DNA of 64,000 nucleotides, taken from positions 1 to 64,000 of the forward strand of contig CANRIU010000001.1 of the NCBI GenBank assembly GCA_947630755.1. The letters run 5' to 3'. This document shows, piece by piece, positions 1-64,000 of the stretch. Source of the stretch: an uncultured Oscillospiraceae bacterium. GTDB lineage: Bacteria > Bacillota > Clostridia > Oscillospirales > Oscillospiraceae. The notes below the pieces were generated by a model that made no database searches, was not told the DNA's origin, and worked only from the letters and a program-made list of their open reading frames with translations. A program made the translations under genes and the position numbers. Numbering within the stretch: the stretch's first letter is position 1; every line of letters starts with the position of its first letter.

Positions 1-82
1 TTCATGGTAGACACCCCTTACAGAGAATTTTATCATTCTCTCTTTCGACTGTCCACTCTTACTATACAACTTTCTTTGGTTC

Positions 83-116
83 TTTTCTCTCTTTTGACGG
101 GTCAAAAGAGAGAAAA
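83..116. repeat. Perfect 16-bp inverted repeat with 2-nt spacer (TTTTCTCTCTTTTGAC-GG-GTCAAAAGAGAGAAAA)
   Basis: Arms 83-98 and 101-116 read directly; lies at the left border of the hairpin array. Confidence 0.85.
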
Positions 117-128
117 CGAACATGCCCC

Positions 129-348
129 GTCCACCTCCCAAGGTGGACATATTGCTCCGCCCTTCGGGTGGGATTACTCGCCTTATTAAGGCGGCTTTCG
201 GTCCCCTCCGGGGACCTCTCGCACCGCCCTCCGGGCGGGATACCTCCCGCCTATCGGCGGTGTCCTCTGTCCACCTCCGGTGGACTCACCCCGCCTGACG
301 GCGGGCCCTCCGCCCTCCTGGCGGACTTGTCTGTCACTTCTTTAAGTG
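129..348. repeat. Array of about ten short, non-identical hairpins
   Basis: Stems read directly: 129-136/141-148, 179-184/188-193, 200-206/210-216, 224-229/233-238, 247-251/256-260, 269-275/279-285, 290-295/300-305, 309-314/320-325, 335-339/344-348, plus a GU-containing one at 156-172. Confidence 0.75.
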
Positions 349-3300
349 TCTTCCTCCGGAGCTTAAAAGCCTCCGCCGTCCACGTTTGAGGATGGCAACG
401 GCTGTGAGCCCCAGCGCGGACGCCGCAAGGAGCGCTGTCCACATTCCAAGGCGGCTGGGATCTCCGGTATCGGGCTGTACGTCGCGGGGAGGCTCCGGCG
501 CGTCCTTCCTGTTTACGAACTCCGCCAAAGCTCCGGCCCCGGCGGATATTACGCCCGACGCGCCGGGCGCCAAGGTGGTATAGCCGTCCTGTCCGGCCTC
601 AAGCTCCGTGACGATGTACCCGGTGCCCTCGGGAAGGCCCTGGGCCGTGACGCTCTCGCCGTGGCGGAGGGTGAACTCCGCCATGCCCTCCGTAAAGGTC
701 ATATCGCCGTAAGCGCCGCTTATGCTCCTGTCCCCCAGCTCCACCCGGAAGTGCCACTCCCGGTCGCTGTCGGCCCCGGTGCCCTCCACTGTCTTTGTGA
801 CGGTGAGGCTCCCGGTGAGCTTCTCCACGGGCGCGGTGTCCCGGTGGTTCACAAACTGCGCGTACACCATGCTGTTCCGGACGATGGCGCCGCTCTCGCC
901 GGAGGAGGAGGTGGCATAGCCGTTAAGCCCGGCCTCAAGCTCCGTGACGGTGTAGGTCACGCCGTCGGGGAGGCCCTCCGCCGACGCGCTCTCGCCGTGG
1001 CGGAGAGTGAACTCCGCCGCACCCTCCGTAAAGGTCATATCGCCGTAAGCGCCGCTTATGCTCCTGTCTCCCAGCTCCACCCGGAAGTGCCACAGGGCCT
1101 CGGTGTCGCCGTCGGTGCCCGTGACGGTCTTTGTAACGGTAAGCCCTCCGAGGCCCGGCTGGGGAGGCGTCCAGGGCTCGTTCCAGTGGTTCACAAAGGA
1201 CGCGACCGCCTCATTTTCCGCGGCGATGGTCCCCTGCTCCCCGGTGGATGTGGTGGTGTAGAGCCCGGTGTCCGCCTCAAGCTCTGTCACGGTGTAGCTC
1301 ACTCCCGCCGGGATCCCGGTGGCGGTTATCTCCTCGCCGTGGCGGAGGGTGAACTCAGCCACGCCGCCGTCAAAGTCCATGCCGCCGTAGTGCCCGGTGA
1401 GGGCCCTGTCGAGAGTGACCTCAAAGCTCCACTCCCGCTCCATCTCCCCGCCGGAGCCGCTGACCGTCTTCATAACCGTCAGGCTCCCGGTGGGGATGGT
1501 CCTGTCGTTGGTGAATACCGCGATGGCGGGCTGGCCGTCGACGATGACGCCCGTGCTGCCCTGGGATGTGGTGGTGTAGCCCGGGACGGCTGTCTCGGTG
1601 ACGGTGTAGGTTATGCCGGGCTCCAGCTCAAATGTCCGGCTCTCGCCGTCCTTGAGGGTGAATACTCCGGTGTTTGTGCCGTTGAAGGGCTCGAAGTCCA
1701 CGCTCTCGCTGAGGACGACCCTGAATTCAAACTCCCGGTCGTGCTCCCCGGCGTTGCCCGTGACCTTCTTTGTGACAGTGAGGCCGCCGATGCCCCGGGT
1801 GTTGATGAACGCGGCGGTGAGGACATCCCCCGGCTCCACGCTCCCGGAGGTCCCGAAGGAGGTGGTGACGTAGCCGTCGGTGTTGGCCTCCGCCTCGGTG
1901 ACGGTGTACTCCGCCCCCACGGGGAGGGTGAAGGTCCTGTGCTGACCGCCTGTCAGCGTGAAGCTCACTGAGCCGCCAGAGAAGGGAGGCGTGCTGTGCT
2001 CCGGCATGTTTGTCAGCGTCAGCGTGAAGTTGAAGGCCCTGTCCGCCTCTCCCAGGGTGCCCGACACCGTTTTGCTGACCGTGATGTGCCCGGGTACATG
2101 GTCGGGCTCCAGGTCGTTTATTATCACCGCGTCGGCAATCCCGCCGTGGGGGATGGTGCCGACGGTGTGGACGGTGCGGGTGGTGTACCCGTCCTGCCCG
2201 GCCTCCAGCTCGTGGACCACATACTCCGTCTCGGGGTCGAGGCCGAAGATGGTCATGTGCCAGCCGTGCTCAAGGTAGAATGTGGCCTCGCCGTCGGTGA
2301 AGGTTATCTTCTCCCGCTTCACCTCGCCGGAGTCCTGGAAGGACATGCAGTCGTACTCCCTCACGTCGGCTTCAAGGTCCATGGCGGCGGTCTTCCCCGT
2401 GAGGCTCACGGTGAAGTGCCAGTCCTTCTTCTTGTCGCCGATGCCTATGACGTAGGTAGAGATGGTAAGTCCGCCCTCGTCCTCATCCTCCACCGGGTGG
2501 TCAAAGCCGTCCTGGATGTTGGTGAAGTGGGCCACGGCTGTGCCCTCCGCGGGGATGGTCCCCGTCTCGCCCACGTCGTTCACGGTGTAGCCCGCCGCGG
2601 GCTCCTCGGTCACGGTGTAGCCCGTCCCCTCGGGAAGGCCGACGGCGGTTATGACCTGGTCATTTCTGAGCACAAAGTGCGCGACGCCGTTTTCAAAGGT
2701 CATGCCGCCGTACTCGCCGTTTATTGTCGTGTCGCTCAATGTGACGGTGAAGCTGAAGGGTCCGGCGGCGTCGGGGTCATCGCCGATCACCGCTTTCCTG
2801 ACGGTGAGACCGCCAAGGACCGGGGCCGTGTCGTAGTCGTTGGTGAACTCCACACCCGTTGCGGTGAAGTCCACGCCCTCCTCCTGAATGACGGGCTCCG
2901 CGGCGACAAGCTCCCCAAGCGCGGGATCGTTCGTCACCTCCACGGTGACAAAGTACACGCGGCTGTCGTAGGTCACGCCGGGGGCCCTGCCGTGGACCTC
3001 GGACACCCGGAAGGTGTATGTGCCCGGGGCGAGGAAAATGATGTCCTCCTCGGCGCCGCCCTCCGTCAGAGGCACGGTCACGCTCTCGCCCTCTTTTATC
3101 AGCCTTTCGTTGCAGACCACCTGGCCCGCCGCATCGGGGGCGTCGATGAGCTCGAAGAGCGCGGAGAAGGAGTCGTTCACGCCCCAGCTCCTGCCGTCCA
3201 GCGTCTTGCGGAGGTAAACCGCCTCCTCGGCGTAGGCGTAGTTGAGGAAGGGCAGCGTCGGACTGCCGCTCTCGTCCCTGCCGTGGGACACGCCCTCGTC

Positions 3301-6300
3301 GGAGGAGTAGGCGTAGGAGGTCACAACCTGCATCTGCCCCGTGGGGACGCCGCCGTCGGTTATGACCATGGCGTTGACCGTCAGGACCATTTCCGGCTCC
3401 TGGCAGAAGATGAACCTGTCGTGCTTCTCCGTCTCACGGACGGTGAAGGCGTAGGTTCCGGGCTCCTTTATCTCGACGGAGCCGAAGGATTTTGTTATTG
3501 CGCCGTCGACGCTCTCGCCGTCGGTCTGGCTGATCGTCACCTTGTACGCCCCGGAGGCCGTGTCGGGCGCTCCCCAGCCGTCGGGTATAACCACGGTGCC
3601 GCCGTCTATCGCCGCCTTTGTGCCGTCATCCGGGGTAATGGTGAAGCTGAAGCTCTCATCCTCCGCCCAGGGGCGGTCGCGCAGGGTCTTTTCGATGGAG
3701 AGGTCGAATTTCCCCGGCTCAAGGGTGTAGGTGTTGACGAATGTGGTCGTTGTGGCGGCGCTCTGGCTCTCCGCCGTGGTGCCGGCAAGGACATTTGTGT
3801 CCGTGGAGTCCTTTATCGTGAGGGACAGCTTCCCTGTGCTCGGGTCGTCGGCCACATGGGCGTACACGGTGTAGGTTCCGGATGTCTCGATGCCGTGCCC
3901 GGGGTCCTTCTCCGTGAGGGTGAAGGTGTAGTCCCCCGGCTTTGTGAAGGTGACGGCGCCAAGGCTCCCGGTGTGATCCGGGGACTTGTCGGTGATGCTC
4001 ACGCTCCCGGAGGAGATGACAGCGCCGGAGGCATCCCCGGAGGTGAGGGCGATGGAGAACTCAAAGCTGTCGTTCGCCGCCCAGGGCCGATTGAGGTCCT
4101 TTTTTATTTCCGGCGTCCAGACAGCGCTCTCGGGGGTGTAGACGTTTGTAAATACTATCCTCCCGTCCGCCGCTGCCGCGGGGCTTACGCTCCGGGACGC
4201 AACCAGCGCCCCGTCCGACCCCCGCTCCACGGTGAAGGTCACGGTGTAGGTCGTGCCGTCGCAGGCCACGCCGGGATTTACGGTGCTCGGCTTCTCCGTC
4301 ACGTTGAACACATACGTCCCAGCCTCATAGAAGCGGAAATCCAATGTCCAGTCCACGGGGTAGTCCGTGCCGCCGGATACGCTTAAGAAGGTGTGCTCTA
4401 TGGGCGACGCGGTGAGATATTTGTACGCTCCGTCAGCGTCGGCGTACATGACGTTGTCGAAAACGCTCCCCGCACCGGAGCCCCCGGATGTGGCGAAGGC
4501 CACGCTTACGGTGTAATTCTCCCCGGTGCGCCAATCCCGCCCCAAAATGGTCTTGCCCACTGTGAGCGAGCTTCCCGCGGCGCCCTGCTCCGGACTCGCC
4601 GCCGCCCAGTAGCGGTTTACGAAGGGGAATGCGGTGCTGTCGCCGCTCTCCTCCCCGGTGACGATGTACGCGTAGGTGGCGACAAACTCGTCCGTGCCCC
4701 CGGCCATGTCGGACTGCACCTTCACCGTGAGCTTTACTGTGGGCTGGGTGCAGGTGAGCTGCCGCGTCTCAAAGCCCTCGGTGTCCTCGGTGACGTTAAA
4801 GACGTAGGTTGCGCCGCTGCCCTCAAGGTTGCCGACGGTCATCTCGCCCATGTCCAGCGTCTTTGTGACCCAGCCGCCTGTCACGGTTTCCGGGTCCGTG
4901 CCCTTGACGGTGACGGTGTAGCTTCCGTCCGCGAGAGCCGCTCCCCACCCCTCGGGGACCTTGAGAAGGCCGGCCTTTATGGCGTCCTTCGCGGTGTCAT
5001 CCGGTTGGATAGTGAATTTAAACTCGTCCTCGTCCTCCCAGGCGCGCCCGGTGAGGAGCTTTGAGAGCCTGAAGTCAAAGCTTCCGCCCTCGTCGTATCT
5101 GTTTACAAATTCGACCGTCGTGACCGCGTTGACCGATGCATCTGACGCCGTGCCGTCCTTCCCGGTAACGGTGATGTTCATTGTCCCGTTTTTGTTGTCA
5201 ACGGCGCTCACGGTGAGCTCAATGTCGGCGGGCTTATCCTCAGAGCCAAGGCCGCTGCCCTGACCCGACTCGGATATGGTGAATTCGTACTCTCCCGGCG
5301 TGGTGAAGGTCACGGCGTCAAAGCTGACGGTCTCACCCTCCCCAACGCTTATCTTCTCGTCCCCGATGGTCACGCCCTCCGGGGCGGATGTGTTTTTCAG
5401 GGTGAACTGGAACTTCTCGCCATCCCGCCAATCGCGCCCGGTGAGCTCCTTTGTCACCGACGGCGTCCATGTGCCGGAGGTGGTGTAGACGTTTGTCACG
5501 GGGACTGTGTCGCCGGAAATGCTCACCCCGCCCCTCTCGATGGAGCGGCTTGTGACGGTGAGCTTCTCGCCGGAGCGCTCCACCTCAAATGTCACGGTGT
5601 ACACGCTTTCGTCAATGGCGACGCCGCCGTTGACGGCCGCCGGGGCGTTCTCCCTGACGGTGAACACATACGTCCCCGCCTCAAAGAAGCGAAGGTGTAT
5701 GGTGTTGGAGCCATCGGAGGTGTAGGTGAAGGTCTGGGTCACAAAGGGCGCAAATTTCCCCTCCTCCGCGCTCTCGCCAACGAAGAAGTGCGGCATATCC
5801 GTGTGCCCACCGTCGAGGGTCACGCTGACGGTGTAGCTCTCGCCGGGGAGCCACTCGCGCCCGGTGAGGGTCTTGCTCACCTTGAAGAGACTGCTGCCGT
5901 CCACGCCCTCCCCGGCGTAATAGCGGTTCACAAAGGGCAGGATCAGCTCGCCGTCCTCCGGGGCCTCGATCTTATTGTCCGGGTCCACAAGGTACGCATA
6001 TACCGCGGTGAACTCAAGGTTCCCGGTGTAGCCGCCCTCGGTGCCGACACCGCTTGTGACGGTAATGGTGAGAGCGATGGCGGGCTGGGCGCAGTAGAGG
6101 TTCTTCTCCTCAAATCCATCGGTCTTTTCGGCGATTTCGAATTTATACGTCGCGCCCTCGGTTCGGAGGTTGCCGACGGCAAGGCTCCCCAGGTCGAGCA
6201 CCCGGGTCACGTCAGGGTCTCCGCTCCCCGGAGTGGTTTTCTTAACATTGACCGTGTAGACGCCCTCGCCGTCAGGCTCGCCCCAGCTTTTGGGAACGGT

Positions 6301-9300
6301 GAGAAGTCCATCCTTAATATCCCCCAAAGCCTCAGCGTCCGGCGTGATGGTGAACGCAAAGTCGTCCTCATCGGTCCAGTCCCGCCCGGTGAGAAGCTTT
6401 GAGAGGCCAAACCCGTAGCTTCCGCTCTCGTCATAGGTGTTGACAAAGGCTATGGTGGAGGAAACAGCGCTGGAGGGCTCCTCCGGGGTGCTGCCGCCAT
6501 CCCCCGTGACCGAGAGCATGAGGTGTCCCACGTTGTCGTCCTCGGCAGTGACGGTGATTTTTATATCCCCCTTGTGCTCACCATGACCGAGACCGTCTCC
6601 CGTGCCGGACTCGGAAATCGTGAAGGTGTACACACCCGGCGCGGAGAAGGTCACGTTGCCAAAGCTCACGCCGATCGCAGCGTCGCTCTCGCCTATCTCT
6701 ATCTCGCTCTTTTCGATTATCGGCTTATAGGTGTTCCCCTCTCCGGGCCAGGAATTTGCCTCCAGCGTAAAGGTGAATTCCTCACCCTCTTTCCAGTCCC
6801 GACCGTTCAGTTCCTTTGTCACGGTGGGGGTCCAGGTCCCGGTGGCGTTGTACTCGTTTTCGAAGGTCATCTCGTGTTTTCCGGTGTGACCCTCGCGCTT
6901 GGCGATGTAGGTGAGGTTATAGTCTGAGAGGTCCTCGAAGGTGAAGTAGTTGTCTCTGCCTGCCTTTTGGTCATCGCTTGCGACGATATGTATCTCCCGC
7001 TCGCCGCTCGAATCCTTGACCATCACCTTAAAGTCGTTGGGATTTCCTTCCGCGTCTTTACCCTCCACGGTGGCCTCCCGGATGACCGGGTTGCCGTCGG
7101 AGCCTTTTTCATTGATGTAGTACCACTTTATTGTCCAGCCGCCGTCGATCACCTTTTCGTCAAACTCGGGCTTTGCCCAGGTCTCAAAGCTCGTGACAAC
7201 GTGCTGGTCCGTCTCGCAGGTGGCGACGGGGTCCTTGCCCTCGATCTCACCGGAGGCGCAGTCGTAGAGCGCGAAGTCCAGCTCGTCAATGATGCCGTCC
7301 GTCACCGCCTCGCCGGGGTCCTCGGGGTCCGCGCCCACGGCGTTCTTCAGGGTAATGAGAAGGGTGTATACCCGCTCATCGTAGGTGATGCCCTTTGTGT
7401 CCTCGGGCTTATACTCCTTTATCTCCAGAGTGTAGACAATGTCCTCCGTGCGGGAGACGACAGGGTAATAGTCAGCGGCGCTGGTGCTCTCGGGGTTTTC
7501 GACAAAGTAATTTCCCTCTGCAAGCCCGTCGATCTCACCTGTCGATTTGTGCACGACCTCATTCTTCCCGTCGGCCTTGTCGGGCACAGCGTCGCCCACA
7601 TTTTTGCCCTCGGGGAGCTTGTCTTTATCCGAAAACTCCCACTTCACGGGGAACTCCAGGTTCTGGAAATCTATCTCCTCGAAATTAAAGGTGTGCCCCT
7701 TGTCCACCTCGTCACCGGAAAACTCGCTTGCGGTTCCGGCGGGGTTTGTCACATTATTCTGGTTAAACCTTACCGCCTTGTCGGTGGCAAATTTCCCCTC
7801 ATCGTCCTTTGCGCCGTGAAGCCCGCCGATGTATATATTGCCGCTTGTGAGGGCGCTGCGGGTATACTCGTCGGCTCCAGTGATGGTGACATAGAAATGG
7901 TCCTTGATCTCGTCATTATCGAGCCAGCCGTCGTCATAGCGGCTCTCGTCCTCAGCGCCGCCACTGTTGTTCCCCACGTTTATCGGCCTGCCGTCTGTCC
8001 CCAGCCGCCCGGTGAACTCCTTGGTTATGGCGTAGCTCGTGGTCTGGACCGCGGGCTGGACGTGGTAGGTGTTTGTGAAGGTCGGGGCCACTCCGGCGTA
8101 GACGCGCCTTGCGCCGTAGTCCGCGGGGTATGCCGCGCCGTCACCTGTCGGGTCCTGATAGTAGATGTTGCGGACATCCGCCCGGAGGTAGGTGTTGTCG
8201 GTGGTCATGTCCGTGCCCTCGTTGACCCCCGGGTCGCGGTAACGGGTCACGTCCACCACAAGGGTGTAGACCCTCGGGGATTTTGAGAGTGTCCCGGCGT
8301 TGTCGCTTGTAATACTGTTCTCGGTGATGGTGAAGGTGTAGGTGCCGGCAGCCGGGAAGGGGTGGGCCTCCGCCATCTGGGCGCCCTTATCACCGACACT
8401 GTCATTTTTTGACGTGTTCAATGCGGCATCGTCCGGTTTTTGTTCCTTGGGCTCTCCGGTGGTTTCGTCAAGCGTGATTTCGCCGTTGACGATAAGCGAC
8501 ACGGACTGCATCGTGTCGGGCAGCAGCTCCTCGATCTCCTGCCCGTCAGCGAGGGTTATGATGTTCTTCGCTGGCGTGCTGGTGTAGTTTACGGTGACAT
8601 CCGGGCTGTCCCCGTTCACGTTGAAGGTCTCAATAAACTTCTTGAGCGCATCGTTGAAGGTCGTCCCGTCGCCGCCGCCTGTGACGATTTTGTATTCCTC
8701 CGCGCTTATCACCACTGCCCCGCCAAGGTTGATGCCATCAGCCCCGGAGGTGATGGAGCCTAAGTCAATAAGGCTGCCCAAGCCGGAACCGGAGGTGCTG
8801 CGGAAGGCGATGTCAAAGGAGAACGTGTCGTTTTCGTTCCACGCGCGCCCGTCTATCTGCTTGCGTATCGCCATATCCCCGTTCACCGGGATGTTGGCGA
8901 TAGCGGCCTGGACAAAGTTCTCCGTGCCGTCCTGCCCGAAGCGGAAATTCTGCCGCTGGTAGACCTCCCACTCCTCGTCGGAGGTGCTGCCCTGCTCTTT
9001 TTTATAGTCCACGCAGCCCGCCGGGTGGACAAGGTACAGCGCGTCCATGATGCGGTAGCCCGTGGGGGCGAAGGTCTCGCGAAGGACGTAGTGCTGCGCG
9101 GGGTCAAGCCCCGCGAAGGCGACCTTGCCGTTTGCGCGGGTGGAGGAGCTCGCCACCTGGAGCGCCTCAAGCTCCGCCATGCCCTCCGCGCCCCTGTTAA
9201 TAAGCTCCTGGATTGTATCAATTTTGTCCGCCTTATATACGCGGAAGGTCGCGCCCTGGAGGTAGTTGTTGTCCTCCCGCGCCCCGGTGTATTTGAGTAT

Positions 9301-12300
9301 CTCCACCACGCCCGGGTCGTCGGCGTTGGTGATGTTTATGGTTATCTCCGCGGTGCCGGGGTTGCGGTCCAGCACGGCGTGGAAGGGCGCGGAGGTGGTC
9401 TCCGTCCAGCCGTCCAGCCCCGCAAGGTCCATCCAGTCGCTGACACTGTCGTGGTTCGTGTCCTCAAGGTCCCTCTGGTCGATTTCGCCGTCACCGTTTG
9501 TGTCGGTCAAGGTCATAAACCTGCTGTCGCCCACGAAGCTCGTGTATGTCCCGTTGGCGGGGTCGTAGCCGAAGGAGTGCTTGTAGATGCTCGCGCTTCC
9601 TCCGCTTTCGAGGATATAGTACTCCGCGGCCACATACCAGTCCTTGACCTCCGCGCCGTCCATGGTGGAGGACAGGAGCTCATATGTGTACTCCTGATTT
9701 TCAATTTTCGCCAGCGCCAGCTCCTCGTAGACGTGGGACACGCCGGAGCTGTCCACATAGCAGACCTCGAAGATGGTGGTGGCGGGTATGGGGGTATCCG
9801 CCTTTGCGGAGTAGGTCTTTTTGAGGGTGAGGTTGGTGTACAGAGAGTAGTTGTACCCCACATCCACAGCCGTGACGGTGTGGTCCGTCTCGGAGGGCTT
9901 AACTCCGCTCTCCCCCACCGTGATTATCTGAACCTCAGTACCCTTCCCGGCACTGTCGTAGGCGTAAAGGGCATAAGAGCCGTTTTGACCGCCCTGAACA
10001 TCGGAAGCCGCATTTGAAAGCGGCTTTGGCGTGGTATTTCCGGATGTGAGGGTGTAGCTCGTGTCGGGGCGCACTACCTCGTATACAAACGAATCTCCAT
10101 CCTCATATGGAATGTTGGTGAAGAAGTACCTGCCGGAGACAGGGGTGACATCGGATTTGACCAGCTCGTAATATGCGGTGGAGCCGTCAAAGGTGCCTCC
10201 TGAATATGTACTTACAACCTTATGTGTATCACCGCTCTTGTCGCTGGGATTTACCTTGCCTCTGACGTCCGAAACGGTGTAATATGTCTTCCCGCTCTTG
10301 GGGGATGGATCCTTTGTCTTTCTGTACAGGTTCAGAGTGACACCGGACAGGAGCGTATCTCCATCCGCCATGGAGTCATAATCTCCGCTCTTGTCGTTAT
10401 CGAAAAAGACCTGCCCTGTCAGGTTAAAGGCCGTGCCGGATATGATTTGGATCGTCTCGTGTTCTTCAACGAGCTTTGCAGGCTCCGCAGGGATAAATGT
10501 CCAGAAGTCCTGAATACCATAGTCATAAGTATTTACTCCGCCCTTGGCGATACCCACTGGGTACATGGAGCTGTCGAGATACTTGATTATGTCCGTTTGA
10601 CCTCCGTCTCCATCCAGGAAGTTTCCGTCTTTATCGTAATATTCAATCGTATTGGTGACATGGCTGTGGTCGCCGATGCGTATGAAGTGGTCGTCGCTGG
10701 AGGTTTTCGATGTCACTCCACCCACATAGTCACTGACGGCACTGCGGACCTTATATTCTCCTCCATCTGACGTAATATCATTGTACTCATAGTAACTGCC
10801 GCCCGCGCCGTCGTCCTTGACTTTGGTGGTTTTGTTTTTATTCCATATGGTGTTGTCCTTGTTTGTCTCATTTGCCTCTCTGACAGTGTCCTCCTTAAGT
10901 CCGGTGCGGCCCACATTCTCACCGTAATAGATGGCGGAGCTGTCGTAGTAAATCACGTTCTTTGTGGCGTCAAGGATATTGTCTTTCCCATCGAGCCTCT
11001 CGCCCTCGCGGCTGTATATTGGGCTCACGCGGGTGAAGGTAAATCCGGCGGCGGACGCCTCCACATCATGGACAGGGAAATGTATCTCGCCCGCCTTGGT
11101 GGTGAGGGTGAGGATGTCCTTGATGTTGTATGTCCCCGCGGGAATCACATTTCCTTTTCCGTCTTTGCCGTCCCAGTAGAAGTAGTTTGTGGAGTAAGGC
11201 TTTACGGGGCCGGAGATCGTCACAGGTATCAGGTGCTTTCCGTCATGTAATACGGGCTCGCCCTTTTCATCCTTCAGCTCCTCAAAGTTCAGAACCAGGG
11301 TGGCTGTGGTGGCCTCCCTCGTCTCAAAGGCGAAGTAACCGCCCACGCCCTCATAGGCGCCCGGGACAACCTCTCCATCGTCAAGCGTTATTTTGTCAAC
11401 GAAGCGGATGTTCTCCGCAGGGTCCGGCTGGATGGCGCGGGTATACAGGTGCCCCTCCAGGTCGGGGTTCGGCATCTCGAAGAAGATATAGTAGCTCTTT
11501 GCCTGATCAGTATTAAAGCTTCCGGGGTATTTGAAGCTTGCCCCAAATTGTGTATAGTCAAACCGAGTGTTTCTAACCTCTTTTACGGACTTATAGAGGG
11601 TACTCCCGGTGGCATTGTCGGTGAGGCCCTTGTTGTCAGCAAAGAAATTGTATGTGTTAGGAGTGCTTCCCCTCCAGTCCCAGCGGTATATGTAGCTGTC
11701 GGTTGTGACGATATAATAAGTCTCAATTACATTGTATCCTCCGTTCTGTTGGAGTGACAGGTAGTCCGCGTACACACGCCCGGTCTCCTTGTGTCCCTGC
11801 TCGTTGAATACGCTGACATCCCATGCGGCGACTACTCCGCCGTGCTCAGCATCATTGGGCTCCCTATACTTACCGTTGTCACTCGTCCCTGCGGGCCAGT
11901 CGGTATCGTCCGCTCTCTTTGAATAGGACTGCGGACGATAAAAGTTATCCGCCACATTATTTCTTTCATTTTTATTGTTGGTATTTGCATCTACCGTGTC
12001 GTTCTTTGTTGTCTGTCCGTCGTTGCCGCCGTTGTCGTAGGAGTGAAACTCAATGGTGTACACTCCCGTCTCCGTCACCTTGTATGTGAGAGGTGTATAG
12101 GAGTAGTCCTTGCCGTTGACATCATTTTTGCTGTTTCCGGTGGGGCTCTCCATCGTCTTTGCAAGGACCTCGGTTTGAACGTCAGGGATATGCCCCGCGC
12201 CGTCCTTTTTCACATCGTAGAGTATGCGGTTGCCGCGAAGGTCCGTGAGCACAATATCGACCGTCGCCCCCTCGCCGAGGCGCTTTTGAATGTCAGCTCT

Positions 12301-12720
12301 TTCAGTGTCATTCGCCGCACGGTCTCCGACTGTATTGAGGGTGGAGTTCCACACATCGGAGCCGAAGCATATGGTATCTCCCTCAAAGGCGTAGACATGG
12401 ATATAGTTCATATATTGAACTCCTCCAAAGCTGCCTTTCTGCCAGTAGAGATAATTTCGGGAGCTGGTTCCAAAGTTGACATTGGTCCTTCCGTCAGGCG
12501 TCGTACCGCTGGAGCTCCATTTAAGGTTCGTCATATCAAACTTTTGGGCATACTCCGCCTTACGCTCCTCGACCTCCTCCTCATAGCTGTCCGCGGACCT
12601 CGCCTCGGGCAGAGTGAAGTTCACAAGGCCCAGCGCCATGACAAACGCCAGCAGCCCCGCAAGGACCCTCTGTCCCCCGGGCGCCGCCGAATGATTCCTG
12701 TGCTCCCTTTTTGCTCTCAT
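334..12720 (-). CDS. Giant (~4128 aa) cell-wall anchored repeat surface protein: signal peptide, SdrD-B/SpaA-like domains, ~11 Spy0128/FctA-like pilin domains, ~7 DUF5979/DUF7601-like repeats, sortase-type C-terminus (QPDTGD + TM + KRGRRR)
   Basis: Long ORF; start taken at MRAKREHR (ATG 12718-12720) with AGGAGGG SD immediately upstream rather than the ORF-track start at 12864; repeated '(V/L)xKxLxGRxWxxxxxFxF' and 'GxLTVxKTVxGxxG...YTVTExxA..GYxTxxxGxxGxI' motifs; C-term VQPDTGDPSRLGMWTALLAASALGLTAVAILKRGRRR. Confidence 0.9.
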   Translation of the reverse strand: MRAKREHRNHSAAPGGQRVLAGLLAFVMALGLVNFTLPEARSADSYEEEVEERKAEYAQKFDMTNLKWSSSGTTPDGRTNVNFGTSSRNYLYWQKGSFGGVQYMNYIHVYAFEGDTICFGSDVWNSTLNTVGDRAANDTERADIQKRLGEGATVDIVLTDLRGNRILYDVKKDGAGHIPDVQTEVLAKTMESPTGNSKNDVNGKDYSYTPLTYKVTETGVYTIEFHSYDNGGNDGQTTKNDTVDANTNNKNERNNVADNFYRPQSYSKRADDTDWPAGTSDNGKYREPNDAEHGGVVAAWDVSVFNEQGHKETGRVYADYLSLQQNGGYNVIETYYIVTTDSYIYRWDWRGSTPNTYNFFADNKGLTDNATGSTLYKSVKEVRNTRFDYTQFGASFKYPGSFNTDQAKSYYIFFEMPNPDLEGHLYTRAIQPDPAENIRFVDKITLDDGEVVPGAYEGVGGYFAFETREATTATLVLNFEELKDEKGEPVLHDGKHLIPVTISGPVKPYSTNYFYWDGKDGKGNVIPAGTYNIKDILTLTTKAGEIHFPVHDVEASAAGFTFTRVSPIYSREGERLDGKDNILDATKNVIYYDSSAIYYGENVGRTGLKEDTVREANETNKDNTIWNKNKTTKVKDDGAGGSYYEYNDITSDGGEYKVRSAVSDYVGGVTSKTSSDDHFIRIGDHSHVTNTIEYYDKDGNFLDGDGGQTDIIKYLDSSMYPVGIAKGGVNTYDYGIQDFWTFIPAEPAKLVEEHETIQIISGTAFNLTGQVFFDNDKSGDYDSMADGDTLLSGVTLNLYRKTKDPSPKSGKTYYTVSDVRGKVNPSDKSGDTHKVVSTYSGGTFDGSTAYYELVKSDVTPVSGRYFFTNIPYEDGDSFVYEVVRPDTSYTLTSGNTTPKPLSNAASDVQGGQNGSYALYAYDSAGKGTEVQIITVGESGVKPSETDHTVTAVDVGYNYSLYTNLTLKKTYSAKADTPIPATTIFEVCYVDSSGVSHVYEELALAKIENQEYTYELLSSTMDGAEVKDWYVAAEYYILESGGSASIYKHSFGYDPANGTYTSFVGDSRFMTLTDTNGDGEIDQRDLEDTNHDSVSDWMDLAGLDGWTETTSAPFHAVLDRNPGTAEITINITNADDPGVVEILKYTGAREDNNYLQGATFRVYKADKIDTIQELINRGAEGMAELEALQVASSSTRANGKVAFAGLDPAQHYVLRETFAPTGYRIMDALYLVHPAGCVDYKKEQGSTSDEEWEVYQRQNFRFGQDGTENFVQAAIANIPVNGDMAIRKQIDGRAWNENDTFSFDIAFRSTSGSGLGSLIDLGSITSGADGINLGGAVVISAEEYKIVTGGGDGTTFNDALKKFIETFNVNGDSPDVTVNYTSTPAKNIITLADGQEIEELLPDTMQSVSLIVNGEITLDETTGEPKEQKPDDAALNTSKNDSVGDKGAQMAEAHPFPAAGTYTFTITENSITSDNAGTLSKSPRVYTLVVDVTRYRDPGVNEGTDMTTDNTYLRADVRNIYYQDPTGDGAAYPADYGARRVYAGVAPTFTNTYHVQPAVQTTSYAITKEFTGRLGTDGRPINVGNNSGGAEDESRYDDGWLDNDEIKDHFYVTITGADEYTRSALTSGNIYIGGLHGAKDDEGKFATDKAVRFNQNNVTNPAGTASEFSGDEVDKGHTFNFEEIDFQNLEFPVKWEFSDKDKLPEGKNVGDAVPDKADGKNEVVHKSTGEIDGLAEGNYFVENPESTSAADYYPVVSRTEDIVYTLEIKEYKPEDTKGITYDERVYTLLITLKNAVGADPEDPGEAVTDGIIDELDFALYDCASGEIEGKDPVATCETDQHVVTSFETWAKPEFDEKVIDGGWTIKWYYINEKGSDGNPVIREATVEGKDAEGNPNDFKVMVKDSSGEREIHIVASDDQKAGRDNYFTFEDLSDYNLTYIAKREGHTGKHEMTFENEYNATGTWTPTVTKELNGRDWKEGEEFTFTLEANSWPGEGNTYKPIIEKSEIEIGESDAAIGVSFGNVTFSAPGVYTFTISESGTGDGLGHGEHKGDIKITVTAEDDNVGHLMLSVTGDGGSTPEEPSSAVSSTIAFVNTYDESGSYGFGLSKLLTGRDWTDEDDFAFTITPDAEALGDIKDGLLTVPKSWGEPDGEGVYTVNVKKTTPGSGDPDVTRVLDLGSLAVGNLRTEGATYKFEIAEKTDGFEEKNLYCAQPAIALTITVTSGVGTEGGYTGNLEFTAVYAYLVDPDNKIEAPEDGELILPFVNRYYAGEGVDGSSLFKVSKTLTGREWLPGESYTVSVTLDGGHTDMPHFFVGESAEEGKFAPFVTQTFTYTSDGSNTIHLRFFEAGTYVFTVRENAPAAVNGGVAIDESVYTVTFEVERSGEKLTVTSRSIERGGVSISGDTVPVTNVYTTSGTWTPSVTKELTGRDWRDGEKFQFTLKNTSAPEGVTIGDEKISVGEGETVSFDAVTFTTPGEYEFTISESGQGSGLGSEDKPADIELTVSAVDNKNGTMNITVTGKDGTASDASVNAVTTVEFVNRYDEGGSFDFRLSKLLTGRAWEDEDEFKFTIQPDDTAKDAIKAGLLKVPEGWGAALADGSYTVTVKGTDPETVTGGWVTKTLDMGEMTVGNLEGSGATYVFNVTEDTEGFETRQLTCTQPTVKLTVKVQSDMAGGTDEFVATYAYIVTGEESGDSTAFPFVNRYWAAASPEQGAAGSSLTVGKTILGRDWRTGENYTVSVAFATSGGSGAGSVFDNVMYADADGAYKYLTASPIEHTFLSVSGGTDYPVDWTLDFRFYEAGTYVFNVTEKPSTVNPGVACDGTTYTVTFTVERGSDGALVASRSVSPAAAADGRIVFTNVYTPESAVWTPEIKKDLNRPWAANDSFEFSIALTSGDASGAVISSGSVSITDKSPDHTGSLGAVTFTKPGDYTFTLTEKDPGHGIETSGTYTVYAHVADDPSTGKLSLTIKDSTDTNVLAGTTAESQSAATTTTFVNTYTLEPGKFDLSIEKTLRDRPWAEDESFSFTITPDDGTKAAIDGGTVVIPDGWGAPDTASGAYKVTISQTDGESVDGAITKSFGSVEIKEPGTYAFTVRETEKHDRFIFCQEPEMVLTVNAMVITDGGVPTGQMQVVTSYAYSSDEGVSHGRDESGSPTLPFLNYAYAEEAVYLRKTLDGRSWGVNDSFSALFELIDAPDAAGQVVCNERLIKEGESVTVPLTEGGAEEDIIFLAPGTYTFRVSEVHGRAPGVTYDSRVYFVTVEVTNDPALGELVAAEPVIQEEGVDFTATGVEFTNDYDTAPVLGGLTVRKAVIGDDPDAAGPFSFTVTLSDTTINGEYGGMTFENGVAHFVLRNDQVITAVGLPEGTGYTVTEEPAAGYTVNDVGETGTIPAEGTAVAHFTNIQDGFDHPVEDEDEGGLTISTYVIGIGDKKKDWHFTVSLTGKTAAMDLEADVREYDCMSFQDSGEVKREKITFTDGEATFYLEHGWHMTIFGLDPETEYVVHELEAGQDGYTTRTVHTVGTIPHGGIADAVIINDLEPDHVPGHITVSKTVSGTLGEADRAFNFTLTLTNMPEHSTPPFSGGSVSFTLTGGQHRTFTLPVGAEYTVTEAEANTDGYVTTSFGTSGSVEPGDVLTAAFINTRGIGGLTVTKKVTGNAGEHDREFEFRVVLSESVDFEPFNGTNTGVFTLKDGESRTFELEPGITYTVTETAVPGYTTTSQGSTGVIVDGQPAIAVFTNDRTIPTGSLTVMKTVSGSGGEMEREWSFEVTLDRALTGHYGGMDFDGGVAEFTLRHGEEITATGIPAGVSYTVTELEADTGLYTTTSTGEQGTIAAENEAVASFVNHWNEPWTPPQPGLGGLTVTKTVTGTDGDTEALWHFRVELGDRSISGAYGDMTFTEGAAEFTLRHGESASAEGLPDGVTYTVTELEAGLNGYATSSSGESGAIVRNSMVYAQFVNHRDTAPVEKLTGSLTVTKTVEGTGADSDREWHFRVELGDRSISGAYGDMTFTEGMAEFTLRHGESVTAQGLPEGTGYIVTELEAGQDGYTTLAPGASGVISAGAGALAEFVNRKDAPEPPRDVQPDTGDPSRLGMWTALLAASALGLTAVAILKRGRRRLLSSGGRHLKK
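686..1093 (-). repeat. Recent intragenic duplication: 72-bp blocks 686-757 and 1022-1093 (period 336 bp = 112 aa) with one mismatch
   Basis: CCCTCCGTAAAGGTCATATCGCCGTAAGCGCCGCTTATGCTCCTGTC(C/T)CCCAGCTCCACCCGGAAGTGCCAC present at both. Confidence 0.9.
2840..6860 (-). repeat. Three ~1.35-kb super-repeats, each of three pilin-like domains (A-B-C x3)
   Basis: Protein order: TWTPTVTKELNGRDW / FGLSKLLTGRDW / LFKVSKTLTGREW; TWTPSVTKELTGRDW / FRLSKLLTGRAW / SLTVGKTILGRDW; VWTPEIKKDLNRPW / DLSIEKTLRDRPW / AVYLRKTLDGRSW. Boundaries approximate. Confidence 0.75.
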
Positions 12721-12903
12721 ATCTGTCCCTCCTGGAGATGATAATAAAGTGATAAAGGCGCAGCCCTCCGTCCCCTCCGGGGAGCGGAGCGCGTGACAGG
12801 CCGCTTTCACGGCCCGTATATAGATATACAGATACATTTTATCATATCTATTTTCTGAATTCAAGACGGTATTTCAATAAATTAGCAGAATAAAATAAAA
12901 AAT

Positions 12904-12933
12904 TTCCCGCCGCTTGAGCTTAAGCGGCGGGGA
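12904..12933 (-). terminator. Rho-independent terminator downstream of nifU
   Basis: TCCCCGCCGCTTAAGCTCAAGCGGCGGGA stem then T-rich tract on minus strand. Confidence 0.8.
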
Positions 12934-12952
12934 AAGCTTATGTCAGCTTAAA

Positions 12953-13399
12953 TCAGTGCTCTGTGCCGTTTTTGGCGCAGGTGTCGCAGTGGCCTGTGCA
13001 GTTGGCGTCCTTGAGCTCCGGGGGAGGCTCCAGACCGTTGCGCTGGTAGTAGTCCGCAAGGCACGCCCGGATGCCCTCCTCGGCGAGGACCGAGCAGTGG
13101 AGCTTCTGGGGGGGCAGGCCGTCCAGAGCCTCGGCGACAGCCTTGTTTGTGAGCTTCAGCGCCTCCTCGACGCTCTTGCCCTTCACCAGCTCCGTCGCCA
13201 TGGAGCTTGTTGCGATGGCGGCGCCGCAGCCGAAGGTCTTGAAGCTGACCTCCTCGATGACGCCGTTCTCGATGTGCATGTAGATCTTCATGATGTCGCC
13301 GCAGACGGGGTTGCCCACCTGACCGATGGCGTTGGCGTTGGGAAGCTCGCCCACGTTGCGGGGATTTGTGAAATGGTCCATGACCTTTTCGGAATACAT
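12953..13399 (-). CDS. nifU: NifU/IscU-type Fe-S cluster scaffold
   Basis: MYSEKVMDHFTNPRNVGEL...GNPVCGD...FKTFGCGAAIATSS...KLHCSVLAE; canonical three-Cys IscU signature. Confidence 0.92.
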   Translation of the reverse strand: MYSEKVMDHFTNPRNVGELPNANAIGQVGNPVCGDIMKIYMHIENGVIEEVSFKTFGCGAAIATSSMATELVKGKSVEEALKLTNKAVAEALDGLPPQKLHCSVLAEEGIRACLADYYQRNGLEPPPELKDANCTGHCDTCAKNGTEH

Positions 13400-13410
13400 A
13401 TTTTACCTCC

Positions 13411-14322
13411 TCAGGAATTTACCATTTTATCAAGGCTCCGGCGGGCGGCGCGCAGCTCCTCCTCCGGCAGCTCGACCTTGTATTTTTCGTCTCTCAGGCA
13501 CTCATACAGCGCCTGAAGCGTGACCTTCTTCATATTTACGCACATAAACGCGCTGCCCACGCCGTAGATGCCCTTCTCCGGAAGCTCCCGGCGGAGGCGG
13601 GCGACGATTTCGCCCTCGGTGCCGATGATTATCTCCCGGGCCTCGGTCTTACGGGCGAAGTCCAGTATCTCCGCGGTGCTGCCCACCAGATCCCCGTGCT
13701 TCACCACGTCCTCCCCGCACTCCGGGTGGACGGCGAACACCGCGCCGGGGTGGGCCCTGAGGGCGGCGAGCACATCGGCCTCCCGCACTCTGTGGTGGGT
13801 GGGGCAGAAGCCGTCGTGGAGCCAGAATTTCTTCTCCGGGACCTTTGACGCCACGAAGGACCCCAGGTGCTTGTCGGGCACGAATATTATCTCCTCACAG
13901 TCAAGCTCCCGGGCTATCCGCAGGGCGGAGGAGCTGGTGCAGCACACGTCGGAGACGGCCTTCACCGCGGCGGAGGAGTTTACATAACACATGACCTTCG
14001 CCCCGGGGTGCTCGTCTCTCAGCCGCATCACGTCCTCCGGCGTCACCATGTCCGCCATGGGGCACCCGGCGTCGAGGCTGGGGAGGAGAACTGTCTTGCC
14101 GGGGGAGAGTATCTTCGCGCTCTCGCCCATGAATCTCACGCCGCAGATGACGATGATGTCATTTTCGGCCCTCGCGGCCTTCTGGGCCATGGCAAAGGAG
14201 TCGCACACCGCGTCGGCCACGTCCTGCACCTCCAGCGGCACATAGTAGTGGGCCAGGACCAGGGCGTTTTTCTCCGCCTTGAGCCGCAGTATCTCCCTTT
14301 GGAGCTCGTTAAAACCTTCCAT
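13411..14322 (-). CDS. nadA: Quinolinate synthase
   Basis: LAHYYVPLEVQDVADAVCDS, VICGVRFMGESAKIL, MCYVNSSAAVKA, HPECGEDVV motifs; SD GGGAGGAT upstream; overlaps nifS end by 14 nt. Confidence 0.93.
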   Translation of the reverse strand: MEGFNELQREILRLKAEKNALVLAHYYVPLEVQDVADAVCDSFAMAQKAARAENDIIVICGVRFMGESAKILSPGKTVLLPSLDAGCPMADMVTPEDVMRLRDEHPGAKVMCYVNSSAAVKAVSDVCCTSSSALRIARELDCEEIIFVPDKHLGSFVASKVPEKKFWLHDGFCPTHHRVREADVLAALRAHPGAVFAVHPECGEDVVKHGDLVGSTAEILDFARKTEAREIIIGTEGEIVARLRRELPEKGIYGVGSAFMCVNMKKVTLQALYECLRDEKYKVELPEEELRAARRSLDKMVNS

Positions 14323-15490
14323 TGAGCCGATCCTCCCACAGGGGCGACATGCTCCTCAGCCTCTCAACGATGGGCGGGAGCTTCTCGATGATGTAGTCGA
14401 TGTCCTCGTCGGTGGTGGTGTCGGTTATCGACAGGCGCAGGGAGCCGTGGGCGACCTCGTGGGGAAGCCCGATGGCGAGGAGCACATGGCTGGGGTCGAG
14501 GCTCGCGGAGGAGCAGGCGGAGCCTGAGGAGGCGCAGATGCCCTCGTGGTCGAGGCTCAGCACAAGGGACTCACCCTCCACGCACTCAAAGACGAAGCTG
14601 GCTATCCCGGGAAGGCGGTTCACCGGGTCGCCGGTGAGCCGGGAGTAGGGGATGGACTTGAAGGCTTCGATGAGCCTGTCGCGCATGGCGGAAACTCTGG
14701 GCATTGTCTCGCCGAGATTCGCCACTGCCTCATCCAGCGCCGCGGCCATGCCCACGATCTCGGGCACGTTCTCGGTCCCGGAGCGCTGGTTGCGCTCCTG
14801 CCCGCCGCCGTGGAGAAGCTGGGGCACCCTGACGCCCCGGCGGATATACAGCGCCCCAACGCCCTTGGGCCCGTGGAACTTGTGCCCGGAGATGGAGAGC
14901 ATATCGATGTTCATCGCCTTCACGTCGATGGGGATGTGCCCCGCGGCCTGAACGGCGTCGGTGTGGAACAGGACCCCGTGCTCCCGGCATATGCGCCCTA
15001 TCTCGGCAACGGGAAGGATGGTGCCTATCTCGTTGTTTGCCATCATTATGGAGACAAGTATGGTGTCGGGGCGGATGGCGGCCTCAAGCTCCGCAAGGTC
15101 GATGCCGCCGTTCCTGTCGGCCTTCAGGTATGTGACCTCATAGCCGCGCTTTTTGAGCCAGTCGAGCGTGTGGGTGATGGCGTGGTGCTCGATGGAGCTT
15201 GTGATTATGTGCTTTCCCCTGGAGGCCTTTGCCTCGGCGATGCCCTTGAGGACCCAGTTGTCCGACTCCGTGCCGCAGCCGGTGAAATATATCTCGTTGG
15301 GCTCGGCGTTGAGGCACTTTGCCACCTTCGCCCTCGCCTCGTCAAGTCCCCGGTGGGCGCTGCGGCCCACGGAGTATAGGCTGGAGGGGTTGCCGTAGTT
15401 TTCGGTCATATAGGGGAGCATCGCGTCAACGCAGGTCTTTGACATGGCCGTTGTGGCGGCGTTGTCCGCGTAAACAAATTTATTTGACAT
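14309..15490 (-). CDS. nifS: Cysteine desulfurase (NifS/IscS-like)
   Basis: YADNAATTAMSK, HTDAVQAAGHIPID, SGHKFHGPKGVGALY, SSGSACSS motifs. Confidence 0.92.
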   Translation of the reverse strand: MSNKFVYADNAATTAMSKTCVDAMLPYMTENYGNPSSLYSVGRSAHRGLDEARAKVAKCLNAEPNEIYFTGCGTESDNWVLKGIAEAKASRGKHIITSSIEHHAITHTLDWLKKRGYEVTYLKADRNGGIDLAELEAAIRPDTILVSIMMANNEIGTILPVAEIGRICREHGVLFHTDAVQAAGHIPIDVKAMNIDMLSISGHKFHGPKGVGALYIRRGVRVPQLLHGGGQERNQRSGTENVPEIVGMAAALDEAVANLGETMPRVSAMRDRLIEAFKSIPYSRLTGDPVNRLPGIASFVFECVEGESLVLSLDHEGICASSGSACSSASLDPSHVLLAIGLPHEVAHGSLRLSITDTTTDEDIDYIIEKLPPIVERLRSMSPLWEDRLNGRF

Positions 15491-15530
15491 TTACTTCGCC
15501 TCGTATCATTAATTTAGTTAGCTGTCGTTA

Positions 15531-15560
15531 ATTGTATACCCGTTCCGTAGGTTTTGTCAA
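15531..15560 (-). promoter_or_regulatory. Predicted nifS-nadA-nifU promoter (TTGACA / TATACA-TACAAT)
   Basis: Minus strand TTGACA-aaacctacggaacgggta-TACAAT (18-nt spacer; or TATACA with 16). Confidence 0.5.
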
Positions 15561-15570
15561 TATCTCCGGC

Positions 15571-15599
15571 TTGTAATTCGCTCAACATTGTGTTATAAT
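15571..15599 (+). promoter_or_regulatory. Predicted rex promoter (TTGTAA-N17-TATAAT)
   Basis: Direct reading, 17-nt spacer. Confidence 0.6.
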
Positions 15600-15648
15600 C
15601 TTCAGGAGCAGTGAAAAAAATATCCACATCACCGGAGTGAAAGCTTTT

Positions 15649-16305
15649 ATGAGATACAAAATTTCCGCCAACGTCATACGCCGTCTGCCCAGGTACCTCC
15701 GGCGCCTTGAGCTCATGGACCGCCAGGGGACGGAAAAGACCTCCTCGGGGGATCTTGGCGCGCGGATGGGGCTGACGGCGTCGCAGATAAGGCAGGACCT
15801 CAACTGCTTCGGCGGCTTCGGACAGCAGGGCTACGGCTACAACGTAAAGCAGCTCAGGGAGGGCATCGCCTCCGTGCTGGGCGTTGACAGGACCATGACC
15901 GCCGTCGTCATAGGCGCGGGAAATCTGGGCCGCGCCCTTATTGCCAACTTCAATTTTTCGGAGTGCGGCTTTGACCTCATCGCCGCCTTTGACGTGGACC
16001 CCTCCCGGGTGGGGACGGTCATATCCGGGACCACCGTTCTCCACGGGGACACTCTGGAGGAATTTCTCTCTCGGCGCCGCCCGGATGTGGCGGTGCTCAC
16101 CCTGACCCGCTCCCGGGCTCAGGAGATAGCGTCCCTTTGCGCGTCGAAGGGCGTCCGGGGCATCTGGAACTTCACGGGCGCCGATTTGGACGACGACCTC
16201 CACGGGGCGATAGTAGAAAACGTGCACCTCTCCGACAGCCTCCTCACCCTCGGCTTTTACCTCCGCGGGCAGGGGGAGTCGGACGACTCAAAGGAGGCAA
16301 AATGA
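15649..16305 (+). CDS. rex: Redox-sensing transcriptional repressor Rex
   Basis: SANVIRRLPRYLRRLE...SSGDLGARMGLTASQIRQDLNCFGGFGQQGYGYNV...VIGAGNLGRAL; alternative GTG start at 15637. Confidence 0.93.
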   Translation: MRYKISANVIRRLPRYLRRLELMDRQGTEKTSSGDLGARMGLTASQIRQDLNCFGGFGQQGYGYNVKQLREGIASVLGVDRTMTAVVIGAGNLGRALIANFNFSECGFDLIAAFDVDPSRVGTVISGTTVLHGDTLEEFLSRRRPDVAVLTLTRSRAQEIASLCASKGVRGIWNFTGADLDDDLHGAIVENVHLSDSLLTLGFYLRGQGESDDSKEAK

Positions 16306-17363
16306 AAAAGCTCACCTGCTGCGCCCTTGTGCTGGCGCTGCTCATGGCCCTGTCCTCCGCCTCCGCCGGATCCGCGGGCGGGCCCACCGACCCCCTCATA
16401 ACCCGCTCCTACGCCCAGTCGGTGTATAAGGACGCCGTCACAGGCTCCCTCACCGCCGCCGCGCTGGAGCGCCTCCAGGCCATCTATGACGAGGCCGCCG
16501 CCCCCTACGCCCGCGGGCAGGACACCTCCGTCAAATATACCTCCGGAAGAGAGGGCTGGCGCCTGGCCTCCGGCAGTGTCACGCTGCCCTCCGGCGGCAC
16601 GCTGACGCCCACCTCCGGCTCCCTCACCCTCGCCGATGTCAGGGGCGAGGTGGTGGACGCCACCGTCGGCGAGGTGGTCGCCCCCGGCTCCCCGCTCACA
16701 AATTACCACAGATACATTGTCACCGAGGACGCCGAGGCGGCCTTCGTCTGCTCCGCCCCAGCCCTCTTTTACCTTGACGGGCCCTACGTCCCCGCCCAGG
16801 GCATGGAGCGCCAGTACGCCTACTACGACGACGTCGCGGGAAGCGAGTGGTACTATGACTCCATGGTCTACGTCCGGGAGAACAGGCTCTTCCACGACTG
16901 GGACGCCGCCTCCTTTAACGGCAGGGCCACCGCCACAAGGGCTGAGATGGTCTACGCCCTGTGGGTGCTCTCCGGCTCCCCCGTCCCCGGGACGGACTCC
17001 GGCTTTACCGACCTTACCGAGGACTGGTACCGGGACGCGGTGAACTGGGCGGCGGAGACGGGCATAACCACGGGCGTCTCCGACACGAAATTCAGCCCCG
17101 ACGGCATTGTGAAGCGCTCCCAGATGGCGGCCTTCTTCTACCGCTGCACCGCGTGGCAGGGCGGCAGGACCGACCAGCGCTCTGACCTGACGGTGTACAC
17201 CGACTGGGAGAAGATACCCGGCTGGGCCACGGACGCGCTGAGCTGGGCCACCGCCATTAAGGTTATCCAGGGCAACGACAACCACACCGTCGCCCCCTCC
17301 TCCTCCTCCACGAGGGCGCAGCTCGCGGCGGTAATAATGCGCTGGGACGAGGCAAACCCCTGA
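16302..17363 (+). CDS. Secreted protein with C-terminal SLH (S-layer homology) domains
   Basis: Signal peptide MKKLTCCALVLALLMALSSASA; WYYDSMVYVRENRLFHDWDAASFNGRATATRAEMVYALW and later SLH-like repeats; ATGA overlap with rex stop; SD AAAGGAGG. Confidence 0.8.
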   Translation: MKKLTCCALVLALLMALSSASAGSAGGPTDPLITRSYAQSVYKDAVTGSLTAAALERLQAIYDEAAAPYARGQDTSVKYTSGREGWRLASGSVTLPSGGTLTPTSGSLTLADVRGEVVDATVGEVVAPGSPLTNYHRYIVTEDAEAAFVCSAPALFYLDGPYVPAQGMERQYAYYDDVAGSEWYYDSMVYVRENRLFHDWDAASFNGRATATRAEMVYALWVLSGSPVPGTDSGFTDLTEDWYRDAVNWAAETGITTGVSDTKFSPDGIVKRSQMAAFFYRCTAWQGGRTDQRSDLTVYTDWEKIPGWATDALSWATAIKVIQGNDNHTVAPSSSSTRAQLAAVIMRWDEANP

Positions 17364-17439
17364 TACTGTAAAAACCCTGGCGGTCTTTTCCGTCAGGGGG
17401 GACGTGCGGGAGATCCCGCGTGAATATTTTGACAGGCTG

Positions 17440-17478
17440 AAAGCGCCGTGGACGGTGTCCCGTCCATGGCGCTTTTTT
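17440..17478. terminator. Terminator between convergent SLH gene and sulfatase operon
   Basis: GCGCCGTGGACGG-TGTC-CCGTCCATGGCGC followed by T6. Confidence 0.8.
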
Positions 17479-17514
17479 CTATGGAGCTTATGTTTCTTTT
17501 GAAAAGCCTCCCTC

Positions 17515-18981
17515 TCACCAGAATGCGCGGCGGTGAGGCAGCGGGTCCAGCGTCCAGGCCATTTTGTCGGCAAGAAGCCCGAGCATTTCCGCGCGTCTTT
17601 CAAGGAGCGCGGGATCGGTGAACAGGTTGTTGTGCTCCCCCGGGTCCTCCTCCAGGTCGTAAAGCTCGCTGCCCAGGTCCCCCACACCCTCCGGGGAGTG
17701 GACCTTTACCAGCTTCCAGCGCCCGTCAAACACCATGGTCGCAAAGGCCTTCGGGTCGCGGTGGTTTATGTTGGCGTTGTAAAACTCCGAATATACGCTC
17801 ATCCTGTGGCTGTCCGTCGGGGCCGTGCCCGTGAGCAGGTCAAGAAAGTCCCTCCCCTGAAACGCCTCCGGCTGCTCTATCCCGGCGGCGCGGCAGAGCG
17901 TCGGGGCGATGTCCACAAGCTCCACCATCGCCCGGCTCACGCGCCCGGGTGGGACGCGGTCCCCCCACCTGACGATGAGCGGCACATGGACGGCGCTCTC
18001 GTAAAAGCAGGGTCCCTTCAGGTAAAAGCCGTGGTCCCCCAGGCTCTCGCCGTGGTCGGAGTGGAAGAGGATGATGGTGTTGTCAAGCTCACCTGTGCTC
18101 TCCAAATACTCCACTATCCGCCCGACCTGGGCGTCTATCTGGTCTATCATCGCCCAGTAGGCCGCCCGGATGTACCTGTGGTCCTGCTCGCTCATCCCGT
18201 CGTAGGGGAAGTTTCCCGGGGTGTTGTACGCCCCCTCGTGGTCAAGGCGCTGGAAAACGGATTTTTTCTCAAGCTCCCCGGGGACGTAGTCCGGCAGCGG
18301 TATCCGGTCCAGGATCGGCAGGTACCTCTCGAGGTACTCCGGCGGCGGGTCGAAGGGGTGGTGGGGGTCGTAGCAGTTTACGGAGAAAAACCAGGGTCTT
18401 CCCCGGTTTTCACCTATGAACCGCATGGCCTCGTCAAAGCACCAGGCGGTCTGGGAAAGGCGGGAGGGCATCCCCTCCCGCACAAAGCGGCAGCCCTCCA
18501 TGGGCCTCGTCCTGTACTCCGCCCCCTGCCCCTCCAGCCAGCGGATGTAGGCGTTTTCGGGCCAGTTGTTTCTCCCCGGAGGCCCCGGGTGGTGGGACCA
18601 GGAAAAGAAGGTGTACCCGTCGTCTATCCGCCGCTCCATGCCCGGCGAGACCGACGGGTGGCAGGCGCTGAGGTGCAGCTTTCCCGAAAGCCCGCAGACA
18701 TATCCGTTGTCGGCAAATAATCGTGGTACAGGTATCTCCCCGGCGGGTATGTCCTGCCCGTTCTGCCTGACGCCGCAGGTGCGCGGGTACCGCCCCGTCA
18801 AAAACGCGGCGCGGCTCGGGGCGCACACCGGGGAGACGGAGTACGCCCTCTCCATCAGCACCCCCTCCCGGGCCAGCCGGTCGATATTCGGCGTGCGCAC
18901 AAAGGCGTTCCCGGTGCACCCCAGGGTGTCATAGCGCTGCTGGTCCGTGCATATCCAGAGGATATTGGGCTTTTTATCCAT
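17515..18981 (-). CDS. S1-type sulfatase (CxPxR, Cys-type), no signal peptide
   Basis: PNILWICTDQQRYDTLGCTGN; SPVCAPSRAAFLTGRYP; FHSDHGESLGDHGFYLKG. Confidence 0.92.
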   Translation of the reverse strand: MDKKPNILWICTDQQRYDTLGCTGNAFVRTPNIDRLAREGVLMERAYSVSPVCAPSRAAFLTGRYPRTCGVRQNGQDIPAGEIPVPRLFADNGYVCGLSGKLHLSACHPSVSPGMERRIDDGYTFFSWSHHPGPPGRNNWPENAYIRWLEGQGAEYRTRPMEGCRFVREGMPSRLSQTAWCFDEAMRFIGENRGRPWFFSVNCYDPHHPFDPPPEYLERYLPILDRIPLPDYVPGELEKKSVFQRLDHEGAYNTPGNFPYDGMSEQDHRYIRAAYWAMIDQIDAQVGRIVEYLESTGELDNTIILFHSDHGESLGDHGFYLKGPCFYESAVHVPLIVRWGDRVPPGRVSRAMVELVDIAPTLCRAAGIEQPEAFQGRDFLDLLTGTAPTDSHRMSVYSEFYNANINHRDPKAFATMVFDGRWKLVKVHSPEGVGDLGSELYDLEEDPGEHNNLFTDPALLERRAEMLGLLADKMAWTLDPLPHRRAFW

Positions 18982-19001
18982 ACTTCACCTTCCCTCGTCT
19001 C

Positions 19002-20453
19002 TCAGGGCTTCACATAGAGCCGTCCCTTCGGCAGCGGCAGGACGTCGGCGTTTTGCAGCATCTCTTTAATAAGCTCCCCCATGAGCTCGTCCCTTATCTG
19101 CCCGTACTCCGGCCTCTGCCAGAGATCCACCCTCTCGAAGGGGTCGTTTTCAAGGTCGTAGAGGAAGCTCGTCCCCTCCATGTCGGTCTGGAGCTTATAC
19201 CGCCCCCGGCGGAGCATACGGCCCTGGCCGCTCTGGGTCCAGGGGTTTAAGCAGTTGAAGGAGCCGTCCCCGGGAAGGCACCCCTGCTCCCCCGGCGACA
19301 TATCTCCCTCCAGCCAGTACCGCCCGCCGTAGCCCACCTCGGCGTAGGCGCAGTCCCGGACCCTGTCCTCCCGCCCCTCAAATATGGGCAGGAGGCTTTT
19401 TCCCTGCACCCCATCGGGGATCCTCTCCCCTATCAGCTCGCAGATGGTGGGCAGCACGTCCACAATGCTCACAAAGCTCCCCATGGCGCCCCTGGCGTGA
19501 TGCCCCGGGACGTGCCACACCATGGGGATGTTCACGAGGCACTCCGGCAGGTCCACGCCCTTTCGCATGAGCCCGTACTCCCCCGCGTAATCCCCGTGGT
19601 CCGACAAAAACAGCACCAGCGTCTCATCCCCGATGCCCCGCTCATCCATGGCGCCGATGAGCCTTTTGAACTGGTCGTCGATGAGCCGCAGCATACCGTA
19701 ATAGTTGGACCTGGCGCGCAGTATGGCCCTCTCCCCGTCCTCGCCGTACACGCTGTCCCACTGCTTATGGAGCCACTCATATCTCGCGCCCTTTTTCACG
19801 GCGTCGGACCTGTCGGTAGTTATCCCCGGCAGCGCCTCCGGCGGGAACATATCAAAATACGGCTCCGGGACCTGATATGGGTTGTGGGGCTCGGCAAAGG
19901 ACAGCCACAGGAAAAATGGGCGGCCCTCCTCAAGAGCCCTGTCCATAAATCTTATCGCGGAGGAGACGTTCCTGTACGGAAGCTGCGCCTCAACGCCACA
20001 GGGCGAGGGGGCGTCGGCGCACTTGAATTTCAGCGTCTTCAGATATTCGTCAAACCGCTCCTCCTCCGGGCTCCCATACGGGAGGTCATTCGCCCCGAGG
20101 TGCCCCGATGTCTCGTGGAAGTCAAAGTCCCCGGGCTTTCGGTGGGAGTGGTTTTTGCCGCAGAGGGCGGTGACATATCCGTTTTTCCTCAAAACGTCCA
20201 GAAGGTCCTCGGTGTACACCGCGTCGGCGGCGTTGAAGTTTGACCGCACCCGGTTCGCGCTGGGGTATCTCCCGGTGAAGAGGCCCACCCTCGCGGGCAT
20301 ACATGTGGGGTTGGAGGTGTAGGCGCAGGAAAAATCCGTGTTTCTCCCCGCCCACTCGTCCAGAAACGGCATGGTGTCAAGGGGAAAGCCCCGGGAGCGC
20401 CTTACGTCGGCGCGCTGCTGGTCCGTCATTACAATTACGATATTCGGCTTCAA
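19002..20453 (-). CDS. S1-type sulfatase (CxPxR, Cys-type), no signal peptide; probable TTG start
   Basis: KPNIVIVMTDQQRADVRRS; NPTCMPARVGLFTGRYP; LSDHGDYAGEYGLMRKG. TTG at 20453 preceded by GAGGAGGGATAAC; alternative ATG at 20486 overlaps the PFK stop as ATGA. Confidence 0.88.
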   Translation of the reverse strand: MKPNIVIVMTDQQRADVRRSRGFPLDTMPFLDEWAGRNTDFSCAYTSNPTCMPARVGLFTGRYPSANRVRSNFNAADAVYTEDLLDVLRKNGYVTALCGKNHSHRKPGDFDFHETSGHLGANDLPYGSPEEERFDEYLKTLKFKCADAPSPCGVEAQLPYRNVSSAIRFMDRALEEGRPFFLWLSFAEPHNPYQVPEPYFDMFPPEALPGITTDRSDAVKKGARYEWLHKQWDSVYGEDGERAILRARSNYYGMLRLIDDQFKRLIGAMDERGIGDETLVLFLSDHGDYAGEYGLMRKGVDLPECLVNIPMVWHVPGHHARGAMGSFVSIVDVLPTICELIGERIPDGVQGKSLLPIFEGREDRVRDCAYAEVGYGGRYWLEGDMSPGEQGCLPGDGSFNCLNPWTQSGQGRMLRRGRYKLQTDMEGTSFLYDLENDPFERVDLWQRPEYGQIRDELMGELIKEMLQNADVLPLPKGRLYVKP

Positions 20454-20482
20454 GTTATCCCTCCTCTTTTTTCCAAAGGCCG

Positions 20483-21649
20483 TCATAAAATCTCTCCGCC
20501 CCGGAGATCCGGGGGCGGCTCCGGCAGCGGCCCCAGAAGGGGCCTTGCCCACCTTATGAATTCCTCCGTCACGTCAAAGCCGTCGGCGCTTATGAAGGAG
20601 GCCGGCATTCGCCGCTCCTCCATCATCACCTGCCCGATGGGTATCAGCACCTCCCGGCATATGTAGGGCTCGGTGGAGACGCGCTCAAGCCCCGCCATGA
20701 CCCCGGTTTTTCCGCCGAGCACGGCCCTCGCGGCGAGAGCGCCGACACGCTCCGCCTCCTCCCTGTCCACCCGTGACTGGGCGCAGGCGCAGGCGCGGCC
20801 CCAGATCCCCGGCTTCTCGCTCCGGGCCTTTATGCCGAGCCTCTCAATTATCAGGCGCGCAAGATATTCCCCCACGCTGCCGTCGTATCTCGCCCGGCCC
20901 TCCACAAAAAACGGCGGCGCCACCGTGCTGCCGTCGGGTTTCTTAAGTCCCTCGCTCACCGCCACCACAACTCCGCCGTGAAGGCTGTGGAGCATACTCA
21001 CCCGGCGCAGAAAACGCTCCTCGTCAAAGGGCACCTCGGGCAGGCATATCATATGCGGCGCGTCCCCCGGCCCTCTGCGGGCGAGGGCCGCGGCGGCGGT
21101 TATCCACCCCACGTTCCGCCCCATGGTCTCAACTACGCTCACATGTATCGGCAGCGACGCCACGTCCACGGCTGTCTCGGACACGCACCACGCGATAAAC
21201 GTGGCAGCGCTTGCATACCCCGGGGCGTGGTCCAGAACCGCGATGTCGTTGTCTATCGTCTTGGGTATTCCCACGACCCCGGCAAGCCCCCCGGCGGCCT
21301 TCGCAAGGCGCCCGCAGGCGTCCATGCTCCCGTTTCCCCCGGTGAAAAGCACATAGCCTATGTTATGCCGTCTCAGCACCTCCGCCATAGCCCCGTACTC
21401 CCCCGGTCCGAGAGGCGTCCGCGATGAGCCGATGGCGGAGCCGGGCGCGGTCAGAAGCCCCTCCAGGACCTTCTGCGGCAGCGCGCCAAGGTCCGTAAAT
21501 GACTCCCTCAGTATCCCCGCCGTACCGTATCTCGCCCCCAATATCCGCCCCGTAAAGCCGAGGCGCCGCGCCTCCTCTACCGCGCCGTAAAGGGAGGCGT
21601 TCAGCACGGCGGTGGGCGCGCCGCCGTGGGCGATAAGCAGATCAGCCAT
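20483..21649 (-). CDS. 6-phosphofructokinase family (possibly PPi-dependent type)
   Basis: HGGAPTAVLNASLYG, FTGGNGSMD, GIPKTIDNDI, VSVVETMGRNVGWI motifs. Confidence 0.85.
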   Translation of the reverse strand: MADLLIAHGGAPTAVLNASLYGAVEEARRLGFTGRILGARYGTAGILRESFTDLGALPQKVLEGLLTAPGSAIGSSRTPLGPGEYGAMAEVLRRHNIGYVLFTGGNGSMDACGRLAKAAGGLAGVVGIPKTIDNDIAVLDHAPGYASAATFIAWCVSETAVDVASLPIHVSVVETMGRNVGWITAAAALARRGPGDAPHMICLPEVPFDEERFLRRVSMLHSLHGGVVVAVSEGLKKPDGSTVAPPFFVEGRARYDGSVGEYLARLIIERLGIKARSEKPGIWGRACACAQSRVDREEAERVGALAARAVLGGKTGVMAGLERVSTEPYICREVLIPIGQVMMEERRMPASFISADGFDVTEEFIRWARPLLGPLPEPPPDLRGGEIL

Positions 21650-21664
21650 TCTCTCCCCCCTCTT

Positions 21665-22516
21665 TCACACCCTGCCCTCGGAGCCGGACAGCCGGATTAT
21701 GTCCTTCACGTCCTCGCACAGGGCATCGCAGGCGTATTGGGAGACCTTCCACGAGTGCCCCTGGTGGTCCAGCTCCTCCATCCCCCGCCGATAGTGCTCC
21801 AGGTATTTGTACCGTATCTCCGTCCCGAAGTTTATCTTCGCCACCCCCAGGGACACCGCCCTGCGGATGACCGCCTCCTCCATTCCCGTGCAGCCGTGGA
21901 GCACGAGGGGTATGTCCGTAAAGCCCCTGACCGCCTCCAGAATATCGAGCCTTATGTCCGGCGTCCCGTGGTAGTAGCCGTGGGCGTTCCCGATGCCCAC
22001 CGCCAGTGTGTCCGGGGAGCACAGGCGCAGGAATTCCCGGACCTGCTCCGGGTCGGCGATGTTTTTGTTCTCCTGCACCGCCCCGCCGTCAAGGCGCTGG
22101 AGCTGCCCCACCTCCGCCTCCACCGGGACGCCAAAATGCCTTGCCACCCTGACCACGTCCCCGGTCAGTGCGGCGTTCTCCTCCACCGGAAGGGACGAGC
22201 CGTCTATCATCACCGATGTGAACCCCAGCCGCAGAGCCTCCATGCACATGGGAAAGCCGTCCCCGTGGTCCAGATGTATGGACACCGGCACCGAGACCTT
22301 CCCGGCGCACCACCTCGCCACGTTTACGAACCAGTCATTTCCCGAGTAGGCCCCGGTGGAGACATAGTGGGCGAGGATCATCGGGGAGCGCAGCTCCTCC
22401 GCGGCCCTGCACGCCGCCATGATTATGTCGTAATTGCCCCCCTGGGTGTTCACGGCGGGGATGGCGTAGCCTCCCCGGGATGCTCTCCCAAGCTGCTCCA
22501 GATTGTTTGTGAGCAT
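21665..22516 (-). CDS. Class II fructose/ketose-bisphosphate aldolase
   Basis: GGYAIPAVNTQGGNYDIIMAACRAAEELRSPMILAHY; SIHLDHGDGF; SVMIDGSSLPVEENAALT; LVLHGCTGM; GVAKINFGTEIR. Confidence 0.9.
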   Translation of the reverse strand: MLTNNLEQLGRASRGGYAIPAVNTQGGNYDIIMAACRAAEELRSPMILAHYVSTGAYSGNDWFVNVARWCAGKVSVPVSIHLDHGDGFPMCMEALRLGFTSVMIDGSSLPVEENAALTGDVVRVARHFGVPVEAEVGQLQRLDGGAVQENKNIADPEQVREFLRLCSPDTLAVGIGNAHGYYHGTPDIRLDILEAVRGFTDIPLVLHGCTGMEEAVIRRAVSLGVAKINFGTEIRYKYLEHYRRGMEELDHQGHSWKVSQYACDALCEDVKDIIRLSGSEGRV

Positions 22517-22636
22517 AAATACCGCTCCTTATAAATTATGATTTGTTTTCATCCACTCGTATGTACTATCGGTATATGCCGAAATATCTCCCCATCCCCG
22601 CGTCCCCCTTAAATTAATCGACCCCGGTTTTTTGTG

Positions 22637-22665
22637 TTGACGGTAGATGAAAATAAATGTATAAT
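22637..22665 (+). promoter_or_regulatory. lacI-family gene promoter TTGACG-N17-TATAAT
   Basis: Exact spacing; GATGAAAATAAAT box lies in the spacer. Confidence 0.7.
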
Positions 22666-22713
22666 TTAAAAAGTAAATCATACGCAGGAAAGTAATGGTC
22701 AGGGGGAGGATAC

Positions 22714-23724
22714 ATGAAAAAGAGCGGCAGCGCGCCGACCCGCCGGGATGTGGCGGAGCGGGCGGGCGTATCTGTTACCATCGTCTCCTATGTGCTCAAC
22801 AACAACCGATATGTGGCGAAGGACAAGCGGGAGAGGGTCTACCGCGCCATAGAGGAGCTCCACTACCGCCCGAACGCCGTCGCCCGCGCCCTCAAGGGGA
22901 AAAAGAGCAACCATATCCTCTTCATAGCCGACAACATCTCCAACGAGCACTTCGGGAAAATAGTGGAGGAGATGGACAGGATGGCCTATGACAAGGGCTA
23001 TCTCATCTCCCTTCTGGCGGACAGGAACGACGCGGAGTTTGTCTCACAGGTGAACAGTCGCCAGGTGGACGGGATAGTGATAAGCTCCGCGGGCTTTGAC
23101 GAGCTCTACGTCCGGCAGCTCGTCGACTCCGGCGTTCCGGTGGTGCTGCTCATGAACCGGGAGTACAACGGCATAGGCAGTGAGGCCGGGCGGATATACA
23201 CCGGACTTATTCAGGGCATGAAGGACTGCGTGAAGCTTATGGTCAGCAAGGGCAGGAAAAACCTCCTGTATATCGACCGCATAAGCCGCCGGGGGCGGTT
23301 CAGCGATCAGAACGACCTACGCTTCCGCGCCTTTTGCGAGCAGATGAGCGAGAGCGGTCTTGAGCTCCCGCCGGAGCGGATAGTCACGGGCTGCGCCAGC
23401 GAGCAGGAGCTCTTTGACGCCGTGCGCGCAAGGCTCATCGGCGGCCCTGCGGTGGACGGGATGATCGGGCGCAACGACAACATGGCCTGCATCGCCATGA
23501 AGGCCGCGCAGCAATGCGGTCTCAGGGTCCCGGAGGACGTGGCGGTGGCGGGCTTCGACAACTCCCGGGTCAGCGCCTTTGTGTCCCCCACCCTTACAAG
23601 CGTGGAGATAGACAGGAGGGCCATAGCCGACGCCATAATCACCATGCTCGACGCCATGATTCGCGGCGGCGAGCCCGGGGTCTGCTCCGTCCCCACAAGG
23701 CTCATCGAGCGGGAGAGCACTTAA
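22714..23724 (+). CDS. LacI-family transcriptional regulator
   Basis: N-term HTH TRRDVAERAGVSVTIVSYVLNNNRYVAKDKRERVYRAIEELHYRPNAVARAL; periplasmic-binding-like C-terminal domain. Confidence 0.93.
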   Translation: MKKSGSAPTRRDVAERAGVSVTIVSYVLNNNRYVAKDKRERVYRAIEELHYRPNAVARALKGKKSNHILFIADNISNEHFGKIVEEMDRMAYDKGYLISLLADRNDAEFVSQVNSRQVDGIVISSAGFDELYVRQLVDSGVPVVLLMNREYNGIGSEAGRIYTGLIQGMKDCVKLMVSKGRKNLLYIDRISRRGRFSDQNDLRFRAFCEQMSESGLELPPERIVTGCASEQELFDAVRARLIGGPAVDGMIGRNDNMACIAMKAAQQCGLRVPEDVAVAGFDNSRVSAFVSPTLTSVEIDRRAIADAIITMLDAMIRGGEPGVCSVPTRLIEREST

Positions 23725-23760
23725 ATCGACAATAATCGACAATGATCGACAATGATTCAA
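23721..23760. repeat. 10-bp-period tandem repeat AATNATCGAC (about 3 copies plus partial)
   Basis: TTAAATCGAC AATAATCGAC AATGATCGAC AATGATTCAA immediately after the lacI stop. Confidence 0.8.
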
Positions 23761-23762
23761 AT

Positions 23763-23816
23763 AAAAAAGCGGATACCCGGGGGCGGGTCACGCCCCCTCG
23801 CGGTATTCGCTTTTTT
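23763..23816. terminator. Bidirectional terminator between convergent lacI and GH2 genes
   Basis: AAAAAAGCGGATACC...GGTATTCGCTTTTTT stem. Confidence 0.8.
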
Positions 23817-23825
23817 GTCCTCTTT

Positions 23826-25562
23826 TCATCTCCCGCCGCCGTGGTCCCGCTCTATGGCAGCGGGGGCGGTATTGATCTGACGAATCACGCCGATGTCGAA
23901 TTTCGGCGCCCGCCAGTAGGTGTAAAGGCCGTTTTTCTCCTGCTCCACGTCGTAAAGCTGGGTATAGCAAAAGCCCGCCATTCTGGGGTTCTCAAGAAGC
24001 GCCAGCGTCAGGCCGCGGTATCTGGAGATAAACTCCTCCATCGTCTCCGGGGCGTTGCCGTAGCCCCAGCCGCCCCCGGCCTCGTCCCATTTGATGCCGC
24101 CGTACTCGCTGAGCATCACAGGCTCCCCGCCGTAGGTCTGCCGCTGCCTGTGGCGGTCGTCAAGAACTCCTTCGCTTGCGAGCCTGTCGTACTTCGCCCT
24201 GAAGCTCTCCGGCGACTGGTCGTAGTCGTGCAGGTCGAATATGTCCGTCACGACGTGGAAATTCCCGCTCGTGTCAACGCAGGGGCGGGTGGGGTCCAGC
24301 AGCTTCGTGACCGAGTAGCAGACCGCCAGAAGCTCGTTTCTCTGCACACGGCCCTTCACGTTCCACGTCTCGTTGAACGGCGCCCACACCACGATGCTCG
24401 GGTGGTTGAAGTCCCGCTCCACAGCCTCGGTCCACTGGGTGAGGTACGCCGGGAGAACGTTTATGTCCGCCACATCCGCGCCCCAGTTGGCGTACTCCCC
24501 CCAGACCATGTAGCCCATCCTGTCGCAGTGGTACAGAAACCGCGGCTCAAAGACCTTCTGGTGGAGTCTCGCGCCGTTGAACCCGGCGTCCATGGAGATG
24601 CGTATATCCCTTATTATCGCCTCCTCGCTGGGCGCGGTGTAAATCCCGTCGGGGTAAAACCCCTGGTCCAGGACAAGGCGCTGGAATACCCTTTTTCCGT
24701 TGAGGAGGAAGGCCCCGTCCTCCAGCCTCACGGATCTCAGGCCGAAGTAGCTCTTCACCTCGTCCCCCTCAAAGCCCAGCGTCAGGTCATACAGTCCCCC
24801 AACTCCCAGCTCCCAGGGCACGACCTTGTCAAGGTCCATGGTTATCTCCGCCTCGCCCCCGGCGGATACCGCCTCCGCCGCGCCGGCGCTCTCGCCGTCA
24901 AAAAATGCCCTGGCGGTGACGCGCCCCTGCCCCCGGGTCCTGACGGTTATGTGGACCCGGCCGTTTTCAAGGTCCGGGCGGAGCTTCAGGGACCGGATAT
25001 GATTTTTCGGCACTCTCTCCAGCCACACCGTCTGCCAGATCCCCGTGGTACGGGTGTAATAGCACCCGTAGGACGCAAGCTTCCCGCTCTGCTTGCCGGA
25101 GGGCACAAGCCCCGACCGCTCATCGTCCGCGGCGCACAGGGTTATCACCGTCTCGGGCGTGAGCTTTGATGTGATGTCGAAGGTAAAGGGCGTGTAGCCC
25201 CCGGTGTGTGAGCCCACCGCCTCGCCGTTAACGTACACCGTGGCGGCGTAGTCCACCGCCCCGAAGTGCAGCAGCACCCGGTCTCCCCGCTCACTTACCG
25301 CCTCCATCCACTCCTCCGGAACGGACACCGCCCTGCGGTACCAAACGCAGGAGATAAAATCCCGAAACCCCACTCCGGAAAGCTCGCTCTCCGGGCAGAA
25401 GGGCACCGTTATCCTGCCTGACAGCGCCGGGGCGCGGTAAAGCTCCCGCTCCGCGCCGCTGGCGCTCTGGTCCAACTCAAACTCCCACTCGCCGTTCAGA
25501 TTTATCCAGTCCTTTCTCATAAGCTGCGGGCGGGGATATTCTGGTCGCGGAATATGCTCCAT
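23826..25562 (-). CDS. Glycoside hydrolase family 2 (beta-galactosidase/glucuronidase-like)
   Basis: LNGEWEFELDQ, VLLHFGAVDYAATVYVNGEAVGSHTGGYTPFTFDIT, NHPSIVVWAPFNETWN, MLSEYGG motifs. Confidence 0.9.
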   Translation of the reverse strand: MEHIPRPEYPRPQLMRKDWINLNGEWEFELDQSASGAERELYRAPALSGRITVPFCPESELSGVGFRDFISCVWYRRAVSVPEEWMEAVSERGDRVLLHFGAVDYAATVYVNGEAVGSHTGGYTPFTFDITSKLTPETVITLCAADDERSGLVPSGKQSGKLASYGCYYTRTTGIWQTVWLERVPKNHIRSLKLRPDLENGRVHITVRTRGQGRVTARAFFDGESAGAAEAVSAGGEAEITMDLDKVVPWELGVGGLYDLTLGFEGDEVKSYFGLRSVRLEDGAFLLNGKRVFQRLVLDQGFYPDGIYTAPSEEAIIRDIRISMDAGFNGARLHQKVFEPRFLYHCDRMGYMVWGEYANWGADVADINVLPAYLTQWTEAVERDFNHPSIVVWAPFNETWNVKGRVQRNELLAVCYSVTKLLDPTRPCVDTSGNFHVVTDIFDLHDYDQSPESFRAKYDRLASEGVLDDRHRQRQTYGGEPVMLSEYGGIKWDEAGGGWGYGNAPETMEEFISRYRGLTLALLENPRMAGFCYTQLYDVEQEKNGLYTYWRAPKFDIGVIRQINTAPAAIERDHGGGR

Positions 25563-25588
25563 ATGCTCTTCTCCTTAATATTTTTCCC

Positions 25589-25616
25589 GCCGCCCTCCGT
25601 CTAACCGGAGGGCGGC
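25589..25616 (-). other. GC-rich stem-loop between SBP gene and GH2 gene
   Basis: GCCGCCCTCCG-TCTAAC-CGGAGGGCGGC; no U-tract on minus strand, so not a typical terminator. Confidence 0.7.
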
Positions 25617-25627
25617 GGCATCGTGTG

Positions 25628-27340
25628 TCAGCCTATCTGGGGTATCTGCTTTGTCAGGAATTTCGCGTACTGCTCCCGGGTTATCCTCAGGGCCTCCTCG
25701 ATGTTGAGGCTCTTCAGGGTCTCCAAATAGTTGTCAAACTCCGTCAGCGGCGTGGCCCCGGTTATGAATTTCACCGTCATCTCGTCCACATATGTGGCGA
25801 TGTCCGCCTGCAGCTTGCTCCTTGCGTTGGAGGCCTCGATGTCCATCACAAAGTTCGGCAGCGTCTGGGTGCCGTCCACCGTCGTGTCGTCGGAGTACAT
25901 GGTGCGCAGCGCCATTGCCTCCTCGCTTGAGGTGGTTATCGGGTTGCACACCACATCGGGCTCGGAGAGCTTGGGCCAGAGGTGGAGCTTCAGCGTCGCG
26001 CTCACGTCGGCAAGGGGCACATCGGGGTTATTGAGGACGTAGTCCGTGTAATGCTTCTCCCCGTTCTCATCCACGGTGTAGGTCTTGCCCTCGATGCCCC
26101 AGTTGCACAGCGTCGCACCCTCCTCGGTGTAGAAGTAGTTCATATACGCCATCGCCAGCTCCCAGTTCTCGCTCTTGGCGTTTATGACCGTGGACTGGGG
26201 ATTGTCAAAGGAGGGCCTGGCTTCCCAGTACACATTCTGGAAATGCATGGGCTGTCCCTCGTAAAGCCTCGGGTAGTTTGCCACCATGACGTGCTTGCCC
26301 ACGGCGGAGGCGCTGCTGTACGCCTGATCGCAGGAGTTGACCATCACTCCCACCTGATTGTTGAGGAACATGTTCATCCGCTGGGTGTCGTTGAGGCCGG
26401 AGTTGAAGTCCTTGTGGATGTAGCCCTTCTCGTACCAGTCGTGCATCATGGTGAGGTATTCCCTGTACGCCTGAGTGTAGGGGCCGAACTGGACCTCGCC
26501 GTTCTCGTCAAGGAAGTAGCTGTTCCCGATGCCGTAGGGCCACATAAACTGCTCGGCGCGCCCGTTCTTCGCAATGCATATGCCCGCAATGCCGTCGGCA
26601 GCCAGCTTGGAGAACAGGGACTCATAGTCCGCGATAGTCTCCGGCATCTTCTCAAGGCCGTACTTGTCCACTGTCTCCGTGAGGATATTGATGCGGCTGA
26701 ACTCCGGGGCGGTCTGCTTCAGGAGGGCGAAATCCACTATCCTGTTCTCGTTTGTGGTGGCAAGGCGGTAAATGGTCTCGCTGGAGGTTATGGCCCTGTA
26801 ATAGTCCGGCGCGTACTCCGCCATCTTGTCCGTCAGGTCCATAAAGAGCCCCTCGTCAACGCCGGAGGCCGCCCCGCCGTTGTAAAGTCCCCGTATTATC
26901 AGGATGTCCGGCAGCTCCCCGCCGGAGATGAGCAGGTTGAGCTGCTCCGCCTCCTGGCCTGTGGCGGGGTGGATGAACTCCACCTCGATCCCCGTGCGGC
27001 GGGATACCTCCTGAAGTATCTCGTGCTCGTTGAGGGAGTCCATGTGCCTTGCCTGATTGGCGTTTATCGGGCACCAGATCGTGAGCTTCCTGCCGTTTGT
27101 CTCCACGGGGTAGGTTATCTCCCCGGTCTCCTGTATCTCCGGCGGCGTCGTGCCGTCGTCGGGTCCATCGGGGTCCTCGGCGCCCGGCGTTGACGGCGTC
27201 GACGATGTCGACGGGGTATTCGGCTGGTCCTCCCCGTCCCCCGGCTCATCGGCAGTGCCGCCGCAGCCCGCAAGAGTGCACAGGATGAACACCATTGCCA
27301 GGAACAGTGACAGAAGTCTTCTCTTTTTCATGCTTTTCAT
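25628..27340 (-). CDS. ABC transporter extracellular sugar-binding lipoprotein (family 1)
   Basis: MKSMKKRRLLSLFLAMVFILCTLAGCGG lipobox; start at 27340 with AAGGAGAAG SD; SBP-like body. Confidence 0.88.
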   Translation of the reverse strand: MKSMKKRRLLSLFLAMVFILCTLAGCGGTADEPGDGEDQPNTPSTSSTPSTPGAEDPDGPDDGTTPPEIQETGEITYPVETNGRKLTIWCPINANQARHMDSLNEHEILQEVSRRTGIEVEFIHPATGQEAEQLNLLISGGELPDILIIRGLYNGGAASGVDEGLFMDLTDKMAEYAPDYYRAITSSETIYRLATTNENRIVDFALLKQTAPEFSRINILTETVDKYGLEKMPETIADYESLFSKLAADGIAGICIAKNGRAEQFMWPYGIGNSYFLDENGEVQFGPYTQAYREYLTMMHDWYEKGYIHKDFNSGLNDTQRMNMFLNNQVGVMVNSCDQAYSSASAVGKHVMVANYPRLYEGQPMHFQNVYWEARPSFDNPQSTVINAKSENWELAMAYMNYFYTEEGATLCNWGIEGKTYTVDENGEKHYTDYVLNNPDVPLADVSATLKLHLWPKLSEPDVVCNPITTSSEEAMALRTMYSDDTTVDGTQTLPNFVMDIEASNARSKLQADIATYVDEMTVKFITGATPLTEFDNYLETLKSLNIEEALRITREQYAKFLTKQIPQIG

Positions 27341-27413
27341 TTTCTCTTCTCCTTTTCGTATAAATTTATAATGTTGATGAGGTCCGCTCAAATCCGCAAT
27401 CTCGCGCCGCCCA

Positions 27414-28313
27414 TCACCCCTTTACCGAGCCGAGCATTACGCCCTTGACAAAATACTTCTGGAGGAACGGGTAGATGCAAAGTATGGGCAGTGTGGAGAC
27501 GATTATGGCGGCGTACTTTACCGACTCCCCGAGGAAGTCCGCCACGTCCCCCGTTGACTGATCCTGGGAATTTGTGATCACTATCTGCCGCAGCACAAGC
27601 TGAAGCGGGTACAGGTCCTTCGCCAGCGGCAGGAATGCCATGGCGTTGAACCACGCGTTCCAGTGCCCCACGGCGTAAAAGAGCAGTATAACCGCCATCG
27701 TCGCCTTTGTCAGCGGTATGAGTATGTGGAAAAGTATCTGCATATCGCTCGCCCCGTCAAGGATAGCCGCCTCCTCCAGCTCCCGGGGCACCCGGGAGAG
27801 GGCGGTCCGCATGACCAGAAGGTTGTGCGTCCCTATCGCCCCGGGCAGTATGAGCACCCACCTTGTATTCAAAAGGTGCAGTCCCTTCATGAGCAGGTAG
27901 TTCGGTATGATGCTGGCGGTGAAATACATGGAGAAAACTATGAACAGGCTCAGCGCCCTTTTCAGCATGAAGTCCCTGCGGGAGAGGGCATACGCACCTA
28001 TCACCGTCATCACCATGTTGAGCCCCGTGCCCACCGTCACATAAAAGATGGTGTTTGCGTACCCCAGCCAAATATCCCGCCGGGCAAGCGTCGCCTTGTA
28101 CCCCGCCAGAGAGAAGCCCTCGGGCCAGAGCATCGGCCCGGAGTGGAACAGCACCTTCACCGGGTCGCTTATGGACGCGAACAGTACATGGAGCATCGGG
28201 TACAGGCAGCACAGCGACAGAAGGGTTATGAACACCACACAAAAGGTGTCAACGACAATGTCCTCCTTCGACCGCCGTATCCTGTTTGGATTTTTTCTGT
28301 TTGACCTCACCAT
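27414..28313 (-). CDS. Carbohydrate ABC transporter permease (MalG/YtcP-like)
   Basis: Start MVRSNRKNPNRIRRSKED; EAAxxDGA motif LEEAAILDGASDMQILFHILIPLTKAT. Confidence 0.9.
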   Translation of the reverse strand: MVRSNRKNPNRIRRSKEDIVVDTFCVVFITLLSLCCLYPMLHVLFASISDPVKVLFHSGPMLWPEGFSLAGYKATLARRDIWLGYANTIFYVTVGTGLNMVMTVIGAYALSRRDFMLKRALSLFIVFSMYFTASIIPNYLLMKGLHLLNTRWVLILPGAIGTHNLLVMRTALSRVPRELEEAAILDGASDMQILFHILIPLTKATMAVILLFYAVGHWNAWFNAMAFLPLAKDLYPLQLVLRQIVITNSQDQSTGDVADFLGESVKYAAIIVSTLPILCIYPFLQKYFVKGVMLGSVKG

Positions 28314-29281
28314 AAGCTCTCCTCCACGCACTTTCGGCTGAACCAGTTGGCGAACACCACAAGAAGGAAGTTTATCACGGAGTTGAACATCCCCACCGCC
28401 GCGGCAAAGCTGTAATTTCGCTGCTGGAGGCCCATCCGGTAGACATAGGAGGATATGGTATCCGCCGTTTCGTACACCGACGGCCCGTACAGCAGTATCG
28501 TCTTTTCCGCCCCGAGGCTCATGAGGTTGCCGACACGCATTATGAGCTGTATCGCTATCATCGGCGTCAGCGCCGGGAGCGACACATGGATTATCTTCTG
28601 GAGCCTCCCCGCCCCATCGATGGACGCCGCCTCGTACAGGGCCTGGTCCACCCCCGACAGGGTGGCGATGTAGATGATGCTCCCCCAGCCGATATTCTGC
28701 CACACGCCGCTCAGGACGAATATCCACACATAATACTTCGGGTTCGTCAGCAGGTTCTGACTGTCCACGCCGAAGAGCGTCAAAAGCTTTGTTATGACCC
28801 CGTCGCTGCTGGTAAAGTCGATAAGTATGCCGCACACCACGACGAGGGATATGAAGTGCGGAAGATAGGAGATTGTCTGGGTTATCTTTTTAAAATACTT
28901 TCCCCTCACCTCGTTGAACATGAGGGCCAGTATTATCGGCGCGGGGAAGCCTATCAGCATCTGGAGCCCGCTTATCTTCAGCGTATTCCTTATGACCCTC
29001 CAGGCGAAGGGGCTCTTGAAGAAGTCCCTGAAGTTCTGGAGCCTCACCCACTCGCTGTCCGCTATGCCCAGCGCGGGCTTGAAGTCCTTGAACGCTATGA
29101 TGTTCCCCAGCAGCGGAACATAGTGGAACAGGACGTAGTACGCCACTATCACCAGCATCAACAGATATACCAGAGTGTACTTTTTAATATTGAGTCCCAA
29201 ACGGTAAAAGTACCCGCCCTTTTTCGGCGGATCCCGCCTCCCTCCGGCGCCGCCCGGGGCTCTGCCTTCCGCTGTTGTCAC
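28307..29281 (-). CDS. Carbohydrate ABC transporter permease (LplB/UgpA-like)
   Basis: YEAASIDGAGRLQKIIHVSLPALTP EAA motif; GTG start at 29281 with GAGAGG SD proposed; ORF extends to 29371; overlaps next permease. Confidence 0.87.
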   Translation of the reverse strand: MTTAEGRAPGGAGGRRDPPKKGGYFYRLGLNIKKYTLVYLLMLVIVAYYVLFHYVPLLGNIIAFKDFKPALGIADSEWVRLQNFRDFFKSPFAWRVIRNTLKISGLQMLIGFPAPIILALMFNEVRGKYFKKITQTISYLPHFISLVVVCGILIDFTSSDGVITKLLTLFGVDSQNLLTNPKYYVWIFVLSGVWQNIGWGSIIYIATLSGVDQALYEAASIDGAGRLQKIIHVSLPALTPMIAIQLIMRVGNLMSLGAEKTILLYGPSVYETADTISSYVYRMGLQQRNYSFAAAVGMFNSVINFLLVVFANWFSRKCVEESLW

Positions 29282-29600
29282 ATTTGTACCTCTCTTTCCG
29301 CCAAACGGCCTGTTTTCCCGCTCAAGGTCCTTTCTTTTGTTTAAACTGTCAAAATCCCGGTGCATACACACGAGTAAATATATTACAATATAACCTCTGC
29401 CCTGTGGATGCGCAATATGTAAGATTTATTATATTGCAGAATTATTTCCTTTTTTGTCTTTTTGACAAAAAGCGGCCCATACCACAAAAATTGCAAATTA
29501 CGGAGCAGTTTACATCTTGCATTTTTTATTTATCCATTTTATTATAATTTTATGGACGACCGAGGCAGGCGCGCAGGCGGTCCCGGGAGGGGCACAGGAT

Positions 29601-31712
29601 ATGAAAAAGACAGTCCGGCGGATTTTCTGGAAATATCTGCTTATATTTACCATACCCTTTCTGGCTGCTGTGGGCCTGTTTCTCCATAACTATGCCCATG
29701 TCTACCGCACCGCCATATCCGAGCTCCAGATGGGCGCCCTCACCCAGATGAGCGGCGAGCTCGACGTGCTCATTGACAATCTCAGCAGCCTGTCCGAGCA
29801 GATGGGCGAGCGGGAGGACATTGTGAACATCAGCAGGTTCTCCGACGCCGAGAAGTGCGACATCCTCCAGATATACGACCGCGGCCTTCCCGAGAGGGTG
29901 TCGCTCCTCTATTATTTCCGCCACACCAACAACATCTACTTTCAAAACAGCATCCTCACATATCACGAGTTCGAGCAGTCCAGCTATTTCGACGTGTCCC
30001 TCAACTTCATGGGCTTTTTCACCCAGCTCAACTCCAGCTCATACGTCCGGTTTATCCCCGTGGACGCCAAGGCCAGGCGCGGCGAGATGTACAGCGCCGC
30101 CCTGATGGCCCCCATACCCTCGCTCTCATCCTCCCCCACCGGGACCGTGGCATTTTTGATAAGCAGGACATATTTCGATGCCCTGGTCGAAAAATATTTC
30201 GGCGACATCCGCCCGGACATCTTCGTGCTGGACACCGCCCTGAATATAGTTTTCGACGGGAACGGCCTTGTCGGCCAGGATGAGCTTAAGGGCATCGTCC
30301 GAAATAACCCCCTGGGCGTGGGGAGCATCGCCCTGGGAGGGGAAAAATACGTCCTGATGCGCAGCGTCTCCGCCGCCCACGGGCTTTACTTCGTGGTCCT
30401 CGCCGACGAGGACGCCTTTTACGACGGCAGCGGCAACGAGAGCCTCATAATCACCTTCATCGCCCTTGTGTATCTCATCTGCGTATTCCTCGCCCTCGCG
30501 GTATCGAGGCGCGCCGTGAGCGAGGTGGAGCTCGCGGAATCCCGCATCGCCGAAAACGATGTCCTTCTCAAAAGGGGCCGGGAGCAGATAACAGAGCTCG
30601 TCATACTCCGGCTCCTCGGGGCCTCCGAGCGGGAGGGAGTCAGGCGCCTCACCTCGTACCTTGACGACTGGGGCGGCGGCTTCAAATACAGATATTTCTG
30701 CCTCGCCGCCATGTGCCCCGCCCCCGGCGCTTCCCTCGACGAGCTGTGCTCCGCCGCCGTCTCAGCCCTGAGACACGCCGCGGGGGACAGCTGCGCGGTG
30801 TACTCCGCCGTGGACAGGAGGGAGAAGCGTGCCGTCGCCGTCATAAACACCGACGACCCGGACCTCGACCGCGCCGCCCTTATGACCGCCGCCCGGGACG
30901 ATCTGGACCCGCAGCTTCGCGGCAAAATGACCGTGGGCGTGGGGGGCATCTATGAGGGCGAGGGAAATATCTCCGTCTCCTACCTCGACGCCCTCACGGC
31001 GGAGGACACCCGGGAGGCCCGGGTCCAGGAGGGCTGGTATCTCTTCCGCGCCAACAGAAAGACCCCCGGCGAGCCCCTGCCCTACGCCGACCTCGCCCTT
31101 GTGGAGCAGAGCATCCTCAGCGGCAGCGCCGACATCTCCACCAGCGTCCTGCGCAAGGCATTTGAAAAAATCGACAGGCTCCCCTCCAGGGCCGTCAGGC
31201 GCTGCCTGTACTTCGACATGGTCAACCTGATCATAAAGATTTACGAGGGCGTGGACGCCCCCATGAGCTCCCAGCAGCTCTCCCGCCTCACCGCCGTCAG
31301 CGACCTGGACGTGATCCGCCGGGACGTGACCTACGCGGCCCTGAGCCTTACGGAGCATGTCAAAGCGCAGCTGGAGGCCCCGGAGGCCCCTCCGGCGAAG
31401 CGCTCCCTTGTGGAGTACGTCCAGAGCAATTTCATGGACAGCAATCTCTCCCTGAGCCGTCTCGCGGAGGAGTTCGGCCTCTCCTACACCTACGTCAGCC
31501 GGACCTTCAAGACCGAAACCGGGCGCTCCTTCCAGGCCTACCTCACGGACCTCCGTATCGATTATGTCAAGGATATGCTCATGAACACCAACACCCCCAT
31601 CAAGGACATCGTCCTTAAATCCGGGTACCTGGATGTGGCGAATTTCACCCGTAAATTCAAGCAGATAGAGGGGATAACCCCCGGACAGTTCCGGCAGCTT
31701 CACAAGAGGTGA
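29601..31712 (+). CDS. Membrane-anchored sensor-type AraC-family regulator (YesN/cache + AraC)
   Basis: N-term TM MKKTVRRIFWKYLLIFTIPFLAAVGLFL, second TM, C-term RLAEEFGLSYTYVSRTFKTETGRSFQAYLTDLRIDYVKDML...GYLDVANFTRKFKQIEGITPGQFR. Confidence 0.9.
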   Translation: MKKTVRRIFWKYLLIFTIPFLAAVGLFLHNYAHVYRTAISELQMGALTQMSGELDVLIDNLSSLSEQMGEREDIVNISRFSDAEKCDILQIYDRGLPERVSLLYYFRHTNNIYFQNSILTYHEFEQSSYFDVSLNFMGFFTQLNSSSYVRFIPVDAKARRGEMYSAALMAPIPSLSSSPTGTVAFLISRTYFDALVEKYFGDIRPDIFVLDTALNIVFDGNGLVGQDELKGIVRNNPLGVGSIALGGEKYVLMRSVSAAHGLYFVVLADEDAFYDGSGNESLIITFIALVYLICVFLALAVSRRAVSEVELAESRIAENDVLLKRGREQITELVILRLLGASEREGVRRLTSYLDDWGGGFKYRYFCLAAMCPAPGASLDELCSAAVSALRHAAGDSCAVYSAVDRREKRAVAVINTDDPDLDRAALMTAARDDLDPQLRGKMTVGVGGIYEGEGNISVSYLDALTAEDTREARVQEGWYLFRANRKTPGEPLPYADLALVEQSILSGSADISTSVLRKAFEKIDRLPSRAVRRCLYFDMVNLIIKIYEGVDAPMSSQQLSRLTAVSDLDVIRRDVTYAALSLTEHVKAQLEAPEAPPAKRSLVEYVQSNFMDSNLSLSRLAEEFGLSYTYVSRTFKTETGRSFQAYLTDLRIDYVKDMLMNTNTPIKDIVLKSGYLDVANFTRKFKQIEGITPGQFRQLHKR

Positions 31713-31726
31713 CAAAGGGGGAGACC

Positions 31727-32341
31727 ATGAATTTTTTCGATTTCGACAGCCCCATCTCAAGCTTCCTCATAAGGCTCTTTGACCTTGTGCTCCTCAACCT
31801 GTGCTTTGTGGTGTGCTCACTCCCGCTGGTGACCATCGGCGCGTCGGTCACGGCCCTGCACTCCGTGGCCATGTCCATGGACAGGGGCAAGCCTCTTGGG
31901 AGATTTTTCCGGGCCTTTGCCGCGAATTTTAAAAAGGCCACCGCCCTTTTTCTCATTTTCCTCCTTATCGGCGCGCTTCTCGGGCTGAGCCTGTATCTCG
32001 TCATCGCCGCCCCTCCGGCCGGGGCGGCGGCGGTGAAGGTGGTCATCTTCATCGGCATTTTTTTCCTGCTGGGCGCAGCCTCCTTCGCCTTTCCCCTGAC
32101 CGCGAGATACGAAAACTCCGTCCTCGCCACACTGAAAAACGCCTTCGTCTTCGCCCTCTTCTCCATGCCCGCCGTGGTCCTCATGCTGGCGATATGGCTC
32201 TTCCCCGCCGTTTTCCTGCTCTTCAGCTATGATCTCTTCACCCTGGCGCTGTACGTTTGGGTGTTCGTCGGCTTTGCCCTCTCCGCCTATCTTCAGGGGT
32301 TTGTCTTAAACCGCATCTTCCGTCGGGTGTCGGGAGATTAG
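31727..32341 (+). CDS. YesL/DUF624 family membrane protein
   Basis: FLIRLFDLVLLNLCFVVCSLPLVTIGASVTALHSVAMSM pattern; downstream of AraC sensor in sugar locus. Confidence 0.8.
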   Translation: MNFFDFDSPISSFLIRLFDLVLLNLCFVVCSLPLVTIGASVTALHSVAMSMDRGKPLGRFFRAFAANFKKATALFLIFLLIGALLGLSLYLVIAAPPAGAAAVKVVIFIGIFFLLGAASFAFPLTARYENSVLATLKNAFVFALFSMPAVVLMLAIWLFPAVFLLFSYDLFTLALYVWVFVGFALSAYLQGFVLNRIFRRVSGD

Positions 32342-32451
32342 CGGCGGGAGGGGGTCTCTTTTTTTAACCGTTATCCACACGAGTGTACTGGGCCTTTTCG
32401 CCGCCCGTGCATATAAAATTGACCTTATTTTGATTAAAAGGAGGAAGAAAA

Positions 32452-33546
32452 ATGTTGGATCCAGGCTATTTTAACGATGTCCGGGGCGCTGTCTATTTCC
32501 CCTCCCGGGCCTACAACGCGTACCAGCTGTACAGCCGTTTTTCCCCGGAGGAGACGGACCGCGACATGTCCTATGCCCGCCTTGCGGGCCTCAACGCTCT
32601 CAGGGTATTCACAAGCTACGAATTCTGGTGTCAGGACCCGGAGGGATTTTTTGCCCGCTTCGAGACGCTTTTGACCTGCGCCGCGGCCCACGGCATACGC
32701 CTTATGCCCGTGCTCTTTGAGGACTGCGGCAAGCCCAACACCCCGGAAAACCGTCTGGGCAGGGACCCCATCGCCACCGTCTGCGTCCGCTCCCCCGACG
32801 CAGAGATCGAGCGGGACCCGGCGCGCTGGGGGGAGCCCGCCGCTTACCTTCGGGCCTTCTTTGAAAGGTACAGGGACGACAAGCGCCTGCTGGCTGTGGA
32901 GATCATGAACGAGCCCCACAGGCAGCGCGGGAACCTGCCCTTCGCCAGGCGCCTCGCCCTTGAGGCGTCCGCGGTCTCCGGGAGCGTGCCTCTGACCATG
33001 GGCTGCATGAGGCTCGAGGACGACCTGTGCTTTGCGGACCTCATCCAGATTTACCAGTTCCACAACAATTTTCCCCGCTCCGAGACGGAGCTGCGAAACG
33101 ACATCCTCCGGGCGCTGGCGGTCCAGGAGGTCACCGGAAAGCCCGTGTGGCTCACGGAGTGGCAGCGCATAAGGAGCGGCGGCCCCGGCTGGGGCGTGGA
33201 GGAGATCCCGAGGAACGACACCCTCCCCGACCTTGCCAGCGCCGCCTCCATAGTCAGGGAGAGCGGGATCGGCAATTTCTTCTGGTCGCTTATGGTCAAG
33301 CCCGCGTATCTCCAGTCCCAGCGCCCCAACGGCACGTTCAACGGCATGTTCCACGAGGACGGCAGCGTCTACTCCGCCCGGGACTTCCTCGCCGTCGCGG
33401 GGGACGTCCCCGCGCCCCCGGAGCGCCGCAGTATGCCCGAGTGGTACCTTGAGGACCTGCGGGCGTCGTACCCGGAAATATACGCCAGGGTCACCCGGGA
33501 TGATCAGCCTTCGCCGTCCCGCCTCACAGAAGAAAAGGAGAGATAA
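32452..33546 (+). CDS. Cytoplasmic clan GH-A-like glycoside hydrolase (GH5-like TIM barrel)
   Basis: LLAVEIMNEPHR (acid/base NEP), GKPVWLTEWQR (nucleophile candidate); SD AAGGAGGAAG; no signal peptide. Confidence 0.7.
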   Translation: MLDPGYFNDVRGAVYFPSRAYNAYQLYSRFSPEETDRDMSYARLAGLNALRVFTSYEFWCQDPEGFFARFETLLTCAAAHGIRLMPVLFEDCGKPNTPENRLGRDPIATVCVRSPDAEIERDPARWGEPAAYLRAFFERYRDDKRLLAVEIMNEPHRQRGNLPFARRLALEASAVSGSVPLTMGCMRLEDDLCFADLIQIYQFHNNFPRSETELRNDILRALAVQEVTGKPVWLTEWQRIRSGGPGWGVEEIPRNDTLPDLASAASIVRESGIGNFFWSLMVKPAYLQSQRPNGTFNGMFHEDGSVYSARDFLAVAGDVPAPPERRSMPEWYLEDLRASYPEIYARVTRDDQPSPSRLTEEKER

Positions 33547-33548
33547 AA

Positions 33549-34895
33549 ATGGAGGACCTTTTGAATGTCGGCGTCTGCGTCACCCTGTCGGGCCGCTGGC
33601 CCCAGGAGCTTGGCGAGAGGCGCCTTGCCGAGTACAGTCAGTGGCTTGAGGACAGCTTTCCCGGCACAAAAATGCTCCGCTTCCCGAGGCTCGTCTGCAC
33701 CGACGGCGACCTTCGCGAGTGCTGCGGGTACTTCTGTGAGAACCGCGCCGACATCATCGTCATGATTTACGGCGCCTTCACCGGGGACAACGTGCCCTGC
33801 GGCCTCGCGGACGCCTGCGGGTGCCCCATAGTCCTTTTCGCCCCCAGGGAGGAGCGCTGGGACCGGGACGACCGGCTCTACGCCAACGCCCTGTGCTCCG
33901 CGGCGATGAACGGCGCCAGCCTCACCCGCATCCACGCCCCCCACTTCACCGTCTACGGAGATCCTGACGAGCCCCGGGTAGCCCGGGAGCTGGGGGACAT
34001 TTTCGCCGCCCGGAGAGTGGTCAAGGGCCTTCGCGGCATGACCTTCGGCCTTTTCGGGTACAGGCCCACCGCCTTCTACAACTGCGCCTTTGACGAGAAC
34101 GTGATTCGCCGGACCTTCGGGATAAATTTTGAGGAGACGGACCTCAAGGTCGTTTTTGACACCATGGACGCCCTCCCCCCGGAGGAGGTGGAGGCGCAGC
34201 TTGCGGAGCTCCGCGCCCGTTGGGACACCGCCCTTCTGCCCGAGGGACACCTGGAAAATCACGCAAGGCTCTACCTTGCGCTGAAGCGCCTCATTCCCCG
34301 GTATGGCTACGACTTCTGCTCCATCAAGTGCTGGCCCGAGATGGGCGCCCTCCACGCCACTCCCTGCGCCGTGCTCGGGCGGCTCATGGACGAGGGCATC
34401 GGCGTTGCCTGCGAGGGCGACGTGGACGCGGGGATCACTGCCGCCATCCAGAGGCTCATCTGCGGCGCCCCGCCCTTCATAACCGACCTCATAAACATAG
34501 GAGAGGAGGACAACACCGTCACCTTCTGGCACTGCGGCAACGCCGCCCCAAGCCTCCACGACCCCTCCGACGGCGTGGTCATGGCAAACCACCCCCTCGC
34601 CGGACAGGGCACCTCCTTTTGGTGCGCCCTGAGGCCCGGCCCCGTCACCGCCGCCAGGTTCACGAATTTCGACGGTCAGTACAGGCTCTTCCTCCTCGGC
34701 GGCAAAGCTCTCCCCACCCGGAGAAACACCCGCGGGTGCATGGTGAACGTGAAGGTCGATACCCCGGTTCTGGAGCTGGTGCGGCGGATCGCCGACACCG
34801 GGATGAGCCACCATTACAGCCTCGTCTGGGCCGATATTGCCGACAGCATGAGGGCTGTGGCAAAGCTCCTTGAGATTCCCGTCATAGAGCTGTAA
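33549..34895 (+). CDS. L-fucose/L-arabinose isomerase-like protein
   Basis: Overall FucI-like fold pattern: ADIIVMIYGAFTGDN, GLRGMTFGLFGYRPTAFYNCAFDE, CSIKCWPEMG, TPCAVLGRLMDEGIGVACEGDVDAGITAAIQR. Confidence 0.75.
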   Translation: MEDLLNVGVCVTLSGRWPQELGERRLAEYSQWLEDSFPGTKMLRFPRLVCTDGDLRECCGYFCENRADIIVMIYGAFTGDNVPCGLADACGCPIVLFAPREERWDRDDRLYANALCSAAMNGASLTRIHAPHFTVYGDPDEPRVARELGDIFAARRVVKGLRGMTFGLFGYRPTAFYNCAFDENVIRRTFGINFEETDLKVVFDTMDALPPEEVEAQLAELRARWDTALLPEGHLENHARLYLALKRLIPRYGYDFCSIKCWPEMGALHATPCAVLGRLMDEGIGVACEGDVDAGITAAIQRLICGAPPFITDLINIGEEDNTVTFWHCGNAAPSLHDPSDGVVMANHPLAGQGTSFWCALRPGPVTAARFTNFDGQYRLFLLGGKALPTRRNTRGCMVNVKVDTPVLELVRRIADTGMSHHYSLVWADIADSMRAVAKLLEIPVIEL

Positions 34896-34949
34896 TAAAT
34901 TTTCCCCCGCGATGGCGGGGGACCGGAAATAATGTGAGGAGGGTTCATC

Positions 34950-36542
34950 ATAAACAAATCAAAAATGCTGTGGGCCGCCGCGTCGGCGGCGCTGGTCATT
35001 GCCCTGCTCGCCGCCGGATGCTCAAGACCCGGCGGACAGGAGCGGGAGGACCCCGCTCCCCCGGACCCCGGCAGCGCCGGCAGCCCGTCAGACAACGCGC
35101 CCCCCGACGACGCCCCGGCGGAGGACCCGGACGCCGAATCTCCGGCGGAGGACCTGGACGCCGAGCCTCCGCAGGACGGCGTCCCCGCCGAGGAGGATTA
35201 TACCCCCGGCTATACGCTCCTTCCCGGGGGCGTGGGGACAAATTTCAACGAGCACATCGCGAAGGCCCAAATCGCCGACCTGGAGCTCTCCGGCACCAGG
35301 TGGGTCAGAGGCTTTATAAACTACTTCGGCACGGACGTGAACACAAGGGTCTCCGCCTTCAGGGACCTGAAGGCGGCGGGCTTCAACACCATCGTCACCA
35401 TAAAGTTCAACTACTCCGGCGTCAGCATCCCAAAGACCCCCGAGGGCTACGACAGGGCCCTCTCCGGCCTTGAGGACTTCCTCGACCGGGTCTACCCCTG
35501 CGCCGACATCATCGTCTCCGGCAACGAGCCCTTTATCGAGTCGAAGAAGGATGAGCGCAACGAGACAGTCATCAACTTCTACAAGGAGGTCACGTCGCGC
35601 ATCCACGACTACATAATGCGTCAGGACCGGGAGATCCCCCTGTTTGTCGGGGCGATAAACTCCGTCAGCGACCCGGTGTTCTGGGAGGACTACCACGAGA
35701 GGGACTTTGTGGAGTACGCCGCCGAGACCCCCTGGATCGCCGGGGTGGACATACATATCCACCACCTGACCATGGACCAGCTGGACACCTCCATGAAGTA
35801 CGTCTCGGATATTCTCCGGGACGACCAGAAGATAATCGCCACGGAGTTCTCCGCCGTCAAGTACTGGAGATCCCACACCTCCGACCCCATGCCGGAGCTT
35901 ATGGCGGAAAAATACGGCTTTGACCCGTCCTGGCACGTCTACGACTACATAAACTACGCGGTAAACAACCGGGATAAAGTCACCCGGGAGCAGTGGGAGG
36001 ACTTTCTGGGCTCCTGCGACTGGTATGTAAAGCGCCAGGATTACCTCCTTGACGCCTACGGGCATTTCATGGACTACGACAAGTTCTATCTTGCGACCTA
36101 CGGCACATACATCTTCTTCTCCGGGGAGTTCGGGCCCAACAGCGAGGCGTGGCTTTTCAACCCCCTCTTTGCCACCTCCACGGTACAGAGGGACCCCGAC
36201 GGCAGATACCAGCCCAACTTTAAAATGCTGGAGAATTTCCAGCTCATCCAGAGGATGTCCGCAGACCCCGCCCCCTATATTCTTGGCGCGGAGGAGCTGC
36301 CCGCGGTAAATGTCCCCGCCGGGACGCCCCTTGAGGAGATACTGGCGAAGCTCCCAACAGAGGCGAAATTCTACACCAGCCGCGGAAGCCTGGAGCTGGA
36401 GCTCTCCGGCTGGGAATGGGACAAGGCCTTCGACCCGTCCCTCCCCGGAAGCTGCGTTTTCACCGCCCGGGGCACTCTTTTCACGGAGGGGTCCGTCGAC
36501 CCCCTCGGCACAGCGGCAAGGGTGGAGGTCCTCGTCACATGA
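34950..36542 (+). CDS. Secreted lipoprotein, clan GH-A-like glycosidase (GH39-like?); probable non-canonical ATA start
   Basis: (I)NKSKMLWAAASAALVIALLAAGCSR signal/lipobox; SD AGGAGGG 34937-34943; first in-frame ATG is 34965; IIVSGNEPFIESK and IIATEFSAVKYW motifs. Confidence 0.7.
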   Translation: MNKSKMLWAAASAALVIALLAAGCSRPGGQEREDPAPPDPGSAGSPSDNAPPDDAPAEDPDAESPAEDLDAEPPQDGVPAEEDYTPGYTLLPGGVGTNFNEHIAKAQIADLELSGTRWVRGFINYFGTDVNTRVSAFRDLKAAGFNTIVTIKFNYSGVSIPKTPEGYDRALSGLEDFLDRVYPCADIIVSGNEPFIESKKDERNETVINFYKEVTSRIHDYIMRQDREIPLFVGAINSVSDPVFWEDYHERDFVEYAAETPWIAGVDIHIHHLTMDQLDTSMKYVSDILRDDQKIIATEFSAVKYWRSHTSDPMPELMAEKYGFDPSWHVYDYINYAVNNRDKVTREQWEDFLGSCDWYVKRQDYLLDAYGHFMDYDKFYLATYGTYIFFSGEFGPNSEAWLFNPLFATSTVQRDPDGRYQPNFKMLENFQLIQRMSADPAPYILGAEELPAVNVPAGTPLEEILAKLPTEAKFYTSRGSLELELSGWEWDKAFDPSLPGSCVFTARGTLFTEGSVDPLGTAARVEVLVT

Positions 36543-36596
36543 CGCGCAGCGGCCAATACCGTCCGGACAGGCATTGACGCCTTTAATTCGAGCATG

Positions 36597-36633
36597 AAAA
36601 AATCCCGCCGATGGCTCCATCGGCGGGATTTTT
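36597..36633. terminator. Bidirectional terminator between convergent genes
   Basis: AAAAAATCCCGCCGATG-GCTC-CATCGGCGGGATTTTT. Confidence 0.85.
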
Positions 36634-36659
36634 CACGCAATATTTATCCGGAAGGGGCG

Positions 36660-38084
36660 TCACACTCTCCCCACTACCCTGGCGACGATCTGCGCGGCCT
36701 CGGCGCGGGTGGCGTAGGCCCGGGGGTTCAGCAGGCCGTTGGAGCCCGTGAATATCCCGGCACAGGTGAGCCTCGCCGCGGCCTCCAGCGCCCAGAAGGA
36801 TATGCTCCCCACGTCGGAGAAATTCAGCCCGTTGCCGTCGGGGAACTCAATGGAGCGGTCAAGTATCGCCATGATCTCCTGCCGGCTGATGGGCGCGTCG
36901 GGGCTGAACCGCCCGTCGCTCACGCCGTTGACCATCCCCCTGTCCCAGGCCATTATTATGTACCTCTGGGCCCAGCAGTCCGCTATGTCCTCAAAGGGCC
37001 AGGTCCCGGAGCCCAGGGTGAAGTCCTCCGGCGGCTGGTGCTCCACCACCTTCGGCAGGGCGTCCTTCGCCTCCAGCGCGGAGCAGAGCATCGCGGTGAA
37101 CTCCGCTCTCGTCACCAGGTCCTTCGGGCGGAAGGTGTGCCCCTCGGTGTGGAGCTCGGCGTCCAGCGCCTCCAGCGTCTCCACCGCCGGGCGGCTCCAG
37201 CTGGAGGCTATGTCCAGGTATGTGCCCATGGTCGCAAGCTTCGCCCAGCCGTAGTCAAGGAGCTTCACGTTGTCGGTCCCTCGGGTGGTCATGTTTGACG
37301 AGTCCATCGCCACGGAAATGAGCCTTCTCCCGTCCCGCTGGCAGGTGACGGCCTGGCAGTAGCCCGAGGCCCGAATGTAGCCCGTCTTGAACCCGTCCAC
37401 TCCGGGGTACTCGCTCTCTCCCCCGGGGAGCAGGTGATTTGTGGTCCTGTACTCTTTTCCGTCAAACATGACGCTGGTCTCGGAGGTTATCTCCAACACC
37501 TCGGGGTAGTCCATGATGAACCGCCGTATAAGCTCCGCCTGACTGCGGGCGGAGATATAGTTGAGCTTGTGCCCGTGGGGGTTTATGTATTTTGCGTCAA
37601 GGCCCAGCCGCGCCGCGGTGGAGTTCATCCGCTCCACAAACGCCTCCTCCGTACCGGAGATAAACTCCGCCATAGCCACGCAGCTGGCGGACGCGGAGTA
37701 GATGAGTATGAGCCGCAAAAGCGTCTTTACCGGCACCGTCCCCCCGTAGGGCAGCGGCGCGGTCATCTGGTAGTTTACGCTGTCCCGGGAGATTTTCGCC
37801 ACCCAGTCGCTTATGGGCACCTCGGTGTCCATCGTGAAGCTGCCCCGGTGGAGCTCCTCGTAAATTATGTACGCCGTCATGACCTTTGTCATTGACGCGG
37901 GCACGCGCAAAGTGTCCGGGTCCTTCGCGTAAAGGACCACGCCCGTCTCAAAGTCCATCACCACCGCGGCGGAGCAGGTGATGTCCGGCTCGGCAGGCTC
38001 CGCCGCCCGTGCGGAGGGGAGGACGGAGAAAAGCATCATCACGGCGAGGACAGCGCCCAGCAGTCTGTTCACACTCTTACTCAT
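36660..38084 (-). CDS. D-alanyl-D-alanine carboxypeptidase-like (S11) with C-terminal SLH domains
   Basis: PASMTKVMTAYI (SxxK), GVDGFKTGYI (KTG); SxN position reads SAS; SLH-like WPFEDIADCWAQRYIIMAWDRGMVNG. Confidence 0.88.
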   Translation of the reverse strand: MSKSVNRLLGAVLAVMMLFSVLPSARAAEPAEPDITCSAAVVMDFETGVVLYAKDPDTLRVPASMTKVMTAYIIYEELHRGSFTMDTEVPISDWVAKISRDSVNYQMTAPLPYGGTVPVKTLLRLILIYSASASCVAMAEFISGTEEAFVERMNSTAARLGLDAKYINPHGHKLNYISARSQAELIRRFIMDYPEVLEITSETSVMFDGKEYRTTNHLLPGGESEYPGVDGFKTGYIRASGYCQAVTCQRDGRRLISVAMDSSNMTTRGTDNVKLLDYGWAKLATMGTYLDIASSWSRPAVETLEALDAELHTEGHTFRPKDLVTRAEFTAMLCSALEAKDALPKVVEHQPPEDFTLGSGTWPFEDIADCWAQRYIIMAWDRGMVNGVSDGRFSPDAPISRQEIMAILDRSIEFPDGNGLNFSDVGSISFWALEAAARLTCAGIFTGSNGLLNPRAYATRAEAAQIVARVVGRV

Positions 38085-38192
38085 AAAACCACGCCTCATA
38101 TTTTGCAGATTCATGCGTTTTTTGCACGCTTTGACTATTTTACTAAATTGAACTCAACAAGTCAACAAAAAACACGAAAAACCGCGAAAAAT

Positions 38193-38219
38193 GCCCCCCG
38201 CGCCGTTGGCGCGGGGGGC
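38193..38219 (-). terminator. Terminator of the transglutaminase/SLH gene
   Basis: GCCCCCCGCGCC-GTT-GGCGCGGGGGGC, then TTTTTCGCGGTTTTT on minus strand. Confidence 0.75.
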
Positions 38220-38251
38220 GGAAGAATCGATATTCCGGTTAACGTTTAGCC

Positions 38252-41200
38252 TTACAGGTCATATGCGCGGCAGAATCTGGCAAGCATCGCAATGACGTGG
38301 CTGCGGGCCGCGTGTCCCCTGGGGTTCAGGGTGGTGTCGGTGGTGCCCTTGATGATGCCCTCCTGGACGGCCCAAATCATGGCGTCCCTTGCCCAGGAGC
38401 TTACGCTGGAGGCATCGGTGTAGCCGCTCAGATCCCCGGTGACCTCCGGCTCGTCGGCGAAGCGGTAGAGCATCGTCGCCAGCTCCTGACGGGTGAGGTC
38501 GCTGGACAGGTTGGTGCCGTCGGAGATACCCTGCTCCTTGGCCCACTCCACGCCCTTGTCGTACCAGTGTTCGCCGCCCTCGGTGTCTACGCCGGAGAGC
38601 CGGGCGAGGATGGTCATTATCTGCGCCCGGGAGATGTCGCTGCCGGGCTTGAAGGTCCCGTCGTCAAAGCCCTTGATGAGGCCGCGCGCGTCGGCGAACT
38701 CCAGGTCCTCCATATACCACGCCGTCTCGGGGACGTCGGGATAGGGGTTGACCCAGGGCTTCTCAGGCTCAGCGGGAGTCACAGGAGGAGTCACAGGGGG
38801 ATAATAGGGCTCATACTGACCGCAGCGGGTGCAGACGCCATTGATGTAGTTGTGGCCCGTGGCGGGAACGGCCTGCTCCACCGTCTCGTGGCACTTGCTG
38901 CAAACGCCCTTGAGAAGTCCGTCGGTGGTGCAGGTGGGGGCGATGGTGCCCTCCTGAAGCTCCGTGACATCGTGGGCGGGAAGCTCGCCCTCCACGGTCT
39001 CAAAGATGCTGGTGTCGCAGACAGAGCATTTATATGTCCTTGTGGCGTGGGCGGCGCAGGTGGCGGGAGTCTCAACAAGGGACTCCGCGTCCGGAGTGTG
39101 CTCGGTCTTCGGAAGCGTGAGGGTCCTGGTGTCGGTGATGACATCGCCGTCGGAGAGGGTGACGGTGGCGGTGTACTCAGCGGAGCCCTCCTTGGCGCAG
39201 TCAGCCTCCTCGATGACCCTTGTCTGCTCAACGGCAGCGTTCAGCGTCTCCGTGTGGGTGGGGTCGTTCTTGCAGGTGACGGTGACAAACGCGGAGGCTG
39301 TTCCGTCGCCGGCCCAGGTGAACACCGCGTTCTTCTCGTCCCAGTCGTGGCCCAGGGCCTCGACGATGGTGGGCTGCTCAAGTATCTCTCCGCAGCTGGA
39401 GCACCTTGTTCCGCCCTTGGAGCCCTGAGTGTCGCAGGTGGCCTCAACATCCGGGATGTTCTCGGGAGTGTGCTCGTCGCTTTGCATCTCCGCTCCGCAG
39501 ACGGCGCACTTGGAGCCCTTGGTGTGTCCGTTGAAGCTGTGTCCCTTGGCGGGGATTATCTTCTTCTCGCCCTCGATCTGGTGGCAGACGGTGCACTCCC
39601 TGTATCCGGTGGAGCCGGGGTCGGTGCACGTCGCGGCGACCTCCGGGTGGTTCTCCCACTTGTGCCCGTCCTCATCGCAGATGAAGTTGCCGCACTTGGT
39701 GCAGTAGCCGTTTCCGTTGTTCTCGTGGGGGAGCTGAGTATCCTCAATTTCCTTCTCGATGGTCTTGTCGCACCACCTGCACTTATATGTCGCGACCTCG
39801 TTCTTGTAGCAGGTGGCGGCGCTGGCGGTGCCGGACTTCACGGTGAAGTCGTGGTCCACCGCGGCCTCCTTATTTGTGATGGTGTCGGTGGCTTTGCAGC
39901 GGGTGCAGGTCCCGGTCATCTGCTGTCCCTTGCAGGTGGGCTCGCCCACATTCCTGTAGTTTTCAAAGTCGTGTCCCAGAGCGGGAACGGTGATCTGCTT
40001 GGAAATAACCTCCTGGCAGACGGTGCACTTGACCTCGTGGATGGTCGCGCCCTTGGTGCAGGTAACCTCTGCCCTTGAAACAGAAGCAGTCTTGGCAGGA
40101 ACGGTGTGCCCGGTGGCGGGGATCTCCCCTCCGGGGATCACGGTCTGACCGCACTGGGTGCAGACCTGAGCCTTCCTGTATCCGGCCTCGGTACAGGTGG
40201 GATCCTTTTCCTCGGTATGGTCGTTGGGGTCCTCCTGAAGCTGGGTGTGCGGGCAGACCGTGGCGACAACCGTGGTGCCGTAATTTTTCTCAGCTTCCTC
40301 AGTCTTTACGCTTGTGGGAATGAAGGTGACGCTGAGCACATCGTTATGCTCCACGCCAGTGACTGTAAACTCGCCATTGTCGCCGACAGTTATAGGTGTA
40401 GAACTACCTCCAAGAGTCACGGTGTCGACCTCGTAACCCTCCGCAGGCTCGACCTTGAAGGTCTTGCTGACTTCCTTGCTGGCAAACTCAACGTTTCCGG
40501 CGTCGCCAACGGCATCCTCGCCGTCAACGGTCACCTTGCCGTTGCCGTCGGAGACAACGATCAGCGTGCTGCCTGTCTCAGCCACGGCGGCGGGGCTGTT
40601 GGCGGGCTTCTTAACGGCGACTATCTCAAAGGGTGAGAAGGCGTCGCACATGATTACCATGCCGTAGGGGGTGGGGATAATGGTTATCTCCTCGACGCTT
40701 ATGATGTGCTCGCCCCACTTGTGGTTGCGATTGACCTCGTCCTTCTTCTCCTCGTCGTTTCCGGCGGCCGCAATGTCCCTCTTATACTCATCGCACAGGT
40801 CCTCTGTCCCCCTGGCGCAGCGGGTGAAGTGGTAGGCCTTGAGCTCCACCTCGCCGTTGCCCAGAGACTCATAGGTCACTCCGGCGGGGTAGCCCACCTG
40901 GACGCGGAGGGACTCACCCTTGTTGGGCTTGAGCTTGACCATGGGGCAGACGCGGTTGAAGTTAATCTCGAATACGGAGGAGCCGATGACCTCGCCCTCG
41001 GGGACCTCAACATTGTCGCTGTTGTCAAGGGCGCTCTGTATCTTCTCGTAGTCCTCGCGGTTTCCGTTGCCCTTGCTCTTGTCCTCAACGACGAGCATCA
41101 GGCGTCCGTTTATGTCGTCCCGGTGGATGTCCTTGTTAAACTCTTCAAGCGCCTTTTTAGCCGCCTCGGTATCGCCATCGGCGCTGGCAAGAGATTCCAA

Positions 41201-43402
41201 ATTCAGATTCTCCGGCGCGTCAAGGAGCGTGGGCTGGCCCCACAGGTTCCAGTCGATGCCCTGAGAGCGGTAGCAGGCGGGGCACAGTCCGGGAATCATG
41301 GCGATGGTGGCGAAGTTGTTGGGGAATTTGCCGGAGCGGGAGCCCACCACGCCGCTTATGGCGAAGTTGTACTCCGTAATGTCGTCGATCCAGAGGGTGG
41401 AGGCGCGGAAGTTAAACTCCACACCGATGATGGGGCAGCCCTGCTCCACGTCGCACTCATCAGGATGATTTGCGTGATACGCGGTGTTGGGGCACTCATC
41501 GGGCTCGTAGGAATAGATCCACTTAAAGTCAACATATTTGTTTGTCCCGGCGTCCATATCCACCACGCCGTCCCTGTCGGTATCGAAGGGCAGTTCGCCG
41601 GCGATTTGGACATACTTGTCACCTCCGGTGTGCAGGTCCTGCTGGATGGTGGTATACCTTACGCAGACATCCTGCTTTGCCGCCTGCTCGGAGTTATCCT
41701 CATAGGCGTCGACAGTGGCGATCTCGCTCTCGCTCCTGTCGGGGAGTATGTGGTAGAGGTCGTCATCATAGGTGACCCTGAAGCGGTAATCGTAGCCCGC
41801 GGTGGAGTTGCCGTTGGGCGCGGGGGTCTGCGTGGCGACATAGGGGGGCGCCTCGTACTTGGAGTTTACGTTGTAGAGAAGCCCGGACTGGGCGATTATC
41901 TCGCTCTCATCCCCGTGGAAGAAACCTGCCTCGGGGTGGTTGGAGAGGTAGCTGGTAGCGGGGTTGGCGCTCCAGGTGCTCCTGTGGTCTGGCTCACGGG
42001 TGGTGACAGCTATCTCCACATACTCGCAGGTGGGTGTGTAGATTCGCAGCGCGCCGTCGTAGTCGCCAAAGTAGGGGTTGCCCTCGGAGAGGATGAAAAC
42101 GGCGTCGGCGTAGTACCACTCCTCCATAACGTCGGCGGTGCCGTCGGAGTGGTAGTCGTACATTCTGGTCATGAAGTAGAAGCCCTTCTCGCGGGCGGCC
42201 TTGGCGTCCATGCCCTTGTAGGTCACGGTGAAAACGCCCGCGGGCACGCCGTCAACGGAGCCTCCGGTGGAGTAGTCCACCTTAAGCCCGTTGTCGTCGC
42301 CGCTGATGGTGACTCCGGAGTAGGCGGCCGTCTCAATGGTGGGGTACTTAAACTCAAAGTTTCCGGTGGAGACATACCCGGAGGGGCGCCAGTGCTCGCC
42401 AACCAGGGACTGACCGACCAGAAGGTAGGTGTTGGTCTCCTTGCCGTCCTCGCCGTTCTTGAAGGAGAGGTCGCGGGTGCCGTCCCAGTTTGCGGTGAGG
42501 GGGTCGTCCCATGTGGCGTCAACCACATACCAGCGGGCGGAGCCGTCCGCGTTGGGGATGTTCACGGCGTTCCACATATGGTCCTCGGGAGTGCCCTTTG
42601 TCTGCACGCCGTGGACGAGGACGCACTCGATGCCGAGCTTCGTCAGGCACACCTGGAGGGTGCGGGCATATGCCTCGCAGACGCCCTCGTGGCTGACGAT
42701 GCCGTATACTGTGCGAATATATTTCGCATATTTGCCGTCCTCCCGGCACTCTGTCTCATAGCGGTAGTGGAGCTTATGGACGATCTGGTCGTGGACGGCG
42801 GTGACGAGCGCCGCGGTCCTGTCGGCCTCGGAATATGTACCGTTGCTCTCCGCGGCAGAGACTGTGCTGACGGCGGAGGTGACGATGGAATTAATGGCGG
42901 AAGTGACATCCGCATCCATTCCCTTGACATCTTCAATCTTAGTACCGCCCAGAAGATATGTGGGGCCTCTGCCGGGCCCGATGAGGACGTGGTAGGAGCC
43001 GCCCTCCTGCGTCACCTGGAAGGTGAGGTACCCGGAGTCGATGTACCAGAGCTCCGAGTGGTCCAGGTCAAGGGCGTCCTTCGCCGCGCAGAAATCGTTG
43101 AAAAGGTCCTTGTTGCCCTTTTTGTACTCCTCTATGGCCTGATTATCTATCTTTTTACCTTCAGTACCATATGAAAGGTCGAAAATATCAATAAATTCGG
43201 TGCCTTCATAATACTTGGACTTCTCGCTCCCGGTGAACTCATCAAGGAGCTTTTTATATATGGCCTGCTGTCTGTCGTTGAGCTGGTCATAGAAATAGTC
43301 AGAGTCACACTCCTTATAGTCGAACGCCGCGGCGGCGGTCAGCGGGAGCATGGATGCTGCCATTGCGAGAACCAGCAGGATACAAAGGATTCGTTTCTTC
43401 AT
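38252..43402 (-). CDS. 1716-aa secreted transglutaminase-like protein with Cys-rich (zinc-ribbon-like) repeats and C-terminal SLH domains
   Basis: GVCEAYARTLQVCLTKLGIECVLVHG...EDHMWNAVNI...WYVVDATWDDP; repeats of 'TCTxxGxxxxxCxxCGxxxxxxIPAxGH'; SLH WYMEDLEFADARGLIKGFDDGTFKPGSDISRAQI. Confidence 0.88.
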   Translation of the reverse strand: MKKRILCILLVLAMAASMLPLTAAAAFDYKECDSDYFYDQLNDRQQAIYKKLLDEFTGSEKSKYYEGTEFIDIFDLSYGTEGKKIDNQAIEEYKKGNKDLFNDFCAAKDALDLDHSELWYIDSGYLTFQVTQEGGSYHVLIGPGRGPTYLLGGTKIEDVKGMDADVTSAINSIVTSAVSTVSAAESNGTYSEADRTAALVTAVHDQIVHKLHYRYETECREDGKYAKYIRTVYGIVSHEGVCEAYARTLQVCLTKLGIECVLVHGVQTKGTPEDHMWNAVNIPNADGSARWYVVDATWDDPLTANWDGTRDLSFKNGEDGKETNTYLLVGQSLVGEHWRPSGYVSTGNFEFKYPTIETAAYSGVTISGDDNGLKVDYSTGGSVDGVPAGVFTVTYKGMDAKAAREKGFYFMTRMYDYHSDGTADVMEEWYYADAVFILSEGNPYFGDYDGALRIYTPTCEYVEIAVTTREPDHRSTWSANPATSYLSNHPEAGFFHGDESEIIAQSGLLYNVNSKYEAPPYVATQTPAPNGNSTAGYDYRFRVTYDDDLYHILPDRSESEIATVDAYEDNSEQAAKQDVCVRYTTIQQDLHTGGDKYVQIAGELPFDTDRDGVVDMDAGTNKYVDFKWIYSYEPDECPNTAYHANHPDECDVEQGCPIIGVEFNFRASTLWIDDITEYNFAISGVVGSRSGKFPNNFATIAMIPGLCPACYRSQGIDWNLWGQPTLLDAPENLNLESLASADGDTEAAKKALEEFNKDIHRDDINGRLMLVVEDKSKGNGNREDYEKIQSALDNSDNVEVPEGEVIGSSVFEINFNRVCPMVKLKPNKGESLRVQVGYPAGVTYESLGNGEVELKAYHFTRCARGTEDLCDEYKRDIAAAGNDEEKKDEVNRNHKWGEHIISVEEITIIPTPYGMVIMCDAFSPFEIVAVKKPANSPAAVAETGSTLIVVSDGNGKVTVDGEDAVGDAGNVEFASKEVSKTFKVEPAEGYEVDTVTLGGSSTPITVGDNGEFTVTGVEHNDVLSVTFIPTSVKTEEAEKNYGTTVVATVCPHTQLQEDPNDHTEEKDPTCTEAGYRKAQVCTQCGQTVIPGGEIPATGHTVPAKTASVSRAEVTCTKGATIHEVKCTVCQEVISKQITVPALGHDFENYRNVGEPTCKGQQMTGTCTRCKATDTITNKEAAVDHDFTVKSGTASAATCYKNEVATYKCRWCDKTIEKEIEDTQLPHENNGNGYCTKCGNFICDEDGHKWENHPEVAATCTDPGSTGYRECTVCHQIEGEKKIIPAKGHSFNGHTKGSKCAVCGAEMQSDEHTPENIPDVEATCDTQGSKGGTRCSSCGEILEQPTIVEALGHDWDEKNAVFTWAGDGTASAFVTVTCKNDPTHTETLNAAVEQTRVIEEADCAKEGSAEYTATVTLSDGDVITDTRTLTLPKTEHTPDAESLVETPATCAAHATRTYKCSVCDTSIFETVEGELPAHDVTELQEGTIAPTCTTDGLLKGVCSKCHETVEQAVPATGHNYINGVCTRCGQYEPYYPPVTPPVTPAEPEKPWVNPYPDVPETAWYMEDLEFADARGLIKGFDDGTFKPGSDISRAQIMTILARLSGVDTEGGEHWYDKGVEWAKEQGISDGTNLSSDLTRQELATMLYRFADEPEVTGDLSGYTDASSVSSWARDAMIWAVQEGIIKGTTDTTLNPRGHAARSHVIAMLARFCRAYDL

Positions 43403-43598
43403 GAAAACACACCTTTCTGAAAAAATAGGTTTACATAAACATCGGCGGTTTATTTAAATTAAACCGCCATGCCTATGCAATATTGGGGAGATTTACATAA
43501 TTCGATTATATCCAGCAGGACATTAAAAGTCAACATGAATATTCACCGTTTGACCTGATTTTTTCAAAATGGAATTTTTCGGAAATTATTTCCACGTC

Positions 43599-44495
43599 TC
43601 ACCCGGCGCTGAGCGCCCAGATATTTTTTATCTGCCCGGAGAGGGTGTCGTAGCTCCATATCTTCTCTGTGTTCGCCGGGCTGTTGGGGTCGAGGATTGT
43701 GTAGCCGCCCTCGCTGATGCCCGTGAGGAGGATAAAGTGCCCGGAATCCGTGAAATCCCCCGGTCCCAGCACCAGCGCCACTATGTCCCCCGATGTGAGG
43801 CAGCCGTCGATGACGCTCTTTGACAGCGGCAGCTCCCGGGAGCTCACGCCCAGGGACTCCGCGCCCTCGGAAAACAGTGTCCAGGCGGTGCCGCTGCCGG
43901 GGAAGTAGTACCCGTTGCGGGTGGCAAAGTCCGCCACATAGAGGGGATTTAACGACGTGTCCCCCGTGAGGTATATCGCCGCCATGGAAAGGCAGGTGGG
44001 CCCGCAGCCCGTGAGGCCCAGAAGTCCCCCGGCGTACTGGGCGTAGCCCCACCGCCCGTCCCACTGGTAAAGGGCCGGGACACTGTCAAGGTCCAGATCT
44101 GACAGATCGATGTCCCCGGCGTCTGGAGCTTTCTGGTGCTCAAGGCACCCCAGGACAAAGTCCCTCGCCTCCGGGACCTTGTCGTATAGCTTCAAAAGGT
44201 CCTCCGGCAGGTCCTCCAGCTTCTCCGCGTCGGGTATCACCGCCCCGTCGTCGGAGGCGGAGCCCGAGTCCGAGGCCGGGGTGTTGTTTGCGTCGATACC
44301 GATATTTACGCTGTCCACCGGGCTTTTATTCCCGCCCTCCGGAGCCTTGTCCTCCTCAGGGTCCGCCTCCGGGGCGATGAGCTGGTGCTCGGGAAAATCC
44401 TCCTTCTCCCGCCCCCAGGGGCGAAAGAGCAGAATAACGCCCGCGGCTATAATGATAACGGGCAAGAGGCACCCGTTTTTTCTTCGTCCTGACAT
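43599..44495 (-). CDS. Membrane-anchored C39-like (peptidase_C39_2) cysteine protease
   Basis: Start MSGRRKNGCLLPVIIIAAGVILLF; LTGCGPTCLSMAA (Cys), DSGHFILLTGI (His), TILDPNSP (Asp/Asn). Confidence 0.82.
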   Translation of the reverse strand: MSGRRKNGCLLPVIIIAAGVILLFRPWGREKEDFPEHQLIAPEADPEEDKAPEGGNKSPVDSVNIGIDANNTPASDSGSASDDGAVIPDAEKLEDLPEDLLKLYDKVPEARDFVLGCLEHQKAPDAGDIDLSDLDLDSVPALYQWDGRWGYAQYAGGLLGLTGCGPTCLSMAAIYLTGDTSLNPLYVADFATRNGYYFPGSGTAWTLFSEGAESLGVSSRELPLSKSVIDGCLTSGDIVALVLGPGDFTDSGHFILLTGISEGGYTILDPNSPANTEKIWSYDTLSGQIKNIWALSAG

Positions 44496-44584
44496 GAAAA
44501 TTCCCTCCCTTTGATGTGAGACATTGTAAGGGAGGGGTGTATCATTTATGACAATGGATTGCATCTAAGCTGTAAAGTTTTCCT

Positions 44585-45430
44585 CTACTGGGGCATATTT
44601 ACCCAGGTCTCCGCCATGACTATGTAGCCAAGGCTGTTGTTCTCGCTGCGCACCGTCACGGGCAGGAGGTAGTACTCCTCCGAATTTTCATAGTCTATGA
44701 CGTAGGCGGAGTACACCCCCTCGCTCTCTTCAAAGACGGAGTCGATGTAGACACCCATGGGGTCGAGAAGCCTGGTCACGGTCTCCAGCCTCCCGGCGAA
44801 GAAGGCCTCAAAAATCGCCTCTCTCTCCACGGTGTACTCCTTTATATTCCCCTTGCCGTCGGTGTAGACCCCCGTAACGGCCCCGTCGGTCAGGGAGTGC
44901 TCCGCGCTTTCATCGGGCGGTGGGGCTTCGGCTGACTCCTGCATGTAGTACTCCTTGCCGTATGGGTAGAAGGTCCGCCTGTACCCCAGGCACCAGCCGT
45001 ACTCGTCGTCGAGCACCAGCTCCACGTCGAGTGAATCCGAGTAGTACCCCACGTTCCACAGCACTATCGCCCCGCCGTCGGAGGTCAGCCGGAGCTCCGG
45101 GGCGATGGTCACGTCGTAGTCCTCCGGGTCGCTGACCACAAGCTCCAGCTCCCGCACCACCGAGTCCGCCGCCACTCTGGCGGTCTCGGTGGTGAAGACC
45201 CTGCCGCCCGTGAGGACGATGGATGTGGAGCTGCCGGAGGCGGCGGTCTGGAGCCTCTCCAGCGGGGAGAGGTCGGATATTAAGCTCAGCTGCACCGGGT
45301 CCACGGACACCGCCTCGGCCTCGGCGTAAAGCCGCCTGTCGCGCAGTCCGAGTATGAGGCTCGGCGTGAAAAAGCTCACCGCCAGCAGAAGGACCAGGAA
45401 AGCGATTATAAGGATGGATCTTCTCTTCAT
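44585..45430 (-). CDS. Membrane-anchored extracytoplasmic protein of unknown function, TCS-linked
   Basis: N-terminal TM RSILIIAFLVLLLAVSFF; ATGA overlap with histidine kinase. Confidence 0.7.
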   Translation of the reverse strand: MKRRSILIIAFLVLLLAVSFFTPSLILGLRDRRLYAEAEAVSVDPVQLSLISDLSPLERLQTAASGSSTSIVLTGGRVFTTETARVAADSVVRELELVVSDPEDYDVTIAPELRLTSDGGAIVLWNVGYYSDSLDVELVLDDEYGWCLGYRRTFYPYGKEYYMQESAEAPPPDESAEHSLTDGAVTGVYTDGKGNIKEYTVEREAIFEAFFAGRLETVTRLLDPMGVYIDSVFEESEGVYSAYVIDYENSEEYYLLPVTVRSENNSLGYIVMAETWVNMPQ

Positions 45431-46815
45431 TCCGTCCTCCCCCCGTTAAGCTCCGCGGTGATGGATGTGCCCTTGCCCTCAACGCTTCTTATCAGCAGCC
45501 GCCCGTTGTGGAGCTGCGCTATCTCGTCGCACAGCGCAAGGCCCAGCCCCACGCCCCCCTGGGACCGGGAGCGGGACTTGTCCACCCGGTAGAAGGCCTC
45601 GGTTATCTTCGCCACCTCCGCCTCAGGGATGCCTCTGCCGTTGTCGGTGACGGATATGACGCAGCCGCCCTCGGTGAGCTCGCAGAGGATGAATATGGCC
45701 CCGTCCCCCTCCATTGCCTTTCTGGCGTTGTCCACAAGGTTTATTATGAGGGACTTCACAAGGTCCGGCTCCAGCATACACCGCCCCTCCCCCGCCCTGT
45801 ATCTGAGGGTTATGCCCAGGCGCGTAAGCTGCGGCCTCATCACCCGCACGACTCCGGTGACTATCGCCGCCGGGGATGCGGGGGTGAGCTCGAAGTCCCG
45901 CTTTTTCAGCATCAGAAGGTCCAGCAGCTTGATCGACAGGCTCTCAAGCCGCCGCCCCTCGGAGAAGATGTAGTTTGCCGCCTCCTGCTCCTCCTCCGGA
46001 GTGAGCATCCTGCGGCGAATCAGGTCCGCGTAGCCGATTATGCAGGTCATGGGCGTCTTGAGCTCGTGGGCGAAGGAGCCCATGAACTCCGTCTGCCGCC
46101 GGGCGTTCTCCTGGAGCTCCTTGATGTTCTCCTCCAGCCTTCCCGCCATGGAGTTGAACTCGTCCGCCAGGTCCTCCAGCTCGTCCCCGGATTTCACGGC
46201 GGCGCGGCTGGCAAGGTCCCCCTGGCCTATCTTCCTCGCGGCCCGGGTGAGCTTTGTCAGCGGCTGCGTCAGCAGCACCGCCATAAGCCACGACCCCGCG
46301 GCGCCGATGAGCACCGTCAGCACCAGAAGCCTCCGGTAGGTGGCAAGCTGCTGGTCTCTGAGGGAGTATATGTCCGAAATGTCCATGAGTATGAACAGCG
46401 ACAGCTTCTCCCCGTTGGCGCTCATGCACCCGGAGATCTGCAGATAGCTCCTGCCGCCCTCGGCCCAGTAGCTCACGGTGCACTCCCCGGGCGTGGTGTC
46501 CCGCTCCCGGGGACTGACGCCGGAGGTGTACAGCATCGTCTCCGGCGTTATGAGGCTCACTCCGTCCCACATGGACCTGTTCGAGCCCCCCAGCGTCCTT
46601 ATGGCGTCCACTATGTCCTCGTAGCCCGACTGGTTGGATATGGAGTTTGCCAGAAGCAGCGTGCCCTGCACGGAGTAATATGTGCGCAGTGCGGACTCCC
46701 GCTCGCTCGCCACCATGGAGTCGAAGGACGCGGAGACCATGAGGCTCCCGCATATGCTGAAAATCACCGCCAGCAGCGTCACCGCGCCGATGGTCATCTT
46801 GACCCGGAGCTTCAC
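45427..46815 (-). CDS. HAMP-containing sensor histidine kinase
   Basis: FAHELKTPMTCIIGYADLIRR H-box; NLVDNARKAM N-box; DNGRGIPEAE; GVGLGLALCDEIAQLHNG. Confidence 0.93.
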   Translation of the reverse strand: MKLRVKMTIGAVTLLAVIFSICGSLMVSASFDSMVASERESALRTYYSVQGTLLLANSISNQSGYEDIVDAIRTLGGSNRSMWDGVSLITPETMLYTSGVSPRERDTTPGECTVSYWAEGGRSYLQISGCMSANGEKLSLFILMDISDIYSLRDQQLATYRRLLVLTVLIGAAGSWLMAVLLTQPLTKLTRAARKIGQGDLASRAAVKSGDELEDLADEFNSMAGRLEENIKELQENARRQTEFMGSFAHELKTPMTCIIGYADLIRRRMLTPEEEQEAANYIFSEGRRLESLSIKLLDLLMLKKRDFELTPASPAAIVTGVVRVMRPQLTRLGITLRYRAGEGRCMLEPDLVKSLIINLVDNARKAMEGDGAIFILCELTEGGCVISVTDNGRGIPEAEVAKITEAFYRVDKSRSRSQGGVGLGLALCDEIAQLHNGRLLIRSVEGKGTSITAELNGGRTE

Positions 46816-47471
46816 GGCCCGACCTCCAATCGGTAGCCCACCTTGTGGACGGATACAAGCTTGTCCTCCCAGCCCACCTTCCGGCGCAGGCGCTGGATGT
46901 GCAGGTCCACGGTGCGGCTGCCCACGTTGTAGTCCCCGCCCCAGACCCGCTCATATATCGTCTCCCGGTAGAGCGCCGCCCCGGGGTTCCGGGCGAAGAG
47001 CAGCAGAAGGTTGTACTCCTTGTTCGTCAGCGGTATCTCCTCCCCGTCCCGGGTGACACGCATGGAGCGTGTGTCGATGGACAGCCCCGCGATCTCGATC
47101 ACGCTTGCCAGCTTGTTGTAGCGCCGGAGCACCACCTCCACCCGCGCCAGAAGCTCCACTATCTCAAAGGGCTTTACTATATAGTCCTCCGCCCCCATGC
47201 GAAGTCCCTGCACCCTGTCGTAAATGTCCCCCTTTGCGGTGAGAAATATCACCGGCACCTCCAGCGGCCTTATGTAGTCCATGAGCTCAAAGCCCGTGGC
47301 CCCGGGCAGCATTATGTCGAGAAGCACCAGGTCGAAGGTCTCCTTCTCCAATATGTCCGCCGCCGCCAGGCCGTCGTAGACGCAGGTGCAGTTATATCCC
47401 GCCTTTGTCAGGCTCATTTTAATAAGATTGGCTATGGGCCGCTCGTCGTCAACTATGAGAATTTTGATCAT
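46812..47471 (-). CDS. OmpR/PhoB-family response regulator
   Basis: KILIVDDERPIANLIKMSL; DLVLLDIMLPGATGFEL; winged-helix C-term VGSRTVDLHIQRLRRKVG; ATGA overlap with HK. Confidence 0.95.
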   Translation of the reverse strand: MIKILIVDDERPIANLIKMSLTKAGYNCTCVYDGLAAADILEKETFDLVLLDIMLPGATGFELMDYIRPLEVPVIFLTAKGDIYDRVQGLRMGAEDYIVKPFEIVELLARVEVVLRRYNKLASVIEIAGLSIDTRSMRVTRDGEEIPLTNKEYNLLLLFARNPGAALYRETIYERVWGGDYNVGSRTVDLHIQRLRRKVGWEDKLVSVHKVGYRLEVGP

Positions 47472-47501
47472 TTGCTAAGCTCCCCCTTTGTTTCTGACGG
47501 C

Positions 47502-47537
47502 ATAATACATCAGCGCTGCATCAAATCTGCATCATTT
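47502..47537. promoter_or_regulatory. Three 11-bp direct repeats (TRCATCA core) plus minus-strand -10 TATTAT: candidate response-regulator box
   Basis: ATACATCAGCG|CTGCATCAAAT|CTGCATCATTT at 47505-47537; minus-strand TATTAT at 47507-47502. Confidence 0.55.
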
Positions 47538-47547
47538 GCGCGGCCCT

Positions 47548-47575
47548 TGCCATTTTCGGCAAAAAGCGGTATAAT
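47548..47575 (+). promoter_or_regulatory. Predicted promoter TTGCCA-N16-TATAAT for 47.7-kb operon
   Basis: Direct reading; 10 nt downstream of the last 11-bp repeat. Confidence 0.55.
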
Positions 47576-47671
47576 CTGCTCATGAAGCGGCGGCAGTTAA
47601 ATAATTATACCACAGCCGGACAAAAACGAAAAGCGGCATAAGCTTAAATTAAACTTTAAAAATCTGGAGGT

Positions 47672-48019
47672 ATGACTATGGATGGTGTAAAATTCGGCAT
47701 CGAGGAATTTGATGCCATGGCTGTCTGTGAGCGCGGTCTCCGGGAGTGCATGGACCATATATCCATGGTGGGCAACGACCTTAACAGCATTGCAAACAAC
47801 ATGCCGGACAACCTTATTTTTCAGGAGTACAGGCGCAGATCCATGTACATTCTGGATACGCTGTGCCGCGTGAGGGAGGACATGGCACACCTTGTAAGTC
47901 ATCTGGGTGCGCAGATGCAGGAGTACCTGGACCTCGCAGGCAAAGTGTCAGGGGAGTTTTCAACCGGCGCCGACTCCGGCTGCGGCGGCGGGCCGGGAAA
48001 GGCGGGCGGCAATCCATGA
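47672..48019 (+). CDS. Orphan 115-aa helical protein with Gly/Cys-rich tail
   Basis: MTMDGVKFGIEEFDAMAVCERGL...KVSGEFSTGADSGCGGGPGKAGGNP; ATGA overlap with downstream HAD gene; family not recognised. Confidence 0.7.
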   Translation: MTMDGVKFGIEEFDAMAVCERGLRECMDHISMVGNDLNSIANNMPDNLIFQEYRRRSMYILDTLCRVREDMAHLVSHLGAQMQEYLDLAGKVSGEFSTGADSGCGGGPGKAGGNP

Positions 48020-48867
48020 GCGCAGGCGGGCCCGTCATAGCCCTGATGTATGACTTCGACAAAACTCTGTGCACCAAGGACATGCAGGAGTACAGCTTCA
48101 TCCCCAACGTCAACATGACGGCGGAGGAGTTCTGGCGGGAGGCCAACGGCCTCGCCGTCGAGAAGAAAATGGACGGCATACTGGCCTATATGTACGTCAT
48201 GCTGGAGCGCTCCCGGGCGGCGCGAAAGTCCATACGCCGGGAGAGCTTTGTGAAGCTGGGCAGGGACCTGGAGTTCTTCCCCGGGGTGGAGAGCTGGTTT
48301 GACCGGATGAGCGCCTTCGGCGAGAGCCTTGGGGCTCAGGTCCGCCACTACATAATCTCCTCCGGCCTCCGGGAGATAATCGAGGGCTCCAGCATCTACG
48401 GCTATTTTTCCGAGGTGTTCGCCTGCGAGTACCTCTACGACGTGGACGGCGTGGCTGTCTGGCCCAAAAACGTGGTAAATTACACCACAAAGACCCAGTT
48501 TCTCTTCCGGATAAACAAGGGCGTCACGGACTTGAGCGACGACCGCACCCTCAACGAGTACACCCCGGAGGATAAGCGCCCCGTGCCCTTCCGGAACATG
48601 ATATACATCGCCGACGGCGTCACCGACGTGCCCTGCATGAAGCTCGTGCGGGTGAACGGCGGCTGCTCCATCGCCGTGTACCCCCAGGGCCGCCCCGGCG
48701 CGGCGGCGTCATTAGTCCGGGACGGCAGGGCTGACTTCATGCTCCCGGCTGACTACTCCGCCGACGGGGAGCTGGAGGCCACCGTCCGGGACGTGGTACG
48801 CCGGATGGTCATATCCGACTCCCTCATCCGCCGCAGCGCCATGCAGAGGGAGGGCGCCCCATGCTGA
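48016..48867 (+). CDS. HAD-superfamily phosphatase (phosphoserine-phosphatase-like)
   Basis: ALMYDFDKTLCTKDMQEYSF; IISSGLREIIEGS; IYIADGVTDVPCMKL. Confidence 0.85.
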   Translation: MSAGGPVIALMYDFDKTLCTKDMQEYSFIPNVNMTAEEFWREANGLAVEKKMDGILAYMYVMLERSRAARKSIRRESFVKLGRDLEFFPGVESWFDRMSAFGESLGAQVRHYIISSGLREIIEGSSIYGYFSEVFACEYLYDVDGVAVWPKNVVNYTTKTQFLFRINKGVTDLSDDRTLNEYTPEDKRPVPFRNMIYIADGVTDVPCMKLVRVNGGCSIAVYPQGRPGAAASLVRDGRADFMLPADYSADGELEATVRDVVRRMVISDSLIRRSAMQREGAPC

Positions 48868-49136
48868 TAAAGCTCCTCGCCGCCTATCTCGCCGCCGTGA
48901 ATCTTGCGGCCTTTGTGCTCTACGCCGTGGACAAGCGCAGGGCAAGGCTCAACATGTGGCGCATACCCGAGGCGACGCTCCTGCTGCTGCCGTTCCTCGG
49001 CGGGTCCCTGGGGGGATTTCTGGGTATGCGCGTCTTTCACCACAAGACAAAGCACCCGAAGTTCTATATCCTCCTGCCCGCGCTGCTCATACTGCACCTC
49101 GCGCTGCTTATGTGGGCGGCCCGCGCGCTTGCATGA
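48861..49136 (+). CDS. DUF1294 family small membrane protein
   Basis: NLAAFVLYAVDKRRARLNMWRIPEATLLLLPFLGGSLGGFLGMRVFHHKTKHPKF. Confidence 0.85.
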   Translation: MLIKLLAAYLAAVNLAAFVLYAVDKRRARLNMWRIPEATLLLLPFLGGSLGGFLGMRVFHHKTKHPKFYILLPALLILHLALLMWAARALA

Positions 49137-49174
49137 AGGACCGCCTGAAAAGCAGTGGACAGACAAATCCCCTC

Positions 49175-49209
49175 CCGTCGGCAAAGGCAAAGAAAGCCTT
49201 TGCCGACGG
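49175..49209. repeat. Palindromic element core CCGTCGGCAAAGGC-AAAGAAA-GCCTTTGCCGACGG
   Basis: 14-bp perfect arms 175-188/196-209; same core recurs at 54456-54482. Confidence 0.85.
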
Positions 49210-49280
49210 CTTGAAAAGGCTCTTGTAAACCGGGGCGCGGTGGGGTATAATCATGTGAACGCTTGCGGAGAGGTATTTTT

Positions 49281-50708
49281 ATGGCTTTGACCGGGAAGAG
49301 AGAAAACATCGGCTGGGGGGAGTTTTTGAGGACCCTGGCGGCTATTGGGATCCCCGTGGCGGTGCAGAACCTTCTGACGACAACGGCGTCCATGGTGGAC
49401 ACCATGATGGTTGCGCCCCTGGGGGAGAACACCGTGGGGGCGCTGGGGCTGTGCGCCCAGTTTTCGTCGCTGATGTTCTCCTGCTACTGGGGCTTTGTGG
49501 GCGGCGGCACGCTGTTCATATCCCAGTATTGGGGGGCGAGGGACGACGAGGGCATCGACCGCTCCTACGGCATGACCTGGGTGTGCATGATGAGCGTCTC
49601 GGCCGTGTTCTCCCTGCTTGCGCTCCTCGCGCCGGAGACGGTGATGGCGCTGTACACCGACAAGACCGGGATACAGGATTTAGGCGTCCGGTACCTGAAG
49701 ATCGTGGGATTTGCCTACCCGATGCAGGTGTGCTCCATGGCCATGAGCACGCTTCTGCGCTCCACGGAGCGGGTGCGCATACCGATGGCGGCCTCCGCCG
49801 CGTCGGTGGGGACGAATATATTTTTAAACTGGGTGCTGATTTACGGGCATCTGGGCGCAAAGCCCATGGGCATAAGCGGCGCCGCCCTGGCGACCACCAT
49901 TGCCGCGGCGGTGAACGTGCTGTCGATGTACCTGATGGCCTGGGCGAGGGGTTACAGGCACCTTTTTCACATACGCGCCCACTTCCGGTGGGCGGCGAAG
50001 CACACGCGGCAGTATTTCAGAAAGTGCTTCCCGATAATATGCAACGAGCTCCTCATCGGCGTGGGGAACATGGTGATAAACGTTACCCTGGGGCGGCAGC
50101 CGGAGGCGGTCATAAACGGACTTGCGGTGTTCCGCACGCTGGAGGGGCTGATAATCGGCTTCTTCGCCGGGTTCTCCTCGGCGGCGTCGGTGCTGGTGGG
50201 AAAGTGCGTGGGCGCCGGGGAGCTGGAGACGGCCTTCACCCGGGCAAAGAGGCTCACCTACCTGTGCAGCGCGTTTATCGGCACGGCCGGGGCGGCGGTA
50301 CTTGCCCTGAGGGGGCCGATACTCACGGCGATGGGGCTCTCCGGGGCGTCCTATGAGGCGGGGACGACGTTTTTGCTCATATACGTCTGCGTCTCGGTGA
50401 TAAGAATGGGCAACTGGATACAAAACGACGTCTACCGCTCCTCCGGCGACGCGGTGACGGGGACGGTGCTGGAGATAGCTTTCATGTATCTGCTTGTTAT
50501 CCCCGCGGTGCTGGCGTCCGGGTTCCGGTTCCACGCGCCCTACTGGGTGATATTCCTGTGCTGCTACATCGACGAGCCGATAAGGTACGTCATAATGCAG
50601 CTCAAGCTCTACTCCGGGGAGTGGATAAGACCCGTGACGGAGCAGGGCGTGAGGGCGCTGGAGGAATTTCGGAAAAACCACCCGCCGAGGCGCCCGGTCA
50701 GGGGATAA
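49281..50708 (+). CDS. MATE family efflux transporter
   Basis: IGIPVAVQNLLTTTASMVDTMMVAPLGENTVGALGLCAQF; 12-TM-like composition. Confidence 0.9.
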   Translation: MALTGKRENIGWGEFLRTLAAIGIPVAVQNLLTTTASMVDTMMVAPLGENTVGALGLCAQFSSLMFSCYWGFVGGGTLFISQYWGARDDEGIDRSYGMTWVCMMSVSAVFSLLALLAPETVMALYTDKTGIQDLGVRYLKIVGFAYPMQVCSMAMSTLLRSTERVRIPMAASAASVGTNIFLNWVLIYGHLGAKPMGISGAALATTIAAAVNVLSMYLMAWARGYRHLFHIRAHFRWAAKHTRQYFRKCFPIICNELLIGVGNMVINVTLGRQPEAVINGLAVFRTLEGLIIGFFAGFSSAASVLVGKCVGAGELETAFTRAKRLTYLCSAFIGTAGAAVLALRGPILTAMGLSGASYEAGTTFLLIYVCVSVIRMGNWIQNDVYRSSGDAVTGTVLEIAFMYLLVIPAVLASGFRFHAPYWVIFLCCYIDEPIRYVIMQLKLYSGEWIRPVTEQGVRALEEFRKNHPPRRPVRG

Positions 50709-50776
50709 TTTTGGCCCGGACGCTTGCCTGCGGAGGGGTATGTGTGGTATACTTAATACTCCGAGGTGGCGGGACA

Positions 50777-51592
50777 ATGAAAAAGGTACAGATTCCGGAA
50801 AGCTTAAAAGGGAGCGGGTACAGGCTGCTGCTCTTCGACCTGGACGACACGCTGCTGCGCCGGGACAAGACCATATCCCCCGGAAATCTTGAGGTGCTCC
50901 GGCGGATAGAGCTGTCCGGGGCGGCGGCGGTGGGTGTCTCCACCTCCAGAAGCGAGAAAAACGCCGAGCCCTTTATCCGGGCCCTGCGCCCGGACGCCCT
51001 CATCACCAGCGCCGGGGCCCATGTCAGGGCCGGGGAGCGGGTGATATTCTCCGCACCCTTTACGCCGGAGCAGACGCAGAGGATAATCGGCGCGGTCTTC
51101 GGGCTTTTGGGACCGGGGGCGCTTATGGACGCGGACACGCCCACGGCGCACTACCGAAACTACCCGGTCACGGAGCATGAGTTCGCCGCGGGCTTTGAGG
51201 AGTGCGTGGAGACGGACTTCTCCCGCTTTTCCGGGGAGCCGCTGATGGTCTGCGCGAAGCTGCGCTCCGCCGGTGACGCGAGGGCGCTCACAAAGGCGCT
51301 GCCCTTTGCGGACATAATAAAATTTGTAAATTCCGACTGGCACAAGATAACGAAAAAGGGCGTCACAAAGGCTCTGGGCATAGAGAAGCTCTGCCGCGCG
51401 CTGGGGATCAGCCCCGGGGAGATAATCGCCTTCGGGGACGACCTTGCGGATGTGGAGATGCTGGAGCTCTCGGGCCTCGGCGTCGCGATGGGAAACGCGG
51501 TCCCGGAGGTGAAGGCCGCCGCGGACGTGGTTATCGGCACGAACGAGACCGACGCCATCGGTGAGCTTCTCAAGGACCTGTTCAATCTATAA
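50777..51592 (+). CDS. Cof-type HAD-superfamily hydrolase
   Basis: LLLFDLDDTLLRRDKTISPGN; IIAFGDDLADVEMLELSGLGVAMGNAVPEVKAAAD. Confidence 0.9.
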   Translation: MKKVQIPESLKGSGYRLLLFDLDDTLLRRDKTISPGNLEVLRRIELSGAAAVGVSTSRSEKNAEPFIRALRPDALITSAGAHVRAGERVIFSAPFTPEQTQRIIGAVFGLLGPGALMDADTPTAHYRNYPVTEHEFAAGFEECVETDFSRFSGEPLMVCAKLRSAGDARALTKALPFADIIKFVNSDWHKITKKGVTKALGIEKLCRALGISPGEIIAFGDDLADVEMLELSGLGVAMGNAVPEVKAAADVVIGTNETDAIGELLKDLFNL

Positions 51593-51703
51593 ATCCATAA
51601 ATCCATGGAAAAAGGGTGGTAAAATATGCTTAAGGCCGATCTTCCGCCGTCATGGCGCGGAGCAAACGCTTATTACGGTCAAAAATGAGGAGGAGAGAAA
51701 AAA

Positions 51704-52549
51704 ATGACTGAAGCAGAAAAAAGGGATCTGGCGATAAAGGCCGTGAAGGTCCGCATGGGCATAATAGAGGGGACCCACGCCGCCAGGGCGGGTCACCCGG
51801 GAGGGTCGCTGAGCTCGGCGGACCTGTTCGCGTACCTCTATTTCAAGGAGCTGCGGGTGGACCCCGCCGACCCGAAAAACCCGGAGAGGGACCGCTTTGT
51901 GCTCTCAAAGGGCCACTGCGCGCCGGGACTTTACGCGGCGCTGGCGCTCCGGGGCTTTTTCCCCTGGGAGGACCTTAAGACCCTCCGGCAGATAGGAAGC
52001 CACCTCCAGGGCCACCCCAACATGAACATGACGCCGGGCGTGGATATGTCCACCGGCTCTCTGGGCCAGGGCGTCTCCGCCGCGGCGGGGATGGCGAAGG
52101 CCGCGAAGTACCTGGGCAACCCCTGCCGGGTCTACACGCTTCTCGGCGACGGCGAGATCGAGGAGGGCCAGGTCTGGGAGGCCTTCATGTTCGCCGCCAA
52201 CTACAAGCTCGACAACTTCGTCGCCATAATCGACAAGAACGGCCTCCAGATAGACGGCCCCACGAAGGACGTCATGGACTCCGGGGACCTGGCGGCGAAG
52301 CTCCGGGCCTTCGGCTTTGAGGTCGCGGAGATAAACGGGCACGACTATGACGAGATGGAGGCTGCCTTTAAAAAAGCCCGGGAGACCGTGGGCAGGCCCT
52401 TCGGCATCGTCATGCACACAATAAAGGGGCTGGGCGTCAGCTACATGACAAACGCCGTGGAGTGGCACGGCAAGGCCCCCAACGACGCGGAATACGAGAC
52501 AGCCATGGGCGAGCTTAATGCGAGACTTGCGGAACTGGAGGCGAAATAA
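51704..52549 (+). CDS. Transketolase, N-terminal subunit
   Basis: AGHPGGSLSSADLFAYLYF; KGHCAPGLYAALA; TGSLGQGVSAAAGMAKAAK; GDGEIEEGQVWEA. Confidence 0.93.
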   Translation: MTEAEKRDLAIKAVKVRMGIIEGTHAARAGHPGGSLSSADLFAYLYFKELRVDPADPKNPERDRFVLSKGHCAPGLYAALALRGFFPWEDLKTLRQIGSHLQGHPNMNMTPGVDMSTGSLGQGVSAAAGMAKAAKYLGNPCRVYTLLGDGEIEEGQVWEAFMFAANYKLDNFVAIIDKNGLQIDGPTKDVMDSGDLAAKLRAFGFEVAEINGHDYDEMEAAFKKARETVGRPFGIVMHTIKGLGVSYMTNAVEWHGKAPNDAEYETAMGELNARLAELEAK

Positions 52550-52550
52550 G

Positions 52551-53489
52551 ATGAGCGAAATAAAGAAACTGGCCACCCGCGACGCCTACGGCGCGGCCCT
52601 GGCGAAGCTTGGCGAGGAGCACGAGGACGTGGTGGTCTTTGAGGCGGACCTTGCCGCGGCAACAAAGACCGGCGTATTTAAGAAGAAATTCCCGGAGCGG
52701 CACTTTGAGTGCGGCATCGCCGAGGGGAACATGATGGCCGTGGCGGCGGGCGCGGCGAGCATGGGCCTTGTGCCCTTCGCCTCCAGCTTTGCCATGTTCG
52801 CGGCGGGGAGGGCCTTCGAGCAGGTCCGCAACTCCATCGGCTACCCCCACCTCAATGTGAAGATCGGCGCCACCCACGGCGGCATATCCGTGGGCGAGGA
52901 CGGGGCCAGCCACCAGTGCTGCGAGGATTTCGCCCTCATGCGCTCCATCCCCGGCATGGTGGTGCTCTGCCCCTCGGATGCCGTGGAGGCGGAGGCCGCG
53001 GTCCGCGCCGCCTACGAGCACCAGGGCCCGGTGTATCTCAGGTTCGGCAGGCTCGCCATCCCCGTATTCCACGACGAGAACGATTTCAGCTTTGAGATAG
53101 GCCGCGGCGAGACGCTCCGCGAGGGAGGCGACGTCGCCCTTATCGCCACGGGCCTTATGGTCTACGAGGCGCTTCAGGCGGCGGAGCAGCTTGCCGCCGA
53201 GGGGATAGACGCCCGTGTCATAAACCTTTGCACCATAAAGCCCCTGGACGAGGAGCTTGTGCTCAGGGCCGCGAAGGAGTGCGGAAAGATCGTCACCTGC
53301 GAGGAGCACTCCATCATCGGCGGGCTTGGCGAGGCCGTCTGCGCCGCCGTAGCGGAGAGCGGCATCCCCTGCCGGGTAAAACGTGTGGGCGTAAATGACG
53401 AGTTCGGTCACTCCGGCCCCGCGGTCGCGCTTTTAAAGCAGTTCGGCCTCTCGGCGGAGAACATCGCGAAAACGGCAAAAGAGCTGTAA
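52551..53489 (+). CDS. Transketolase, C-terminal subunit
   Basis: [69 protein letters not shown]. Confidence 0.93.
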
Positions 53490-53535
53490 ACCTGTCCCAC
53501 AGGGACATATCACAACAATCAGGGAGGAAACTGCC

Positions 53536-54189
53536 ATGAAAATATTCATCGATACCGCCAATGTGGATGACATCCGCAGGGCGAATGATTTGGGCGTCAT
53601 CTGCGGCGTCACCACAAACCCCAGCCTCATCGCGAAGGAGGGCCGGGACTTCGGCGAGGTCATCCGGGAGATAACCTCCATCGTGGACGGGCCCATCTCC
53701 GGCGAGGTCAAGGCCACCACCACCGACGCCGAGGGCATGATAAAGGAGGGCCGGGAGATCGCCGCCATCCACCCCAACATGGTGGTGAAGATACCCATGA
53801 CCGCCGAAGGGCTCAAAGCCGTGAAGGTCCTGAGCGGGGAGGGCATAAAGACCAACGTCACATTGGTGTTCACCGCCAATCAGGCGCTTCTGGCGGCCCT
53901 CGCGGGGGCGACCTACGTCAGCCCCTTCCTCGGGCGGCTTGACGACATCTCCACCGAGGGCGTGGCCCTCATCCGGGACATCGTCACCATCTTCAAAAAC
54001 TACGGCTTCAACACCGAGATAATCTGCGCCTCCATCCGCAACCCCATCCACGTCACCCAGTGCGCCCTGGCAGGGGCCCACATCGCCACCATCCCCTACG
54101 GCGTCATCGAGCAGATGCTCCACCACCCTCTCACCGACGCCGGGATAGAGAAGTTCAAGAAGGACTACATCGCCGTATTCGGCGAATAA
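53536..54189 (+). CDS. Transaldolase (fructose-6-phosphate aldolase-like, short type)
   Basis: [84 protein letters not shown]. Confidence 0.92.
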
Positions 54190-54192
54190 ACC

Positions 54193-54231
54193 AGTAAAAA
54201 GGACCGGAATTAAACTTCCGGTCCTTTTACT
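54193..54231. terminator. Terminator downstream of transaldolase
   Basis: AGTAAAAAGGACCGGAA-N6-TTCCGGTCCTTTTACT. Confidence 0.85.
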
Positions 54232-54716
54232 GTCGAAAAAAGCCCTTCGGGCTTTTTCGACAAGGGGGAATGTGCGGTTGATTTTCTCTGAATTTTGCGA
54301 AATTCAGAGGAAATTACCCTGCTGCCGCCCCGCGCGCCGCCGCAGGCGGCACTTGTGCGGCAAAATGGATTTTTTCCGACGCACATGTCGCCGGAAAAAA
54401 ATATCGAATTTCAGTTTTTTTGACAAACTGAGGACCGGAATGGTCCTTTTAAGCCGTCGGCAAAGGCGTTGCCTTTGCCGACAGTCTGAAGCAAAAAATC
54501 CTCCGGCAGAGCCGGAGGATTTTTGCTTGTCAAAAACCCATATCATTTTTCTGCTGGGACATGCGCCCTGCAAAAAATCCATTTTGTCACGCAGGTGTGC
54601 GGCCTTCGGGCCCTGCGCGCAGCGTTACGGCAGGGGGAATGGCACAATATTCTAATTTGTGCCATTCCCCCGCGCGCGCCCCCTGTGGGAAAAGCCCTTC
54701 GGCCTTTTTCGACAGT
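54229..54716. repeat. Inverted pair of ~240-bp palindrome-rich intergenic elements
   Basis: Copy 1 54229-54470 and reverse-complement copy 54471-54716 share collinear blocks ACTGTCGAAAAA, GGGGGAATG, CGCGC, CAAAATGGATTTTTT, CATGTC, GTTTTTGACAA, GTCGGCAAAGGC. Confidence 0.8.
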
Positions 54717-57700
54717 TTACTTGCCCATGAGCTGGCAGAGCCGCATGATCATCGCCGCCGCCTGAGCGCGGGTGGCTCCGGTCCTGGGGCTGAGGGTATC
54801 GTCGCTCACGCCGTCGATGATGCCATTCTCCACGCACCAGGCCATGGCTTCCCTGGCGTAGCGGGAGACGCTGGCGGCGTCGCCGTAGTCCTCAAGGGTC
54901 TCGCTTACGGTCATGTCAAGTCCGCGGAGCTTTGCGAACCTGTAAATTATGGTCGCAAGCTGCTCACGGGTTATGTTCTCGGAGGGCTTGAAGGTCCCGT
55001 CGCCGTATCCGGTGACCACCTCGTTCTCGGCGGCCCAGGCCACGGCCTCGGTGAAGTACCTGCCCTCGGAGACATCGGTAAATGTGCCGTCACCCGCCTC
55101 CGGGGTGTTGGCGAGACGGAAGAGCACTGTCGCCGCCATGCCGCGGGTGATGCTCTTTCCGGGGGAGAAGGTGTCAGTCCCCGTCCCGGTGAGAAGTCCG
55201 CGGGCGGAGACGTAGTCCACGGCGTCCCTGGACCAGTCGGAGGCGTTCGCCATGTCGGTAAAGTCGATGCTGCGGTCCTCGATCCTCACGGTGGCGGAGC
55301 CGTCGACCTGGAAGGCCACGCCGTCCTCGGTGAGGCAGCAGTCGGGGATTATCTCCTCGGTGCCGTCCTCGTGGACGATAACGGCTACCGTGCCGTAGCC
55401 CGCGTCCTTCACGGGGACCTCGACGGTGGTCTCGCCGCCGTTCGAAACGGTGATGTCAAGCTCCCTGCCGTCGCCTGCCTCTACCTCCACGGGGAGGGTG
55501 TAGGTGGCATCGGTGTCGGGAACGGTGTACTTGTTGCTGTCGGAAACAGCGGGCGTGGTGGGTACGGAGGGCGCGGGAGCGGGCTTTTCGGCGGACTGGC
55601 TCTCGCCGCGGACACCCTCGGTCTGGTCGCCGGGCAGGCGCGCTCCGGCGTCTGCGGCGGCGGAGTCTGTCAGCTCAAGGAAGCCGCCCATGTTGATGGT
55701 CCCGTCCTCGTTGCGGCGGATAGTCTCCTCGATGGCCTTGTCCATGTCGAGGGACACGAACCACTCGTCAGTGACCTCCCTGCCCTCGGAGTTGACGGAC
55801 CTGGAGCCGTCAAAGTAGTAGTTTGTCGTGCCTCTGAGGGAATCCTCGGTCTGGGTCCTGGGCTTCAGGTTCTCGCCAACGCTGTTGCTCTTTTTGTAGG
55901 AGATGATCCCCTGCGCGCCAAACTTGGTGACAACGTCATCGTTTGTGTACATTGCCACATTGTAGTTTTCGTTGTCAAAGGCGGTGGAGTTTGTTACCTT
56001 GATGTCCGGGCAGCTGTTGGAGTCAAAGCCCTTGGCCTTGTTGCCGAAGGATATGGAATTTATGAGCTTATGCCCGCCGAACATATTCGAGCCGCCCATC
56101 TTAAAGCCGTTGCCGTTTCCGGCGTTGATTTCGTTCCCCTCGTCGTCAAGGACATACCCGTTCTTGAAGGCGATGCAGTTCCGGATGGTGACGGCGCCGA
56201 TTTTTCCGGTGTCGAGCTTTGCAAAGAGGTCCCAGCCGTCGTCGGCGTTGTAGGCGGAGATGCAGCCGTCAAAGACGTTGCCCTCGCCTATGGTGAGCTT
56301 CGCGGCAAATCCGTCGGCGTCCTCGTAGCCGGAGTCGGCGTTGAGGTAAGAGGAGCAGTTCTTGATAAGGTTGTTGGCGGGCCACTCCTCGTGGAGGTCG
56401 CTTCCGGCGTAGCGGCTTATCTGGATGCCCGTGTTGCCGTTTTTGTAGGTGAGCAGCCGCTCGAGCACGTTGTCGCTGCCGGAGACGCGGATGCCGTCCT
56501 TGCTGTTCTGGGAGTTTGTCACGTCAAAGCCGTAGAGCTTCCAGTGGCTTCCCGCGAGGACAAGGCCCTCGCAGGCGCGGTTGAAGTCCAGAACGGGCCT
56601 CACGTCGCTCTCCGGGTCGGCGGTGAGGGTGATGGGCTTATCCGCGGTGCCGTCAATGCCCCGCTGGATGAGCACGGTGGAGCTGAGGCTGTAATAGCCG
56701 GGGAGGAGCACTATGATCTGTCCCGGTGTCGCCTTTTTCACTGCCTCGTAAATGGTGGTGGGGTTCTCCCTTGTGCCCGCGCCGGAGGCGGAGGCGTTGG
56801 GTCCAACATACACCGTCTCCCTCGTGTCCGCCTCATAGGTCACGGTGAAGGTGATGGTCCTGTTGTCGTAGTCCCTCATCGCCGAGTACTCGCCGTTGGG
56901 GCGGTAGCTCTCATCGGGGTCCATGACCACAGTGAAGGTGTTCGCGCCGGAGGTGAGTGTCACATCCACATAGGTTTTCACGTTGGCCTTGACTGCGGTC
57001 TTGTCGGCTATAACTGTGCCGTCGGCTCCGGTGACGGTGATAACGCCGTCGGCGTTGCCGTAGAAGCCCAGCTTATAATCCGCCTTTGCGGAGTTCACCG
57101 AGGATACCACGGAATAGGAGGGGTCGAGGTACTCGATGGGCCGCTCCTCCGCGGGGTCGTCATCGGCGGGGTCAACGGTGGTGAGGGAAATGTCGGTAAA
57201 GGTTATGTCCGCAAGACGCGCGGCAAAGAAGCCCACATAGACATATTCCTCGTCCAGATGGTCAAGGGCGGTGGTGTCATAGTACTTCTTCGTCTCGGTG
57301 TGACCGGAGGCGTCGGTGTAGCTGACAAAGTAGCCCGTGTTGTTCTTCTGGATGGTAAACTTAAACTCGCTGATTGGCGAATCCACTGTAGTCGCCTTTT
57401 TGGCAAGGCTGTCGGGGTTTGTGACATTGTCCACGATGTTGTAGGACCCTCCGCCCAGAGCTATGGCGGAGTGCTCCAGAGGATACATGGAGTACTTAAG
57501 CCCGACATTGGAGGAGCTTGAGGTGATGCCGACTATCTCTCTTGCGCCGATGCCCAGGTACATGGACGCCTTTGTCCCGGTGTTCTCGGAAAATCTGTCA
57601 TTTTCGGTGTCCCAGTAATACTCCACCTTTGACACGATGGCCATATAGGAGTTGTTGTAGAAGTTTCCGGAATCGAAGGCCTCGCCAATGCTGTCGGACG

Positions 57701-59570
57701 CCATGATTCCGAAGCCCTCCTGCCCGTTGGAGTACGTCCAGTTATTCACCTTTGCGGTGGCTGTGAGGGTGAAGTTCTTGTCCGTGGGGACCTTGGTGTA
57801 GTAGAAGCCAAGTCCGTCAACGGTGTTCTGGAGCTTTCCTCCGTTGTCCTTTGCCACGACCGTGACCTCGCCGTCGTTGGCGTCGCCGGAGTATGTATTC
57901 TTGCTCTTGCTCACGCTGGGTCCGAACGCCACGAAGCTCCAGTGCAGGTCCGCCCTGTCGGCGACGGTGCGCTCCGCGGTGGACTCAGGTCCGACCTCCT
58001 CGCCTCTCAGTGCCGCGACCTTGACCGTCACCTTGTCGCCGGCCTTGAGGTCCGCGATTTTCGCGGAGAGCTCAGTGACATCCTGACTGCTCTCCCCCGC
58101 GGTGACTCTGTAGCCCGTGGCCTCCTTTACGGCGTCCCACTCCACGGTGACAGACCCGTCGCCGTTATTATAAACGCCCTTTATATTCGGCGCGGTCAGC
58201 GGCAGGGAGAATTTAAATTCCGTCCCCTGCGCGGTGGTCTTGTCCGTCTCGCCTTCACGGACGAGCTTCGCGGTGAAGGTGTACGTCCCGGACGCGCCGG
58301 GAGTGAAGGTCTTGGTGTGCTCGGCAGCCTCGGCAGAGGAGTTCTGCGTCTCCAGCTCCTTGCCCTCGGCGTCGGACATGATGATGGTCACCTTGTCGCC
58401 GCCGTCATTGCCCACAATCGCGGTGACAGTGACATCGATCTTGCTCTTGTCCTCGTTCAGCTTGACTTCCTTGATAACGGGCTCGGCAACGGCGCTCCAC
58501 TCGCCGCGAGGAGGCTTCGCCCCGCCGCCCTCGGTGACTTCAACCTTGAAGATGTAGTTGTTGCCTGTATAACCGCCCAGATAGTATGTTCCTGCTTCGG
58601 TCAGTTTCAGCTCGGACTTATACGGATTATTCTTTGTATATGTGCCGCCAGTCGTAACCGCAGCTGCTTTGCCTTCGCTGTCAAGAATCGCCATTTCCCG
58701 GTTATCATTGCCGCCCTGGGCCCACCAGATTGTAACAGTGGCAGGTCCCGACGTTTTAAACCTGAGAGCGTTCTTGCTCGTCTCGACTTTTCCGCCAAAA
58801 TTCACACGATAATCTGAGCTCTCAGTCTTATAGCCGTCATCCCAAGTCTTTCCGGATTGATCTCCCTTAGAATTCTTACTCCAAATCAAAGTAAAATAGT
58901 CATCATATTTTTCCTCTTCTCCGTCTGACTTACTCTCAGCGGCAAACTCTTTTATAAAGCCTTTTGACTCGAAAACATGTTTAACTTCCGCAGGTGTCTC
59001 AGTAATCTCAACCTTATATATGTAGTTTGTCCCGCCATCATTCGCCAAATAATAAGTATCGGCTGATGGAAGCTCACACTCAAAGATGTATTGCTTAGTC
59101 TTGTCATCTTCTTTTGTTGTAGCTATCTTCGTTCCGGCGCTGTTCTCAACAAACATATCCTTTTGATTTGACATCCACCAAACCTTTAATGTCGCAGGGC
59201 CGTTTGTTTTAAACTTGATTGCGCCTCCGATGATTTCGTCTGAGCTTCTTTTCACTGCGGCAATATTGATTCTGTTGGTGCTGGTATACCCATCTTCCCA
59301 GCTCTTTTCGCTTGTCTCAACCTTTGAGCTGGACCGCCACAGAATGGTAAAATAATCGGCAACAACCTCGGAATCCCCGTCTTTCTTTATTTGCCCTTCC
59401 GTTTTACCATCAAACGGGGTCAAGGCGCTTGCTTCCAGTACATGGACATTCGGGTCCTCCGCCGCGTTTGCCGTTACCGGCAGCATCGGCAGCACCGTGA
59501 GCATCATCGCGAGGGCAACCAGGAAGGTAAACCCGCGCCTGAGAATTCCCTTATTTTTCCGGTCCTCCAT
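54717..59570 (-). CDS. 1617-aa secreted PL9-like right-handed beta-helix protein with FnIII-like/carbohydrate-binding-like regions and C-terminal SLH domains
   Basis: Signal peptide; VGPNASASGAGTRENPTTIYEAVKKATPGQIIVLLPGYYSLSS; ADGFAAKLTIGEGNVFDGCISAYNADDGWDLFAK; SLH FTDMANASDWSRDAVDYVSARGLLTGTGTDTFSPGKSITRG. Confidence 0.88.
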   Translation of the reverse strand: MEDRKNKGILRRGFTFLVALAMMLTVLPMLPVTANAAEDPNVHVLEASALTPFDGKTEGQIKKDGDSEVVADYFTILWRSSSKVETSEKSWEDGYTSTNRINIAAVKRSSDEIIGGAIKFKTNGPATLKVWWMSNQKDMFVENSAGTKIATTKEDDKTKQYIFECELPSADTYYLANDGGTNYIYKVEITETPAEVKHVFESKGFIKEFAAESKSDGEEEKYDDYFTLIWSKNSKGDQSGKTWDDGYKTESSDYRVNFGGKVETSKNALRFKTSGPATVTIWWAQGGNDNREMAILDSEGKAAAVTTGGTYTKNNPYKSELKLTEAGTYYLGGYTGNNYIFKVEVTEGGGAKPPRGEWSAVAEPVIKEVKLNEDKSKIDVTVTAIVGNDGGDKVTIIMSDAEGKELETQNSSAEAAEHTKTFTPGASGTYTFTAKLVREGETDKTTAQGTEFKFSLPLTAPNIKGVYNNGDGSVTVEWDAVKEATGYRVTAGESSQDVTELSAKIADLKAGDKVTVKVAALRGEEVGPESTAERTVADRADLHWSFVAFGPSVSKSKNTYSGDANDGEVTVVAKDNGGKLQNTVDGLGFYYTKVPTDKNFTLTATAKVNNWTYSNGQEGFGIMASDSIGEAFDSGNFYNNSYMAIVSKVEYYWDTENDRFSENTGTKASMYLGIGAREIVGITSSSSNVGLKYSMYPLEHSAIALGGGSYNIVDNVTNPDSLAKKATTVDSPISEFKFTIQKNNTGYFVSYTDASGHTETKKYYDTTALDHLDEEYVYVGFFAARLADITFTDISLTTVDPADDDPAEERPIEYLDPSYSVVSSVNSAKADYKLGFYGNADGVITVTGADGTVIADKTAVKANVKTYVDVTLTSGANTFTVVMDPDESYRPNGEYSAMRDYDNRTITFTVTYEADTRETVYVGPNASASGAGTRENPTTIYEAVKKATPGQIIVLLPGYYSLSSTVLIQRGIDGTADKPITLTADPESDVRPVLDFNRACEGLVLAGSHWKLYGFDVTNSQNSKDGIRVSGSDNVLERLLTYKNGNTGIQISRYAGSDLHEEWPANNLIKNCSSYLNADSGYEDADGFAAKLTIGEGNVFDGCISAYNADDGWDLFAKLDTGKIGAVTIRNCIAFKNGYVLDDEGNEINAGNGNGFKMGGSNMFGGHKLINSISFGNKAKGFDSNSCPDIKVTNSTAFDNENYNVAMYTNDDVVTKFGAQGIISYKKSNSVGENLKPRTQTEDSLRGTTNYYFDGSRSVNSEGREVTDEWFVSLDMDKAIEETIRRNEDGTINMGGFLELTDSAAADAGARLPGDQTEGVRGESQSAEKPAPAPSVPTTPAVSDSNKYTVPDTDATYTLPVEVEAGDGRELDITVSNGGETTVEVPVKDAGYGTVAVIVHEDGTEEIIPDCCLTEDGVAFQVDGSATVRIEDRSIDFTDMANASDWSRDAVDYVSARGLLTGTGTDTFSPGKSITRGMAATVLFRLANTPEAGDGTFTDVSEGRYFTEAVAWAAENEVVTGYGDGTFKPSENITREQLATIIYRFAKLRGLDMTVSETLEDYGDAASVSRYAREAMAWCVENGIIDGVSDDTLSPRTGATRAQAAAMIMRLCQLMGK

Positions 59571-59603
59571 ATCGATCCTCCTAATAATTTTTTCAACGGT
59601 ACA

Positions 59604-59645
59604 TTGACCTCCGCACTGCGGAGGTCAAAAAGGGCTAGCCCTTTT
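59604..59645 (-). promoter_or_regulatory. Two adjacent palindromes in the 5' leader of the PL9-like gene
   Basis: TTGACCTCCGCA-C-TGCGGAGGTCAA (59604-59628) and AAAAGGGCTAGCCCTTTT (59628-59645). Confidence 0.7.
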
Positions 59646-59662
59646 CCGTCTTTTCACCAAAT

Positions 59663-59690
59663 ATTATGAACTTATTGCACAAAAAGTCAA
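59663..59690 (-). promoter_or_regulatory. Predicted promoter of the PL9-like gene (TTGACT-N16-CATAAT)
   Basis: Direct reading on minus strand. Confidence 0.5.
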
Positions 59691-59772
59691 TGCATTATAC
59701 GGATATTTTTCTCCATATTTCCAGTACTTTTTCAATATCTGCCAAAAATCCCGTCAGGCCTTTTCCGACAGT

Positions 59773-59825
59773 CTGAAAAAAGACCGCCCGAAGGCGGTCT
59801 TTTACCCTCGGGCGGTCTTTTTCAG
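59773..59825. terminator. Nested/duplicated terminator with two alternative stems
   Basis: AAAAGACCGCC-CGAA-GGCGGTCTTTT or CTGAAAAAAGACCGCCCG...CGGGCGGTCTTTTTCAG. Confidence 0.8.
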
Positions 59826-59833
59826 TCCTTTTC

Positions 59834-61552
59834 TTATTTTATCCCCGTCAGGTCGTAGCTCTCCAGCCACTCGGCGGCCCGTCCGCACACGCCCCGCAGG
59901 GTGTCCTCGTCGAAGGGGCTCTCAAGTCCCGCGTTCTGTAAAAGCTCCGTAAATACCCGGCTGCCGCCCTGCCGCGTGTACGCCATGTAGTGCTCCCATG
60001 CGTTCTTCTGGTCCTCCTGCAAAAGTGCCCAGAACTCCAGCGACACCGTCTGCGCAAGGCAGTAATCTATGTAGTAGAATGGCGACTCATAAATGTGGCT
60101 CTGCCTCTGCCAGCCCTCCCCCTCGGCGTAGAAGGGTATGTCCCCGTCAAGTCTGAGCCAGGGCTGATAGACGCCCAGAAGCCGCTTCCACACGTCGTGG
60201 CGCTCCCGCGGCGTCATCTCCGGGTGCTCGTACACCTCGTGCTGGAAGTGGTCCACCAGCGTCCCGTAGGGTATGAAGGTTATGGCCTCCGCCAGGTGCG
60301 AGTAGCGGAACTTCCGGGCGTCCTCCCCGAAGAAGTCCTCCGCCCAGGGCCAGGCCATGAACTCCATGGACATGGAGTGCACCTCGCAGGCCTCCATCCC
60401 GGGCCATGCGTAGCTGGCGGGCACCCGGTCCCGGTTCATCCAGTAGGCGAAGGCGTGCCCGGCCTCGTGGGTGACGACCGTCACGTCGCCGATGGTCCCG
60501 TTGAAGTTTGCGAAGATGAAGGGCACCTTGTACGCGCCCATGCCCGTGCAGTATCCGCCCCCGGCCTTGCCCTCGGTGCTGAGCACGTCCATGAGCTCCC
60601 GGTCCAGCATGGTGTCGAAAAATTCCCTGGTCTCCGGGGAGAGCTCGGAGTAAAACTTCCTCCCCGCCGCCAGGATGTCCTCCGCCGTCCCCTTTGGCCT
60701 GGGGTTTCCGGAGCGGAAGGACAGCGCCTCGTCGGCGTAGCTCAGGGGGTACTCGACCCCCAGCCTCTCGGCCTGACGGCGGTAGATGGCGTCCGCAACG
60801 GGCACAAGGTACTTCTGCACCGCGGCGCGGAAGCGCTCCACGTCCTCCTTTGTGTAGCAGTTGCGCCCCATCCGGTCGTACCCTAAGGGGATGTAGTTTT
60901 CATACCCCAGATTCCGGCCCATCTCGTCCCGGAGCTTCACCAGCTCGTCGTATATGCGGTCAAGGTCCGCCTGATGCTCCTTGAACCACCGCCCCTGCGC
61001 CTTCCACGCCGCGAGCCTCCGCTTATCGTCCGGGTCTGTCTTGAAGGGCGTCAGCTGTGAGTGGGTGTAGGTCCCGCCCTCAAACTCTATCTGCGCCGAG
61101 GCGAGAAGCTTTGAATACTCCGTGGTCAGCTCGTTTTCCCGCTTCATAAGGGGGATGTTTTTCGGAGAGAACGTGCGAAGGGCGATCTCCGTGTTGAGGA
61201 ACATGAGCTTCCCGTACTCCTCCTCAAACTGCGGGCGGAAGGGGCTCTGCAAAAGGGCCATGTTCCACTCCTGCCCGAACTCGGCAAGCTCCGGGCCCGC
61301 CGCGTCCCAGAAGGCCACCTCCCCGTCGTAGAACTCGTCCCGGGTGTCGATGTCGTGGCGGATGGAGGCGAGGACCGCCTGCGCTCCGGCCTTTTCGTCC
61401 TCCCGCTCAAAGCTCAAAAATACCTCCCGGGCCTCCTCGTAGCTCTTCGCCTCCCGAAGACGCCTGATGTGCTCCCGAAAAAGCTCCTTCAGATTTTCCA
61501 TGTCCGGGCGCTCGTAGGGCATATCCCGGAATTTAAGGTTGTTGTCCGGCAT
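59834..61552 (-). CDS. M3 family oligoendopeptidase
   Basis: VVTHEAGHAFAYWMNRD (HExxH), start MPDNNLKFRDMPYERPD with AAGGAGGC SD. Confidence 0.92.
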   Translation of the reverse strand: MPDNNLKFRDMPYERPDMENLKELFREHIRRLREAKSYEEAREVFLSFEREDEKAGAQAVLASIRHDIDTRDEFYDGEVAFWDAAGPELAEFGQEWNMALLQSPFRPQFEEEYGKLMFLNTEIALRTFSPKNIPLMKRENELTTEYSKLLASAQIEFEGGTYTHSQLTPFKTDPDDKRRLAAWKAQGRWFKEHQADLDRIYDELVKLRDEMGRNLGYENYIPLGYDRMGRNCYTKEDVERFRAAVQKYLVPVADAIYRRQAERLGVEYPLSYADEALSFRSGNPRPKGTAEDILAAGRKFYSELSPETREFFDTMLDRELMDVLSTEGKAGGGYCTGMGAYKVPFIFANFNGTIGDVTVVTHEAGHAFAYWMNRDRVPASYAWPGMEACEVHSMSMEFMAWPWAEDFFGEDARKFRYSHLAEAITFIPYGTLVDHFQHEVYEHPEMTPRERHDVWKRLLGVYQPWLRLDGDIPFYAEGEGWQRQSHIYESPFYYIDYCLAQTVSLEFWALLQEDQKNAWEHYMAYTRQGGSRVFTELLQNAGLESPFDEDTLRGVCGRAAEWLESYDLTGIK

Positions 61553-61583
61553 AACGTGCCTCCTTGTCATATATTTTGCTCTC

Positions 61584-61612
61584 ATTATATCCCGGGCGGG
61601 GAGTTAAGTCAA
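61584..61612 (-). promoter_or_regulatory. M3 peptidase promoter TTGACT-N17-TATAAT
   Basis: Exact reading on minus strand. Confidence 0.7.
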
Positions 61613-61639
61613 TTATTCTGAAAAAATTTGACTTCCCTA

Positions 61640-61676
61640 TTGACAAGGGCCGCGCAACTGTATATACTGTATATAC
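61640..61676 (+). promoter_or_regulatory. GntR/ABC operon promoter TTGACA-N17-TATACT overlapped by GTATATAC-T-GTATATAC operator
   Basis: Operator 61660-61676: two palindromic 8-mers overlapping the -10. Confidence 0.75.
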
Positions 61677-61698
61677 ACAGTTAACTGCGAGGTGCTCC

Positions 61699-62079
61699 AT
61701 GGACATAATCATATCTAATCAGGACTCACGTCCCATATACGAGCAGGTGGGCGAGGCCGTCCGGTGCGCCATAATCTCCGGGGAGCTCAGGGAGGGGGAC
61801 GCCCTTCCCTCCATCCGGGGGCTGGCGAAGGACCTGCGGATCTCGGTCATAACAACGAAGCGCGCCTTTGAGGAGCTGGAGCGGGAGGGCTTTATCGTCA
61901 CGGTCCCGGGAAAGGGCACCTTTGTCTCCGCCCTCAACGCCGAAATAGTGCGGGAGCGGCGGCTTCGCGAGATCGAGGACCACCTCCGGACCGCCCTGAG
62001 GCTCGGGCGCTCCTGCGGCCTCACGGCCGGGGACGTGGCGGGGATGGTAAAGGAAATAAGCGAGGAGGACAGCGTATGA
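61699..62079 (+). CDS. GntR family regulator (YtrA subfamily-like)
   Basis: RPIYEQVGEAVRCAIISGELREGDALPSIRGLAKDLRISVITTKRAFEELEREGFIVTVPGKGTFV. Confidence 0.92.
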   Translation: MDIIISNQDSRPIYEQVGEAVRCAIISGELREGDALPSIRGLAKDLRISVITTKRAFEELEREGFIVTVPGKGTFVSALNAEIVRERRLREIEDHLRTALRLGRSCGLTAGDVAGMVKEISEEDSV

Positions 62080-62924
62080 ACGCCATAGAGGTTCGGGACC
62101 TCACGAAAAAATATCCCGGCTTTACACTTGACAATGTGAGCTTCGCCCTGCCGGAGGGGTGCATAATGGGCCTTGTGGGCGAGAACGGCGCCGGGAAGTC
62201 CACCCTCATCAGGCTCATAATGAACGCCTCCCGGCGGAGCTCCGGGGAGGTGTCGGTCCTTGGAATGGACAACCGCCGCCCCGAGTTTGTGAAAACGAGG
62301 GACGACATCGGCGTGGTGCTGGACGACGCCCGGCTCCCGGAGATGCTCGACCCCGTGCGTATGGGGCGGGTCTTTTCGGAGCTCTACTCCAGGTGGGACC
62401 AGGGCGCCTACGAGGGTTATCTTCACAGGCTCGACCTTCCGGAGAAAAAGCGTGTGAAGGACTTCTCCCGGGGCATGAAGATGAAGCTCGCCCTGGCCCT
62501 GGCCCTCTCCCACGACGCCCACCTTCTTGTGCTTGACGAGCCCACGGGCGGCCTTGACCCCATGGTCCGGGACGAGATACTGGACATTCTGGAGGACTTC
62601 ACCCGTGAGGAGCACAGGTCCGTGCTCATATCCTCCCACATCGTCTCAGACCTCGAGAAGCTCTGCGACTATGTGGCCTTCCTCCACAGGGGCAAGCTGC
62701 TGCTGTTTGAGGAGAAGGACGTTCTTTTGGAGAAGTACGGCATGGTGAAGCTCCCGGAGCGGGAGCTGGAGGCCCTGCCGGAGGAGGCCCTCCACGGCGT
62801 GCGCCATACGGGCTACGGCGCGGAGGCGCTGGTGGAGCGCAGCCTCATCGGCGGCGGAATAAAGGTCGAAAAGACCTCTCTGGAGGAGATTATCGTGTTT
62901 TTCGCAAGGGGGGACAGAAAATGA
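62076..62924 (+). CDS. ABC transporter ATP-binding protein
   Basis: GLVGENGAGKSTLIRLI Walker A; FSRGMKMKLALALAL; LLVLDEPTGGLDP. Confidence 0.94.
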   Translation: MNAIEVRDLTKKYPGFTLDNVSFALPEGCIMGLVGENGAGKSTLIRLIMNASRRSSGEVSVLGMDNRRPEFVKTRDDIGVVLDDARLPEMLDPVRMGRVFSELYSRWDQGAYEGYLHRLDLPEKKRVKDFSRGMKMKLALALALSHDAHLLVLDEPTGGLDPMVRDEILDILEDFTREEHRSVLISSHIVSDLEKLCDYVAFLHRGKLLLFEEKDVLLEKYGMVKLPERELEALPEEALHGVRHTGYGAEALVERSLIGGGIKVEKTSLEEIIVFFARGDRK

Positions 62925-63532
62925 AGGGACTGTTCAGGAAGGACATATATGTGCTCACCTCCATAGGCTGGCTCTTTATTCTCATGGACGTTTTCTTCGC
63001 GGCGATCCCGGACCTTCGGTTTTACGCCTTCGCCGCCCTGTACGCCGTCATGCTGCTGGTGTTCCTCATGCAGTCCGACGAGCAGTACAAGTGGGACACC
63101 CTGCTGCCAATGCTGCCCGTCTCCACCCGTCAGGTGGTGCTGGAGAAGTACATCTTCTGCTGGGGCTATATCGCCCTCACCGCCCTTCTGGCCGTGGGCG
63201 GGCAGCTCATCTGGTCCCGCTTCGGGTATATGCCCCTGGGTCCGGAGTATTTCACGGTGCTGTGCTTCAATCTGAGCCTCGCCCTTGTGGCCCAGGCGAT
63301 AATCTCCCCGCTGATTTTCCGCTTCGGCACCGCCAAGGGCCGGCTCATCATGATCGTGCTCGTCGCCGTCATCACCGGGATCTCCGTCAGCATCATAAGC
63401 GACGGCTACGATTTTATCCTCTCCCTCATAGAGATCATCCGCAGCTGGCGGCTTATCGTCTTTGCCGCGGCCCTGTCCGTCCTCTCGCTGCCCCTGTCCG
63501 TGGCGCTCTACGGCAGAAAGCTCAGCAAATAA
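62921..63532 (+). CDS. ABC-2 type permease protein
   Basis: ~203-aa polytopic membrane protein with ATGA overlap to ATPase. Confidence 0.82.
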   Translation: MKGLFRKDIYVLTSIGWLFILMDVFFAAIPDLRFYAFAALYAVMLLVFLMQSDEQYKWDTLLPMLPVSTRQVVLEKYIFCWGYIALTALLAVGGQLIWSRFGYMPLGPEYFTVLCFNLSLALVAQAIISPLIFRFGTAKGRLIMIVLVAVITGISVSIISDGYDFILSLIEIIRSWRLIVFAAALSVLSLPLSVALYGRKLSK

Positions 63533-63580
63533 GGAATGTGATGTCATTTCCAGCCGTAAGGCAATGCGGTATACCTTGAC

Positions 63581-63615
63581 GTGAGCCGGAAGCGCGTTTG
63601 GCGCTTCCGGCTCAC
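63581..63615. terminator. Strong 15-bp hairpin downstream of ABC operon
   Basis: GTGAGCCGGAAGCGC-GTTTG-GCGCTTCCGGCTCAC. Confidence 0.65.
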
Positions 63616-63693
63616 GCCGCTTTATCAAAGATTAAAGAAAAAATCCGTCATCACCCTTTACCCGCGGGATTTTTCATGCTATAATTGGGAATC

Positions 63694-64000
63694 GTGAAAA
63701 GAGTGATACTATTGCACCGAATAAAATCCCTGATTCCAAAATACGCGCGCCTTCCAATTCTTATTGCCCTTGTCTTTAACTGCGCCGTATTCTGGCTCAC
63801 CCGCCCCGTCACGGCGGGTATGCGCCACTATGACCTCACGCTGCCCGTGGACGACGCCCTGCCCCTGGTCCCCGCCTTTGCGGTGATATACGTCTTGGCC
63901 TTCTTCCAGTGGCTCGTGGGCTATATCCTCATCTGCCGGGACAGCCCGGAGCGTTGCTTCCGCGTTATGAGCGGGGAGATCATATCAAAGACGATATGCC
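63694..64000 (+). CDS. Partial integral membrane protein, PAP2-like (truncated by window end)
   Basis: Open frame V/M KRVILLHRIKSLIPKYARLPILIALVFNCAVFWLTRPV...FQWLVGYILICRDSPERCFRVMSGEIISKTIC; not in the ORF track because it runs off the edge; start GTG 63694 or TTG 63712. Confidence 0.55.
   Translation, partial: MKRVILLHRIKSLIPKYARLPILIALVFNCAVFWLTRPVTAGMRHYDLTLPVDDALPLVPAFAVIYVLAFFQWLVGYILICRDSPERCFRVMSGEIISKTIC

Follow-up and report, generated by a model that had tools for sequence, protein, structure and literature searches.

Intrastrand triplex motifs (ITM, PIT; TM_ECO) are abundant in bacteria (Holder et al. 2015, PMC4666352). In these motifs, one strand supplies both a hairpin and the third strand of a triplex, and the copies are numerous, intergenic, and widely variable in number between relatives (PMC4666352). 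The dispersed repeat described here resembles them in both respects. However, TM_ECO is a G/C-rich purine-motif triplex without such a pseudoknot or element context (PMC4666352), whereas we predict a pyrimidine motif combined with a pseudoknot, together with a fixed-loop hairpin (H2), two inverted ends, an interior box, and outer hairpin arrays. Nor do our sequences follow the TM_ECO pattern (loops of 1–6 nt, consensus CCCTCNCCC..GGGNGAGGG), as they are T/C-rich and the loop of their head hairpin (H3) is often longer. BIME/REP clusters likewise consist of small intergenic hairpins clustered near 3′ ends, but the REP sequence is conserved and RAYT-linked, whereas here the stems vary and do not correlate with RAYT. 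Like MITEs and the Correia, ERIC, and BOX elements, the repeat is non-coding and dispersed, with terminal inverted repeats and with empty sites in some species, the features by which MITEs are recognized. Its ends, however, are conserved in structure and not in sequence, and we found neither a clean target-site duplication nor a parental transposase. The telomerase RNA pseudoknot and the ENE share with it a linker:loop pseudoknot and a pyrimidine L1 in the S2 major groove, parallel to the purine strand; they differ in that our structure belongs to a bacterial dispersed repeat, has a longer third strand (~13 triples) and no related gene, and would exist as RNA only hypothetically. Intrastrand-triplex repeats and REP, BIME, and MITE elements are known kinds; their present combination of features is absent from Rfam (at the gathering threshold) and from the literature searched and appears to be new, and a repeat built on triplex knots does not appear to have been described.

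The window analyzed is a stretch of 64,000 nucleotides (positions 1–64,000, forward strand) of contig CANRIU010000001.1, assembly GCA_947630755.1, from an uncultured gut Oscillospiraceae bacterium whose draft genome comprises 2.19 Mb in 98 contigs; the window begins at the first base of contig C1. The original prediction described, at 83–348, a 16-bp perfect inverted repeat followed by about ten hairpins. We located the inverted repeat at 83–98/101–116 and found ten hairpins between 129 and 350, with stems of 5–8 bp, loops of 3–5 nt, and starts spaced 19–28 nt apart. The first, GTCCACC-TCCCAA-GGTGGAC (129–148), is a near-invariant unit according to the hairpin scan and the comparison of units. 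The scan then gave CCGCCC-TTC-GGGTGG (157–171), a CGCCTT-ATT-AAGGCG core (178–194), GGTCCCC-TCC-GGGGACC (200–216), CCGCCC-TCC-GGGCGG (224–238), CCGCC-TATC-GGCGG (247–260), GTCCACC-TCC-GGTGGAC (269–285), CCCGCC-TGAC-GGCGGG (290–305), TCCGCC-CTCCT-GGCGGA (309–325), and a CACTT-CTTT-AAGTG core (333–350). Dinucleotide shuffles of 117–350 yielded a mean of 2.05 hairpins and at most five (300 trials), against the ten observed, and the identical scan of 268 equal tiles of the remaining window a mean of 2.2 and at most seven. RNA folding of 60–400 is dominated by the hairpins and not by one competing long structure, and its z-scores are −10.0 on the plus and −7.2 on the minus strand. As predicted, the array is not explained by a terminator: C/T-rich spacers without U-runs separate the ten hairpins, in disagreement with the GC hairpin followed by a U-run of an intrinsic terminator. 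It also remains without a named family, the element having no Rfam match at the gathering threshold; a ylbH match (32 vs. 50 bits, Rfam) and a weak Phe_leader match were rejected. On informal consideration, chance, CRISPR, integron attC, and type III antitoxin arrays were dismissed for want of supporting repeats, conserved attC boxes, or linked genes. The statement that most stem sequences differ is true of the window array, but these stems are drawn from a small set that recurs in other copies (GTCCACC, CCGCCC, GGTCCCC, CGCC, and CCGTCT).

The array had also been said to run into a giant surface-protein gene. Indeed, the minus-strand ORF (334–12864) terminates at 334, so that the last hairpin overlaps its stop codon. 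The product is 4176 aa long from a TTG start, the 4128 aa given earlier being counted from a downstream ATG. At window 301–430 it carries QPDTGD and KRGRRR and resembles a sortase-anchored protein. Its tail after KRGRRR, LLSSGGRHLKK, had been attributed to array-like sequence; this unusual 11-residue tail sits at the array edge. A 2-hydroxyacid dehydrogenase-like gene neighboring another copy (L021, 2940–2980) also terminates within an array, so that arrays seem to contribute the C-terminal codons of more than one gene.

What the first reading of 83–348 missed in this variable-stem hairpin array is that it forms the outer flank of a dispersed element. Used as a query against the genome, window 60–400 gave 90 matches, ~27 of which are heads, and many lie at contig ends. 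On contigs C17, C75, and C26, two inverted heads ~700 bp apart carry arrays outward on both sides and enclose a shared non-coding core of ~700 bp, present in either orientation. The intact order is hairpin array, H3, third strand, linker, H2, CCTTTTAAAAACGA, H1, core, and the inverted repeat of all of these. Each end module (~150 nt) comprises H1, TCGTTTTTAAAAGG, H2 (loop AAAATCGAAAT), a linker of 3–6 nt, the pyrimidine tract A1, and H3, which consists of the arms A2 and B, B being the purine arm. Among 68 modules of the Oscillospiraceae set, 28 have the box AGCGGC(TA)AGCG on their core side and one has it on its outer side. The first array unit is nearly invariant, and the remaining units belong to few stem types in semi-regular order. 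Arrays are abundant across this genome, with 2–18 outward hairpins per head (mean 8.3; 24 readable heads), and shorter in relatives, with 0–7 per module (mean 2.3; 75 modules). The long array thus reflects an expansion, at the level of this species, of an outer hairpin region that is otherwise short. Array-like matches also occur without a neighboring head (L031, G000:C8:8330-8682). Near rpsT, elements at L197 (~660–1270) and L143 (~3250–3450) enclose genes, a cargo in an otherwise non-coding element; it includes a small protein (MEGLYRKLYFKLFGILADTIELLEAG...), accompanied in L197 by an HTH-like reading.

On the basis of these comparisons, window 79–350 represents the right end of a truncated copy that lacks the core, H2, H1, and most of A1 and retains H3 and the array. 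H3 (GTTCTTTTCTCTCTTTTGA-CGGG-TCAAAAGAGAGAAAAcGAAC) occupies 79–121 on the plus strand and is matched by our covariance model R1 at 72–120 (35.7 bits, E 7e-7). The inverted repeat at 83–116 is the conserved part, a triplex/pseudoknot hairpin according to the predicted fold. At 73–79 (plus strand), TCTTTGG is a degenerate remnant of the third-strand tract, which reads TTTTCTCTCTTTTGG in the intact copies compared (L021, L023, and L024). The core, H1, and H2 of an intact copy are replaced by a contig-end sequence (1–74, extending to ~76) that occurs nowhere else in the genome. This unique stretch (1–76) may be the terminus of an inserted element (GGTAGACACCCC..., TGTCCACTCTTAC).

Covariation defines the structure of the ends. 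In H2 and H3, 94.7% of cells are paired and 18 pairs are altered on both sides (0/500 shuffles match), with 145 both-sides-changed cells against 47 in shuffles. The linker is complementary to the H3 loop and covaries with it (TTG:CAA, CCG:CGG, TCG:CGA, TTC:GAA, TTT:AAA, and CTT:AAG); this helix averages 4.34 bp, against 3.54 bp when partners are swapped (maximum of 1000 swaps 3.89). A1 mirrors A2 and so matches the purine arm B in parallel (T.A, C.G), as in arm B AAAAGAGAGGAAAG with A1 TTTTCTCTCCTTTG. A pyrimidine-motif third strand must run parallel to the purine arm. Across 47 distinct A1:B pairs, the match is 0.952 in parallel, 0.852 in antiparallel, and 0.809 with swapped partners (0/500 as high), and 29 arm types prefer the parallel against three the antiparallel orientation. 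As one module-search pattern contains TTTCTC, an ascertainment bias that could favor mirrored tracts, we repeated the test on modules obtained by BLAST, the covariance model, or neighboring typA alone: where the tract was good, 20 modules were parallel, none antiparallel, and 29 symmetric. Most modules of relatives and the intact copies of this genome show 11–12 parallel matches, and the tract is degenerate in the window copy. By sequence, three segments of the same strand could form a Hoogsteen triplex of at least six triplets, as in intrastrand triplexes; the covariation and fold pattern also includes the S1 linker:loop pairing and the L1 parallel to the S2 purine strand of a telomerase-like pseudoknot. 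A triple helix with a pseudoknot is therefore the predicted fold of each end. C+.G-C triples require protonation.

The covariance model found modules in 35 of 245 genomes of the order and in 20 of 126 genera, some weak hits (e.g., L167 and L173) probably being due to chance. Among the matches listed, a genome carries up to 15 modules, often as inverted pairs 265–700 bp apart. The named carriers are mostly uncultured Oscillospiraceae from rabbit and ruminant guts, plus Oscillibacter. Upstream of typA, the site is filled in this genome, in G033, and in several congeners, and empty in G005, G020, G013, G016, and G024, where the same two genes are ~100–150 bp apart; copies therefore come and go. 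At other loci, the element occupies orthologous places in several species or genera; copies can thus also persist, which speaks against rapid movement and suggests that some sites may be preserved.

Reduced forms that retain the pseudoknot and the tract (linker X - T4-6GG - TTACT4-6 - X' - A4-6GTAAC, or T/C-mixed) are intergenic in Pseudomonadota, Fusobacteriota, Bacteroidota, and Bacilli, on replicons of Diaphorobacter, Variovorax, Caballeronia (19 sites on a single replicon), Pasteurella, Ilyobacter, Aureibacter, Parabacteroides, and L. reuteri. In 16 such modules, a set that includes some wrongly oriented hairpins, the linker:loop helices average 4.69 bp against 3.13 bp when swapped (maximum of 2000 swaps 4.19). 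Inverted pairs flank an AGCG-AGCG box in Ilyobacter (L183, L273) and AGCGAAGC in Pasteurella (L270). One module of an Aureibacter plasmid (L184, 1494–1533) separates cas7d from cas5d in a type I-D CRISPR operon. In Variovorax (L267), a TM_ECO-like purine triplex sequence CCCTCTCCCTCTGGGAGAGGGCTGGGGTGAGGG and repeated GAGCGAAGCGA boxes precede the module, placing two kinds of triplex together, a purine type beside the pyrimidine module. The cross-phylum forms share this design, which by itself does not imply a common ancestor. A viral or phage origin was rejected, as head and module had no match in IMG/VR or phage records, which gave reduced GTTAC-type hairpins only.

Taken as a whole, we lean toward a non-coding, dispersed, structure-encoding repeat, most likely non-autonomous and mobile or amplifying, that acts as single-stranded DNA. 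When a strand becomes single during replication, repair, transfer, or transcription, each end would adopt a knotted fold, a pseudoknot plus a triple helix of the pyrimidine motif, and what is maintained or recognized would be this shape and not the sequence. The outer hairpins could spread by slippage or template switching, and copying within hairpins would keep the arms complementary while stems drift. The element would be tolerated between genes, often beside a 3′ end. The array loops favor a DNA-level structure: 125 of 191 hairpins have TN(N)C loops, against 9 of 347 in the background, and these read GNA/GNNA on the opposite strand. That loop class is reported as extraordinarily stable mini-hairpin DNA (PMC4686876). 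Against mobility, we found no transposase and no clean target-site duplication, the latter because the flanks have diverged at the typA locus. Mobilization by RAYT/Y1 was rejected: G005, G006, and G025 yield 25–31 BLAST matches but lack Y1 hits, G022 has two Y1 hits but yields no BLAST match, and the presence of Y1_Tnp does not track copy number. More tentatively, the cross-phylum forms may belong to a pan-bacterial element class defined by shape, in which inverted triple-helix pseudoknots recognized by proteins as single strands flank AGCG-box cores, arrays are species-specific appendages, and the role is mobile or regulatory.

An action of the element as RNA seems rather unlikely to us. Read-through transcripts would have, close to the 3′ end, stable hairpins and a triple-helix pseudoknot of the telomerase or ENE kind, which would block 3′–5′ exonucleases or end transcription; as the ends are inverted, this would hold for either strand. 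Outer neighboring genes do point their 3′ ends toward the element (48:25, stop codon at a median distance of 91 nt), an orientation compatible with tolerated insertion as well as with a 3′-end role. On the head-to-array strand, TTC/TCC array loops can also be read as UNCG RNA tetraloops, 80 of them fitting C(UUCG)G or C(UCCG)G, but TGAC, TTTC, and TGTC loops are not UNCG. Many copies, moreover, lie upstream of genes (e.g., typA), the outer gene first encounters the module in antisense, and no Rfam family matches. Wobble pairs show no strand bias: the G-U vs. A-C count of 30 to 21, from which the arrays were left out since the hairpin finder biases them, is neutral on strand and on RNA versus DNA. 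Loop energies from standard models prefer neither strand.

It is improbable that the palindromes are a mutational by-product, made and corrected by template switching at replication forks and persisting because hairpin arms copy each other, without function or recognition. As such copying would predict, array units are mosaics built from few stem types, their arms match almost perfectly, and arrays differ strongly between species; yet arm copying leaves unexplained the third strand, a mirror that is neither copy nor complement of its partners, the linker:loop pairing, and the conserved unpaired boxes. Least probable is a protein-binding element of BIME/REP type (gyrase, HU, or IHF docking, or a bidirectional terminator), suggested by intergenic hairpin clusters as in BIMEs and the conserved TTTTTAAAA tract but contradicted by the lack of a REP palindrome with GTAG or of a RAYT/Y1_Tnp link, by variable stems, and by an array without U-run terminators.

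Covariation of mirror type, expected of a parallel triple helix, is rarely visible in natural sequence; here it extends over dozens of distinct arms across bacteria and is accompanied by a pseudoknot. If confirmed, this would provide a large natural experiment on triplexes in vivo and account for a class of intergenic repeats that break assemblies. It would also pose a testable question: what recognizes a folded single strand by its shape?
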